NCBI GenBank assembly: GCA_030052745.1
Contig: JANBVO010000015.1
Location: 434,001-498,000, forward strand
DNA: 64,000 bases
Direction: 5' to 3'
Origin: Pleurostoma richardsiae
Lineage: Eukaryota; Ascomycota; Sordariomycetes; Calosphaeriales; Pleurostomataceae
How positions within the stretch are numbered: the first letter of the stretch is position 1; each line of letters starts with the position of its first letter. The notes under the pieces are model-generated. The model saw nothing but the letters and a program-made list of their open reading frames with translations, ran no database searches and was not told the origin of the DNA. Below are positions 1-64,000 of the stretch, one piece after another. The position numbers were made by a program, and so were the translations under genes.

Positions 1-1494
1 CTGATGAGTCGGTTGCACTTGACCAAGTTCGTTGGCGTGACAGTGTTCGTGCACCCCTGCAAAGACATGAAAAACCTTGGTCAACCTATGCTGACACAAC
101 CCGTCCTTGAAGTGTCATATGGGGCATGATCTGCATGTGCCTTGCAGCGCCAAAGAACTTCGCCGGCTTTGCTGCCGTGCGATTCCTTCTCGGGTTCTCC
201 GAGGGAGCTGTCTCGCCTGCCTTCATCACCATTACTAGTATTTGGTACCGCAAGGACGAGCATGCCCTCCGTACGGCGTAAGTGTCACGGTTCCCCCAAA
301 ACATACACCTTCAAATTACAGTGGCTCACTTATGTGCGTGCCGATGTAGCCTCTGGATCACGATGAACGGCCTGGCCCAGGTAGTCGGCTCCCTGCTCAT
401 GTACGGCGTGGCCAAGAACGGCTCTCTGTCCCTTGCCCCTTGGCGGACACTGTTCCTCATCTGCGGCGCCATGACGATGGCAGCCGGTGTTGTCTTCTTC
501 TTCCTCATGCCCAACGGGCCCCGCGACGCATGGTTCCTAGACGAGAGGCAGAAGCAGGTCCTCTCCATGCGCATGGCCAAGGACCGCGAGGGCGGCGACA
601 AGACGAGCTTCTCGCTGAGACAGCTCAAGGAGACCATGCTCGATCCTAAGGCGTGGTGCGTCTTCTGGTTTGGCGTGCTCGTTACCATGCAGTCGCCCGT
701 CTTAACGGTACGTCTACAGACCCCGTCTTCCACGCCACCTTCAAAAATGAACCTGCCCTCTTATTTTCTGTATGCTGATGACCACCCAGTTCGCATCCCT
801 TGTTATCAAGAATATCGGCTACACCAAGTTTGAGACCATGCTCTACACCGCGCCCTCCGGCGCTGTCCAGATTGCCCTCGTCTGGATCGGTGTTCTCGGG
901 TGCACGATCTTCCCTCGAAACCGAACACTAGTTGCGCTTGCTCTTGTCATCCCACCTCTCGTCGGCAACGCGCTCTTGCTCCGTCTGTCCCTCAATGCGG
1001 GATGGGGCATGATCGCCTCTTCCTGGCTGGTAAGTCCTGACGACGAATTATCCCCGGCATGCTCCGTCAAAGACTTGCTCCCGCTAACCTGCTCGTAACA
1101 ACATCAGGCATCCTGCATTACTGCGCCGTGGTTCATCTTGATCTCCCTCACCGCCTCGAACGTCAAGGGCAACACCAAACGTGCAATTGTCAACGCCATG
1201 TTCTTCATCGGTTACTGCGCTGGCTGCATCGGTGCGCCGCAGCTGTGGACCGAGAAGCCGCGGTATTTCAAGGGTGTGGTGACTGGTCTGGTCACCTGGG
1301 TGCTCCTCGTCATTACCATCGTCACGTACAGGACCCTGTGCGTGGTTGACAACAAGAAGAGGGACGCCACGGTGGGCGCGGCTGCCGACACGACGGACCA
1401 CAGCATGCAGGGCGAAATCCTCCTCGACGAGACGGGCAACCCGGTTTCGGATATCACGGACAAGGAGGATCCGGAGTTCCGCTATAGCTGGTAG
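1..1494 (+). CDS. MFS transporter, Dal5 (allantoate permease) type, 5'-truncated
   Basis: Anion:cation symporter of the fungal Dal5/TNA1 group, a plasma-membrane carrier for small organic anions such as vitamins, ureides or dipeptides; the substrate cannot be read from sequence. The N-terminal half lies before the window. Exons by splice consensus: <1..44, 113..277, 350..707, 790..1029, 1108..1494. All junctions keep frame, giving the runs VGVTVVIWGMICMCLAA, RFLLGFSEGAVSPAF and YTKFETMLYTAPSGAVQ, all typical of the family. Several hydrophobic helices are visible. The C-terminal tail is charged and ends PEFRYSW. The next gene is convergent. It is similar in type to the nine-exon carrier at 23028-25065, but I see no sign of a recent duplication. 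Confidence is high for the family and low for the substrate. Confidence 0.88.
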
Positions 1495-2082
1495 ACGACC
1501 TACGTTGTCCATTCGTATCAAGGCAGGACATCATGTGCGTGTGTCGACACATGTTCGTCTGTTATTACCATGTTTAGTTGTGGTCTCGTGGGGTTTTCTC
1601 TTTGTATTGAGAAGTCGCGAAAACCACGTTGTACATATATCGGCCTGCCGTGCATTGGCAATGAGTAGCCAGATATCTCCGGCCACCTAGGAAATGCAGA
1701 ATACTTCCACCGCACAAACCCTGAACCCACGGAACCAACCTCTGATCAATCTAAAGGTCATACTCCCAGTGACTACGTAGAATGAAGTTCTCGTTGAACT
1801 TCGTAATTCTTTCCATGAGGCTAGAAGGTGGCCTGCCTACTCTATAACTGCACGTCCATCGGATAATATCATAGGCCCTACATTAGCAGACAAGGTAAAG
1901 AGTTCTATCAAAGGAACAATGAAAATCACACGAGAACGAAAGGAGGCGAGTTTTAGGATTCTTATCATAGTTTTCCTCGTAGCTTTCCTCAGCACTGCTT
2001 TCTTGCGACGCCAGGATTTTTAACTAATGGAGACACAGAGAGACTTTTACACATTTTCCTTTCTCGTTCACAGAACTATCCG
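1495..2082. other. intergenic, convergent 3' ends
   Basis: This is the shared 3' region of the Dal5-type transporter (plus) and the GMC oxidoreductase (minus). It is moderately AT-rich, and no gene, repeat or RNA is recognisable. Confidence 0.6.
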
Positions 2083-4154
2083 TTATAGCCCCAGGATCAC
2101 ATCAGCAGCCTTCTCGCTAAGCATATAGACAGGCACGGCGAGGAAAAACCCCGGAATCTTGGGGAAAGCCGATGCATCCACAACCCTGAGGTTGTCCACT
2201 CCAATGACCCGGAACTGCGAGTCCAGCACCGCCGCCGGGTCGCTCGTCGCCCCGATGGGCGCCGTGCAGCACGCGTGGTGGCCCCACGCCTCGTCACGAA
2301 TCCACGTCTCCATCGGCGTCCCCGCGGTCACCCCTGGGCCGGGCCAGACCTCCGTGAACCCGCCCACGGACGAGAGCATTCCGCGCGTGAACGCCATACC
2401 CTCAGCTACCGCCTTGACGTCCAGCAGACCTGTCGCCGGGTCTGCGAAGGAGTTGAAGTCCACCAGCGGCATATCACGCGGGTCCGTCGACCGGAGCCGC
2501 ACCGTCCCTGCCCGGTTGCGACTATGCGCCTTCAGCGTCAGCCACGACCAGTGCTGCGCGTCTGCCGTCCCCTCCGCCGCGTAGCCCTCATAGTAACCCT
2601 TGAAAGACACCGGCGCCCCGAGGATGAAGAGGTCCGGGTCGTCGCTGGCGGCTGCAGACGACGACTTCTTGACGATGGCTATGGCGAGGCCGTTCGAGGC
2701 GTACACGCCCTTGAGGTCCGGTGTAAGTCCGTTTTGCCATCGGACCAGGCACGGGTCGTCGGGTGTGCGGTAGAAAGTGCAGTCATGCGTGACGACGAAG
2801 TCCGTGTCCGCCTTGCCAATCACTGTCGTCTCGTACCGATCCTGCAGGTTGGTGCCCACGCCGGGGCGATCGGCGAGGACGCGGATGCCAAGGGCTTGCA
2901 GCTCCGCGCGGGGGCCGATACCGCTCAGCTTAAGCAACTGCGGCGTGTTGAACGATCCGGCCGCGAGGATCACCTCGCCCGATGCGGTCGCCGAGCCCGC
3001 GGTCCCACTTCCGGCTCCGCCGGCGCGGGGATCGGCTCGGTACAGGCTCTCACCGTGGATGAAATTCACGCCGACGGCCTTGGGCCGGGCGCCGCTCGTG
3101 TCGAACCGCACCTTGGTGACGAGAGTATTGAGCAGCAGGTCGAGATGATATTTCCGCGAACCGTCCGGATTCACCGCATTAGCCGTGTCAAGAATGAAGT
3201 TGCGTGGATTGGCCCGAAAGCCGTTGTCAGTCGCAATAGGCATCTGGTACACTCCCTGCGTGGAGTCTCTGGTAGCTGTGCCTGCATTGAGGTCAGTGAG
3301 GAGGACGCCCGCGAGCCCCGTGACGGAGGTGATCAGGTTCGTGAGCAGCCCGCCCTGACCCATGGCCTGTGCGGCGTTGAGGACGATCCTCAGCAGCTTC
3401 GAGTCTTCGACGACGAGAGTGAGTGACGTCAGGCTGGTGGTGAGCCAGCCACTGAACCCATGGCCCGCCACGCTGTTAGGCAGGTAGGAGCAGTTCTCGA
3501 GGCGCTGAAAGTAGCCTCGCATATTCGAAGCCGCCCATGAGCTGTCCCCAGTAAGGCTAGCGATGCCGTTCCAGTCGCTGGCGTGTGGGTACACCGTAAT
3601 CAGAGCGTTGTGGGCACTGCACCCGCCCAGTGCCCCAGCTCGCGGGTAGAGGATGCCCTTAGGCTTGGAGCCGGCCGGCGGGCTCTTCCCGATGTACAAA
3701 CCACCTGACGGAGTGGTGTAGGTCATCTTCGAGTCCTGTTTCTGGGCGGTGAGGTTGCTATAGTGGTTGACATAATAGTTCCATCTCATCGGCTCATACT
3801 CGGTCGACTGGAGACTCAGGGCTGGCACCTGATACGGGATAGCATCGCCCTGGTCCTCGCCGGCATCGATGAGGAGCACGGTCTTGCCCGCAATGGCAAG
3901 TCGAGCTGCGAGGGGGCCTCCCCCAGGCCCAGAACCAACGACGATATAGTCATAGGTGTCAAGTAGGTCAGAAGGTGACACCTCCCGCCGCTGGTAGTGT
4001 GGTGGCCTGTGACACGCAGTCCGGTTAGCTGACTGGACCATTATAATGAAGCTTCCACCAAGTTCGTGATGGACTCATGACCAATGTCATATACTCACGC
4101 TGAAAGAGCCAGCCTCACAAAGGCGACAAAGGCGCAGAACCTCGTCAGCAGCAT
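2083..4154 (-). CDS. GMC oxidoreductase, secreted
   Basis: FAD-dependent alcohol/sugar oxidase or dehydrogenase of the glucose-methanol-choline family. Two exons, 4154..4099 and 4006..2083, give about 659 aa. The start at 4154 is chosen because a short first exon encodes a hydrophobic leader (MLLTRFCAFVAFVRLALSA) followed by GTGAGT, and joins in frame to the mature sequence just before the Rossmann motif VVGSGPGGGPLAARL (about residues 41-55). An ATG at 4041 would remove this signal peptide. The C-terminal GMC signature has the catalytic His at about 596 in GHHACCTAPIG. The second active-site position, commonly His or Asn, falls in IPGFFLAVPVYML and appears to be Phe, as in a known fungal sub-branch. 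Other family members include aryl-alcohol oxidases and choline dehydrogenase-like enzymes. The exact substrate is unknown. Confidence 0.92.
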
Positions 4155-5345
4155 CTTGCACTCTGTTTCCTAGTGTCACTCGAGACTGGAGGTGCCTACA
4201 TCCTTGGACTTCGGCAGAGCGTTGAGGGGAAAGAGACCTATTTAGCTTTTAAGGCCACAGGCGCGTTCCGGGGCCTTTGCAGCAAAGTAGCCACTGGGCT
4301 TTGGTCCTGCAACCGCCCATGTGGACTGACTCCTAGACATGTTTCAATAGTCCTCCCGAGATTAGGGAGACCCGAAGGCGCTGCTGGGCCTGCGGCTGAC
4401 TGCCCTAGCGCATGCATCGCTGGCTACCTTTAACTTAGCTACAGAGCACGCGATAATGAGACAGCTGCCTAGGTTAACTGCTTAGCGCAATGTGGCGGCT
4501 TTGCAGGCGACCTGTGTTTGCTGGCCGGGGCCATACGGCGGGAAAGCTCCCTTTTTTGCCTTGGCGTCATGGTGTAGAGGGCGCCGACCTGGGAGACCGG
4601 CCGGTGCTAGTGGCCGGGGCATCACGGATGACTACGTCTAGTGCGCCCGACGCCATTCCGGATAGCTGGGAAAAGGCACTATCTTGCAGCGGATTCGCTT
4701 TCTCGTGTTGTTAGTTTTTGACGGGGGCGAAGGGAGGCTGGTTCTGCGTGAGAGTCAGTTCCGAGCCATTCGTGCCGTTGCCGGGCTTGGGTACTCACTC
4801 GTACGGAATGATGCTCCGCACATGTATGGAGTTTTTGACAACGACTGGTGGATGGTCCCAAGGGTCTCTTGGCTGGCGACTGATCCGGGCTTCTGCATGG
4901 GGCCTTGGTGGACCTGGCGCGCCTCAGGGATGGAATGTCAGGTCTCGGGATTCAGCAGTGGCCACCAGCTGCCTTAGCGAGGTTGGAGGCGTCTACTTAT
5001 TGGAAAAGAAACAAGATGAAGAGCCATTCACACCACGCCCCTGCGACCAGTGGCAGCTCGCACTTCCCCAGGAAAAGCGAAACGGGGACAGGTGAGCCAG
5101 TGGACTGACGGGCAAATGGCACTATTAGCTGTCTGGCTGACTCGGTGGCGTCGCCAACAATACCAGGGCGCACACTGACATATGCACGTCTAACTAGCGC
5201 GTGCAAGGGAAAGGGGGCGGCCTTTTGACACCCCCTGGAGATAGGCAGGTATCGCAGAACAATGACATCTATTGAGCTGCGGCTGGCTTCAGCCCCGTAT
5301 TGACTCCTCCGTATGCCGATGCCATTTCACATCCCCATGGCCCCA
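4155..5345. other. intergenic, upstream of the GMC gene
   Basis: About 1.2 kb between the GMC start and the stop of the next minus-strand gene. It is GC-rich without coding bias; short open frames on both strands show no domain, signal peptide or intron-joined continuation. It presumably holds the GMC promoter and the 3' end of the transporter. I see no clear TATA box or repeat. Confidence 0.5.
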
Positions 5346-7052
5346 TTAGCGCATGGCGTTCCTGCTCATTGCCCTGATCCTTGCACCATATCTATACAGG
5401 AGGAACGGTACGGGGGCCATGAGGGTGGCTAGCGCAGCTGGGATAGTTAGCGCCCTGTGCGGGCCTAGTTCCTCGTACATGGGGACGGAGGCGGGGATCA
5501 CAGCGCCAGCGACGACGTATCGGACGCATGTCATGAAGGCGAGCGCCGAGGCGGAGTGCACCCCGTACACAAAGCAGGTATAGAGGAAGGTGGTGGTAAA
5601 GATCGTGACCAGGCCATAGCCGAAGAGCGCCGAGCCGACGATGGGCACCCAAATGCTGATATCGTGCTAGCAGCGTAATTGAAGGTCAGCGACGATTGAG
5701 CAAACGCGTGCCCAGGGAATGGTCTTTTTGAGATCTTGAAGTCTACTTACGTAGCAAGTCCATGCCAGCCACCATAAGGAGATTGGCAACAGGATGGAGC
5801 CGCCCAGCATGCCGTACCACAGACACACCTCGGGCGTTAAAGTCCCGGTGGCAGCAGCCTTCTTAGCCCAGCCGTAGACGAGTGGAATAAGCGGTAGTGC
5901 TGCAAGATCTCCGACGAGCAACGCCACCCACAGGATGAATGTCAGGGATTGGGAGATGCCGTACGTCTGCTGGAAGATGTAAGGGTACCCATTGAGAAAA
6001 GTGAACAGTACGAAGTAGATAATCGTCAAATAGAAGGTGAAGACGAGGATGATGGGCTCGGTGTAAGTCATGAGGAAGGGCCGGTAGACATTGACCAGCA
6101 GTCTCCGGCTCAGGCCGTGGACAGTGGCGTGCTCGTCATCCACCTGGTAGCGATGGTCACCGGTGAGGTCGCGCAGGTGCTTGGCGCGCCACTCCAGGAG
6201 CACCGGACTGTACGTCTCGGGCTGGAACAAGAAAACGTAGACTAGGACCACGCCGGCGATGATCAGGGAGACCCAGTCGGCCCAGCGAAACCCGATCTGC
6301 GGAAGATAGGCCCCGATGATGGGGCCGACAATGGGGCCGGCATACGACGTCATGGCGCCGACCGGCACGCAAAAGACCATCTCCAGCGGAGTCCACATGT
6401 CCGCGATGGTTCCACCGGCAGCCGTCATGGGCGTCGAGCCGAAGAATCCCGTCAGGAAACGAAACGTGATAGCCGCGCCGAAGTTGGGTGCCAGAGCCTT
6501 GGCCATTATGAAGAGCATGAAGACGACAAAGGTGGTCATGTACATAGAGTTGCGCCCAAATGTCTCCGACACAGTGCCAGCGAAGAGAGCACCCACACCA
6601 GTCCCAAGGAGGTACATGCCCGTCGTCATGGAACCCGCGATAGGGCCGATGCCGTAGTGCTCGTTGAAGGCGAAAGCGACTGGCGCATCGATGGATGAGG
6701 GGATGGTGATGGCTAAGGTCAGGAGGCACACGGCAAGGGTACACGCCCATTTCTCGAGCCTGCTCCAGTTGTGAGGATTCAGCGGATCCCCGTCCTTCCA
6801 GCCAACCAGGTATGTCACGCTGCCGTCGTGTGCTGTTGGACGCGATACTGTGACCCCTGGAATTCCTGGTAAGTCGTCGCCAGTGGCCTTCTCCGGATCA
6901 CTCCCCAAGTCGATGTGGTCGTCCTCTCTCTCGTGATTGCCAGCTATGGATGTGCCCGTCGAAGAGTCGGTCACGGCTGAGTTTGTCTGACTCCGTGCAA
7001 GTTCATCTTGCACGGCCGCTCGCATACGACGGTACTGGAGGAGTGATTGCAT
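5346..7052 (-). CDS. MFS drug:H+ antiporter, DHA1 family (12 TM)
   Basis: Proton-coupled exporter of the DHA1 group, related to fungal polyamine and multidrug carriers. Two exons, 7052..5751 and 5666..5346 (84-nt intron, GTAAGT donor), give about 540 aa. A hydrophilic N-terminal tail of about 95 residues ends in the family hallmark GDPLNPHNWSRLEKW. Twelve hydrophobic segments follow, with the DHA1 motif in GTVSETFGRNSMYM after the second helix and an antiporter-like GPIVGPIIGAYL. The last exon carries the final helices. It is transcribed away from the Myb gene across a 667-bp shared upstream region, so co-regulation is possible. The substrate is not deducible. Confidence 0.92.
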
Positions 7053-7719
7053 GATGGCTCATTGATAAAAGAAAGAGAAGTCCTAGGAAATTCGCGTCGT
7101 ATAATTATTCTGGTGCTCCAGAGGAGAGGAGGGTGTTAAAAGGAAAGCACCCGCATTGCTTACACTTTGGATGTCCATTTGTAAGTCAAACCACTCTATT
7201 GACAGGAGTCGCCAATGGAGGCGCTCTGCAAGTCCTCGAATAGCCCACATCACAACTCCTAGGGGAGTAGTCGTCCGATTCAACATTCCCTACTGATAGA
7301 TCTTGCGAATACGTTGAACTAGACTCTAAGCAGATGCACTCGCTGGTTTGAGACCCACCGCGGTCAAGATCCAGGCCCACCGGAGTTAGGATCGAGCTCA
7401 CTCCTGCAGTAGTCTACTATGCAGTAACTCCGGTTTGCCCCTGCTCCTGCAGCGCGGGTTGTGAGTGTATGGCCCACTACTCGAACTCTACACTACGCGC
7501 ATGGTCCACTCGGAGTGAAAGGACAAGCGAAATCGCCAGGTCAAGCTGACTCCTCCACTCTACTCCGCCTCCCCACGTCGTTGACAGCGCGTGATTGACT
7601 TCCGAAGAGACTGACTGTACTCGGATGCCGCAATTCTTCCTTCCTTGCTACCATTAACAATAGCTTTACGAGTTATACAAGCTGCCCCTGACTTTATTAG
7701 GTGCATCCGAAAGTCTACC
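7053..7719. promoter_or_regulatory. divergent promoter region, DHA1 transporter / Myb factor
   Basis: A 667-bp region between two divergent start codons. It contains a perfect 10-bp inverted repeat (annotated separately) and two copies of CTCCTGCAG, at 7401-7409 and 7444-7452. That makes it the most structured promoter in the window. No clear TATA box is seen. Confidence 0.55.
7379..7434. repeat. inverted repeat ACCGGAGTTA ... TAACTCCGGT
   Basis: The arms at 7379-7388 and 7425-7434 are exact reverse complements, separated by 36 bp. The spacer holds a smaller near-palindrome around GTAGTCTAC (about 7410-7418). Each arm carries a CGG/CCG half-site of the kind bound by Zn2Cys6 dimers, although the spacing is larger than usual for such sites. 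Confidence 0.6.
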
Positions 7720-8969
7720 ATGGCTCAGCGTTCCAATTGCGCTTATAATACGCCAGAACATACATCCGAGGTGCTCACTCTGAGGCCCACAGAGATAGTC
7801 CACACGGGCCGGTGGTCCGCAGCAGAGGACGGGCGCCTGCGGGATGCCGTCGTCCGGCATGGAACGCGCTGGACCGCTGTGGCGGGCGAGGTCGGCACCC
7901 GTAACGGCGAGCAGTGTGCGAAGCGATGGAACGACAACCTCAACCCAGCCCTAGACCACAGCACTTGGTCTGCCGACGAGGTAATGCGTCCACTCTGCCT
8001 CTTCCCTTTTTATCATATCTCTGCTCCTCTGCTAGTGATGATTATAGGCGAGGAGGGCGAAACATAGCAAATCCCAAACAGAAGGGATCCAAGGTGGCTG
8101 ATATGACTGTTACACAGGATAGAAACCTCCTTTCGATCGTGGCCATTCATGGACACAACTGGAAGCTTATAGCCGAGAAATTCCTTCAAAGGCGCGCACC
8201 ACTCTCGATCAAGAATCGCTATGCACTGCTGATGCGCCGCCAAAAGCGACAAGCCCCGAGGCACCAACATCATCGGCCTTCAACAGCTGAGTCCCGCAAC
8301 CACCAGCTGACGCTGATACGCACCCCACCGTCCGAGGACATCCACCTTCCTTGCAGCTTCGACATCGTCGCCGTCAACCCCAAGAGCGACTCCAGCTCCC
8401 CATTCCCAGACCAAGACCGCGGGTCGACCGTACCCGGAAGTTTCACTCATCTAGGCGCTGACTCTGCCACACTTTCATCTGGGGTTGGTACCAATAGCGG
8501 TAAACCGTTAATAACTTCTTGCGCGGTAGACCTTTCCGAGCTGCCTTTAACAACCACAGCGACAGGCGCTATGCAGGATAACCGGACGACCTCGAACCAA
8601 TTCATCCTACCAGCAACCATGAGCAACATCAGGCAGATCTCTGGCGACAGCCAACCCCAGGGCGAGGATCTCACCACGCACACCGGATGGGATGGACATG
8701 CCCTTTGCGACGGGATTGACCTTGGAAGTTTATTCGGCGGCGCTGACCTGTCCAGCTATCCCGAGGAAGCCGCTAGTAAGCTGTTCAATACAGGAGGGAC
8801 ACGGTCAGGATCCTCCGATGACGATCCCAAGGGGGTCGAGTTCTCTGTTACATGCTCCCGGTCCAAACTGAAGGCTATGGTCTGCCACGTCTTCGAAGGC
8901 GCCATGTCAGAAACGGCGGGATTGTCCGACGAGGAACCAGTAACTGTCACCTTGCGACTCAGAAGGTGA
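7720..8969 (+). CDS. two-repeat Myb-like DNA-binding protein
   Basis: Probable nuclear transcription regulator. Two exons, 7720..7980 and 8118..8969 (137-nt intron), give about 370 aa. The start at 7720 has a good context (ACCATGG); the frame is open further upstream but without an ATG. Repeat 1 is at about residues 28-78, with Trp at GRWSAAED and TRWTAVAG and the ending RWNDNLNP. Repeat 2 begins TWSADEDRNLL, a motif produced only by the chosen splice, and continues with HNWKLIAEKF and IKNRYALL. This arrangement resembles fungal FlbD/BAS1-like two-repeat Myb proteins. The rest is Ser/Thr-rich and low-complexity, with no recognisable domain. It is divergent from a DHA1 transporter. The target genes are unknown. 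Confidence 0.85.
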
Positions 8970-9274
8970 TTGCTTCTGCCACGTGGCGGACAAAAAGTGC
9001 AATGAGGCTGTTCAAATGCGAGATTACTCTCTCTGGAGTTTTCAGAGACATGGCATTCGTAGAGATAAGAAGCGCCTCTCGTGATCATCTTTGTTTAGGC
9101 AACGGAGTCAAATATGAAGGAGCTCGAAGCGAATGGTAGTGCAGCGTCGCGGACGAACCGGCCCGGCAAGCACGCAAGGGATACATCGTTATACCATACG
9201 CTTTTCAACCGCGTTGGCGAGAAGTAACTAAAAAGAAGCAAAAATTGAAGAACTCGATCGTCGCTAGGGAATTG
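8970..9274. other. short intergenic
   Basis: 3' flank of the Myb gene and 3' flank of tRNA-Lys. It holds only the Pol III T-runs described below. Confidence 0.5.
9240..9244 (-). terminator. Pol III T5 terminator candidate for tRNA-Lys
   Basis: A T5 run on the minus strand, about 30 nt past the tRNA 3' end. A second T5 lies at 9230-9234. Confidence 0.6.
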
Positions 9275-9375
9275 AGCCCTACGTGGGGGTCGAACCCACA
9301 ACCTTGAGATATCATGAGTCTCCGCCCTGAGGCGGGATTAAGAGTCTCACGCTCTACCGATTGAGCTAGCAAGGC
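9275..9375 (-). tRNA. tRNA-Lys(CUU) with intron
   Basis: Complete cloverleaf. Acceptor GCCTTGC pairs with GTAGGGC using G-T wobbles. D-arm is GCTC/GAGC, anticodon stem TGAGA/TCTCA, loop CTCTTA-A with anticodon CTT at 9342-9340, and T-arm GTGGG/CCCAC around TTCGACC. A 28-nt intron (9338-9311) sits at the canonical position after nucleotide 37. The mature length is 73 including the discriminator. Box A and box B are intact. Confidence 0.95.
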
Positions 9376-9740
9376 GAGATTGTTCCTCGGTTGTTGGAGG
9401 TCGGGGCACAACAATTTCCTCTCATCTAGCTTAGCTGCTAGGAGACGGGGAATGGCGGAATAGAAAACTAGGAATTTGCATGTGTCCAAGTGGGTTTCCA
9501 GTCCCCCCAAACCCCCAATCGGAGATTGTCCCTGCGGGAGTTGACGTAATAGACTGCAGGCTGTTTCTGATCCTGTGTAGTAAACACTGTAACAATGATG
9601 TTACAGAGATGAATACTGCTCGACGCTAGAGAGTTGTCTCGTTTACGTTCATAGCCTAGCATCAAGGACGATTAAACTTTTGCTTTGTTGTCGATTGGCT
9701 CCGGTGAAGAAGATAAACAGAGGCCATCTAGCAGGAAAGA
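9376..9740. other. intergenic, tRNA-Lys 5' flank and gluconokinase promoter
   Basis: A 365-bp gap with the 5' flank of tRNA-Lys and the upstream region of the kinase gene. No element is recognised. Confidence 0.5.
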
Positions 9741-10404
9741 ATGGGCAAATCCGAAGAGGTGCAATCGCGAGAGCGGTATCGGTATATCATCTTCGTCACT
9801 GGTCCGACTGCCTGTGGAAAGACCACCGTCGCCAAGGTTGTTGCAGATGACCTTGGGTTGACCTATCTAGAGGGTGATGATGTGAGCTGTGTTCCCAGCA
9901 GCTCCGCCGCAGGCTGCTGTATCCCTTGTCCGAGGAAGGCCTTGCTTCTGACCTCCTCGGCAGTTCCATCCCAAGGCCAATGTCGAGAAGATGCATCACG
10001 GGGAGCCCCTGACAGACACCGACCGCTGGGACTGGCTTCACGCCCTTCGAGATCATGAAACGATGCACCCCTCCGATCAGAAGTCCCAGCACCTCGTCAT
10101 AACTTGCTCCGCCCTGAAGCGGGAATACCGTGACGTCCTCCGCGAAGGCGGAGAGAAGACTCCCGACCTTCGCGTCCGCTTTCTCTACCTAGACGCGCCT
10201 GAGGCTGTCCTCCGAGAGCGCGCCGCGGAGCGGAAGGGTCATTTCGCAGGCGCGGACCTAGTGCGCTCGCAGTTTGAGGCGCTGGAGAGGCCCGCGGAAG
10301 ATGAGGTTGATGTTGTACTCCTTGATGTAAATCGTGCGGAGCAGGAGGCGCGGCGGGATGCAGTTGACTGTGTCAAGCATATACTAAGCGAGAGCGATAA
10401 GTAG
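9741..10404 (+). CDS. gluconokinase (EC 2.7.1.12)
   Basis: Phosphorylates D-gluconate to 6-phosphogluconate with ATP, feeding the oxidative pentose phosphate pathway; cytosolic. Exons 9741..9881 and 9964..10404 (82-nt intron) give 193 aa, the usual length for the GntK/shikimate-kinase-like fold. P-loop GPTACGKTT is at about 21-29, EGDD follows at about 44-47, and exon 2 opens with FHPKANVEKM, which matches the family's substrate-binding stretch. Further matches are ITCSALKREYRDVLR and FLYLDAP. It looks like a housekeeping gene and has no evident link to its neighbours. Confidence 0.93.
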
Positions 10405-10829
10405 GCGTCGGAAGACCGTCTATGGCGGTGTTGGTGCTTAGTAGCTCGTGTTCGGGAAGAAATCGCTGCGCTGGCCCTATCAACTAGAGTGGCCCTCAGT
10501 CAGATGATAATCATGGACACCGCATACTAGAGTGAATGAGCCAGTCATTCATGGATATGTGCTTGACAGCCACAGGAAAGGCTCTGCTCGGAAGAAATTG
10601 AAGCGCCTAATAAGCGCCCGCGGCCGGATGGACCAGTACGGTATTGGGCCATACCACCACAGCGTGGACTGGTTGCAAATATCGTGCATCACGCGAAGAT
10701 ATATCTGCTCAGGTAGAGAGTAGATTACGTTTACTGTTCTGTTGGCACGTAACCAGACACGCTACAGGATAATCGCAATAACGCTGGCCCTGAGCCGACC
10801 TAATCTTCTAAGTATCCATAAATAGAGAA
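10405..10829. other. intergenic, convergent 3' ends
   Basis: A 425-bp region between the stops of the kinase and the minus-strand Zn2Cys6 gene. One short open frame shows no family character. Confidence 0.5.
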
Positions 10830-13394
10830 TCAAAAAGCTCCGCGGCCCCAGAGCATCGACTGCCCGTCAGTCCTGATCATCTCGCTCCAGTCCTCCCAGT
10901 CGATGGCTGTGAGAGGGTCACTTCCGTCTATGCCACCGAAGCCGTTCACGCCCGTCATCGCATCGCCGTTAGATACCCCCGGGAGCCATTCCGGAGTTTC
11001 AATTGGGTTTGGGGTCTGGAAGTTCAAAGTAGGGTCGGCGGGTGCAGAAAGGGGAGGCTCTGGTTGAAAGGCCAATTCATCAGCTTTGGTTACTGATGAT
11101 AGGATGGAGCAAGGGAATTGCTGTGTCGACATGCGTTCCTCGTTCCAGCCCTCTTGCACTGGCGATGCGCTTGGGACATTGTCGGTGCCGTTGGCATTAT
11201 CAGTGCCTTGTCCAGAACTTTCAGGGAGGGAATCCCGGGCTAACTGTGAAGGCCGGTTGTCACTTTGGCTCTCAATTCGCTGCTGCCGATGCCTCTGGGC
11301 GCCCTTGACGAGCTTGCAAAGAGGGGGCCACAGCGGCTCCTGCTGCACGGCGCTCGGCACAATGCGGAGCGACTTCACCACAACCCTCCAGGCATTCTCA
11401 GCGTCAGCATCCCACTCCTCGACCATCCACAACCGGCTCAACACAATGGCCAGCGGCAGCCACTGAACGAAGCCGCGAAACTGCCACGACCATGGGGTGC
11501 CCGAGTCGCTGTGCTGCACCACGTAGGTGCGCTCGAGAATGTCTAAGGACAGCGCAAAGGGCCTATCCTCGGCCAGGGGTACACACTTAGCCGAAGGGGA
11601 CAAGTACGAGTCGCTGGCGTGGTTGACTATGAGCTCGATCCGCCTCATGAAGAGCGTGACAGACGGGCGTATGAAGAGCTCGAGAGGATGCGGGGGGTTG
11701 CCACAGGGGCCCAGGTGCCTCTCAAAGACCCGCTCACGGTACTGCGAGACGATCTTAGCCGCCTCCTCGGCGCCCAGGCCCGGCTCGGCGGGGCGGGAGC
11801 ATAGCCTCGAGACGGTCGTCTTGAGCGTCTTGCTCAACCTCCAGACCTCGCTTCGCACAAGGGTCACAGTCACACTAGTCACACCACTTCTCGGCGGCGG
11901 GACTTCCTTCATGTCTGGAGACATATCCTCGTCTTCGATGTTCGCTGGTAGATGCGTGTCGAACTGGTCCTCCACCACGGACATCTCGATGCCCTGGAGA
12001 TCTCCGAGGAAGACATCCAGGAAGCACACCTGCCACCACATCCGCCGGCGGATCTCCGCTTCGAAAGGGGTCATGCTGGGGAAGTTCGAGCCGTCCCTGT
12101 GGAGGCCCACCGAGACGGCGATCCGAACGAGCAACCCGACTAGAGCCCACATGTATCTCGTAGGCTCGCCTGGGCGGATGACCAAGAGATAGATCATGAG
12201 CGCTTGGACCACATGCAGCTTGGTTGTACTGATGAAATCAGCCCGAGCGAGGGCCAGCTCGGTCCCATACCGGAAGCGCGCCACGAGCTCTTCTTTGTCA
12301 GCCCTGAATTTAGTCCGCACCTGAGGGCAAGCCGTTAGCTATGAGACATCTACAAGATACGTAATAGGGTAGGCGGCAGAGAGTCCGGAACAGTACCTCG
12401 TCGGGTGGGAGAGAGATAACGGCCCCCAGAGCAATACTAAATAGCAGCGGCTCCATCGAGTCCGGACAGTTTCCAAAGTCTCCACCGGACTCCTGGATGA
12501 GCTTCGCCACTGTCGGAGTGTGCAGGACCTTGGCAAAGGGGTCCACATTGTGCACAAATGTCTGCCAGATGAATAGCATCTGAGAGGGAAGGGGCCGGAG
12601 ATCCTCCAAGTTGGGAGTGGAAAGGCCCAGACCCATGTTGCCGAAGACGAATGGGCATGCATGGAGGAGACTGCTATCGTCCCTCGGAGACAAGGAAATG
12701 CTGGGTTCGTACGTGGTCGAGTCGTCATCGGCATCCTCGATATCGAGGTCCCCAAACCTGTCCCGAAGGAGTTTTACCTTTGATGAACCAGTCAGTCAAG
12801 ATGAAGAACGGCGGCTGGCCAGGGTCATGCTGGGCATCTCACATCTCGCTGGAACTTTGCCCAGAAGCGATCTCCTAAGTATAGGCTGCCCTGGTCTTCA
12901 GCAAGCATTAGGCCATGCTCTCGTGATTCCGAATCTATCGCCGAACGCTGCCGACTCAAACGGGGCCTGCGTAGACTGTCCGCCGCTGGGCTGTCAGTGG
13001 TTCTATTGTCCTGACTCTGGAGCGCTTGGTGCTCCCCCCGGATCTGCATCCGGCCCGTTGCTTCATCAGGGTTACCAGCAGTGGCCGGTCGGTTTCTCGC
13101 ACCAGTCGCGCCGATCTCGACTTCGGTGTTGAGCATGTCAACCATGTCCTCGAGGCGGCGGATCCGGGTCATCAGTTCGGATCGTTTGGCTGCCTTATCA
13201 TGAGCATTGTGGCCGGCCGGCCGAAGGCGGTCAGGGCGCCGTATGGGCCGGCCCAGGGCGGGGAAGACGCATTGGCGACCGGCCCGCACGCAGCCAGAGC
13301 AGGGATAGCGGCGGTCGCAGCGGATCTTGCGCTGCTTGCAGTTGAGGCAGTTCCATTGGTACTGCTGACCCTCTGAAGTTCTGTGGGCCGACAT
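10830..13394 (-). CDS. Zn2Cys6 transcription factor with fungal-specific TF domain
   Basis: Nuclear regulator. Exons 13394..12843, 12777..12397 and 12320..10830 give about 807 aa; all junctions are phase 0. The start at 13394 is in a CACCATG context. The binuclear cluster is complete: Cys16, 19, 26, 32, 35 and 42 (CX2CX6CX5CX2CX6C). A basic linker and a short heptad-like segment follow (about 75-95). The middle homology region shows the usual helices, for example VGLHRDGSNFPSMTPFE and RRRMWWQVCFLD. The C-terminal 150 residues are Gln/Ser/Pro-rich and may be an activation region. It is divergent from the DHA1 transporter at 13878 across 483 bp, a layout typical of a regulator and its target pump. 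The inducer is unknown. Confidence 0.93.
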
Positions 13395-13877
13395 GGTGAA
13401 GACAGGAGAAGTAAGCAAGTCAGAGAAAGCGGGCCGGCAGGCTTGGGTGTTGTGACGGAGGAGAAGAGCTGGTAATCTCTTTTCTTCGGAGCCGGGGAGT
13501 CGGAGGCGTCAGCCGCCCGGATCAGGATGGGCTGTGGAGAGACTGCCGAAACTCCGATCTCCGCCCGTCTCTCTAGAGTCTCGTCCCCACAACTGCCGAG
13601 CCGCCGATCCACCGACGCCGCCTAACCAAGAACAGAAGGGCGGCGAGCCCGTCTCGCGATTGTACGCAGCAGTGCAAAGTCGCCGGGAGCCCCGAGCGCC
13701 CGACCTCCGGAACGCGGGTCTGCCTACGGGCTGCAAAGCCCATCTCCGTGCCCGGCGGTCGCTGGGAGGAACCTGCTTTTAAAGGAGAGGAGCTGCTCAT
13801 TAGCTTAGGCCCACCTGGGTCACTAGTAGTCATTTCTTTCCTGTTTATCTCAAACCTCAAGCAATGCCAGGTTGACC
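13395..13877. promoter_or_regulatory. divergent promoter region, Zn2Cys6 factor / DHA1 transporter
   Basis: A 483-bp GC-rich region with many CGG and CCG triplets and a pyrimidine-rich end before the transporter ATG. Individual operator sites cannot be assigned by eye. Confidence 0.5.
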
Positions 13878-15628
13878 ATGTCGACTGAAAAGCATAAGGG
13901 AATTGAGACGCCCTCCATGTCGGGAAGAGAGGGTGAACTGGAACCCGCCAGCGGCTGCGATGGTGAGACGATAGCCGAGCGCGATGGCGACGTCGAGACA
14001 GCTGCGGGAGCCACCCCGGAAGCCAGTGGCTCGTCGCCTTCTGCGATATATGACGGACTCGACTGGGACGGCCCAGACGACCCTGACAACCCCATGAACT
14101 GGCCACATCCCAAAAGGGTTGCGCAGATAATCATCATAGCCCTGAATCTTCTTCTCGCGTACGTGAGCACCACATCACAGTCTGTCCGCGGCTAACGTTT
14201 CGCCGCCATCATCAATAGTAATCTAGCCGCTACTATGTTCGCCCCTGGCGCTGCTCAGGTCATGGCCCAGTTCAGTGTCAGTAGCGCGACCGTGGGGTCA
14301 CTGACCGTATCCATCTACATCCTCGGTTTCGCGGTAGGCCCCTTAGTATGGGGTCCGCTCTCAGAGCTGTACGGCCGCCTTCCTGTCTACGCCGTCTCCG
14401 GCCTCATGTTCGCCGCCTTCATTGTCGGCACCGCCTTCGCGAACAGCCTGGGTGCGTTTCTGGTCCTCCGACTACTGAGCGGCTCCTCCGGCGCAGCCGC
14501 CCTGGCCTGCAGTGGCGGCACCCTCGCCGATGTCATCCCCCCGCAGCAGCGCGGCAAGTGGATGGCCCTCTTCGTGCTGGGACCGATCCTAGGTCCTACT
14601 ATAGGGCCTATCATGGGTGGCTTTATCAGCGAAGACGTTGGCTGGCGATGGGTCTTTCGCGTCTTGGCCATAGCGGTAAGTTCTGACCGATCAACCGCAC
14701 TGGATACCCTGCTCACTTATTACGTTGCGACAGTGCGGCGCTCTCTTCATCCCATCGGTATTTTACCTACGCGAGACCTACGGGCCAGTCATCCTCCGCC
14801 GTAGGGAGCTCCAGCGCCGCAAGGCCAAGGGTGACGGCGCCGCTGCACCAGCTCTTAAGCAGAAGGACGCTACGGCCAAGCTCTGGCGCGGCGTCGAGCG
14901 GCCGTTCAAGCTGCTCCTACTCTCGCCGCTCGTGACCTTCATGTCACTTTACGGCGCTTTCTATTTCGGCCTGCTTTTTCTACTCTTCACCACCTTCTCC
15001 ACCGTCTTTCGGGGCCAGTACGGCTTCAGCACCGGCACCGCCGGCCTGGCCTATATCGGCATGGGTGTCGGCATGCTGAGCGGTGTGATATCCCAAGCGC
15101 GCTTCAGCGACAGGATCATGAAGCAGCGCGCAGCGAAGAACGGCCGTAGCAAACCCGAGGACCGCCTCCCTCTCATGGCGTATATGGCTCCTGTCACACC
15201 TATCGGCATGTTTTGGTACGGATGGAGTGCTAACGAACATACTCACTGGATCGTTCCTATCCTGGGAACCTTTTTCGTCGGTGTCGGCTTTACCTTCGCG
15301 CTGGTCAGTCTCTTACTTATTCATGCATCAACCTGCTTAGTCAACGACGACAACATGCTGATACTCTCTCTCCCAGATGCCCACCATGGTTTATCTCGTG
15401 GATTGCTTTGGAGCAGAGGCCGCCGCTTCCGCGCTGGCTGCCAACACAGTGCTGCGTTCGTTCGCTGGCGCCTTCCTACCGCTCGCGGGGCCACCCATGT
15501 ATGATGCTCTCGGTCTGGGCTGGGGCAACAGCTTGCTTGGCTTCCTTGCTCTGGCTTTGATCCCTATTCCGTGGATATTCACCCTCTACGGCGAGAAGAT
15601 CAGGCTCAGCCGCAAGGTTACCCTATAA
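13878..15628 (+). CDS. MFS drug:H+ antiporter, DHA1 family (12 TM)
   Basis: Exporter of the DHA1 group. Exons 13878..14158, 14219..14675, 14734..15303 and 15377..15628 give about 519 aa. The acidic N-terminal tail ends with DPDNPMNWPHPKRV, the family signature before helix 1. Exon 2 opens NLAATMFAPGAAQVMAQF and carries GPLSELYGRLPVY (motif A type) and GPILGPTIGPIMGGF (motif C type). Exon 4 carries the last two helices and a short basic tail. The donors are normal and all junctions keep frame. It is divergent from a Zn2Cys6 regulator, which is a plausible controller. The substrate is unknown. Confidence 0.93.
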
Positions 15629-17944
15629 TTCGCGGCCTCCCTTGACCTCATATTCCCGTCCTCATCACTGCTTCCATCTTGCATTTTCATCCTCGTCGGG
15701 CATAGGTGCCTATAATTTCATTTCTGTCCCTCTGTTTTCCTTCATCTTTGGGCTCAGGAGCCAGGTGTGCATCAATGCCATTGTAGCATCTGACAAGGAT
15801 TCTGCATATCAGCGGCCTCCACACTGTCTGTGCCTTCAGATAATATAGCATAGACTATTCTTCGTTGTCATGGACGTTCGTGTCCTGTATTCTCGAAGAA
15901 AAACAAACCCACCAAGGCTCTCTCTGCAAGTCCCTCTCTAATGGATTAGCCCCCTTTTTTACTTCTTTCAAATAGCCACTTCCACGGTTAGCTGGAAAAC
16001 GTCCCGAAAGAGACTGTATTCCGGCTTCTTCCCTGGAGGCCCGGAACTGACCTTTACGTGAGCCTAGGCAGGAATGATACGAAAATATGAGTAGGAGACA
16101 CATGGCCCTGTACGGTAGAGGGCATTGTAGACTGACTAACCGAGCAGTACACAAAATTTATCCCATGTATGCCTACCATCTCCTGGTACTAGCCATTTCT
16201 CTCTCCACCTCGTTCTCATCTGAACGTTATGGAAAACCATAATTATTATCTAGAAAGAGCGTAACGTACTGCCGAAACCTGTGAGCGTATGTCTCCACAT
16301 TTGGGTCTTGCATTTTGAAAGCGCTATCGAGTTACGCAGACGGTATACCAGCATCGTCCCAAGATCTGGAGGCAGTGAAGTCGAAGCACTGGATGAGAAC
16401 CAGAGAATACCAATGATACAGAAAGGTAAGGCTCGCGTACTGGGGTGCGGGAGTGTATTCTTCCCTGCAATCCACCCCGAACTCGGAGTTGGAGACTGAG
16501 CATGATAATGAGGCATATGGCACATTTATTCTCGGTAGGTAGAGTTAGAGCCTGAGTACTTACAGTCAGGCCCCTTCTGAGCTAGATTTGTAGTCGGCGA
16601 AGTGCGTTGGAGGTATCGAGACTCCCTTCCTAGAGACAAGAGAAGAGTCAATCAAGATAGGTGGAGCTGCTCGCAGTGTGGCGTTGAGCTATTCTTGATC
16701 AAAGGTAACGTACAGGATGCGAGGCCTCTCATCATGTTTGACCCGTGCTGTCCAGTTTGACTAGGAGGGACATGATGATGAAGAGCAGGCGAAGGAAGTG
16801 AGCCGCAGTTGGGGCCGCAAATGACCATAGACTCTGTGGACTCAAGAAGATCTAGAATGACAGAAGAGCTTTCGCGTTGTCGAGGCAAAACTCCCCACTT
16901 ACTTAGCGGTGTTTGGCTTGAAGGTCCCTCATGCAGTGTCGCCGAAATAACTTGTGGCATTTGAAATAAACGAGGTATGTAGTGGTGGTAATACTGCATG
17001 AGAAAATGCCAACCTTCTAAAACTAGGGGATGTTCGTGGGAAACCATTGGATGGCTTGGAGGAGGGTCGCCCGCCCTTACTGCGGCTGGAAACTACAGAC
17101 CATTTCTTCCGGCCGGCTGACTGAATTCTACTATCAGCAGACGCCTGCCCCTTGACGAAGAAGTCGCAAGGCTGCGACGGTGTCACCCAAGAAACACAGG
17201 GGCGGCGCCTAGGCAGAGCGCCAGGAGAATGCGTGTCCCAGCGGCAACTATTCTGCCAACCGTGCTTCCATTGCCTTCCTCTTGTAGTTTAGATCGTCAA
17301 GCGGATGTCCTTATTCAATCAGTGCCCGCCCAGTCGCAAACGTGCGCCGCCATAGCCTTCGTCCCCCACGGTGCCCGACCCTCACTTCCCCTTTGGTTGC
17401 CGACACTACGATGTGCAACGAGGCAGCCTTGTCATTTCTGTATGAAGAAGAGTTAGGCACCGGGGAACCCCCAGAACAAGGAGGTCTCCGACCATATAAC
17501 CCCAACCTCCGCAGCCTTTTGCTGCTTTGAGTTCAAAGACTGTTCTTGGTTATGCTGTTTTCCCTGCGTGATCGGCACATCGAAACAAAGTCTTGATCCG
17601 GGATCGAGCTGTGTACCTACTCAGAACAGTCAAATACGACATAGTCGCAGTTGGCCAAAAGATGACAGCAGACTTAGAGCTTCTTGACATACGCCGCAAT
17701 GCCCATCGAGTGTTTCGGAGGTCAAATGGGCATCATTCGTTCAACCCATTTAGGCACATTCCCTGCGTTTCAGAAAACCCCCCCCCCCCCCCCCGACACC
17801 GAAGCGGGAATCTGGCCGCGCTCAGAAGTAGATTCACGTAAGACAATTTACTCAGTATACCGTACGAGCTACCTAGTCTGATAACCTTGTACTGGCAGGC
17901 ACGGAGGTCTACCACTTAGGAAGCTATCATTATAAAGTGCCTAT
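15629..17944. other. long gene-poor stretch
   Basis: About 2.3 kb without a supportable gene. Open frames on both strands are short and lack domains or plausible splice-joined continuations. It contains a 17-base C tract. I found no transposon ends, tandem repeats or tRNA here. It could hide a noncoding transcript or a heavily decayed gene. Confidence 0.5.
17778..17794 (+). repeat. poly-C tract, 17 bases
   Basis: An uninterrupted run of 17 C about 200 bp upstream of the exchanger pseudogene. It is the longest homopolymer noticed in the window and its length should be treated as uncertain. Confidence 0.9.
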
Positions 17945-19282
17945 CCCGGCGGAACCCTTCACGGCCTTGAATCAGTTTCAGAGGACAGTTCTCACGTCCT
18001 GAATCAACGTCCTTCTGGTCCGCGTGCCCATCGGGCTATCCCTCTCCCTAACGGGGGCGAGCTCTCCGGCAACGTTTGTCGTCAACTGCGTGGCACAAAT
18101 TCCGCTTTGGTTCATGTGCGACTATGCATTGGAAGAGATGGAGCGCTACATGGATCCGACCATGTCGGATCTCTTGGATATCTTCACCAACAACACTGTC
18201 CAAGTGATCTCCAGCGTCCTTTTGCTCAAGGCAAAGCAGATCGACATTCTGCAGACATCTCTCATCGGCGTCATACTGAGCAACATATTGGTTCTTCTCG
18301 GCCTCAGCCTGCTCTCTGGAGGGATAATGAATCATGAGCAGCGTTTCAACCGTATAGGCGCACAAGGGTCGTCCAGCCTCCTGTCTATTGCTGCAACCAG
18401 TCTCCTATTCCCCACCTCTGTCAAACTTCTGGATCAGACGACGCCAGAGAGCCTGGTGCTCCAGTCACGTGGCGTGGCTGTGGTGCTGTTGTTTGTGTAC
18501 TTCACGTACACTTTCTGCCAAATGGGGACGCACAAGAAAGACTACAGTCACTCAGACAAGCCCGAGCCACAGGCAACGAGGCGAGGCAGACTGAAGAACC
18601 CCGACCCGGATGGCCACCTGTCCGACGAGCAAAGAACCATCGAGCGCCTCTTAGCTCAAATGGGTGGACAGACAGCCCTAGCTGCCATCGAACCTATTAT
18701 GCGCCGAAACACGCACAGCCTCCCCGTGCTCATCGACTCGCAGAAGCTCCCCAGGGCCGGCGTCCGTACACCAGATAACCGTGAAGGCGAGAGCAAAGAG
18801 ATCATGGGTCCGCATTTGGCTTTCAGTGTGGCCACATTCGTGTTCGTCGTATCCATCACGCTCTTATACTTCTGCATCAATGCCACGGTAGACAGCCTCT
18901 CAGCCTGACGCAGCAGGCTTCGCTGTCGTCAACGTTCGTGGGGTTAACTCTGCTGCCGATCCCCAACTGCGACTTCGCGCCTATTACACTGGCTTTGGAC
19001 GACTGCCTCGAGCAGACCATGAAGTACACTGTCGGGCGGAGCATACAGACCGCGCTACTGGTCGAGCCGCTGGTGGTGTTAGTGGCGTGGGCGATGGGCA
19101 TTGGGGGCGTAACACTCGCGTTTGACGGGTTCGAGATTGTCAGTCTGTTCACAACGATTCTGCTCCTGAACTTCTTGGTCGTGGATACGAAGGTCCATTG
19201 GGTTCACGGGGTTCTGCTTCTTGCAGACTGGGTGTTGATAGGAATAGCGGCATTCTTTGTAACCCCAGAAGTGTTGGATTGA
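17945..19282 (+). pseudogene. broken Ca2+/H+ exchanger (CAX/VCX1-like)
   Basis: Remnant of a vacuolar Ca2+/H+ antiporter of the CaCA superfamily. The recognisable core runs from INVLLVRVPIG (18003 on) through LQTSLIGVILSNILVLLGL to a C-terminal half beginning STFVGLTLLPI and ending FFVTPEVLD. Two lesions disrupt it. TGA at 18000-18002 sits where the family usually has Trp before INVLL (upstream frame ...RTVLTS). A frameshift follows after TGA at about 18906-18908, and the C-terminal half continues in another frame from about 18905. No splice sites explain either lesion. Both ion-binding GNxxE signatures are lost: the first reads TNNTVQ, and the second region reads PIPNCDFAP. Introns expected upstream were not resolved, so the 5' limit is approximate. 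A divergent functional exchanger read through by unusual splicing is unlikely. Confidence 0.8.
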
Positions 19283-19615
19283 TCAAACAGAATAAACGCC
19301 CATTGACATGTGGCGTCCATGGAGTCGGAGTATCACATAATCAGAAAAGTCCGCGTGCTCATATTCTATCGAATCGCCCCGGAATGTACGCTGTTTCTTG
19401 ATCCGGGCCACCTTTATATCCGGGCCACCACCGACTGACATCTGCACTAGCAGCCGGAGACACTGACATACATAAGGCGTTCGCCCCTCAGTCGTCGGCG
19501 TGACTCATCTCCGGCATGCTGCTACATATCCTTAAAGACTAACCCGCATCTTTAAAGAGAGAAGAAGAGTAGCTATAACATATCCTGCTAAGCTCCTATA
19601 CAGAAACGGACAACC
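19283..19615. other. intergenic, GFA gene upstream
   Basis: A 333-bp region with repeated CGGGCCACC-like words near 19395-19430. No clear TATA box. Confidence 0.45.
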
Positions 19616-20281
19616 ATGGCTGCCTCTGCCGATAGATCAAAACCATACATACCGTTAGCTAGCCAAGCCCAGGACGGCTGGTCTCGGGAAGATGAAGCGA
19701 CGGCGACTTGCTTCTGCGGAGCTGTGCAACTAGCATTCGTGAGTCTCTTGAGCCTGCACCTGCTCGGTCTGGTCAACTTCCATCGTCGACTTGCCCAAGG
19801 GCAATCCCTTTCCCTTCTTGCAGTTGCTGGGCTTCACTTTATCAGCGCATGTCTAACACTACCTCGCAACCGGCTCTAGCCAACCCAGGGGCCCGGTCTG
19901 GTTAGCACCTTCGTCTGTAACTGCACCGACTGCCGCAAAATCACCGCCTCTATGTTTGCTTCCAACTTCACGGTATTGGACACGCATCTGAAGCACCTAC
20001 GTGGTCGCGATAATCTGAAAACGTATTCCCAATCGCGAACCATCGCGTCCGGTCACAATATGACCAATTACTTTTGTTCCACATGCGGAACGCTCATGTA
20101 CCGCGTCGGCACGGCCTTCCCAGGGAAGAGCATTCTGCGTATCGGCACAGTAGACGACTTCAATCTGCACGAGACAAAATTGAGGCCTAGAACGGAGATC
20201 TTTGTCAAGGACCGTGTGAGCTGGTTCGGCGGCGTAGAGGGGGCCGAACAGTTTGAAGCCGAGCGACAAGTTAAGCTTTGA
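19616..20281 (+). CDS. GFA/CENP-V-domain protein
   Basis: Small zinc protein of the glutathione-dependent formaldehyde-activating-like family; most fungal members have no proven reaction. Exons 19616..19738 and 19880..20281 (141-nt intron) give 174 aa, the normal family length. Start context is ACCATGG. Zinc ligands are visible as Cys32 and Cys34 in CFCGAV, Cys54, Cys56 and Cys59 in VCNCTDCRK, and a later CSTCGT. The C-terminal half contains GTVDD and the typical EIFVKDRVSWF, which fits the fold. Neighbours do not suggest a pathway. It may act in thiol or aldehyde handling. Confidence 0.9.
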
Positions 20282-21446
20282 ATGGAGGGTCCCGCTGCAT
20301 CAAGAAGGGGGATGGGTAAGGACCTTATCATCTCTCGGTTTGAGACGCAGAGAGATGGGGGTGGAAAGGTACATATGTACAGCTATTGACTTGTAATCGG
20401 GTACTGAGCCGAATTGAACGTTAAATTCCTAGAAGAGCGCACCAAGTCCCTGACGATGACGCAATATGCAAAACTGAGAACTAAAAGGACTGCCCCTGTT
20501 GTTTTCCAGTTTTGGTAGACGGTCCGTAGGTTTGGCCGCATGGGCTGAAACCCGCGCCACTCCCCTGCGGGCTGGACGATCGGCTCAGGCCAGGCTCAGG
20601 CTCAGGCTGAATGAACGCTTGCAGCAGCACCAGCTGAGCTCCCCACACGGCAGAGGAGATTACTAAAGGCAGGTTGCAGCAGACGCATAGTTAATGTTCT
20701 GCTGTGGCCAACGCGACGCGAGAAGAATAGAGATTGAGGTTAACCCGGGAGACACGGATGAGAGCCGGAGCTACGAGTATTCATCTCCGTCCACAGGGCT
20801 CGGTTCGGACCCCTTGTTGCCTGGCTGGGCTGGCTTGGCCGCGAAGATCTCACTCCACGTTTCACTAGGCGCAATCCTTCAGGCGGGACCCTCATCATAA
20901 AGGCGCTGCTCATTCGACGGCCACCCCTGCCGTAAGCGCTGGCGTAGCACCGTAGGATTTGTGTGCGCCCCTGCGTCACCGCCCTAAAGATCCTTCGAGC
21001 TAGGATCCTCCCGGCATGCCGTGTGAGAGCTCGGTTTCGGGACCGCTGAACTGGTAACTACGCCCAAAGAGGTGGCCAGATCCTAGATAGGACATGATAT
21101 TAGCGAAAATGACTTTGACGGGTTTAACGGCCGTTAGCAATCTTCTTCAGCTCTCATTCGATTAACCCAATCCATCCCCCCTAGCAAGCCGGGCATGGAA
21201 ATACAAGCGAGCGAGCATGGCTCGCCTAGCAAGGCGCGTGTATCATGGCATGTCATGCTTATGGAACCCTATCTACGGTGGGCTGAAGTGGGACGGGTCA
21301 TATAATGGCCAAAGTGCCGTGGAGCCATCCATGACCAGGTTTCTCTTCTCCCTCTGTTTGGACATTTTGGACCTCCCTGAGCTGGATTTGTCTGCCATGT
21401 CGAGGTAGTCGCTTGCCACTGCAGAGAAGCTTGACACACAGTTGCC
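20282..21446. other. intergenic
   Basis: A 1.2-kb region with no gene. A short hexamer array (GGCTCA repeated, about 20584-20610) lies in the middle. A TATAATG word at about 21300 could serve the next gene. Confidence 0.5.
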
Positions 21447-22289
21447 ATGGAACCTGTGTCATATCGGTCTCCTTCTCAGGATGCCATAAAACCCTACTCA
21501 GACTCTCCTATACCCGCCGACAGCGAGCCGAAGAGTTATCCGGAGGTCGTCCAAGGCCCGAGGCCCGGGTCGATCGCGCCTCATTCCGGCAACGGAATCT
21601 ACGACTCCAATGTCCAGACCCAGGCTTACTCGTACGATCCGCAGTGGACAACGGGAAACCAGTATCCTGCTCCTGATAGCGAGCGCATCTGCGGCGTGAA
21701 AAGGGGCGCTTTCTGGGTTCTCTTGACCGCTTTGATCGCACTAGTCATCATCGTGGTACTTGCCGGCATCCTTGGAGGGGTCGCATCGGGAAGTATCAAA
21801 ACTTCGAGGTGAGCCTACTAGGAACAAGCGGCACTTTCCGCAGCGAACAGCCGTTCTGTAGTAGTTGCTGCATTGCATCTTACTGACCCGCAGACCAGCT
21901 CGGCGGCCGTGACCGTGACGACGACCGTGACCGCTGTCTCCACGGCTTCAACAACGTCCTCGGCACCTACAGTGACGACAACGACGGTGACTACCGACGC
22001 CGGCGAGGTGACCGTCGAATGCCCATCGGCGGACGGCCTCAACTACACCGTACCGGGGTCGTCCCAGGTCTTCAAGCGGCAGTGCAACGTCAATTACTTC
22101 GGTGGCGAGGGGGACCTAGGCCTGGTAAACTCGACTGTCCTCAGCATTCAGCAGTGCCTCAACCTCTGCGCGTCGCAGTCGACTTGCGTCGCCGTCAACT
22201 TCAACTATCTGCCCCAGTGCTGGCTGAAGGAGTTCACGGGCATCAAGTCAGATGGCGATAGGATGGAGAGTGCGGTACTGATACAGTAG
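21447..22289 (+). CDS. single-pass membrane protein with Thr-rich stalk and PAN/apple-like domain
   Basis: Probable cell-surface protein. Exons 21447..21808 and 21899..22289 (90-nt intron, phase 2) give about 250 aa. A Pro/Ser/Tyr-rich N-terminal segment of about 85 residues is followed by one strong transmembrane helix (about 88-111) after KRGAFW. The next 40 residues are almost only Thr, Val, Ser and Ala, a typical O-mannosylated stalk. The C-terminal 90 residues have six Cys in a PAN-like spacing (VECPSADG, RQCNVNYFGG, QQCLNLCASQSTCVAVNF, QCWLKEF). No signal peptide is seen, so a type II orientation with the Cys-rich domain outside is expected. PAN domains bind protein or carbohydrate; the ligand is unknown. 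Confidence 0.82.
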
Positions 22290-23027
22290 GTAGCGAAGAC
22301 TCAACAAGCTGCTGAGCCGGCTGGTACCTCGAAGGCAAAGGAGTTAGCGGGCGGGCTGTTTGTTCTCATGTCTAGGCGACCCCGGCGTAGGTGGCTACAG
22401 CCTCTTTCTTTTCTAATCTTTCTAGAAGCTATTCGCTTGAGTGGCTTACTAGCTCGTGCGATTCCTAAGGTTGATAGAGTCACGTCGGATATTGCCGACA
22501 TGCACGAAAAATTGATCTCAACTATGTTCCGGGAATTGATGTATGATAGATACTACTACCATACACCTGGTATAGTATAGCTTGAGCGCTCCTGTGCATG
22601 AGTGCCCAAGACGGTGACCTCTTCATCTCCAGGCATGCTCACACCAGTGATTACTCCAGAGTGCTCTAGAGACATTGACAAGAATAGTTATATTTCTCAT
22701 CCCTGGATCTGAGACTCGTCCAGCCTCTATATCAAGCTCGTTGTCTCGTAGCGGATTATAAAGGGTTCTATCAGCCGACATAGGAGGAAGCTTGCAAGAG
22801 CACAAGCCTCGTTTGGTGGATGTTCGTATGTCTCCCTGCCTTGCCAGTCGGTGGCTTCTGCTAAGACGTTGTTCTGAGCCAGTGACCATCTCCGACGGAT
22901 CACTGTTGCCTGTCATCTCAGACCTTTATTCTACGCATTATCTGCTGTGATGCCCGGCCCACTGATCAGCGAGCTGGACTACTGGCATCCGATCCGTAGC
23001 GCGGGCCAATGACCGTTCGTAAACGCT
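22290..23027. other. intergenic, convergent 3' ends
   Basis: A 738-bp region between the PAN-like gene and the stop of the minus-strand transporter. Nothing recognisable. Confidence 0.5.
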
Positions 23028-25065
23028 CTATACCTTCTCGTCCGAAGCTGAGATGACTGCATGCGTGCCTGCGTCGCTGTCGGACTCGCTAATTGCGCCC
23101 TGTAGCGACCGCGCTGTCTTCCTGTCTTCCCTCACGACGGCATACCATGCTGCGGAAACTGAAACCAGGGTTCCACAGAGGATGCCGATGGAGCAGCAGT
23201 AGCTGACGCGGTATGTCGGCCCAAACTTCGACTGGTATATTTGCGGTCCCTATTGAGAATGCAAAGTCAATACAATGAATCTTAGTAGTTGTAGTAGATT
23301 GAGCCGGGACGACGTACGACTATACCCATCAATTGCGCACAGGCCTAGATGTGACTTGTCAGTAATGTTCTCACAGCTGCGAGGCGTCTGTCTTGAGTAA
23401 ACCAACATTCGTAAGCCCGATAGCGAATCCAGCGGCCGTCGTTCCCTTCGCAGCACGGATACGTTCTAACCAGACACCTCGAATTAACATCGGCTTCATC
23501 AGATCAGCAAAGTCTTGACGCACCTGGCCATAGGATCGGGAAGAAGCTCTGGGACGCTGCGGTAGCGATCATGACAAAGATGTACTTGGCGACGGCGTTC
23601 TTCACCGTGATGAGCAAGATATAGCACACGATCTGCGTCGCCTCGACGCCCAGGCCGGCAACCCATGGGCTAAGCCGCCGAGTGTGGACGAAGAAGGCAA
23701 TGGTAAGAAGGATGACAAACACGAGCGTGAAGGGAGGCTGTGTCAGGATCAGCACACGCGATCGGGAAAACTCGAGCGAAGGCGCAATTGTACCATTGTC
23801 ATGACTTGGGAGATGGCTGTGTCGGATATCCCTAACTCGTAAATGACTGTTGGAAGCACGAAAGAGATGCCCCAGCCCCCAATGCCGTGGGTAATCCAAA
23901 TAAACAGGAACGGGACACAACTCGGCGTCTTAAGGACTTCGACTATCTGCTGCCGGTTCAGGGTCGGCGCCTTCATGGTCGGCGCCTGTTCGGGGAGGTC
24001 CGCGAGGAGAGCCTCGCGTTCTGGCTCCGATAGGAACTTCGCTCCTTCTGGGTCTTTGATCGGTAGTTAGTTCCTAGCCACACTACGATTGTGCGTTCTT
24101 GGATCCGACGACATACAGTTGGGTAGGAAGAAGAAAGTGACGATTCCGCACAGAATTGCTGGCATCCCTTCCAGGATGAACAGCTGTCCTCGAATGGTTA
24201 GTTCGCCGGAGCATTTCCCAAGATCTTCGGGATACGTACCCATCTCCAGCCGGCTAGCCCCTGTGTTCCGTTCATGAAGGAGATCGCGTACGCTATTCCA
24301 ATTAGCGATCAACAATCACGACATCAGACGGACCGAGGCTTCGCAGGCTTACCGAGGAGCCCACTAATAGTGCCAGAAAACATTCCGCAAGCGTAGAAGA
24401 AGGCCTAAGTGGTGTTAGTGCTTCGGTATCTTTGCGTAAGGGAGGGCATTGACGTACAATTCTCAGTGACAGCCTTTCAGTTGGATACCAGAAGCTAAGA
24501 TGATAAAGCACACCGGGGTAGAACCCGGCCTCCGCCAGACCCAGGAAGAAGCGGCAGGCCAGGATGCCAGCATAATTCTGCGTGGCGCCCTGACACATGG
24601 AGATAATCCCCTACTCTCCGATCAGCAAGCCGTGTCTATTAGAAACTAACTACAAACCCCTAGCATCTATGCCAGACAACATACCCAGGTAACCATGATG
24701 CGGCTCATCCACACTGAAGGTGAGAAACGTTTCAGTGCGAGAGTGGCCAGCGGCTCGGCGAACATGTAAGGGTAGTAAAAGATGCTCAGCGCCCAGGCCC
24801 ACTGGGAGCTGGACAAGTTGCCGAGCTGTTTCTTGATGCCTGTCCCCTGCTCAAGGTTCATGATCGCCGAGTTGCTAATGTTGCCGACGTGCACCCGCAT
24901 GACGAGATAGACAAAGGAATACCACAGCAGTAGCCTCTTATCAACTTTGCGGTGCGCCCTCTTCAGCAGCGGCTTCTCATCGGCGGGAGACAGGGCGCTT
25001 CCGTCCCTGCCTTTGGCTGTGAACACGCCCATTGTGAGTGAGATTGTTGGATTCCTAGGGGGCAT
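23028..25065 (-). CDS. MFS transporter, Dal5 (allantoate permease) type
   Basis: Plasma-membrane anion symporter of the Dal5 group. Nine exons: 25065..24685, 24610..24458, 24404..24353, 24292..24240, 24183..24117, 24053..23794, 23737..23524, 23465..23407 and 23249..23028. They sum to 486 aa in one frame. The family sequence runs through every junction: VTW/GIISMCQGA, RI/AFFYACGMFSGTISGLLA, YAISFMNGTQGLAGWRW/LFILEG, FFFLPNYPEGAKFLSEPE, SQVMTM/PPFTLVF and PILWPERIRAAKGTTAAGF. The exon 8/9 junction is uncertain: a few residues of the usual conserved glycine-rich turn are missing with the simplest donor (GTTGGT). The start could also be the ATG 33 nt downstream, at MGVF. Intron density is unusually high for this family. 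It is divergent from the 2OG oxygenase gene. Confidence 0.9.
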
Positions 25066-25867
25066 GTATAGTGTACAGACTCAGTGGGCTGGATAGAATA
25101 GGATACGGAGTTGTTATTAAAGAGCCGGTCAGTTCGGGTCTGCTCAATCACTTCCGAATTACGGCCATCATTATCATCTTCTTCAGCTTTTGCCCGCTGC
25201 TTTGGCCCTTGCCCGTCCTTCGGGGTCTAGCCAAGCTGTTAATGGAGCCAGCACCCAGCACATCCTCCTTGATCGGAACTACCTCGCCACTCCTGCGATT
25301 CCGAGGGACTTCCTTAAATAGGCGCTCAACTCGAAGTATTCCTGTTAATACGCCATAAAAGACCTGACCCGCGGGCTAACAGACGTCGGGCACGCCATAC
25401 TGCGGGGCGATTGCTACAGTTCGGGGCGAGCCCAACGGTCACGGTTTCGGGATAAGGCGTCAAGCGCCGAGATGTCACTATTCCCGTCTCACGGAAGTTG
25501 CATGCGACGGCGTGGGTTACTAGCCGGCGCTGGCAGGCCTGCTATACCCGGCCGTGAGCCCGGTCCGGCATCCTGAGCTTGGGGACGGCCGTTAGCGCCG
25601 AATCGTCATTGTCTCCGGGTATGGCGTGCTCCGCATTGTGCTGCCCGGCGATGGCGTGCTCTGCCTATCTGGATATTTGCCCCTACACGTCAAGTCGCGG
25701 AAATTGACGGTCGGAAACGAGCCGATCACTCTTTGCGGGGTTGACTGTTAATGATATTTAACTAGGTCTGAGTACATGGGCTGCCCCTGGGCCTCCTACA
25801 GAGCCAATGTTAGCCCTATCAACTTCTTCAAACATTGAAACGATTCTCTGAAGCTTACCTGCCCCTC
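25066..25867. promoter_or_regulatory. divergent promoter region, Dal5-type transporter / 2OG oxygenase
   Basis: An 802-bp region between two divergent starts, rich in CGG and CCG triplets. An 11-bp direct repeat ATGGCGTGCTC is at 25621-25631 and 25651-25661, three helical turns apart. The shared region suggests joint control of the enzyme and carrier. Confidence 0.5.
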
Positions 25868-27201
25868 ATGCCGTCCGCCTTGCCACCACCGGCCCCTCCT
25901 CTGCCAAAATGGCAGCGCCCGGCCAAGACGAAAGAGAGCCTTCCCTGGGCTGATATCGCCGTCATCGACATGGGCAGGTTCGATGAGCCTGGCGGCAAGC
26001 AGGAGCTGGCAGAAGACCTTCGCCAGGCAGTAAGGGCCATCCATCACACGAGCAATAACACTCGACGGAGGTTGACCTTGTTCGTGATACAATCAGGTAC
26101 ACGAGACGGGATTCTTCAGCCTCATTAACACAGGCTTCTCTTCAGAAGAAGTGGAACGTCAATATGACATCGGGCAAGGTTTTTTCAATCTCCCGCCCGA
26201 GGACAAGAACAGGCCCGGGAACCGCTGCGACTTCTCAAAGGGCAACTATTTTGGATATCGAAGCGTAGGTCCAGAGGAACCCCCCCACCCCCCGCTCCCT
26301 GCGTATACCACCGGGAACCCTCAGACTCACAATTCTCTGGCGCAGAACAATGATAAGAAGATGATGGGAACGGACGTCCTTAACAATTCCGAGTCGGTTA
26401 ACATTCCCAAGTTCATCCCGCAGTATGCGAAAGAGCCCTTTCATCCGTTCTTCCAGCCATACCGGCAAGAGATTGAGAGCTTCTCCCGGGTGAGTGACCC
26501 CTGTGACAGGCACCTGTCAGTGGCCCTGTAGGGACCTCAAAAACGGGCTAACCAGGCTGCATAAGCGATCCCTCGAGCTCGCAAGCAAAGTGTTCACGCT
26601 CTTTGCCATCATCCTGGAGCTGCCAGAGGACTACTTCTCCTCTCGGCATGCGTACGAGTCCCCGAGCGAGGATCACCTCCGTTATATGGGATACCACCCG
26701 AGACCTCTCGCAGATGACCTCAAGGTGGAGAAGAACTGGTCTCGTGCCCACACGGACTTCGGCTCCCTGACCTTGCTATGGAGCCAGGACGTTGCAGGGC
26801 TGCAGATTAAGACCTCGTCAGGCGAGTGGCGCTACGTGCCGCCCGTCGATGGCGGCATTGTCTGCAATGTCGGCGACACCCTTGACTTCTGGTCCGCCGG
26901 CTACCTCAAGTCAACGATCCACCGGGTTATCCGGCCCCCCGAGGACCAGGCCCAGATATTCCGACAGGGCCTCTTCTATTTCGTGCGGCCTGGGGACGAC
27001 GTCGACATCAAGCCTGCGCCATCGCCGTTGCTGCGGAGACTAGGTCTCTTGAAGGATTGGCCGGAGGACTCGGCACCGGTCACGGGGCTGCAGTACGTGC
27101 GAGAGAGAGTGAGGGACTACCATGACCATGACGATTATGCGGACAAAAGGGGCCAAAAGTTCAAGGTTGGTAACCTGGAGATTGAGGACCAAGCTGCCTG
27201 A
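25868..27201 (+). CDS. 2-oxoglutarate/Fe(II) oxygenase, isopenicillin N synthase-like
   Basis: Non-heme iron dioxygenase that couples decarboxylation of 2-oxoglutarate to substrate oxidation. Exons 25868..26029, 26097..26264, 26346..26489 and 26566..27201 give 369 aa. The N-terminal DIOX domain has ETGFFSLINTGF and ESVNIPKFIP. The catalytic core shows the iron triad His220-x-Asp222 (HTDFGSLTLLW) and His277 (TIHRVIRPP). GLFYFVRPGDD follows where the 2OG-binding Arg is expected. The third intron needs acceptor AAG at 26565 to keep frame. The second intron (81 nt) is a multiple of three and stop-free, so its retention would yield a longer protein. Family members act on gibberellins, alkaloids and other secondary metabolites or xenobiotics. 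The substrate is unknown. Confidence 0.92.
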
Positions 27202-27779
27202 GGTGGGTTAAGCGTAAGAACATCTTGGCGCCTGATTCACATGAGGGGGTGTATTCGAACTGTACCTCCGCATTAGGATATATGGCACGTTTCTACCCCG
27301 TCGAGACCGGACTGCTAGCCTGACTGCCGCTGCCGTACTCTTCGGGAGCACGCCCGAGGCAAGCACCTACCATCGGTAGCGAAGCTTTCAGGCGACCCAC
27401 AGCGGAAGTTTGCAAGAGGTCCGCCAATTGCAAAGCATTAAGAAACTGGCTTCACGCCGAGATTACAGGGGTCTGTCCTGATCGTATGCTCGGCCTTGTT
27501 TAGTCGAGGAAGAATGGCACCTATGAAGGAGCTGGAATGTTTTTAACCCGGGGCTTCGCTCCGAGGATCCTCCATAGACCTTGTCTTTATGTCCGGATCA
27601 ATGAACACGTTCAGTTGGTCGCAGTGTCGGATTTATCGGGATATTCGGCTCAGTCTAGCGATCGGCCGACAGATCTTGATCTAATCTGATCATCAGATAA
27701 AAGCCTCAGCTGTGATGGTTCCGCAAAGTCCGCTTAAGACTTGCAAGACTTGCCAATTCGCAGGTTCAAGAAGCCGAGG
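27202..27779. other. intergenic, upstream of AIF-like gene
   Basis: A 578-bp region with no gene. AT/GATC-rich words lie near 27670-27700, before the next start. Confidence 0.45.
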
Positions 27780-29376
27780 ATGATGAAAAGCCAGAGATTC
27801 TTGAGACGCGTGTGGCCGAAAGTATCAAAACGTCCACCTCCTCCAGTCAGCGCATGCCTCAGCATTCACACAACTTCGCGTGGTTCTCTGCGCTATCCCT
27901 TGCCTAATATGGTTTCTCCAGCTGTTCCTGCAGACAAGAAATTTAGGGTCTTGGTCGTGGGAGGCTCGTATGCCGGTCTCTCGACGGCTATGAACCTTCT
28001 GGATCTCTGCAGGGGCCGACCGGCGCGCATGTCCGCCGAAGATAACCATTCCGGCGTGAAGATCCCGATAGAAGTCACCATTGCCGACGAGCGGGATGGT
28101 TTTTGTAAGCCTGCATCGACCTTCCTTCCTATTTGACACGTCACTCACGCCAAGTAAACAGACCATCTTGTGGGCTCCCCTCTCGCGCTGCTCTCCCGAG
28201 GGTACGCGGACAAGGCGTGGGTCAAGTTTGATGAAATCCCAGCCCTCCAGTCGCCGAGCATTCGATACATTCGAGGAAGTGTCAAGACTGTGGATATTGA
28301 AACTAAGACAGCTACCTTCGCTGGGGACGACTCCGAGGAGGCCACTCATGAGAGCTACGATTTCCTCGTTGCTGCGTCGGGCCTGCGCCGCGTGTGGCCG
28401 GTTGTACCGCAGTCGCTTGACAAAGATGGTTACCTGCAGGAGGTGGAAAATAACATCCAAGCAGTTTCCGCTTCCAACAAAGGAGTTGTAGTAGTCGGTG
28501 GCGGTAAGCTGTTCAACCGCAACCTAAAAGCTCTCGCTATCCGCTAACCGTGCTCTTATCAGGTGCGGTAGGGATCGAGATTGCCACGGAGATGAAGGTT
28601 CTGTACCCGACAATCAAGGTTACGCTGGCTCACTCCCGCGAGAGGCTCCTGTCATCAGAGCCTTTGCCCGATGATGTCAAGGCAAAAGCGCTGGAGTTAG
28701 CTCGTGACGCCGGTGTAGAAATACTGCTCAAGCACCGCGTCGACAAGGTCGACCACATCACAGAGCCTGACGGCAGCGCCAGCAATATTATCACGTTTAC
28801 GAATCGGGAGGAGATCACGGCAGGCTATGTGGTCAACGCAATCTCCAGGGCTGTCCCTTCAACGTCTTACCTCCCAGAACAGTTCTTGGACGAGAGTGGT
28901 TACGCGAGGATTCGAGCAGAGTAATACACCCCCTTTTCATTCCCGGCGAGCTGCTTTCTAACTGAAGACTACAGCTTGAGCGTCGCCAGCTCGGACAGCT
29001 TACTGGACCACTTCGCCGTTGGTGATATTGCTCGCTGGTCGGGGATCAAGCGGTGCGGTGCTGCAATGCACATGGGCCACTACGCCGCCGTGAACATCCA
29101 CCAGCTGATGCTTAGGGACATGCTCGGGCACGAACCGAAGCTAATGGAGCTGCCAGAAATCCCACCGATGATTGCACTGGCAGTCGGGAACAGCGCGATT
29201 GCGTACGGGCCCCAAGGTATGGGCGTAGGGAAGGAAGTCAGCGACCACTTCTTTGGCAATGATATGGCTCTGAAGGGTATGTTCTCCCATATTTCCATTC
29301 TTTGACATGCTATCCGCATCTCTCTAACGAGTCTGCAGGCTGCTGGGATCAGTTAGGCCTCTCACAGGCATTGTAA
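27780..29376 (+). CDS. AIF/AMID (FSP1)-like FAD-dependent NAD(P)H oxidoreductase
   Basis: Pyridine nucleotide-disulfide oxidoreductase family, related to AIF-like NADH:quinone oxidoreductases. Exons 27780..28104, 28162..28503, 28563..28920, 28975..29276 and 29339..29376 give 454 aa. The FAD motif is VLVVGGSYAGLSTAMNLL. The NAD motif is split by the second intron and reads VVVVGGGAVGIEIATEM. The second FAD contact is HFAVGDIARW. The start at 27780 adds about 43 residues rich in Arg, Ser and Pro without acidic residues before the ATG at 27909, consistent with a mitochondrial presequence. The shorter form would be cytosolic. Both starts may be used. Neighbours are the 2OG oxygenase and tRNA-Val. 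Confidence 0.9.
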
Positions 29377-29689
29377 CCTGCATGCAAATAAGTACGATTA
29401 TGTTTTACTAGTAACGAGTGCAGCCAACACGTCAAAGGAAAAAGGGCAGTCGTACCGACTTTATTTATATAGAAAAGCTCAATGTGCATTTACCCGATTT
29501 GTACAGTATCAGTGTCGTCGCTCAGAGGTTCGTTCACGCATGATTAGACAGCGAGATGACCATGGTCAAATCATGCTGTTTATCTTAGCTACATCTATTT
29601 ATCTTGAAATTCATCGTCTGTAAGACTTGGTAAATGGAAAAAAGGGAAAGCGAAGTCAAAGACAGAGTAAAAACCAAAAAAGAACTTTA
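29377..29689. other. intergenic, AT-rich
   Basis: AT-rich 3' region of the AIF-like gene, ending at the tRNA-Val 3' side. No other feature. Confidence 0.5.
29676..29681 (-). terminator. Pol III T6 terminator for tRNA-Val
   Basis: A T6 run on the minus strand, 9 nt past the tRNA 3' end. Confidence 0.75.
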
Positions 29690-29782
29690 TACTCTTGCCG
29701 TGGATCGAACACGGAACCTTCTCGGTTGTAGGAGCACAGTGGACCTGTGAACGAGATGTCATAACCAGTAGACCACAAGAGC
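29690..29782 (-). tRNA. tRNA-Val(CAC) with intron
   Basis: Cloverleaf: acceptor GCTCTTG with CAAGAGT (one G-T pair), D-arm GTC/GAC, anticodon stem TCTCG/CGAGA, loop TTCACA-C with anticodon CAC at 29749-29747, T-arm CCGTG/CACGG around TTCGATC. A 20-nt intron (29745-29726) follows position 37. The mature length is 73 including the discriminator. Confidence 0.9.
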
Positions 29783-30424
29783 AGCTTTGAGCTACAAAAT
29801 CCTGCTGCCTGATTGGCGGCCGACGTGAAAGCCCACCTTATAAGGGCGGATACTGTGAGCCTGGTAGCAGTAGCCCACCATGCTAAATACCTAATTTCGC
29901 TGCTTCGTGTAGTTCCAGAATAGGCCGACTCCTGAGGCAGTGCGAAAGCTCGCAAGTCATGTGTGCATCGTGTCACTGCGGGAACTTCCTCCCGCCACGC
30001 TTCGTTATGTCGGCCATGGTCCAAGCCGCAGACGATGGAGCGGGCGTTATTTCTACGTCTTTAGGCACCCGAGTGAGCTGAGAGCAAACTGCCTGTTATC
30101 CCACGCTCGTCCCGGTCCTGGCGGACAGCGGCTAGCGATTCCTTGTTGCCCTATTCGGAAGGAGCAAGTCTTGGCAATCAATGGCGCTTCCAATGCCAAA
30201 ACGGAGTATTACGGAGTATTGATTGACGACCATCACGACAGCCTTCACGGCGGCTGACAAATGGCGCATCTGGCCTGACTTGTGGATGAAACCCACCATT
30301 CGCCGTCGTGGCAGCGCACCCATGGACACTCGCACTTCTCTTCATTCGTCCCTGTCACGTACCTCGTGCTCGCAAAAGCTCCCCTATATGCAAACATCGG
30401 AGCAATCCAGACCATCATCCGAGC
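29783..30424. other. intergenic between tRNA-Val and regulator-like gene
   Basis: A 642-bp region. It holds a tandem duplicate (see 30201-30220) and otherwise no recognisable element. Confidence 0.5.
30201..30220 (+). repeat. tandem duplicate of ACGGAGTATT
   Basis: Two perfect 10-bp copies head to tail. ACGGAGTA-like words are frequent in intergenic DNA and small-element ends of many ascomycetes, so this may be a footprint of an element. No terminal inverted repeats were found around it. Confidence 0.6.
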
Positions 30425-31409
30425 ATGTCGATAAGATTCATCCATGTATTCAACCCGGCAGAGGGGATGCCAGACAGCGAAGCCAGAACCGCGCACTCGC
30501 ATGCTGCCCACGAAGCACACGCCAGGGCGAGGCGGCTTCGTACAGCCAACCACCAGGCACTCAAAACAAGGCATAGCCTCTCCGAGAGAGGCGGCGGGTC
30601 AAGCTCCGATGCTAAAGGGATGGTCCCCGACCCTCTTCCGGGCCCAGTAGGGCCGCTATCTTCAAACCGCGCGGATCCCTTTGCCAGCTTCACGGGGGTC
30701 TCCCTGCCTGAGACAGATTTCCTGCTTGACCATTGTAAGTCCATCAGCATCCTCGTGCGTACACTTCTGAGCACCGGAAAGCCTATTCCCGCGGATCATG
30801 CATCGTTCTCCCTAAGAGTTGACGTCTCCTCAGATGTTAGAGCCGTCATCCCTTATATGCGTGTCCAATGTCTCGTGCTTGGACACTTGGAAAGGTACCA
30901 TGAGTCCATGGTCAAGGAGTGGGTCCCACTTGCTCTCACCGACCTGGGTTTTATGAGCGGCATTCTACTTGCCGCATGCCGCCATCTCGCCTCGCGCCAC
31001 CACCGGGAACAGTACTACAGCCAGCTGGCCACCTACCACAAGCTGACGTGTCTTCGGTCTCTCAGAGAGGCTATTTCTACCGAAACACAACTTTTTAGCG
31101 ATGCAACTGTTGCTAAAGTGATAGCCCTAGTGTTCGACGAGGTTAGAGCCCGGCCTTCAGCGACTTGGTCGATGACCGATGTGCTGACATGCCCTTCCTC
31201 CACTTACCCAGTTTCAGCTTGGTGATTTCGCGACAGTTAGGTACCACCTAGGAGGCGCAATTAGAATGGTTGAGCTTAATGGCGGTCCGCAGACGCTAGG
31301 TCTTAACGGCTGCCTCGAACATTTGTTTTACAGACTTGTCGACGACAAGAAGCTTTTGGATGCGAACCGTCACCCACAGGCCATTCTTCATGGCAAGACG
31401 AATATCTGA
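30425..31409 (+). CDS. fungal-specific TF-domain protein lacking a zinc cluster, short form
   Basis: Belongs to the fungal group that opens with a short motif like FVNxTNP, followed by an Arg-rich stretch and a TF-like helical region, but no Cys6 cluster. Exons 30425..31141 and 31212..31409 give about 304 aa. The N-terminus reads RFIHVFNPAEG, then HAAHEAHARARRLR. The central helices include GFMSGILLAACRHLASRHH. Exon 2 supplies YHLGGAIRMVELNGG. Relatives are usually longer, so this copy may be truncated or may continue in an unrecognised exon. The donor GTTAGA is weak. The role is probably regulatory but unproven. It lies head to tail with the SDR gene. Confidence 0.65.
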
Positions 31410-31722
31410 GGCTTGTTTATTCTCGTTTGAACGGTTGTCTTTCTTGGTGACGGGTGGCTGGGGGGATAACTGGAGGCACAGTACGGCTCAGCTAGGGACA
31501 CAAACACGCTTCGAGCTAGCATCAGTGCCAAGATGTGCGCCTTCCCGATCGGGAACATACTGCTGTGGGCACGGCTTCCGAGGGCATTTGAAATCAAGTA
31601 CAATCTATCTGTCCAGAACTATAAAAGAGCCTGAGTCTTGCGAAAGAGTTGAGCTCGGCCGTTGTCCTCTCAAGTCAAGGATCAGATTTCACCCAACTAA
31701 TACTCCTCCCATCACAAATATC
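31410..31722 (+). promoter_or_regulatory. upstream region of SDR gene with TATA box
   Basis: A TATAAAAG box at 31620-31627, 96-103 nt before the ATG of the SDR gene. It is the clearest TATA box in the window. Confidence 0.7.
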
Positions 31723-32806
31723 ATGGCAAACTTGAAGACTACTCTCCCACAGGGGTCTTTGGTCCTTGTGACAAGCGCCACCGGCTACGTCGCGTCTCAC
31801 GTTGTCAAGCAGTTCCTCGAACGCGGATATCGGGTGCGAGGCACGGTCAGAGACCTTGCAAAGGCATCCTGGCTGACCGAAGGCGTCTTCAAACCTTACG
31901 CGGAGACCGGCTATCTCAGTCTCACTGTCGTTCCCGACCTCGGCGCCGACCACGCCTTTGACGACTCTGTCAAGGGAGTGTCGGCTATTGTGCACATGGC
32001 CACGATTGCCTCCTTCGATCCTGACCCTAATAAGGTTGTGCCGCAGACCGTCGCCGGCATCACGTCGCTCCTGAACGCCGCTATGAAAGAGCCAACAGTG
32101 CGAGAATTTGTTTACACAGGCAGCATTGTAACCTCGACCATGGTTATACCGGGCCTCAGCACCCATGTCGAACACGACACGTGGAACGACCTCGCAGTTC
32201 AGCTGGCCTGGGCTCCTCCACCGTACGAGCCTAGCCGTGGCTTTATCGTGTATATGGCCAGCAAGGTTGCTGCCGAGAAGGAGTTCTGGGCGGTGACTGA
32301 GCGACAGCCGCACTTCACGGTCAACGTCATTAGCCCCGCCACTATCTTCGGCCCGCCCCTGAACCAGAAGCACCTCGTCAAGAAAAGTGCTTTTGTCACA
32401 GCGCTCTGGAATGGTGACACTGATGAACTGAGCCAAATACCAGCAAGTAAGTCCCCGAAGCGAGATGTCTGACGTTATAAATTGGTCGGGTGACTGAACC
32501 ATAACAGCATACGTCATAGACGTGCAGGACGTGGCGCTGTTGCATGTTGCGGCAATCCTGGACCCGGATGTCAGGGGTGGGCGTCTCCAGGCTTGGGGTT
32601 GGCCCTGCAACTGGAACGATATTCTGGCCATCTTGCGGGAAATCCGGCCGGACAGGAAGTTTGTGTCCGACTTTCCAAACTCTCAGCAACTCAGCTTGAC
32701 AACGGACCATGGTCCAGCGCTTGCTCTGTTGAAGAAGTGGTGTCAGCAGGACGGATGGAGATCCCTCAAACACACGATTGCAGATAGCTTGATCGGGCTC
32801 GAGTAA
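31723..32806 (+). CDS. NAD(P)-dependent ketoreductase/epimerase (extended SDR)
   Basis: Dihydroflavonol-4-reductase/aldehyde-reductase-like extended SDR that reduces carbonyls to alcohols. Exons 31723..32446 and 32508..32806 give 340 aa. The cofactor motif is VLVTSATGYVASHVVKQFL; the first Gly of the usual TGxxGxxA motif is Ser here. RGTVRDLAKASWL follows, as expected for an NADP-binding Arg. Upstream Ser is probably in FVYTGSIVTS, and the catalytic YxxxK is YMASK. The C-terminal exon has TYVIDVQDVALLHVAAI, typical of the family. It could be a tailoring enzyme; the substrate is unknown. Confidence 0.93.
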
Positions 32807-33291
32807 CCCAGGCTTAGGATAGAGCTCGCATTAGGGCAGTAACACGGTCCTTTACTCTAACAAAGGTTGTACGCGGGGCGAACCACTCCAATAAGCACAT
32901 ACGGACCTGACCGACGCCTAAGGGAAGCCGTCAAGAACTAGTCACTTGCTAGGACTAGACCTAGAGGGCTCAAGAGAGGTGAATTCCAAAGGCTGACTTA
33001 GTTTGCCCACCAATTTCAGCCTTCTGGAGTAGCAAAGGTCGTGAATGACTTAGAGCTATAGAGCGAACAGCAGCTCACCAAGAGAGCAGGAGAGCTCCGG
33101 CCGTGGCGAGCAATAAGAACAGTGGGTGCGCTCGCTCAGTGTACAGTACCATCCATTCATGGCATACGCCGAGGATGCGGAGTCGGGCTAACGTACGGTC
33201 TAAAATTTTACACTATCGTGCATCATCTCTTTATCGCGGCATAAGGTAAAGGAGATCAAGCAAAGGGAAAAAGGAGGCAAAAAAAGATGCT
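32807..33291. other. intergenic, 3' of SDR and of tRNA-Leu
   Basis: A 485-bp region with no gene. It ends with the tRNA-Leu Pol III terminator. Confidence 0.5.
33279..33285 (-). terminator. Pol III T7 terminator for tRNA-Leu
   Basis: A T7 run on the minus strand starting 7 nt past the tRNA 3' end. It argues that the unusual tRNA gene is still a Pol III unit. Confidence 0.8.
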
Positions 33292-33443
33292 TGACGAGAG
33301 TGGGACTTGAACCCACGCGGATTTCTCCACTAGGAAACACTGTTAAGGATGTGCCTTAACCTAGCGCCCTGATTTGTTGTTAGTTTGATTCTGAGAATCA
33401 GAGAGACAATGTCAACTTACATAACCAACTCGGCCATCTCGCC
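33292..33443 (-). tRNA. tRNA-Leu(AAG) with two introns, one in the D-loop
   Basis: Class II tRNA. Acceptor GGCGAGA pairs with TCTCGTC (one G-T). Box A (TGGCCGAGTTGG) is intact. The D-stem GCC is separated from its partner GGC by a 52-nt insertion at 33420-33369. After that come anticodon stem CTAGG/CCTAG, anticodon AAG at 33357-33355, and a canonical 18-nt intron at 33353-33336 whose CTTAA can pair with the anticodon region. The variable arm is GGA/TCC, T-arm GTGGG/CCCAC around TTCAAGT, discriminator A. Removing both insertions gives exactly 82 nt with every helix intact. The D-loop insertion is described as its own feature. A pseudogene is possible, but no arm is damaged and a T7 terminator follows. 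Confidence 0.85.
33369..33420 (-). other. 52-nt spliceosomal-type intron inside tRNA-Leu D-loop
   Basis: On the minus strand the insertion starts GTAAGT, has ACTAAC at 33384-33379 (branch A about 11 nt from the end) and ends CAG. All three match the consensus used by the protein-coding introns of this window. Its length is also typical of them. It lies just after box A, between GGTTAT and GGCGCTAGG. Confidence 0.8.
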
Positions 33444-33793
33444 TGCTGTTGTTGTTAGTCAGCCTAAAACTGTCTGCACTTATGAAGGTAACGCAAGCAG
33501 CTTGACCTTGATTGTGCCGCCGCACAAGTGCTGGATACGCATTAACAGGTCGATTTTCCCATTTATTCATGATTTGATTCCTTCCTATGGATTGTTCTGC
33601 ACTATCATCCATCTGTTCTCCCATATAACTGGTTCTGATCCTCGCTCGCTCCTGTCTTGCTAACCCAGATACATTCAGGAGGGAATCCAGATGATGACTC
33701 TTGACAGCATTCCTTCGCACTACTGCTTGCTTAATGAGACTAGCATTGCATGGGTAGCAGATCTACACACTATGATCACACTTCACGTCAAGA
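33444..33793. other. intergenic, 5' of tRNA-Leu and 3' of BBE gene
   Basis: A 350-bp AT-richer region with no recognised element. Confidence 0.5.
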
Positions 33794-35481
33794 TCAACAA
33801 GTCTGAGAGACTTTAAACCCGCCCGGCACCAGCCGTTGAAAGACCTGACCAGGGTCATACTGCAGGGCCACCTCCCTGAGGAAAGCCACATTATCCGCCC
33901 CATAGCTGCATATGGGCTTCTGCGACGCCGCTGCAAAGTTAAGATAGACGAATGAGTCGAGGGTCCCGAGAGCTGCGGCAGCTGCGCTGGCCCGCTCCAC
34001 CCAGGAGTCAGCCGCTTGGTACATGACCTGGTCATATGCGGCATCGAGCCACCTTGGGGTCAAGAAGGCCACTAGGTATAACGAGGTTAGGACTGACGGT
34101 GTGTCAAGGACTCGTAGATGCTGGCATACCTATCTGGTCGTGGTCCACTGCCTCCAAGCCCAGGACGTTCCCCCCTCGGGCGGCGCTGTGCGTCTCGATG
34201 ACTTTCGGCTGCGGGACGTAGTTGAAGAGGAAGTCCATATCGGTGACATTCGTAAGCTCAGAATAGATCTCGTTCGTCACGGCTTGAACAGCATCGAGGG
34301 TCGCCAAGTCATTTTTGAACGTGACTGTGGCTCCAAGATCGCTAGAGCCAACTGTTAGGCTCATTCTTTCGAGTATCGGGATATGGGTAGAAGCCTACCG
34401 AAAGCCATCAGGCTGAACCAAGTCCACTTCTGCGACCAGGCTCGGAAGTGAGCGCACCCCGACTGTGTTCAGTATCTGCGGCTGCAGGGAAGTAAAATTT
34501 TGCAAAATCTCCGGATTTACCGTGCCGTCGGTGCTAGCAATAGCAATATCTATGACTGCGGTGCCGTTGCTCAGGTACGTAAAGACGACTTGGATCCCAG
34601 CATTGACATTGTCGTTATTGTTGGCGGTGAAATTGGTCGTCGCAGCCAGGACAAGCGAGACCCAAGGCTCGATGGCGGGGACGATAATCTGGCCGGCCCA
34701 CATGCCTGTGAACGGGAATGCCGCGACATCAACCTTAGTTACGATGCCAAAGTTCGAGCTCCCACCCTTCAACGCCCGGTAGAGATCCGGGTTGGAGGTC
34801 TGGTTGGCATTGACAATCTCCCCAGAGGCTAGTACAACCTCATAGTTGAGCACGTTGTCGATGAGCCAGCCCACCTTAGGTTGAAACAGTGACTCTCCGC
34901 CCCCAAGAGATAATCCACCAATGCCAGTACCCCCACAAAGGCCGCCCGGAAATGCGATGCCATCATTGGTGAGCGTAGCGTACGCGTTGCTCCAAGTCCC
35001 TCCGGCCCCGAGAGTGACGAACGACTTGTCTTCGGATACAGAGGTCTCATTCAGCCAAACCAAGTTGATCGACACGCCCTCGTTAATATCATTAGCCCCG
35101 GGAACGGCCATGTGGCCACCGGATTTGATGGCGAACTGGCAAGCTGTCTCATTACCCGGCCCATCAGCTGTTAGTATCTGGACCGCTGTCGACAGCTCTT
35201 GTGATGATGATGGCCTGAATATACACCCGGGCGCCAGGATCGATGTACCAGACCATCGTTGATTGAGACCCTCATATGTTCCGCCAGCAGCCGAGTCGGG
35301 AAAGAACACGGCATCAGGGAGGGTGCTGCTGAGTTTTGCACACTTGAAAGCTCCGTCAGAGCTTTGCACTAGCATCTACCCAAGTGATCCGCTGACTTAC
35401 GCAAGAGTCCCCTATGGCTCCTGTAGCAAGGAACAGGATGACCACAGAGGAGCACAAGGAACGCTGGATGAAGGGCTTCAT
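33794..35481 (-). CDS. FAD-linked oxidase, berberine bridge enzyme (BBE) type, secreted
   Basis: Oxidises alcohols, sugars or alkaloid/polyketide intermediates with FAD and O2. Exons 35481..35401, 35342..34399, 34341..34130 and 34071..33794 give 504 aa. Exon 1 encodes a signal peptide with a hydrophobic core (VVILFLATGAIG). The first splice creates SCCAKL, the expected Cys pair near the mature N-terminus. The PCMH domain contains KSGGHMAVPGAND with the FAD-linking His104. GGLCGGTGIGGLSLGGG places Cys163 at the second covalent-FAD position. Many NxS/T sequons fit a secreted protein. The C-terminal exon has PICSYGADNVAFLREV and YDPGQVFQRL; the family usually has a Tyr-containing YYG-type motif near the former. 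It is divergent from the NmrA-type gene. Confidence 0.94.
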
Positions 35482-36324
35482 AGCTGGGTTAGCATCCATG
35501 GACTGGGATACGACGCACTCAGGTCTCAATTCGATTTTGTAGCTGCGCACTCGAGTTTCTTCTATATGCATTATATGAGTCTACTACACATGCGGACGTG
35601 CCTCTTGCCCCTTTTCCTGGTGCACAGCCTTCGAGAACCCCCGTGTTGACACCATGCCAGGATAGCATTCAAGATACGCTCTTAGGTCAGGGTCAGCTCA
35701 CAGTCTGTAACCGTAGGGAACTCTGGTGTGAAGGAGATGTCGCATGAACCGAGAGCGGTACCGAGATGTCCTGCGGGAAATGAATCTGCGCAATCGGAGA
35801 TCGACACTCAATGCGGGACATTTGGAGACAGGCGGGCTCGGGTTCTGAGGAACGTCCGGACCCCACCCCCCAATCCCCCTTAATAATTTCGAGGTGAAGG
35901 GGTTTCCCCGCACAAGGAGGTTAGCTCCGGTATTCAGAAGGCAGCCTATGTAACTCGGTGCATTACGCTCTTGAAGAGGGTACTCGTGGAAGGGTGTCTG
36001 AAGTATATGACTATGTGATATGGACCATATGGTTAGACAAACAGAGGATGGTGCCAAGGGCCAACCACGCCATCTCGACAGGCTCATTAGTAATCAACGC
36101 CAGGGCGACATGAACATTTAGTCCGCCGTACAGGGACGCTATCTCGGAGACGGGGAGCAGTGGATCTCCATGCGGGGTTGAATATATATGCGCGACGTCA
36201 GGAAGGGATCGAATTTACGTCCTTGTCGAAAGGCAAGTGCGAAGTGAGGCGCAACGTAGCTATCTTTCTCGCAGTGCGTTTCTAGAAACCAGTGCCGCAG
36301 ACACCAGGCGGGAAGGCAGTACAG
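35482..36324. promoter_or_regulatory. divergent promoter region, BBE oxidase / NmrA-type reductase
   Basis: An 843-bp region. On the BBE side, TATA-like words lie at about 35563-35580 (minus strand). On the NmrA side there is TATATATG at about 36182-36189. C-rich tracts lie at about 35860-35880. Confidence 0.5.
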
Positions 36325-37519
36325 ATGACGACGTTGAAAGTGATCGTTGTCGGTGCGTCGGGCGAAACAGGTGGTTCCATTGTCAATGGCCTCCTTGAGT
36401 CGCAGACGAAATTCGTACGTCAACTGCGCTTGACACCTTTCCCGCTAGCACCCATGGGGTGATCTAACAACCGCTGGGGATTCTGACAGGACGTTGTGGC
36501 CTTGACGCGTCCAGCCTCTGTGGGGCGACCAGAGAATGACGAGCTGAGACGCCGCGGCGTCCAGGTCTTAGCAGCTGAGTTAGAGGGACCTGAGGATGAG
36601 CTCGTTAGCGTTCTCTCAGGGGCGGATGTTGTCATCTCAGCGGTCAACGCAATGGTCCTTCATGCCCAGGTCAGCCTGGCAAACGCCGCAAAAAGGGCTG
36701 GCGTTGGGCGCTTCGTCCCATGTTGCTTCGGGACAATCGCGCCGCCAAAAGGAGTGATGCAGCTAAGGGATCGAGTAAGAAACACCTTCACTCTCCTCAG
36801 CTCGGACAAGAGGTACAAACGCGGGTCACTAACGTACGCAATGTAGAAAGAGGACATCATCAACCACGTTAAAAAGCTATATCTCCCTTATACTGTCATA
36901 GATGTAGGATGGTGGTATCAAATCACGCTGCCCCGGCTTCCCTCCGGACGCATAGACTACGCCCTTGCTGCTCCAGCAAGCGGGATTCCCGGGGACGGCA
37001 ACACGCCCACAAGTCTGACAGACCTCCGAGACGTTGGCCGCTACGTCGCGCACATCATCTCGGATCCGAAAACACTCAACAAGATGGTGTTTGCCTACAA
37101 TGAGGTCTTGACCCTGAATGACGTGTACGACCTTCTCGAGAAGCGCAGCGGGGAGACAGTAGATCGTAATTATGTGAGTTACCCTCAGATTCTGCCGAGT
37201 GGAGCACTTAGGACTCATCTACTGTGTTCCACCCTAGGTGCCTAAGGATAAGATAACGGTGGACATTGCCAAAGCCCAACAAAAGATGGCCCAGCAGGAA
37301 GGTCAAAAATCGCTAGCCGACTACAGCAACCTTTGGACTCTCGAATATCGCTATTCATGGGGAATCCGTGGGGACAACATCCCCGAGCGAGCGCGTTACC
37401 TGGGTTATCTCGATTGCAGGGAGCTATACCCAGACCTCAAGTGGACAAGGCTTGACGACTATGTGACTGAAGTGTTGGACGGCAAGGCCCGGCGTGTCTT
37501 TGCGAGAAGAAGTGCCTAA
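36325..37519 (+). CDS. NmrA-like/isoflavone reductase-like NAD(P)-binding protein
   Basis: Atypical SDR; family members are either NADPH-dependent reductases acting on phenolics or NmrA-like redox-sensing regulators. Exons 36325..36414, 36490..36774, 36847..37173 and 37238..37519 give 327 aa. The Rossmann motif is VVGASGETGGSIVNGLL at about 8-24. The family follows with VVALTRPASVGRPEND, GADVVISAVNA, VGRFVPCCFGTIAPP (where relatives often have a charged pair near the active site), LPYTVIDVGWWYQ and DVGRYVAHIISDP. The catalytic Lys of isoflavone reductases cannot be confirmed by eye. Its divergent arrangement with the BBE oxidase suggests a shared pathway. Confidence 0.9.
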
Positions 37520-38141
37520 GATTGCCTCACCAGTGCCCAATCGAGGCTTCCTCCAGTTCAAGGCAATTGCCTTTGATGGTGACCGGACTGAGTCTGTAAT
37601 GCTAGCTGAGTCGTCTATGTAGATTGGGCTACTCCGAGTTGGCCGTACCCCCTGTCAACCATAGGTAGCAGACAGGCCAGGCGTGAGGAAAAGTGGTCGT
37701 TGGGTCGCACCTGTGTGCATCGCCTTGGGGCCGTGTCCTGTCTATGCGGCCAGAGTCTTCACTAGTCGCAGGTAGCTCAAGTTGGTCAACCATCCGATAG
37801 GTCAGTTCCCACTCCGCCCCAGCAGCGTGAGTTGAGGCTCGTTTTCCTCGGTTTCAAGCACCTGACCTCGTATTTCCGCAAAGGGAATAGCTTAAGGGTG
37901 GCGTCACGTTTAGATGTGCCCTCTGGCTTCCGGCCTCCTTCCACAGGCTATCGTGCTTATCCGTCAAGCCCTGTGAAGTCACTCAGGATTGTTGCCACGT
38001 CTATTGGATCAATGAACTTCTCGTGCCGGTCTGCACTACCCTCGTACAGCCTCTTTAGCTTTACCTCGTAGTTCTGTACCGTGGGCATATTTGCTCGCTT
38101 CTGCTTACTTCACTGCACTTCCACTCAAGCGATCTGCCAGC
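37520..38141. other. intergenic, upstream of Zn2Cys6 gene
   Basis: A 622-bp region. The part before the ATG is pyrimidine-rich (about 38090-38140). No clear TATA box. Confidence 0.45.
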
Positions 38142-39655
38142 ATGGCCGGTACCCCAGTCTCACAACCTGGCTCTACCCCTTGTGAAACAACTGAGATCAC
38201 TAGCACGGCTTTGTTAGATCGGACCACCACGTTCATTATTTCTGGTTTGGCTACTGACTCTCAAGCTGTGGGGACCCTGAAGCAAGTTCCAAACGACACG
38301 CTCGACCCTGCCCGGCTTAGGAGAACCCACTACAAGTCAAGAACTGGCTGCACCAATTGTAAAATACGGCGAGTGAAGGTAAGCAGGTGTAGGTGCTCTT
38401 CCTCCTCCGCAACATCTTCCGTCCCGTTCTTTGACATGTTAAGCATCAGACTGACCTGATCCAGTGCGACGAGAAACAGCCCAGTTGCTCGAACTGCAGC
38501 CGTCGAAAGGAGGTCTGCCAACGCCGGACCGCCCAAAGACAATCGTCGCCCAGCTATGCTAGCAACCCCCTGTTCATACCAACACCGCTATCACAGCATC
38601 CTACCCCTCTCCGGGGAAGAGACACTGCAGTCAATCTGCTTCACATGAAGCTTTTTCACCACTTCCAAACTTGTACCTCTCACACCCTTATCTTCGGGAC
38701 TGAAGTCTGGGAACAGGCTATCAAGCTCTCCTTCGACTCCGAGTGCCTTACCCACGCCATTCTCTGCGTCTCCGCTCGTCACCACGCCTTCCTAACCCCC
38801 GAGGAACCCAAGTACGCCGCTGCCGCCGCCGCCCACCTGTGTCAAGCCTTGCATCTCTTTCGCGAGGCGCTTTCCGCCGGCTTCACTCCTGCCAACGTCG
38901 ACATCTTCCTCACCACAGCCATACTAATCCAGTTCGAGATCTGGACCAATATCGACTTCGTCTCTTTCGGCAGCGACGGCATATCACTTAACGCATCATG
39001 GGATCGCATGTTTGAGCTTAGCCTCGGACTACAGCAAATATTCCACAACAGCTTGCCACACGTGTTTGAGGGTCCCTCCGTATTTGTGAAGCCAGCGCGG
39101 TATAGCCCTCGGACTACGCTCGTCCGCGCGGCCACAATTAGCAGATGTACCCTCGATCTTTTTATGTCGCACTTCGATTATGCTCGGCCTATGGAGAAAG
39201 GGGCCTTGCAGACTCCTCTGCCCTTCAAGCGTGGGGAGGACCTTGCGCCAGAAGAGTGCTGGATGTATCACAGCTGGCACCTGGTTGATGACGGCGGGCC
39301 CGCGGAGGAGTCGTACATACGAGCGCTTCGCCGGCTGTGCCTTCTCATGTCATTCCTGCCCGAGGCCCAGGGCGACAGAGAAACAAGCCATGGGCTTACA
39401 GACGATCTCGTGTCGGATTATGCACGTTATGTCTTTCTGTTTCCGGTGCTGCTACTCGAGAGACCCTTGATACGGATGACAAAGCAGAGGAATCCGAAGG
39501 CGCTCTTGTTGCTTTATCATTACTTTCGCTGTATTAGGGTCCTCCTGCCGCGGAAGGAGTGTTGGTGGGCCCAGAAACGGGCGAGTATATCAGAGATGGC
39601 TTTGTGGGAGATTCTGGAGAAGCAGTGCTCAATGGCTGGCCAAAGCCCTACATGA
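38142..39655 (+). CDS. Zn2Cys6 transcription factor, sterol-uptake-control (Upc2) type layout
   Basis: Nuclear regulator. Exons 38142..38378 and 38465..39655 give 475 aa. The single intron falls inside the zinc cluster. The complete cluster is Cys70, 73, 80, 87, 90 and 97 (CX2CX6CX6CX2CX6C). The N-terminal 69 residues are Ser/Thr-rich. The rest, from LLHMKLFHHFQTCT through ILCVSARHHAFL, matches the helical region of fungal C6 regulators related to Upc2-type proteins. Start context is AGCATGG. Given its position next to the NmrA-type, BBE and SDR genes, it is the best candidate for a local regulator. The ligand is unknown. Confidence 0.92.
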
Positions 39656-40037
39656 TTTAGATCTATTCGTGGCTCAGGCCAAGTGCGTATCTGCAGCGTA
39701 ATATTAGGCGTTGCTCAGGAGTTGCTGATGGGAAACGACGCCGGACATGGGACCAAATTCTACTCATTTGTTAGACCGAGGTAGTTCTACATAATGGGAC
39801 CTATTCACAACTCAGGTCTCTCAATACCCGCGGTTACTGAAAATAGACTTCGACACTGGGCTTAGCACATCATTGTCGGGAGGGATTACTACCAGGTCAT
39901 TAGACACACAATGTTCAAGGTGGTACAGAAAGAAACATGTACATCTGTTCAAAATTCTTCCCAGTCATTATTACCGAGCCAATAAATATCCCACTTCAAA
40001 TAAACCGACATTCGTTCAAGTTCACGAACGCCGACGC
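39656..40037. other. intergenic, convergent 3' ends
   Basis: A 382-bp region between the Zn2Cys6 gene and the peptidase stop. Nothing recognisable. Confidence 0.5.
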
Positions 40038-41049
40038 CTATGCGGTGCTAACGACATCGATATCGCCTGTAGCAGAATTATACGACGCTTCGCAGAGATA
40101 TTGCCCTCCCTGATAGAGGTAAACCTCGTCAGCATTAACAGGGCTCACCTGTTGGCCAGCGGTAGTTATAGAATATGGATCGAAGAACGAGTTGCTCGGG
40201 AACTCGGCAAATGGAACCAGGCCGCCGCAGCAAGATAGATCTTCGAGAACCCACTCTGCTGAAGCGCCGCAGAGTGTGCCCGACCCGCTGTTGATAGTAA
40301 CGACGATCGCCAGTCCGATGTTGGCGTTAATGACCTCACTGTATTCTCGTTAGCCAACTCCGCACTTCGAACGTTCGTTGGTAACACTGACACAATGCCG
40401 CTAGTTGTGGAAGTCATAGTGACATTACCGTAGATCGTGTCGCCGGTGTTAACTATACCAGCGAGTCTCTTCAGAAGTTGTTCAACAAGAATTCGGGACA
40501 CCGGCCACCTACTTGTCATAGACACCGACTGAAGAGCATCGGGGATGAACTCCCACCAAGCATAGTTTTCCTGGGCTCCATTGCTGTTGATCTTGGCCCC
40601 CCGACATCAGCTCAAGGCATTTCCCCACTTTCCACCCTGCGGGTACTTACCTGGGAAACCGTTCCACCTTGGATCAGGCCACTATTGCATCCATCACCAT
40701 CAATGCCCACCCACTGAGCGATCGAAGGCTCGTCGGCATTGGTCTGGTCACTGCGCAGGCTGACCTGAGGGACAACCCACCCGCCCCAGACACTTTTCCA
40801 CGTCCCCGAGGGAGGCTCCGTGTTGGACATGCCGCACCAGTTTCCAGTGCTTTGGACATTATTCCTTCTATGACGGCTGGCGAAGGTAGCCACCGGGCCT
40901 GTGCTGTTCATCTGGAGTGCCGGCCCGAGCGTAACTGGGACTTCCACACCGTTCTGGGTCATGACAATGCTGTAGTCCACGCCATTGCTACTGAACTGAT
41001 GCAGAGCTTGAGCAAGCCCCATGAACATTAAAGAGTGAACGGCCTTCAT
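40038..41049 (-). CDS. G1 glutamic peptidase (eqolisin), secreted
   Basis: Acid endopeptidase using a Gln/Glu dyad. Exons 41049..40651, 40591..40513, 40452..40386 and 40338..40038 give 281 aa. A signal peptide (about 1-20) is followed by a propeptide ending near RHRR (59-62), a likely kexin-type site. The catalytic core has WVGIDGDG, then Gln127 in LIQGG, and Glu147 in YAWWEFIP, matching the family's Q and E positions. The last exon has LCGASAEWVLEDL and LVPFAEF, the conserved C-terminal strands. The third intron is short (47 nt, donor GTTACC, branch CTAAC) and its donor is the least certain point. Such enzymes are secreted at low pH by saprotrophs and pathogens. Confidence 0.88.
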
Positions 41050-43274
41050 TTTGCTAACTCTTGTGTTAAGACGTTGGGAAGATCACAGTGAGACCTGACC
41101 TCGCAAGGTGAGATAAAAACAGCGCAGTTGGCCCAGTTAATATCCCAAGGCATTGCATTGCTCGATTGTTGAATCCAACGTTGCATGCTGAGACAGTAGT
41201 CCCATGAATGGCAGAAAGGTGAGCATGACTTCGACCATGCATTGTCTCACACCTTGATGATCGAGCGACGTTCCTATAATCGAAGTTGAAGCACACGGGG
41301 AGTGTGGGGCCGCGGTCATACAGCAGAGCAGCCAGCCACAGTTGGTAACATCTTCCATGGGTGAAGCTGCTGGACGCCTATTGGGTTGTAAGGAACTAGA
41401 AATGTGAGCATCAGCAGGATAATTGTGTGTGTGGGTCGAGGCATGGGCTGAGGGCCTGGGTAGATAACTGCGTCCACCATCGCCGTTCGAAGATGAGTTT
41501 TCAAGGTGATATTAGTCTGTTCACGCTTTGGTAGAGAGTCTCGAAGCAGCCTATCATGGACGAGTATTAATGTATCCTCAATATATCGGTCGTGGCCATC
41601 GCGTATTAGAAGCCGTGACCATGGAACGGGTTCCCATACCCCCCGTTGTCCGAAGGGACTTGGCGTTGCGGCCCGTTGCGCCTGCCGGAGTAATAGTTTC
41701 GTGCAGGAACCGTCAGATACTACCGGCGAGGATAAGCTTCGTGGGCGAACTTCATCGCCTAGAGCTTCTGGGGTGATGTGATGGGAACTGCCAATTTAGG
41801 GCTAGATGTATGATGCGGGTCCATCGGGTGGGTTACATTGAGGCATCAGCTGGGCGAGATCACTAGGTAGTAGCTACAACCCCTGTTAAGTCAGTTGAAG
41901 CGCGAAGCTGCCTCACGGCTCGCTGTGGAGGAATCTAGGTTTGATCATTGCCAATGCTCCCTGAGGACTGGGGCTACTAGACTCGTGATGGCCTAGTCTG
42001 TCCGATCTGCTTATACCATCTTTGACTGAAGCGCTCAGCCCACATATTGGTTGCAGGCTGAAGAGCTATGTGATTATCTCTGGTGAGAATTGTCTTTCGG
42101 GCCGAAGCAACGTGTTGCACTACGGCCATGCCATCAAGGCTGGGGGTGTGCACACCTTGCACGAGCTCTTCATATCCTTGTCAAGCCAACTAGAAGTAAT
42201 ATACCGACCAATACTAGCCTCTGTTACGTTACAACCATTCCAAGTATCAACTAACTATTTAGACATGTAGAGACCCCGTTTCATGAGTGACCCATGGGCC
42301 ATTCGCCCGTCCTTCCTACCAGTGGAGAATCAAATTAATCCAGTCAATCCTTTGAGATATCTCGCACTTAGTTGCAACCATGCGCAAGCCATTTGACTGA
42401 GTTAGACACAGGAGATTAGTTGAACACAGAGGATGTTGTAGTGCATCTTGAGTCGAAACATGACCAAAATGCACTTGTGACTGTACAGTAGTACCATTTA
42501 CCTCAGCCTAAACGGAGCACGCAGACAACGCTGGCGCTACCGTAATTTCTCATCCCTTTCTCTGAACAACTCTTCGACGCATCCATGCTATGTGAAGTAC
42601 AACGGGAACTTGGTCTTCTCAATTGAAGTAGTCTCATCCCATAAACATATAAAGACTCTGTATGCACGGGGGTAACGCTCCGACCCTTAGCGATCGCGAA
42701 TAAGAAAGCTCAAAACAGAACTCCGCTCTGCTAAGCCGTGATTATAACATCAATTTTCTTCCAAAATTCCACCGAGATGAGCGAGCCTGTGAGAATGTAG
42801 ACAGACGCAATCAGCATGTGTCTGCGTGTCGCCATAGGCGTGGTCAATAGCCAGCTTCTCAGGTCTCCTGACTGGGAAAGAAGTCTGGACGACTACGCCG
42901 CCGTATATCTACTCCAAATCGGGAAGCGCGGTGGCTGAGAAGTGTTCTGCTAGCGTGCTCGGAAATGTTCATATCCAAATGCGGCCGCAGCGGTTGAAGC
43001 GAGGGCCTCGCCAACCTGCATGACTATGGCCTCGAGCGCGAGGATGGACGAGACGTGATTCCGGGCTGACAGGACCACGAGGACAGTCTGCTACGTAAGG
43101 AAGAGGGTGCTGCCGTCGAAAGCAATGAACAGTTGGGGTATGACCACGTATCTGACTTTCAAGAAGCGAAAGGGAAGGTGATAAGGATAGTCCGTTCGCA
43201 TACTAGCTCCCTGATAACAAAGGCCACCGGAGCAAGACATCTTTCGTACAGAGATGACACTGATAAGAACACCT
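41050..43274. other. long intergenic stretch
   Basis: About 2.2 kb upstream of the peptidase. Only short frames occur; a Cys-containing one at 41137-41504 (minus) is not convincing. The 42.3-42.8 kb part is AT-richer. There are no transposon ends or repeats that I can see. Confidence 0.5.
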
Positions 43275-43697
43275 CTAATAAAAAGAAATTCGATAATAAA
43301 CGGCGATCTCCAACCTTCTGGCTGATAAAAGTTGAGGTTGAAAGACAGGGGAAACTGAGATAGACCGCGCCCGGTCAAGGCAAATCGGAGAATGTTGAAA
43401 TCCTGACAATAGTATAGCGTCAGCTTCTCTACGGTAAGAAAGACTCACCTTGGGATGTATCAATCCGGCCTTTTTGGCTTTTCTTTGATTATACCAGAAC
43501 AGCACAACCAGCAGAATACAGACAACTGGCACCATGATGGCCCACACAACGAAGCCGACGCAGCGGTCCCGTAGACCCAAGCGGCAAGGCCCAGTTTCGG
43601 AGAGACGAGATGTCGGCTCTAAAACTGGTAGTGGCAAAGAGGATGCCGTTGTAGCCAACACTGTAGAAAGCCTGAGCGGCGTGGTAGGTTTGGTCAT
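43275..43697 (-). CDS. possible small single-pass membrane protein
   Basis: From the ATG at 43697: a Ser/Thr/Pro-rich segment, then RDRCVGFVVW and a strong transmembrane helix of about 20 hydrophobic residues, followed by a basic stop-transfer (WYNQRKAKKAGL). A GTGAGT donor lies right after HPK at 43448, so the 3' part of the frame may be intronic and the true end unknown. It could be the last part of a larger gene or a chance frame. No family is recognised. It lies 150 bp downstream of the flavoprotein gene on the same strand. Confidence 0.35.
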   Translation of the reverse strand: MTKPTTPLRLSTVLATTASSLPLPVLEPTSRLSETGPCRLGLRDRCVGFVVWAIMVPVVCILLVVLFWYNQRKAKKAGLIHPKVSLSYRREADAILLSGFQHSPICLDRARSISVSPVFQPQLLSARRLEIAVYYRISFY

Positions 43698-43844
43698 TCC
43701 CAATACACCACCATCATGACATGATCCTGCCGATCGTTATGCGAGTCGCTAGGAGACCTAAAGCTTCACGTACACTTCTAGAAGCTCTCGAGGTGAGCCC
43801 AGGAAAGGGATTACTGTCATTGCACGAAGTATTGACTCTGCACA

Positions 43845-45519
43845 CTAGGATCCGCTGTCCAGACTGCTGAACTTGTTGCCATCCCCGGAAAGGTAGCTGA
43901 ACAGATCACTCCCAGAGTCACGTTCAGCTTCTTCAGACGTTCGCCCTTGCTTGGTAAATAGCTCCTCTAAAGCCCATGCGATTCGTTCGGCCCCGACCCT
44001 TGCACCTCCAAGATTCGGGGCAGCCGGTCCCAGCCTCAACGCAGCCAGTTTGCCGACAACAAATAGAGGCACACCGTCTTGCCACATCAAGTCATCGTTC
44101 AGGCACGGGAAGCCGCCACAGCCGTCAACGGGGTATTGCTGAATCATACTCTGCAGATACGGCAACGATCGGAAGTCTGTATTGACACCTGTAGCGAAGT
44201 AGATGTAGTCCATGGGTGGCAGGTTTTGGATGGGCGGCTCCGTCTTGACATGCCAGACACCGCCGCCTCCGATGAGGCCATCCTCAAACCTAGCCTCGGT
44301 CATGGTGGTATGCGTGCAGAGCTCCACACTCCCATCAAAGACGTGCCTCCGCAGCCTTTTCTGAAAGACGGGCGTGATGCTCCCGCCCCCGCGCGCGGTC
44401 TTGATCATCTCCAGCCGCTCCGCATCGGAGTCAGCCAGCCAAAACCGAGCCTGCTCATAATTACGGAACTTGTGCATCCAGCATAGGTCGACATCAAAGT
44501 GCTTAACGCGGCAGGGCCCCCGCATCAGGTGCCAGACCTTAGTGACACCACGGCGGACGGCAAGGTCAGATAACTGGGCGGAGGTAAGTCCGCCGCCAAT
44601 GACGAGGACATTTGTCTCGCGGCCTGCGGCTATTCTCTCTTTGACCAGGGGGTCAGGGAACTCTGTGATGTGCATGCTGTGGCATGTTTGCGGGCGCTGT
44701 GCCGGGCACGGAGGCATTCCCGGGATGGAAGGGATGGAGGGGGCATTGGCAGGTCCGACCGCTAAGACCACAGCACGAGCATAGTAACGAGTCTTGTTTG
44801 TGGTGACCGTGAACAGCTTCTGATCATTGCTCGTGGTGATGTTGACGAACCCGAAGTCGATGTCCTGAGCGGACTCCCTGGAGACGAGCTCAGCTCCAAG
44901 ACCATATCTGAATGCGACACTGTCGCAATGGTCGGCAAAGACGCCTCGGGACGGGTTATAGTAGTCATTCCGGTCGCGTTCGTTGATATCAATCTTCTGA
45001 TTTTGCCTGGCCCAGTCAGATGGGAAGCAATATCATACTCGCTGAGCGCCCAACTTACTTTCCATTTACCCTCTTTGCCTTCTTCTTCCAGCCATGCTTG
45101 CTGACCTCTTTGCCGACGCAGCCCTTGATCTCGATCAACTCGTCTTGTCTCGCCATCTCGTGCGCATAGCTCAGCAGCGAATCCCGGTCCCTCGGGTCCA
45201 CGTGCCACAGTACTGGACTGCGCAGATGGGAGATGTCGTACATCCGAAACAGCCTCTTCCAACGGGCCATCCAGCCGTCGCCACTGTCGTCGAGTACGAG
45301 CATCTTGCACTCGGGCTGCGCAGTCGGGATGGGACAGCAGGATACGCGACCGGTCTTAACGTTTCTGAGAGGCATCTTCTTCCCGTGTCGCTGCATCCAG
45401 TGGAACCGTCGATGCTCCTCGTCGGAGAAGATAGCTGATGGGGTTTGTTCGCGGAGTCTTGCGGCTACGGCTAAGCCACAGGGCCCGGCACCGATTATGA
45501 CGACATCTAGTACTTCCAT
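43845..45519 (-). CDS. FAD/NAD(P)-dependent monooxygenase-like protein (ornithine/lysine N-hydroxylase or CzcO type)
   Basis: Flavoprotein with two dinucleotide-binding motifs: FAD in VVIIGAGPCGLAVAARL (about 6-22) and NADPH in VLVIGGGLTSAQLSDLAVRRG. Exons 45519..45070 and 44996..43845 (73-nt intron, donor GTAAAT) give 533 aa. The start at 45519 is the first ATG in frame and lies just before the FAD motif. Between the motifs are YYNPSRGVFADHC and VVLAVGPANAP. After the NADPH motif come FRNYEQARFW and YIYFATGVNTDF, the latter matching the ATG motif of N-hydroxylating monooxygenases. It lacks a siderophore synthetase neighbour, so a siderophore role is not supported. The substrate is unknown. 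Confidence 0.85.
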
Positions 45520-46359
45520 GGTATCGGATGAGGGCTCTCGTCTCGGGTCACCCGTGGCATGAAATACAAAAGACGAGTTAGAAGATCTCACGGAGTGCGA
45601 ATACAAGTGAAGAACAGAGACGGTAGGTGACCATCAGGAGTAGAGTGACGGAGTGACCAGCTTATATCAAACCCACTCACCTGACCCAACAAGAACCCTC
45701 TTGGTTTCCTCACTAATACTCTCTAGCACCATAAATTTGGGTTCTCCATGCGGGCAGATGATTAGTGCCTCGAGGTCTAGGAGATATGTCCGATTCATTG
45801 ATCATCAGTCATCCATATCCACGGCGCGAGCATGTTGACACGGATGTGAGGAACGCCTATGCGACTACTATCCCACCTGTCATGGTTTATTCTCCTAATA
45901 TTTGGTCCGATACTAGAAGTCTAGATATTGACACTCCTGGAATAGGTCAACAAGTAAACACCACTCTAGCGGTGTGGTCTCCTGTGGTGTTGCGAACCTT
46001 GATGTCCACAATAGCCAGCCGAGGCAAAGCAACCATCAAGGTTCTCGAGACTGAAAACAGCGGCATCAGCAGTGATGGCAACAGATGCAACCAGCAATTC
46101 CGGAACGATGCCCGTCGCTATTGCGTAGTCATATATCTGAGACAGGATAAACGTGAAGAGTATGAGACTATCTTCCTCAGATCCTATTCGATGTGATGGG
46201 CAATTACAATCGTGTTAAACAGTTACCTAGCATAAGAAACGCTATAGTATTTTACATGGCTCAATCAAAGGGGAGAATAAATGGTCTAGCGGCACAGGCT
46301 CATGATGTTTAAATCATGTAACCATTAGCTGCGACAGCTGCTCGACTTTCGATCAGCGG
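45520..46359. other. intergenic, upstream of flavoprotein gene
   Basis: An 840-bp AT-richer region with no gene recognised. It includes the 3' flank of the SAT4-type pseudogene. Confidence 0.5.
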
Positions 46360-47763
46360 TCAATACATGCGCCGACCGGCCTTCCCCGGCTTGCGCTCCT
46401 CGGCAATTGCCCATTCCGACCGGGCTGTGATGCCCCGTCTCTCCTCGGCCTCAAGTTCGCTGCTCCTGCCACCGCTCGAGTCCGTCTTGCCCGAGACCGT
46501 GATCTCGACATCATATTTTGGGCTCAATGACCGTAGCCGGTACTGTGAGCTGTCGTCCGAGATTGGGCCGGGCGCCGCATTTCGGGTCTCGCACCCACCG
46601 TTTCTCTTGGAGCCCCCGAACGAAGCGTAGTTGCTAGTGCCGCTGGATGAGAACTTGCCGCGGCCGGGCAGCGGCCGCAGCAGCGGCACACATGCCAACG
46701 TCACGGCGACAGCTGGCTCCAGGCCGGAGGAGATGTTGGCTTGTGGGAGCGACATGGTGATGTCGGTGAAGTCGATCGAGGCTAGGGAGTGAATGCAGAT
46801 GCCGCTGACGACGCAGGTTCTGGTGGCATCGTAAGCAAGGAGTTTCCCCAACAGCCCGGTGAAGGGCGGATATACAGGAGCCCGACGCTGAACACCCCAA
46901 TCAGAACGATTTTCTTATACAGACGCAATTGTAGGCTGCACAGGCAGGGCAACGGCAAGCACAAGACCACGAGGTTCGTGAGAAGATTCAGGACGCCGGT
47001 GATAGTGAATGACATAACCTGGTCGTCGTAATGGCCCCGGGGATCGTCTGGTCCCATTTGAATGCGAAGGGCTGCCAGATTAGACACCCGGCGAGGATGA
47101 CTGCGATGGCCCACATCACGATAAAAGCAATGCCCGCCATGGACGTCCAAATGATGTAGGACACGAGAAAAACCCTGTGCATAGAGTATGAGGATGGAGG
47201 ACTTGCAGAGGCTGAGGCTAATTGCCCACGTGAATTCGAGCGGAATCATGAGCTATGCAGAGAAGGACATCTGTCAGCACGCCGTACCGCTTTCAGGCTA
47301 ATGGCTTCCTTGATACCTTGAACAGCTTGACGATAGTTCCTGTCCCGTACTCCGCCGCAACATCAGTCACATGTCCGTAGCCAATGCCGGCCTGTATAAC
47401 ACCTGTGGCATGCCTCGTTAGTTGAGTACAAGCCTGCCGAAATCTCAACAGTGGCACAATGACAGATGAACTCCGTTTCAGCAAGGAGGCTTAACGGTGA
47501 TGCTGATGGATTTCAATGCCAAGGAGAAGACCTGTGGAAGTGTCAGAACAGTCTCGGGAAGCTGAACGGGACCGCGAAGCATAACCCACGCAGGCGGCTA
47601 CGATAAGGTAGTCGCTTATATCCAGCGTTCTTGAGACGACACGCCGAGCGATCACGCGTAGAATGACGTCTAGAACCGGCAAGACGACGAATACCACTGA
47701 CACCGAGAGGACAGCCCTTTGGTTGGCCGTAACAATGGGGAACCGCGGCGTTCTTGTCGGCAG
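46360..47763 (-). pseudogene. SAT4/rhodopsin-like integral membrane protein, frameshifted
   Basis: Fungal seven-helix SAT4-type protein. Exons by consensus: from about 47760 to 47586, then 47531..47496, 47402..47317, 47252..46876 and 46819..46360. Recognised pieces are ANQRAVLSVSVVFVVL, SLCKSSILILYAQ, VFLVSYIIWTSMAGIAF, FKWDQTIPG, HYDDQVMSFTITGVLN, LRLYKKIVLIGVFSVG and a Ser/Gly-rich tail. The middle piece lies in another frame. One extra G at 47173-47175 shifts the frame after YAQ, and one missing G at about 47035-47042 restores it before HYDDQ. No in-frame ATG is found between an upstream TAA (about 47806) and the first helix. Splice sites all look intact. Either recent decay or homopolymer sequencing errors would explain it. 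Confidence 0.72.
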
Positions 47764-49470
47764 ACTGAACTGTTGGCAGACGGGGAAAAGGAGAAGACTA
47801 CGACATTATTCGATGAAGAATAAGTCTCTGTATATAACAAGGAGGAACAACTTGCAATTATAAAATGCCACAGAAGCTGGCTGGACCGGACGGATTCACG
47901 GCACGCGGTGCAAGAGGAGGAGCTTTCCAGGTAGCCCACGGTCTATCAGCAACCAGATCAAAACCCTTGTTCACTTTGGCACGGACCCCTGGAGCTTCTC
48001 GAACCAGCAGCTTCTAAACAAGACCCAAGGTGGTGATGTGCCAGTGCTCAAGCTCCAATGCACAAACGCGGCTACGCGCAAGTCGTGCACTACATCTCAA
48101 GGAAATCCCTGAATATGATCAGCGTCGCAGTGAAGGTGCATGAAGAGGGCCAGTCTCTCGGAAGCAAACCCAATTGGCGGCTTGGCATCCACCGGAAGGC
48201 GAACCTCGGAATGGGAAGCATTGGGTTCCTCCCGTTGTCTCGTCCCCTAGGCATGCTGTTGAAGTCCAACCGGCCAATTCTGTCTGCGGTCAGCCAGCAG
48301 ATCAGTTCCACTGTGCCTTCTAGAGGAGGCATTAACATGTGGAACAGACGGCAATATTTACCAGCGTGAAAGGCGTAGGTCCAAACCCTTCTCGTGCTAA
48401 GTTTCATTCACGGCGTAACATTCATTCCCTTTCACGTCAGCTTACGTCGCCCGTCACTTGTCGAATATAATTCTCATTGCCCTGGCAGGGACTATTGTTA
48501 CAACATAATCGTTCAAGTCGTCATCATGAACAACGACTTCGTGCTGAAGCGGACAATGATATGCCCTAGGTCTTAGTCTCGCTGGAGAACAAACTGCCCA
48601 AGACAACACTGGACACTTTCAGACGACTCGACAGTCGAGTCCCCAGCTTGCAGGGGCGCGCTATTCCTTTGCGGACCAATGGATACGAGCACTGATCGCG
48701 GAATCGAGCACCGCCAGGGGCACATAGGTACCAGTCAATATAGCGGATCCTCCTCCTTCTCCTGGCAGTACTCTGTTCGACCCTCGTCGCTCAGTTCAGG
48801 GGCTACGATAATAGGACGCAGAGCCTAGTACGTAGTACTTGTATCCATACGAGATGCAACCCCGGAACGCTACTGCTCGAAGCCGTGCATGAGTCGGTGG
48901 AGTTGGTATGGGTTGTGTGACACAGGCCATTCTGGGGTTGCGGCGTTAAACGGGGAGGGCTGCCTCAAATAGATGGCAGGGCTTTAGCTAGTCACGAATG
49001 TGTTAACGGGAAACGCTCTTTCTAACAATGCCTCACACCATTCTCGCCCACTGGTGATAGCATGCGGGTACTCCAGCTAACATGCGTCAGACTCAAGCCA
49101 CTCCGGATGAAGATACAGGGATCCGGAGCCGTGGAGCTATATGACAAGTTAGAAGGTGATTTCGCGACGTCCATGATTCGTGGACTTCCCCAACATGCAG
49201 GTCTTACAGGGGGGATGAATCAAAGGTCCCGGCACCCCTCGGGACAGGACGGAGGGATATAATGGGTTCCTCGAATAAGCCTTCTCCAGTTCCTTTCCGC
49301 GGTTGCGTACCGTGCAACCGGATTTGAGCCCCCCAACCGTGACCTACACCCTCCTTCCACCCTCATTGCTTCTCCTTTCTTTCTCCGCCGGATATTGTAC
49401 CCTGTAGCGTCTTATCTTTGTGTAGAATTGATGGCCGTGCGCTACGCTGAGTAAAACACTGCAGTTCTAG
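47764..49470. other. long intergenic stretch, P450 upstream
   Basis: About 1.7 kb without a gene. Near its end are GATATAATGG (about 49255-49264) and a CT-rich tract (about 49345-49390), likely promoter parts for the P450. Confidence 0.5.
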
Positions 49471-51079
49471 ATGATGGAAGAACTCAAGGAGTTGACCGGC
49501 CTGAGTTGGTCGCAGGCTGCCGGCCTGGTCGTCTTCGCCCTGTTAACTATCTGCGTATGGCGTCGATGCTTCTCGCCCATTAGTGACGTTCCGGGCCCCG
49601 TTGTGGCTAGCTGCACTCGGTTCTGGCACATTTGGCACATTCTCAAGGGCGACCAGAATTTGGAGTCCATCCGGCTCCACGATAAGCATGGTGAGCCTCT
49701 ATCAGTCGGCGTGGGCAGGTCGAGATGTTGCTAACTGTGGCCGCAAAGGGCACTTTGTCCGCATTGCGCCGAACGAGGTGAGCGTCAGCCACCCGGACGC
49801 GACCAAGAAGGTTCTGTCAGCGCCTCTGCACAAGGGCAGCTGGTACAAGGTTGTTGCCTTCCCGGACGGGCGGTTCGTCAACCCCATGTCTGCGACGGAT
49901 CCCAAGGTGAAGAACGAGCTGTCGCGGCACCTGGCACCGGCGTACACGCTCACCAACCTACTGCAGTCCGAGGACAGCATCAGCCACGTCATTGAGCTGC
50001 TGCTTGGCTGGCTGGACAAGTATGCATCTACTGGCGAGGCGATGGACCTCGACAAATTCTTCACCTACGCTACTTCAGATGTGATCGGCGAGCTCGTCTT
50101 TTCCAAGCAGTTTGGCTTCTTGCGCGAGGGCAGAGACATCGGCGGCGCCATCGCCAGTGCGCACCCGCAGGCCGCTTACGTCGCCGTGGCTGGCTTCTTT
50201 CGCTGGGCCCATGTGCTCTTCCTCAGCAACCCCGTCATCATCCGGCTCGGCATCACGCCCTGGGGCCACATCATCGACACTGCCATGGCCGCGATCAAGG
50301 AGCGTCAAGCCAATCCCGACGCCTGCTTCGACGCCGCCGCCCACTGGTTCCGCATGCTCGAGCAGCACCCGGACCGCATGCAGCTGCACGAGATCCACAG
50401 TGCCGCCTTCAACGCGGTCGCCGCGGGCAACGAGACTGTCGCGGCGGGCCTGCAAGCCTTTGTCTACCTTATGATCCGCCATCCGGGCACCTGGGAGCGG
50501 GCCGGAGCCGAGATTGACGCCGCGGGCCTCTCGCGCGACCGTGTGATCAGCTTCGCCGACGCGCACGCCCTGCCATACCTGCAGGCGTGCATCAAGGAGG
50601 CGCTTCGCATCTTCTCGCCTGCGCCGATGGGCTTGCCTCGCGTAGCACCCAAGGGAGGACTGCAGATCGGCGACCGGACGCTGCCAGCGGGGACGATTGC
50701 GTCGGTTAATGTGTGGGTGATCCATTACTCCAAGGAGATCTGGGGACCTGACGCGCGGGAGTTTAACCCGGATCGCTGGATGAGTGATGACGCGCTGCGA
50801 CTAGACAAGTACTTCATCCCAGTGAGTTCACGGTTCACCGGCAGGGTACGATAAACCACACAGACTAACATGTTCCGATTGCAGTGGGGACTTGGATACG
50901 CCTCATGCCCGGGCCAGAACATCGCCAAGATCGAACTGTCCAAGATATGTGCGACTCTTGTGCGCGATTACAATATCCGACAGGTCGATCCGAAGCAGGA
51001 GTGGTCTTGGAAAGCGTACTTTACAGTGGTTCCACACGATTGGCCATGCTATGTCGAGAAGAGAAAGGTGGAAGCGTGA
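49471..51079 (+). CDS. cytochrome P450 monooxygenase (pisatin demethylase-like group)
   Basis: Heme-thiolate monooxygenase of the ER membrane. Exons 49471..49690, 49749..50821 and 50885..51079 give 495 aa. There is one N-terminal anchor helix (about 15-31), then a proline-rich hinge SDVPGPV. The I-helix has AAGNET, the ExxR motif is KEALR (about 357-361), and the PERF-type region is FNPDRW. The heme loop is WGLGYASCPGQ with Cys439. The usual Phe and Arg of FGxGxRxCxG are Trp and Ala; the Arg change is known in this fungal group, the Trp is less usual and is created by the exon 3 boundary. The tandem ATG at 49471/49474 leaves the exact start open. The substrate is unknown; relatives oxidise phytoalexins and secondary metabolites. 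Confidence 0.94.
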
Positions 51080-52043
51080 ATCTTGAGAATAATCCCTGAT
51101 TACCTACGGAGAGGCCCATCACATCGGTTTGAGGCCTAGGGCGCCGTCGACGACAGCCGCACTTCTTACCGCAAGATAAGCGAGGTTCGAACCCCTGAGC
51201 GTACGCGCTCCGTAAAGGTAACCGTGAAATTGTCACCAGTGGTCACGGATATCGCAGACATGCGTGGGCAGGGCGAGCCCTTCCCTTGTGTCGTCTTCTA
51301 TATATTGAGATGGATAGACGATCCACCCTCGTCCTGTCGCCCGTGTACGCCAGGACAATCGGTCGACTTTCAAAGATTTGCGTGTTTCTTGGGCTGGCAG
51401 CATTTCCTGTATGCCCCGACTGGGGCACGGGGCCCTGCTCCGCGGAGATGTCAAATTCTACTCCACTCGGAGCGGGTCTCGGATCCGGTTCCAACTTCCG
51501 GGGCATTTCCGTAAGGTACCGTGGTGTTCAGCCACCTGCAGCGCGTCTTGTCACATCGAAAGACCCCTACTGAGCCATGTAGCAGATCTTCAATGAATTT
51601 GTGGCCTAGAATCAATTCAGACAGCAATGTAGGCTTCGTGAGGCCGAGAGCACCTGGAACTTTGCTGTCCGGACCTCTTCCTGACGTCGGGGCTACAATG
51701 TCATCAAAGCGGGCTCCAATGACCCACGGCAGCAGGACCTGGGAATGCTCACGCTAAGTTCCGTGACTACCGGCGATCCTTCAGCCTGCTGAGCAAAGCA
51801 TGATTAGCAATCAGTGTAGGTCGCGCTTTCGGGCTTCGAGTGAACTTACCGAGTGGCGGCATGAGCTCCTCACGGCTTACAGTGACCATATCGATACTCA
51901 AGAGAAATAAATACGGGATGGGCTGCGGCTCAAGGACGGGAGGCTGCCAATGGACATCCAGCCATTGAGTCCCGTATGCCCCCTGTGCCATCTTTCTCTG
52001 CCCAGGCCCACCCGACAAGAGAAGACACCTTGGTTGAAGTGCG
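51080..52043. other. intergenic, P450 3' end and MCT-type carrier promoter
   Basis: A 964-bp region. A palindromic GGTTCGAACC at about 51184 looks like a tRNA B box but has no tRNA around it. An AAATAAATA word at about 51906 is the only TATA-like site near the next gene. Confidence 0.5.
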
Positions 52044-53450
52044 ATGGAGAGCGGGTCGGAAAGCTCGTCCTCTGAGCAACCGAATCTGCCGGATCGGGAG
52101 ATCGAAAAGACACAGGCAGATCCAGAGAAGCGTGCAAGCGGCAATGATCCGGGATCCGAGAGCCCTTCCCCTACGGACTCGGAGACGGAAGACGCTTCGG
52201 TTCTGGCTTCCTGTGAGCGAGGGCGACCAACAACAGCGAGCGGGATCCCAGACGGTGGCCTCGAGGCGTGGCTCCAGGCCCTCGGCTCCTGCATCGTGAT
52301 GATCGAAACCTGGGGCATAGTCAACAGCTTTGGCGTCTTCCAGTCCTACTACGAGACCGACGTGCTCGCCTCCTCTTCCTCGAGCAGCATTTCCTGGATC
52401 GGCTCCCTGCAAGCCTCCCTCCTGATGCTCGTCGGCGTAATCTCCGGCCCGTTGTACGATGCAGGCTACTTCAGGCACCTCGTTTTCGCGGGCCTGATCC
52501 TCATCGTTTTCGGCATGTTTATGACCTCACTGTGCGCGGCGTACTGGCAAGTCCTCTTGGCCCAAGGAATCTGCGTCGGCGTAGGCATGGGCCTAGCTTT
52601 TGTGCCCTCTACCGCTGTTCTGGCTCAGTGGTTCCACCGCCGGCGCGCCCTCGCCTTGGGATGCGCATCTGCTGGCTCGCCCATCGGTGGCATTGTCTTT
52701 CCCATCGTGTTCATACGTCTCCAGCCGACACTAGGCTTTGCCTGGGCTACCCGTGTCATCTCGTTCATCCTCCTGGCAATTAGTGTCATCCCCATCGTCT
52801 TGATGCGGACCCGTGTGCCCCCGACGCACAAGGCACGCGCTCTGATCGACCGGTCGGCGCTGCATGACGCGCCGTTCGTGCTCGTTGTGGTTGCGAGCTT
52901 CTTCACGTTCATGACGCTGTACGTCGCCTACTTCTATCTGCAGGTGTTTGACGAGTCAAAAAGGATCTCCAGCCAGGGGTTCGCCCCGTACACAGTCACG
53001 CTGCTCAACGCGGGGAGCACGGTGGGGAGGGTTGCACCGAACTACATCGCGGACAAGGCCGGTGCGCTCAACGTACACATTGCATGTGCTATTGCGACCA
53101 CGGCACTGCTATTCGGATGGATGGGGATCCGAAGCATGGGATCTCTGGTGGTGTTCGCGCTGTTATACGGCTGCTTCTCAGGTGGAATCGTGGCCGTGAT
53201 GCCGGCGGTTGTTATGACGATGTCGCCAGATGTGGGAAGAGTCGGCGTCAGGATTGGTATGCTGTTCATGCTCACGGGCATAGCTGTATTGATCGGAACG
53301 CCCATTGCCGGCATCATTCTCGGGCCGTCAAGTGAAGTTGACTGGCCCGGCGTCATGTGGTATTCGGCCGGCGCACTTCTCATGGGCACGCTCGTATATC
53401 TCGCAGCAAGGGCCACTCTGTATAGACAAAAAGGTGGCTGGAAGGCTTGA
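52044..53450 (+). CDS. MFS monocarboxylate transporter-like carrier (MCT family)
   Basis: Twelve-helix carrier of the fungal MCT group. Single exon, 468 aa; it is the only intron-free transporter in the window. The acidic Ser-rich N-terminal tail of about 68 residues ends with PDGGLEAWLQALGSC, the family signature before helix 1. FGVFQSYYETDVL, SISWIGSLQ and the central GVGMGLAFVPSTAVLAQWF also match the family. The loop between helices 6 and 7 is short. Fungal members export or import organic acids and secondary metabolites. Its position after the P450 suggests a possible export role, which is inference. Confidence 0.94.
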   Translation: MESGSESSSSEQPNLPDREIEKTQADPEKRASGNDPGSESPSPTDSETEDASVLASCERGRPTTASGIPDGGLEAWLQALGSCIVMIETWGIVNSFGVFQSYYETDVLASSSSSSISWIGSLQASLLMLVGVISGPLYDAGYFRHLVFAGLILIVFGMFMTSLCAAYWQVLLAQGICVGVGMGLAFVPSTAVLAQWFHRRRALALGCASAGSPIGGIVFPIVFIRLQPTLGFAWATRVISFILLAISVIPIVLMRTRVPPTHKARALIDRSALHDAPFVLVVVASFFTFMTLYVAYFYLQVFDESKRISSQGFAPYTVTLLNAGSTVGRVAPNYIADKAGALNVHIACAIATTALLFGWMGIRSMGSLVVFALLYGCFSGGIVAVMPAVVMTMSPDVGRVGVRIGMLFMLTGIAVLIGTPIAGIILGPSSEVDWPGVMWYSAGALLMGTLVYLAARATLYRQKGGWKA

Positions 53451-54568
53451 GTAAAAGCCGGGAATACCTTCATGCTTGGCGTTCTAGACCCCGGGCCATC
53501 GCATGCCATAGACCTTGCGAACCGGCTGTCGTCAGCGTCCAGTATATGCAAAAGCATATACTTGTCGTCGAATAAAAGGAGAATTTGTCTGTTCCGGATT
53601 GTTATGCTGTCTCTGAAAAGTCGGTATCCTCCATCCTCTCCAGCCTTCGCCCTGGTAGATTCAACCACAGGGGATGACTCAATACCAGTCACAGCATGCC
53701 GACTCCCTTTCGAGACCACTACCCTTAAATAGGGTCGCATAGGTGCAGTTTTTTGCAAGGCATAGCGGTCGGTTAATGGCTGATTGCGGGCCGCTCCAGC
53801 CCAAACGGTTGCGATGTCAAAGACTCAATCTCCTCGGAGTACCTGGCTCAGCCAGATATGGCGACCTCACCGTTCGTTTCCTGAACATGGCGTGATTGTG
53901 TGCGACGACACATTACCAAGGCCTAGAAAATGTGTTTTAAGTGAAGGTTTAACTGCCTGTCAAACCCTTGGGGTGAATCTTTGAGTTGAGATTCTACAGA
54001 GGCCCGTGGGAAGTGGAAATCTCTCGATATCACTGTTGTGTGCATGTATTGCTTTCGGTGTTGGAGCTCACTCTTGTCCTGAATTATCTGTCATTGTCTC
54101 GGGTCTCTCGCATCTGCGAGAATAAAAAGTCTTCGGTCTTCGCGGCGTACACAGTCTGGCGACCTAGCCTTTCAAACTCAGGCTGATTCACGGCGCGGCC
54201 ACTATCGCACAGCCGAAGATTGCTCGCCGGCTGTGCAGAGTGAATCATGATGGCCGCATGTAGCTACAAGTTGCACCGAGCTACGACGGCGTCGTTGCTG
54301 AGTTCGGCGCCTGAACCGCAGCACGTATCAATGACGAGCACTCGGCGCTACCGATATGAGAGTTTAACTATACTTCATGCACCTGCGGCTCACTCAAGGT
54401 GAGCGCCACGTATAGACCGCCGCTTCCACAGGCTGGTTACGTCAAACACATCAACTAGCCGTGTGGACAGTGACGCTACATGCGGGCGAACCGGAGCACC
54501 TTAGACAGGGTGTCGTCTGTGGTCTTCTCGGATGCAAGTAGACTTCTAAGTACTGATCGCCTAGGCAG
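53451..54568. other. intergenic, convergent 3' ends
   Basis: About 1.1 kb between the MCT-type carrier and the Zn2Cys6 gene stop. It holds the inverted-repeat structure at 54184-54247 and no gene. Confidence 0.5.
54184..54247. repeat. nested inverted repeats, hairpin/cruciform candidate
   Basis: Inner arms GCACAGCCG (54207-54215) and CGGCTGTGC (54228-54236) pair perfectly around a 12-nt loop. Outer arms TGATTCA (54184-54190) and TGAATCA (54241-54247) also pair. They lie between convergent genes. Confidence 0.75.
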
Positions 54569-56779
54569 CTATGGGACCGTCAAGCAGTCCGTGGCCCATC
54601 CGTCCGCCGACCTCGAGTGCAGAACGATTCTAAAAGGCACCCTGTCGCTCATGACCAGGCTACTGCTGCCGTCTTCGCGGTCGTCACAACCTCGAAGCAT
54701 CAACCGCTGCTCCCTGCGAACGGCGCGGTCGCACACACCGTCGTCCTCGTCCATTGACTCCTCGTCCTCCTCGATCGCTGCCGCGATGATGTCCCACGAG
54801 CCCCCCATCGCCGCCCGCCGCCGCTCCGTCTCCTCGTCCAGGAACACCATAAGGCGCCTCGTCTGCCGCACGTTCCAGATGCCTTCCCGCCCACGACCTC
54901 CGCCGCCCACGGCCCCCGCTTCCGCCTCCTCGTACCCGCCGAGCCAGTGCCAGATCCAGCTGCGCATGGACGGGTCCGAGGTCCAGTAGTACGCGCCGCC
55001 GATGGCCGGTAGCATCCCATGGCCGAACGCCTCTGCCTGAGCGCACGACGCGGCCGAAAGGCCCGCCGCGATCCGGCATATGTGGAGCACCGTCGCCTCC
55101 GTGTCCCGGGGCGCCTCCTTGCTGCCGTCGCCGCGGTATCGCGTCCGCGCCCTCATCCGCGCACATAGGAAGTGAGAGTAGTTTACCGCCGCCGTGCGCG
55201 CGTCCACCGAGTTAGGAAACGTCAGGGGCCGTACCTCCACCACCGCCCTGCGGCCAGCAGTCCCTCCGCACCCGCTGCCTGTCGATGCAGGGAAGGCGAC
55301 GACCTCCTGAACCCCGGTGTCGACAGGTAGCTCCGACGGCGGCAGGCGGCGCTGCCAGTCGGCCAGCGCGGCGTCCACCTCGCCCATCTTGCGCACCCAC
55401 TTGCGCCAGAGGTCCGGCCGGTAGCGGTACTTGAGCTCGATCTTGCTGACCCGCCGGATCAGCGCCAGCAGCCTGTCGCGCGGCGACTCGGAGCGCTCGA
55501 TCATCGACGACAGCTCGCTGGCGACGCCTGGGTTCATGGTGCGCAGGCTCGTCACTGCGAGGTCGCGGTTCTGCAGCTCGACCAGCAGCGCCATGCGCGC
55601 GAACGCATGTGCCAGCTGACGACCCTTGGGCGACTGCACAAAGCGGCCGTGGCAGGCGCTGAGGATGCGGCCCGCCGCGCGCAGGTGCGCCCTCCAGGCG
55701 GCGAGGCAACCCAGGCGCAGGTCACAGTTGGCGAGCAGCAGCCGGGTGAGGAACCAGGCGAGGAGGTCCTGCAGGGAGCAGTCGCGGAATGCCGACACCG
55801 TCGTCTTGGGGAATGTATCGTGGAGCGCTTGCACTGACATGGTGTAATGTCGCAGCGCCTGCTTCTCGGGCGTCATATGGTGTGCGAGTGCGAGGCCGTC
55901 CTGACCCGCCGGGGCCGACTTGGCTGGAGATGCGCAGAGGGCCGTGACGGCTAGGGCCGCTCGGTAGAGGTACGGCGCAGAGAAAGACTCGTCCGCAATC
56001 AGCCCAGCAAGCGGCACGATGGCGGTGAGGCCGTTGACGCCGTCGTGCAGCAGCCGGTGGAAGTGCTCCGGGTCGTCGGGGAACTGGAAACATTGCCGAG
56101 CTACCGGGTGCAGCGACACGGAAGAGATCGTTGGAGGGAGACGGGGGTAGAGGAGGGCGTCCATGTTTGAGAAGTCCAGGCTGCTGCTGGCTGGTGAGCC
56201 GTCCGTGTCGTCGACGGCAAACCACTCGGTCTCGTTGCTGAGCTGCTCGAGGTCCCCGTCGTCCATCTGCTCGACCTGCGACGGGCTCCACGCGCCCCAC
56301 ATCCAGGTGTCGTCGTTGAGGAAGGCCATGACCGTCTCGTCTTGGTTGACTCGGGCGCCGGGACTCTCAAGCTGCGGCCCCGGGAGAAGAGGGGCTGTCT
56401 CCGGCGCGACGGCATCTGCGGGTTTGCGGGGGCTAGCCTGGGCACTCGGCTTCCTCGCCTGGAACTTCTGTGTGATTAACGACGTCTGGTCCCTGAAGGC
56501 GATTCTGTTGCCGTAGCCCTCGCAGTTGTAGCCGAGCCTTATGCACTGGGAGACGAATTAGCACCCGCGGGATTGTCATTGGGGCTTGGCCGACAAGGGG
56601 GTCGGGCCTACATTGAAGCACTCGGGCTTGGTCTTGTCACATCGGAGGTGCCGGCGGCGACAGGTCGCGCATCCGTTCCGGTCGCGAGAGACCACGTTCC
56701 TCTTCCGGGGTTGTCGGGGCGGGCCCTGCTTGGCCGCCGCAGACGGCAGGGGGTCCGGGGGTGATGCAGAGTCTGACAT
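54569..56779 (-). CDS. Zn2Cys6 transcription factor
   Basis: Nuclear regulator. Exons 56779..56612 and 56545..54569 give 714 aa. The intron splits the zinc cluster between its fourth and fifth Cys. Cys37, 40, 47, 54, 57 and 64 form CX2CX6CX6CX2CX6C. A Pro/Lys/Arg-rich N-terminus precedes it (RQPRKRNVVSRDRNG), a likely nuclear localisation signal. The long C-terminal region has the fungal-specific TF helices (FHRLLHDGVNG, LYRAALAVTALCAS, DCSLQDLLAWFLTRLLLANC). An acidic patch lies near the end (EEDEESMDEDDG). The gene is unusually GC-rich compared with its flanks. It lies downstream of, and on the same strand as, the ABC transporter. The target is unknown. Confidence 0.93.
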
Positions 56780-57281
56780 GGCCGCGGTAGTGAAGAGAAG
56801 AGCCCTAGAGAAGCGCTGTTACCGCAGGGCAGAGGGAAAGGAATGGGCGAGGGTTGAAGGGAGGAAAATGACCGACTAACTAGGGGACGAGGGGACGAAA
56901 TCGGACTGGCTCAGAGCATGCCTTATCTTTACCCCATCGCCACGCCCGCCCTTGCAGCCGCTAGACCAGGGGGTTAAAGATGCCGCGGGTGATGCCCTAG
57001 ATGTGATTTGCAAGACCGCTGAACGACGATCCACCCTTATCTTTGCCAAGCTGGAAGGTCGGGGGCGGGCATTAGCGCCTCTCTCGGGATGGAACCGTCG
57101 CAGAGCCGGCGGGAATAACAAGCAGGGTCGCCAACGTGGAAGCACCTGATACAGGGGTCGAGGTGGCAGCATAAGCCGCGTTAAAGCGAGGCTATCATCA
57201 AACAGCACTCACTATTCGAGGCTGTCTATCTACGGAGCAGACTCCGAGAGTTATCTACTATGTACAGGTGCGCGCTGACTA
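56780..57281. other. intergenic, Zn2Cys6 promoter and ABC transporter 3' end
   Basis: A 502-bp region with no clear TATA box and no repeat. Confidence 0.45.
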
Positions 57282-60200
57282 CTACACCGTGCCCCTGGCC
57301 TGCCACAGCCCGAAGAACTGCCCCTGGCCTGACGCGATGAGCTCCCGCGGGTTGCCGCGCTCGACGACCCTGCCGCCGTCCATGACGAGGACTTCGTCAA
57401 AATCCTCAACCGTCTCCAGCCGGTGCGCCACAGCAATCAGCGTCCGGTCGCGCAGCCGCGCCCGCAACAGCCTCTGGATCCGCGCGTCGCTCTCGGCATC
57501 CAGACTCGCCGTCGCCTCGTCGATGATAACGACCCGCGCGCTCGACACCAAAGTCCGCGCAATCGTCACCAGCTGCCGCTCTCCCTGTGAGAGATTCGAC
57601 CCCTGCGCCGCGATATGCCTGCTCAGCGCCCACGGTCCATCGTCTCCGGCCCCGGAACTGCCCATCGCGGCTCCCAGCACGTCCTCGAGCACGTCGTCGG
57701 GCACGGTCCCGCTGAAGTCGAGGTTGAAGCGGAGCGACCCCTCAAATAGCACTGGGTCCTGCGGGATGAAGCCTACCGCCCGCCGCAGCCTCTCCGCGTC
57801 CACCGTATCGACGTCCACACCGTCCACCGTCACACAACCCGCCAACCTGGTTGCCAGCCGGAGGATTGTCGCTACCAGCGAGCTCTTTCCACTGCCCGAT
57901 CGGCCCACCACTGCAATACGCTGCCCTGGGTCCGCCACCAGGTTGACGCCCGACAGGACCGGCTCAGCATCCAAGGCATAGGCAGCTGCTACGCCCCGCA
58001 GTTCCACCCTACCTCTCGGCGGCCAGCCCGCAAGGTCCTGGCTGGGCGGCACCGGGGCCACTACGAAGGGCTCCTGGGGGGTGTTATGGATGTACTGCTC
58101 CAGCCGCCTGAAGCTGCTCATCTCGACCTCCAATAGGCTCGAGAGATAGACGACATCTAGCGGAGGATAGCTGTCAGCGAGTGGCAACGCCAGTACGAGA
58201 AGTCGGGGTCTGCTGGCCGTAGCGAGCCATCTACTTACATAAGAGGGCGGTGCAAAGCGTTGTGGAACTCGTCATGCTGAAGCCCACTGTTGCCGGGCTG
58301 GCCTCACGCGACATCATTGCCAGCACTGCCGTCGATAGCGAGATGAGCCCTGCATAGACGTCCATTCGGACTGCCAGCCATCGCTGGCACGCGCTGACCG
58401 CCTCCCACCCGCGCAGGTACTGGACCAGCGCCAGTTGAAACTGCTCCCGGAACGCTGGCTCGGCCCGGTGGGCGCGGATGACCTCAATGCCAGCCACGGC
58501 ATCAGAGACGCCGGAGAGGAGGGGAGAGAGACTCGCGGCGTAGAGCTGCTTGGCCGCGGTTGAACCGTACGAGTATACCTGGCCCGTTAGCAGGCCGAGG
58601 CCGAGCAGGACCGTAGCCGGAACGAGGAATGTCGGCAGCATGGAGGAGACGGCGGCCAGGCGGAAGCCGATGGCGAGGTAGTTCTCCACTACTTGCTTGA
58701 GCAACTCCGTCACTGTATTGTCGAGGGAGAACATGTCCGAGGAGAAGCGATTCATGATCTGGCCCGCCGGTGTGCTCGTGATCCAAGCATACGTCGCCCC
58801 CAAGACAGAGGCGAGCATCGATGCATGTTCCTTGCGGCTCGCAGTCAGGGAGCCCCGGAAGAAGAGGAACGAGGAGCCGGTGGAGAGAGCCAGCTGGGCT
58901 ATCCCCAGGGCAGTGAAAGCGGCCAGATACCCGGCGGCGGTGCTCCTCTGGTCCGGCTCGCCTGCCTCGCCTTTGTTGGTTCCTGACCAGAGGGCAAGAG
59001 AGAAGGAAGAGGCGACGTCCGACGCGTGGGTGCACAGGATCGCAACGCACAACGCAGTCAAATACGGAGCGGAGCCGAAGAGCTTGAGGAGCTTCAGCAC
59101 ATAGAAGCGCCCGCTCAAGCCATCCATGATAGCTTCCACGGGAGCTGCTCCGGTGGTGGAGGATTGCGGTGCGGATTTGTTAAGGGATGCGATGGTCGAC
59201 GGCAGCGAGCTCGAAACCAACACGCTGCCTTCGGTACACGTCGTGGAGTCTGAGGCAACGGAGGCGACCTCGCACTCTGCGACTTTCAGCTCTGTGCCGC
59301 CTTTGCCGAGGTCGATAAGAGTCTCCTCGTTCGAGCTTGTCACCCTCTGCACACCCCCATCCCCAAGCTCAATAAGCAGGTGTGCGCTGTCCCGGCACCT
59401 TGCGTTCTCTGTAACGAGCACCGTCGACCGTCCCTCCATCAGGGGGCCCAGTATGCATCTGTCCGCTACCCAGCTAGCTGTAGCCGCATCCAGTGCTGAT
59501 AGTACGTTGTCGAGGAGTACCGTTTTTGTCCCGGCATATACGGCCCTCGCCAACGCGACGCGCGCTCTTTGTCCGCCGGATAGGGCGCTGCCGTCCTCGC
59601 CGACGTCTGTGAGGTCGCCGTCGGGCATCGTCGACGCGAAGTCAACGTCCAGGGCGACAGCGTGGATGACTTCCTGGTAGCGACTCTCGGAGAAGGCCGA
59701 GTTGAAGACGATGTTGTCCCTGATGGTACCCCGCCGCAGCCAGGGAGCCTGACCTGCGTAGGAGATCGTCTCGTCCGGCTTAGCACCAATACTCATGTAG
59801 CCGCTGACGACCGGTTGCTCGCCCAGTAGCGCCTTGAGGAGGGTAGACTTCCCTGACCTGACACACTTAGCATGATTCGAGCGGAGGACAACGAGGTGTC
59901 TAGGTGACCTGCTTACCCTGTCTTGCCGACGATAACGTTCAGGCCCCCAGTCACTAGATCAAAACTGCAGTGTCTAAGGACTGGGCTGACCGATCCGTCC
60001 AGGCTGTAGTATCCAACAGTGGCATCGCGGGCACCGAAGAGCTTCCCATCCAGATATGAATCTGCGCCGCTGCTGACGGCAGGAGTTTCGTCGTCGAGGA
60101 TCCTTTCCAGGTCGTCGTCAAGGAACAGAACAACCCGCCTCAGAGAAGCCGTGCCCTGGGCATACGTGCTAACGCCGATGACTGCCAGCGAAAGCATCTC

Positions 60201-61884
60201 CTTTAGCGTCTTGAACACTGCAGCCACGGTGAAGGCGACGGATGGCGTGAGGGGCATCCCGGCACCGAGGGTGTAGATGCCCAGTGACATGGTGAGCGGC
60301 ACAAGGACAAAGGCCGAGGAGACTGTCTCGGATACCGTCATAATGATCAGTTTTCTCCATATACTCTGCAGTTCAGCCTGCCGCTTCTCGTCGATCCAGG
60401 CGGTAAACGCCGACGCCCGCCCCAGCATCTTGATGGTCTGCAGCGCTCGCACCACTTCACCTACACGGCGCACACGCGCGTCGACAGCGGCCATGACTCG
60501 CGTCTGGGCAAGGCCCTGGTAGCGGTTTACGTACCACGAGATGGGCACGCGGGTGAGTAGGATCACCAGCAGGCCCGGGACGTAGGCCCATCCAATGGTA
60601 TCGTACAGCAGCAAGCTGGCAGTGACCACCTCGACAGGGACCATGAATCCCGCCATGATCGAGTATCGCAGTGTCGCCATCTTGTCCACATCTGCCGCGA
60701 TGTGGTTCGTGATCCGCGCCGCGTCAGGCCGCTGTCCCGGACGGTGCTTCAGCAGTTTGTGATGGACGGTGCAAATGACCGTGGACTTGAGGTGGCAGAT
60801 ACCCTGCGTCGAAAGGTACTCGAATGTCTGCATGAACAGACCGCGCACGACGGGCGACACGCCGAATAGCGCCGCCGAGAACCACGGCCGGAATAGCGAC
60901 GCAGATCCCTCGAGGTGCGTGAGCAGCCCGCGCAAGCCGACCGACCCCAGAAGCTCGGATAGGCCGCAGAGCACCATGAGCGCGGCCATAGCTGCCAGCC
61001 GGGGGCGGAAGAGGTACCACAGCGCCCGCGCGCTGGACCTGCCTCTCTTGCACTCGTTCCTGAACGCCACGAACCAAGCGTCTGGGTCGCTGCCCTGGCT
61101 AAGGGGTGGCAGGTTCTGCACTTCGATGCCACGAGCCCGGCTGCGGTAGCTCGCAAGGACGAATGGACTAATCCACCCATACGTCCACCATTTCGTTATA
61201 GGCGCGCAGGTGTCCCTGGGGTGTAGCGGCGTGTCGCCCGGGATCGTGCCGGGCTGCGAGGGCGTGACCAAGGGGAGGACGATAGCGGCGAGGATTGTGC
61301 AGCTGACGTTGGCTAGCTCTGCCGCGGATAGGGTCGAGATGTCCCATCCCGAGCCCGCCAGGATGGCAGGGAACACATAGCCCGGGACTGTGCTGGCCGC
61401 AAAGATTCCGAGTCCGAGGGCATTTGCAGCCGCACACAAGTTTCCACGGGCCTTGCTGCTGGTGAGGGAAAGAACTCGCAGCGCGAGAGCGCATGACTAG
61501 TAATACGGTGAGTTATATGCGGCAAGGTCTCGTAACAGACACAGATGATAAGGTAGGTGCCAATAATGTTGAGGCTTTACTCACCCATACGATGATGCAG
61601 GCAACGGCCTCTACCTTACGAGCTCCGTGGGTGTGAGACAGGCAGGCGATGCTGGCCGCAAGACACGCCGCAGCTGCGCCGCCGCTGAGGAAATCGACAA
61701 GCGCAGTTCTACGCGGAGCGCGTTCCTGGGCATTATCTTTGTATCGGATGTCAGTCCGGAGCGTCTTCTTTGCCAGGATGCCCAGTGTTGTAATCGTGTA
61801 AACGACTAGGAGCGAAACTTTGAGGAGGACGTGTGAGTCCAGGCCGGTGTGCTGCAGGAGCACTCGAGACACGGCAATCTCCAT
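57282..61884 (-). CDS. ABC transporter, ABCC (MRP/YCF1-like) subfamily
   Basis: Full-length exporter of conjugates, drugs or metabolites at the vacuolar or plasma membrane. Exons 61884..61585, 61496..59917, 59857..58239 and 58156..57282 give 1457 aa, normal for ABCC. Order: TMD0-like helices (about 1-160), TMD1, NBD1, TMD2, NBD2. The NBD1 Walker A (GKTGSGKST) is split by the second intron; its signature LSGGQ is at 719-723 and Walker B TVLLD at 739-743 is followed by Asn744 instead of an acidic residue. NBD2 has Walker A GRSGSGKS (1251-1258), signature LSQGE (1355-1359) and VVIIDE (1375-1380). The asymmetry suggests ATP hydrolysis mainly at the NBD2 Walker B site, as in other ABCC proteins but more extreme. 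An additional short upstream exon cannot be excluded. It is divergent from the carboxypeptidase. Confidence 0.95.
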
Positions 61885-62360
61885 CGCCTCCCCTGGTTTG
61901 AAGTTCTCTTAGATACGGCTGGCGATGTCCTCAGCTGCACGAGGGCTTCATGCTGTTCAGCTGCTGTAGTATTACAGAGCCGCCCTTATGGGACCTCACA
62001 GGTGATCTTCCGATACAATCCGCGTCTCCCGCGGCGAAAACGCCATTCCGCGTCTAGAACCGCCTGGCTCAGCTCTGCTGAACAGCATCGTAGGGCGTTA
62101 CCGAGACAGGAAACGCTGCGGAATGGCAGAAGTTCCGTAGTTGGCGCTTATTCCCGTCGCTCACCCGCCGTAGCCATATACTCAAATGGGACAAGTGCCG
62201 TCGCCGCGTTCTGACTCGCGCAAGTTAGGGCGACCACGATATCTGCCCCTCGCCCAAGTTGCTGTCGCTTCTTGCCCGCGCCGGAGTGGCCTTTCCGCCA
62301 AGGAGACCGCGCTGAAGAAATCTCCTACTGCGATAGACTGTGCTATAGACTGAAGCAGCC
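61885..62360. promoter_or_regulatory. divergent promoter region, ABC transporter / carboxypeptidase
   Basis: A 476-bp region. TATAGACTG occurs twice just before the carboxypeptidase ATG (about 62331-62356). No clear operator. Confidence 0.45.
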
Positions 62361-64000
62361 ATGGCCCCTCTATCGCGCATCTTTGCGGGCGCTCTCGCCG
62401 CCGCCTCGTGCCTTAGTGGTGCTGCCGCAGCTGCTGTCGCTGCGCCAATACACCAGCAGCAAGTGCTTGGTGTCAGTGGAGATGACGGGTATGCGGAGTA
62501 CCGCCTGCCCGAGTACCCTGAGCACGCTGTTCGGATGCGCAAGCAGAATGATGATATCTGCGATGCTGGTTCTACGCAGTATACTGGGTGGATTGACCAT
62601 GCCGGCAAGCATATCTTCTTCTGTGAGTACCAACTTACAATGACCCCATTCCTGCTTCACCACAAAGGCTAATGCAACCCAACAGGGTATGTTGAGAGCC
62701 TCAATGATCCTGAGCATGACCCCCTCAACCTGTGGATGACCGGCGGCCCCGGATGCAGCGGTCTCATCGGTAAGCAAGAGCTCACTGCAGTCAACCGAGA
62801 TGCGTAGCTTGTGGCGCGGATACTGACGATCATCTTCAGGGATGATGATGGAGCTGGGACCATGTTTGATAAACCCGGACGGTAACGGCACCCACCGAAA
62901 TCCCTTCTCCTGGACAAGCAACGCCTCCATGATCTTTATCGACCAGCCCGCGGGCACGGGCTTCTCCTACGTTGATGAGGGTGTCGACATGCCGGCGGAT
63001 TCCTTCATCGCCGCCGCAGACACGTACATCTTCCTGCGCACGCTCCTGACTGCTTTCCCCCACCTGCGCTCCCTACCCTTCCACATCTCGGGCGAGAGCT
63101 ACGGCGGCCACTACGTCCCTACCGTAGCCGCCGAGATTGTGCGCTATAACGCGATCGAGGAACACCTGGGAGGCGATTTCCTCATCCAGCTGGAGTCCGT
63201 CCTCATCGGCGACGGCTTCGTCTCGCCCCTCGACACCACCTACGGCTACTACGAGACGCTCTGCACCACCAAGCCCGGTGTCGCGGAGCCCATCTTCAAT
63301 GCCACGCGCTGTGCTCTGATTGCCGAGGCCCTGCCCCGCTGCGAGTATCTGCACGAGGCTTGTTACGCCTATCCGGACGACATCCTCTGCCACGCGGCCG
63401 ACTCCTTCTGCTCGGGCCAGATCCGCGCCCTCTTCGACGGCGAGACAGGAGCGGGGGGACGTGACCCTTTCGACATCACGCGCACGTGTGAGATTGACCA
63501 GCTGTGCTACCTCGGCGTGCTGCGCATCGAGGAGTACATGAACACGCCCGCAGTCTGGGCCGCGCTCGAGGTTCCTGACGAGGTGGCCAACTTCTCGGTC
63601 CTGAGCCTTGAGGTCCAGGACCTGTTTGGCAGGGGCAACGACCTGTATGTCAGTACGGCTCGCGAGGTGCGGTTCTTGCTTGAGGAGGGCGTTGACGTCC
63701 TGGTGTATAACGGCAATCTGGACCTGGCGTGCAACACCGCTGGCAACCTACGTTGGGCCGAGAGGATGCCGTGGTCGGGGCAGGCCGACTTCGCGGCCAG
63801 GGATCTGGCGCCATGGTATGCAGAGAGGGACGGGCAGACGGTAAAGGCGGGTACGATGAAGGAGGTTGTCGCGAGGGGCAGAGACAAGGAGGCCAGGTTC
63901 TCATTTGTCACTGTTGACTCGTCGGGCCACATGGTGCCGCTGGACCAGCCTGAGATATCACAGCAGATGATGCTCACCTGGATTTCTGGCGGGAGCTTCC
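62361..64000 (+). CDS. serine carboxypeptidase, family S10, 3'-truncated by window end
   Basis: Secreted or vacuolar exopeptidase releasing C-terminal residues. Exons 62361..62622, 62686..62769 and 62840..>64000; the frame is still open at the end, at least 502 aa. A signal peptide (about 1-28) ends in an Ala-rich stretch, then a propeptide-like region. Oxyanion/substrate motif is [10 protein letters not shown]. The catalytic triad is Ser202 in GESYGG, Asp410 in NGNLDLACN and His479 in SGHMVP. The S10 acid-pair region differs somewhat, reading GCSGLIG. Cys-rich middle segments fit the family's disulfides. Start context is GCCATGG. It is not obviously linked to the ABC transporter. Confidence 0.94.

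Follow-up and report, generated by a model that had tools for sequence, protein, structure and literature searches.

Four tRNA-Leu(AAG) genes of Pleurostoma richardsiae with a probable spliceosomal intron in the D arm and an ordinary intron after the anticodon

The tRNA-Leu(AAG) genes found in Pleurostoma richardsiae, four in number, are probably working genes in which a U2-type spliceosomal intron interrupts the D arm and a second intron, spliced by the tRNA endonuclease, follows the anticodon. A probability of about 0.84 is assigned to this reading, which was obtained by sequence comparison. One of the genes lies in the window, that is, the whole stretch of 64,000 nucleotides analysed here. 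Its 152 nt comprise three exons and two introns of different kinds (Table 1), and the Rfam tRNA family matches it above the gathering score of 29 in a scan restricted to positions 33200-33520. The sequence-only reading of the window had placed a tRNA-Leu(AAG) gene on the same span, and the present analysis recovers it on the minus strand. Removal of both inserts yields a class II tRNA of 82 nt with box A and box B kept and a T7 terminator, as had been proposed, and the canonical 18-nt intron after position 37 is present with CTTAA opposite the anticodon. Two details of the D-arm insert differ from the sequence-only reading. The 52-nt insert of the form GTAAGT...ACTAAC...CAG was found as described, but the branch motif, said to stand 11 nt from the end, ends 10 nt before it. 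The insert does lie in the D arm, although not strictly in the D loop: it divides the 3' half of the D stem, falling after position 22 and before position 23 as numbered in this analysis.

Table 1. Positions of the tRNA-Leu(AAG) gene parts in the window, the contigs of the four copies, and the mRNA intron used for comparison
Feature	Position	Strand	Basis or remark
tRNA-Leu(AAG), whole gene	33292..33443	-	RF00005 32.6 bits, sequence and joined product
Exon 1: 5' acceptor strand, box A, D loop up to position 22	33421..33443	-	sequence
Box A, TGGCCGAGTTGG	33425-33436	-	inside exon 1
D-arm intron, 52 nt	33369..33420	-	aligned with the inserts of the three other copies
5' splice site GTAAGT of the D-arm intron	33415-33420	-	
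Branch site CTAAC of the D-arm intron	33379-33383	-	
3' splice site CAG of the D-arm intron	33369-33371	-	
Exon 2: D stem 3' strand, anticodon stem 5' strand, anticodon, G37	33354..33368	-	
Anticodon AAG	33355-33357	-	in exon 2
Ordinary tRNA intron after position 37, 18 nt	33336..33353	-	CTTAA opposite anticodon
Exon 3: anticodon 3' strand, variable arm, T arm, acceptor 3' strand, discriminator A	33292..33335	-	
Box B	33303-33313	-	in T arm of exon 3
T7 run, Pol III terminator	33279..33285	-	
Window copy (L031)	contig C44		
L032, L033, L034	contig C104		all within 27 kb
Yardstick mRNA intron, flavin oxidoreductase gene, 59 nt	28504..28562	+	GTAAGC...CTAAC...CAG

A DNA search of the genome (39.4 Mb, 136 contigs) with the window gene gave four loci, all of them tRNA-Leu(AAG). 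The D-arm insert is present in each, with lengths of 52, 54, 54 and 54 nt, which answers a question raised by the sequence-only reading, namely whether other tRNA-Leu(AAG) genes of the same genome have or lack it. The ordinary intron after position 37 is likewise present in every copy, at 18-19 nt and with CTTAA opposite the anticodon. A search of the genome with the exon-joined sequence found no uninterrupted tRNA-Leu(AAG), and the next match was tRNA-Leu(TAG), another leucine tRNA. The pattern of the 5' half, GGCCGAGTTGGTTA, occurs at four places in the genome, one per copy. The pattern of the 3' half (TTAAG followed by the T arm) occurs at six, comprising the four genes and two places recognised as a tRNA by neither Rfam nor ARAGORN. 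Because similarity in the flanks ends within about 20 nt, except for a stretch common to the neighbours L033 and L034, the four genes are not recent segmental copies. Scans of genome contigs and viral contigs returned no fungal relative, the sole matches being two bacterial MAG loci (L074 and L075).

The splice signals of the D-arm inserts are kept in all four copies. Each insert starts with GTAAG and ends with AG, preceded by C in two copies and by A in L033 and L034; 3' splice sites with AAG are rarer than those with CAG or TAG. The branch motif, CTAAC in three copies and CTAAT in one, always ends 9-10 nt before the end of the intron. In L034 a TAG stands directly behind this motif, and splicing would have to skip it. 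The base before the donor GTAAGT of the window copy is T. None of the four inserts contains TTTT, a run that would stop Pol III inside the intron.

The remainder of the insert has diverged widely. Mature sequences are identical at 77-82 of 82 positions between copies, and the D-arm inserts share just 34-41 positions over 54-67 aligned columns; for L032 and L033, the mature tRNA is identical throughout (82/82) and the D introns agree at 37/67. In the alignment of the four inserts, 17 of 55 columns are invariant, including all 11 signal columns (GTAAG, CTAA and AG) and six of the other 44, although both the aligner and the choice of a GT-AG register favour agreement at the insert ends. The hypergeometric probability of this concentration on the signal columns is 1e-7, with columns taken as independent and the kinship of the copies ignored; the copies are related, and their splice signals are not four independent observations. 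Insert interiors were also compared with shuffled sequences. Shuffles reached the observed similarity in 0/300 cases for L031-L032 and for L032-L034, in 1/300 for L031-L033 and in 14/300 for L031-L034, while the interiors of L032-L033 (38/300) and L033-L034 (270/300) are no more alike than shuffles. A single origin of all four D-arm inserts is likely on this comparison, though two of the six pairs fall within the shuffle range. In the window copy and L032, the 18-nt anticodon introns are identical, and the D introns agree at only 40/58 positions. Because of this disparity, the two introns of one gene appear to differ greatly in evolutionary rate or in conversion history.

The sequence-only reading had equated the signals of the D-arm insert with those of the mRNA introns in the window. 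An intron in a flavin oxidoreductase gene served as yardstick and bears this out, having signals and size as in the D-arm introns. The Pfam domain Pyr_redox_2 stops before it at profile position 150 and restarts behind it at 153, both matches being slightly under the Pfam cut-off score. Twelve further candidate mRNA introns of the window measure 52-90 nt, and eight of them begin with GTAAG, a count obtained with a filter that itself demands such signals. The combination of a GTAAG start and an AG end arises by chance with a frequency of 2e-5 to 5e-5 (each of the four inserts shuffled 400,000 times). Multiplied together, the separate frequencies of the start, of the end and of YTRAY located 5-15 nt upstream of the end give 4e-6 to 8e-6. 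The pattern GTAAGT..CTAAC..CAG occurs twice in the window, once as the D-arm insert, against 0.10 occurrences expected.

The alternative that survives best, although it is unlikely, is that the insert belongs to the noncanonical tRNA introns, which the tRNA splicing endonuclease cuts, and that its GT-AG appearance is incidental. Such D-arm introns are described for Cyanidioschyzon and archaea in passages of two sources (PMC3978253, PMC9602550). The placement of the inserts is relevant here. The junction reads GGTTAT/GTAAGT...CAG/GGCGC in the window copy and GGTTATGG/GTAAG...AG/CGC in L032, L033 and L034, where positions 24 and 25 flank the insert. Relative to these, the two splice sites of the window copy are each shifted by two bases without any effect on the product. 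A joint movement of GT and AG that leaves the product unchanged is expected if the machinery reads GT and AG. Since a register between positions 23 and 24 is available to every insert, a position-measuring endonuclease would allow the same placement too.

The sequence-only reading had also noted that a bulge-helix-bulge fold at the insert ends would favour endonuclease processing. The motif was defined as two three-base bulges, located at the splice sites and separated by a helix of four pairs. With both orientations and both registers considered, one of 16 trials has four pairs, against 0-3 in the anticodon introns used as positive controls. The four-pair core is that of the window copy in the GT-AG register (GGTT with AATC). 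The maxima in the other copies are three pairs in L032 and L034, for each in a single register that differs between the two, and at most two in L033. In a count restricted to one orientation, the inserts form 0-2 pairs, and the real anticodon introns fail as well. Random four-base strings give four pairs in 2% of cases and three or more in 15%. The window copy allows such a helix, but it is not kept across the copies, and no register offers at least three pairs in all four. Since the ordinary anticodon introns of these genes score only 0-3 of four, failing the helix test says little. Against the endonuclease, the invariant columns fall on GTAAG, CTAA and AG, which it does not need; the yeast enzyme, moreover, is described in a passage of PMC4033280 as cutting introns at 37/38 only. 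Because the conserved columns of the insert are the signals of the spliceosome, removal by the spliceosome is far more likely than removal by the endonuclease.

The sequence-only reading had left a second possibility, a tRNA silenced by intron invasion. In this case the four genes would be intron-invaded pseudogenes, and CUU and CUC would be read by another tRNA. There are just four copies, and the genome contains a tRNA-Leu(UAG) (L041) that could in principle read other CUN codons, as its counterpart does in budding yeast. However, the four copies keep their arms, both promoter boxes and their terminators (T7, T6, T5 and T7). Of 136 pair cells counted in six leucine tRNAs of the genome, including three AAG genes, 99.3% are standard. 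At the acceptor pair 4-69, G-C of the window copy corresponds to A-U of the other three, and at the anticodon-stem pair 28-42, L034 has C-G where the other three have U-A; judged from the aligned genes, these differences are compensatory stem changes among the AAG copies. The lack of any uninterrupted tRNA-Leu(AAG) in the genome search also speaks against silencing, as does the codon usage of the window. A tRNA-Leu(AAG) with inosine at position 34 reads CUU and CUC, and these two codons account for 198 of the 431 leucine codons counted in eight long open reading frames as listed, some of which may include intron ends. A search of the genome for a second tRNA for CUU and CUC, by a pattern of TTGAG followed by the T arm, gave seven places and no tRNA-Leu(GAG); five are not tRNAs, one is a tRNA of another family, and one lies within the tRNA-Leu(CAG) gene L043. 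Silencing of the whole set is consequently very improbable. Equally improbable is that the mature tRNA retains the insert in an enlarged D loop and loses just the anticodon intron: in the window copy, the strands GCC and GGC of the D stem lie outside the insert and could pair around it, but the insert of L032, L033 and L034 splits the D-stem 3' strand between 24 and 25, and little in the insert is conserved besides the splice signals.

The window copy is reported neither by ARAGORN with default settings nor by the default Rfam scan of the whole window, and none of the four genes is among the 63 of 807 candidates scored in the Rfam tRNA search of the genome. When introns are allowed, ARAGORN calls L031, L032 and L033 as Met, Cys and Ser tRNAs with introns of 58-62 nt and misses L034; such miscalls are a likely source of wrong annotation. 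Comparable genes could therefore stay unseen. Two further tRNA genes with introns were recorded. One, in the window at 9275-9375 on the minus strand, is a tRNA-Lys with the anticodon CTT as read, an ordinary anticodon intron and a normal D arm. The other, L077 (C76:55360-55530), has a 42-nt anticodon intron and is called Thr(agt) by ARAGORN, although its loop may read Ala(AGC).

The sequence-only reading had also suggested looking for similar inserts in other tRNA genes. Box A followed within 2-8 nt by GTAAG occurs at 22 places in the genome, compared with 45 in a reversed-pattern control. A full match in T arm and acceptor, scored as 14 of 14 points, is confined to the four Leu(AAG) genes; scores at the remaining 18 places are 7-11, and with this pattern no tRNA gene besides Leu(AAG) was found to carry such an insert. 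For box A followed by GTATG, the pattern count alone is 27 places against 35 in the control. A broad box-B pattern could not be used because of its noise: it matched 336 places, and the control 321.

Under the preferred reading of a spliceosomal D-arm intron, processing may be envisaged as follows. Pol III would transcribe tRNA-Leu(AAG) from its own box A and box B. The nuclear spliceosome would then take out the D-arm intron as a lariat by means of GTAAG, CTAA(C/T) and AG, and its removal would restore the D stem. Afterwards, the tRNA splicing endonuclease and ligase would remove the intron after position 37, in an order that is presumed. The sequence-only reading had put forward a Pol III transcript dependent on both the spliceosome and the endonuclease. 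The comparison of the four genes points the same way, with an insert in every copy, invariant signals in an otherwise diverged intron, compensatory changes in the exons and a two-base slide of the boundaries. The supply of tRNA-Leu(AAG), and thus the decoding of CUU and CUC, would probably depend on the spliceosome, which on the codon counts given above probably stands between the fungus and the decoding of nearly half its leucine codons. This dependence might be eased by tRNA-Leu(UAG) if it partly covers CUU and CUC. On balance, the analysis leans towards a stronger proposal, in which the whole isoacceptor family is an obligate client of the spliceosome, kept as such while its introns diverged widely, and spliceosome capacity limits the translation of nearly half the leucine codons. 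If this is true, the decoding of common codons is tied to splicing, and a direct link between splicing and protein synthesis becomes possible. A tRNA that needs both systems would demonstrate that tRNA precursors made by Pol III are within reach of the spliceosome, and it would provide a natural substrate for studying how the spliceosome finds uncapped Pol III transcripts.

Among known systems, the canonical eukaryotic tRNA intron after position 37 is present in each of the four genes; it accounts for the anticodon intron and not for the D-arm intron. Accounts of RNA splicing treat the spliceosome and tRNA splicing as separate systems, among them a 2026 review in which tRNA splicing is by definition spliceosome-independent (PMC13149111), and searches of open-access papers found no spliceosomal intron in a tRNA gene. 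The D-arm tRNA introns of red algae and archaea, described in part of PMC3978253 as cut at bulge-helix-bulge motifs, are alike in position and in some genes stand beside an anticodon intron (PMC3978253 and, in a passage, PMC9602550). However, those introns rely on the bulge-helix-bulge motif and the endonuclease, whereas here GT-AG and the branch site are kept in all four copies and the helix is possible in the window copy alone. Spliceosomal introns in ascomycete rDNA and in a Rhodotorula U2 snRNA gene, known from titles in the reference list of PMC2586383, are similar in that they lie in structural RNA genes of fungi. They differ in belonging to Pol I or Pol II genes, which are not tRNA genes and have no link to decoding.

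A further parallel is offered by U6 snRNA. The one U6 gene found in the present genome (L051 1401-1700, C49:929565-929667) is intron-free as read, in a search in which 47 of 2115 candidates were scored. Its stretch TGCACTAAGGACG differs from the form known from other fungi. Introns of mRNA type are present in U6 snRNA genes of fission yeast and of some basidiomycete yeasts. Those of fission yeast (PMC10484740) resemble the present case as short spliceosomal introns within a Pol III noncoding RNA gene. U6 itself belongs to the spliceosome's catalytic centre, and its intron is proposed to have arisen by reverse splicing. In the case described here, by contrast, the host is a tRNA, all four copies found are affected, and a second, enzyme-spliced intron is present in the same gene.
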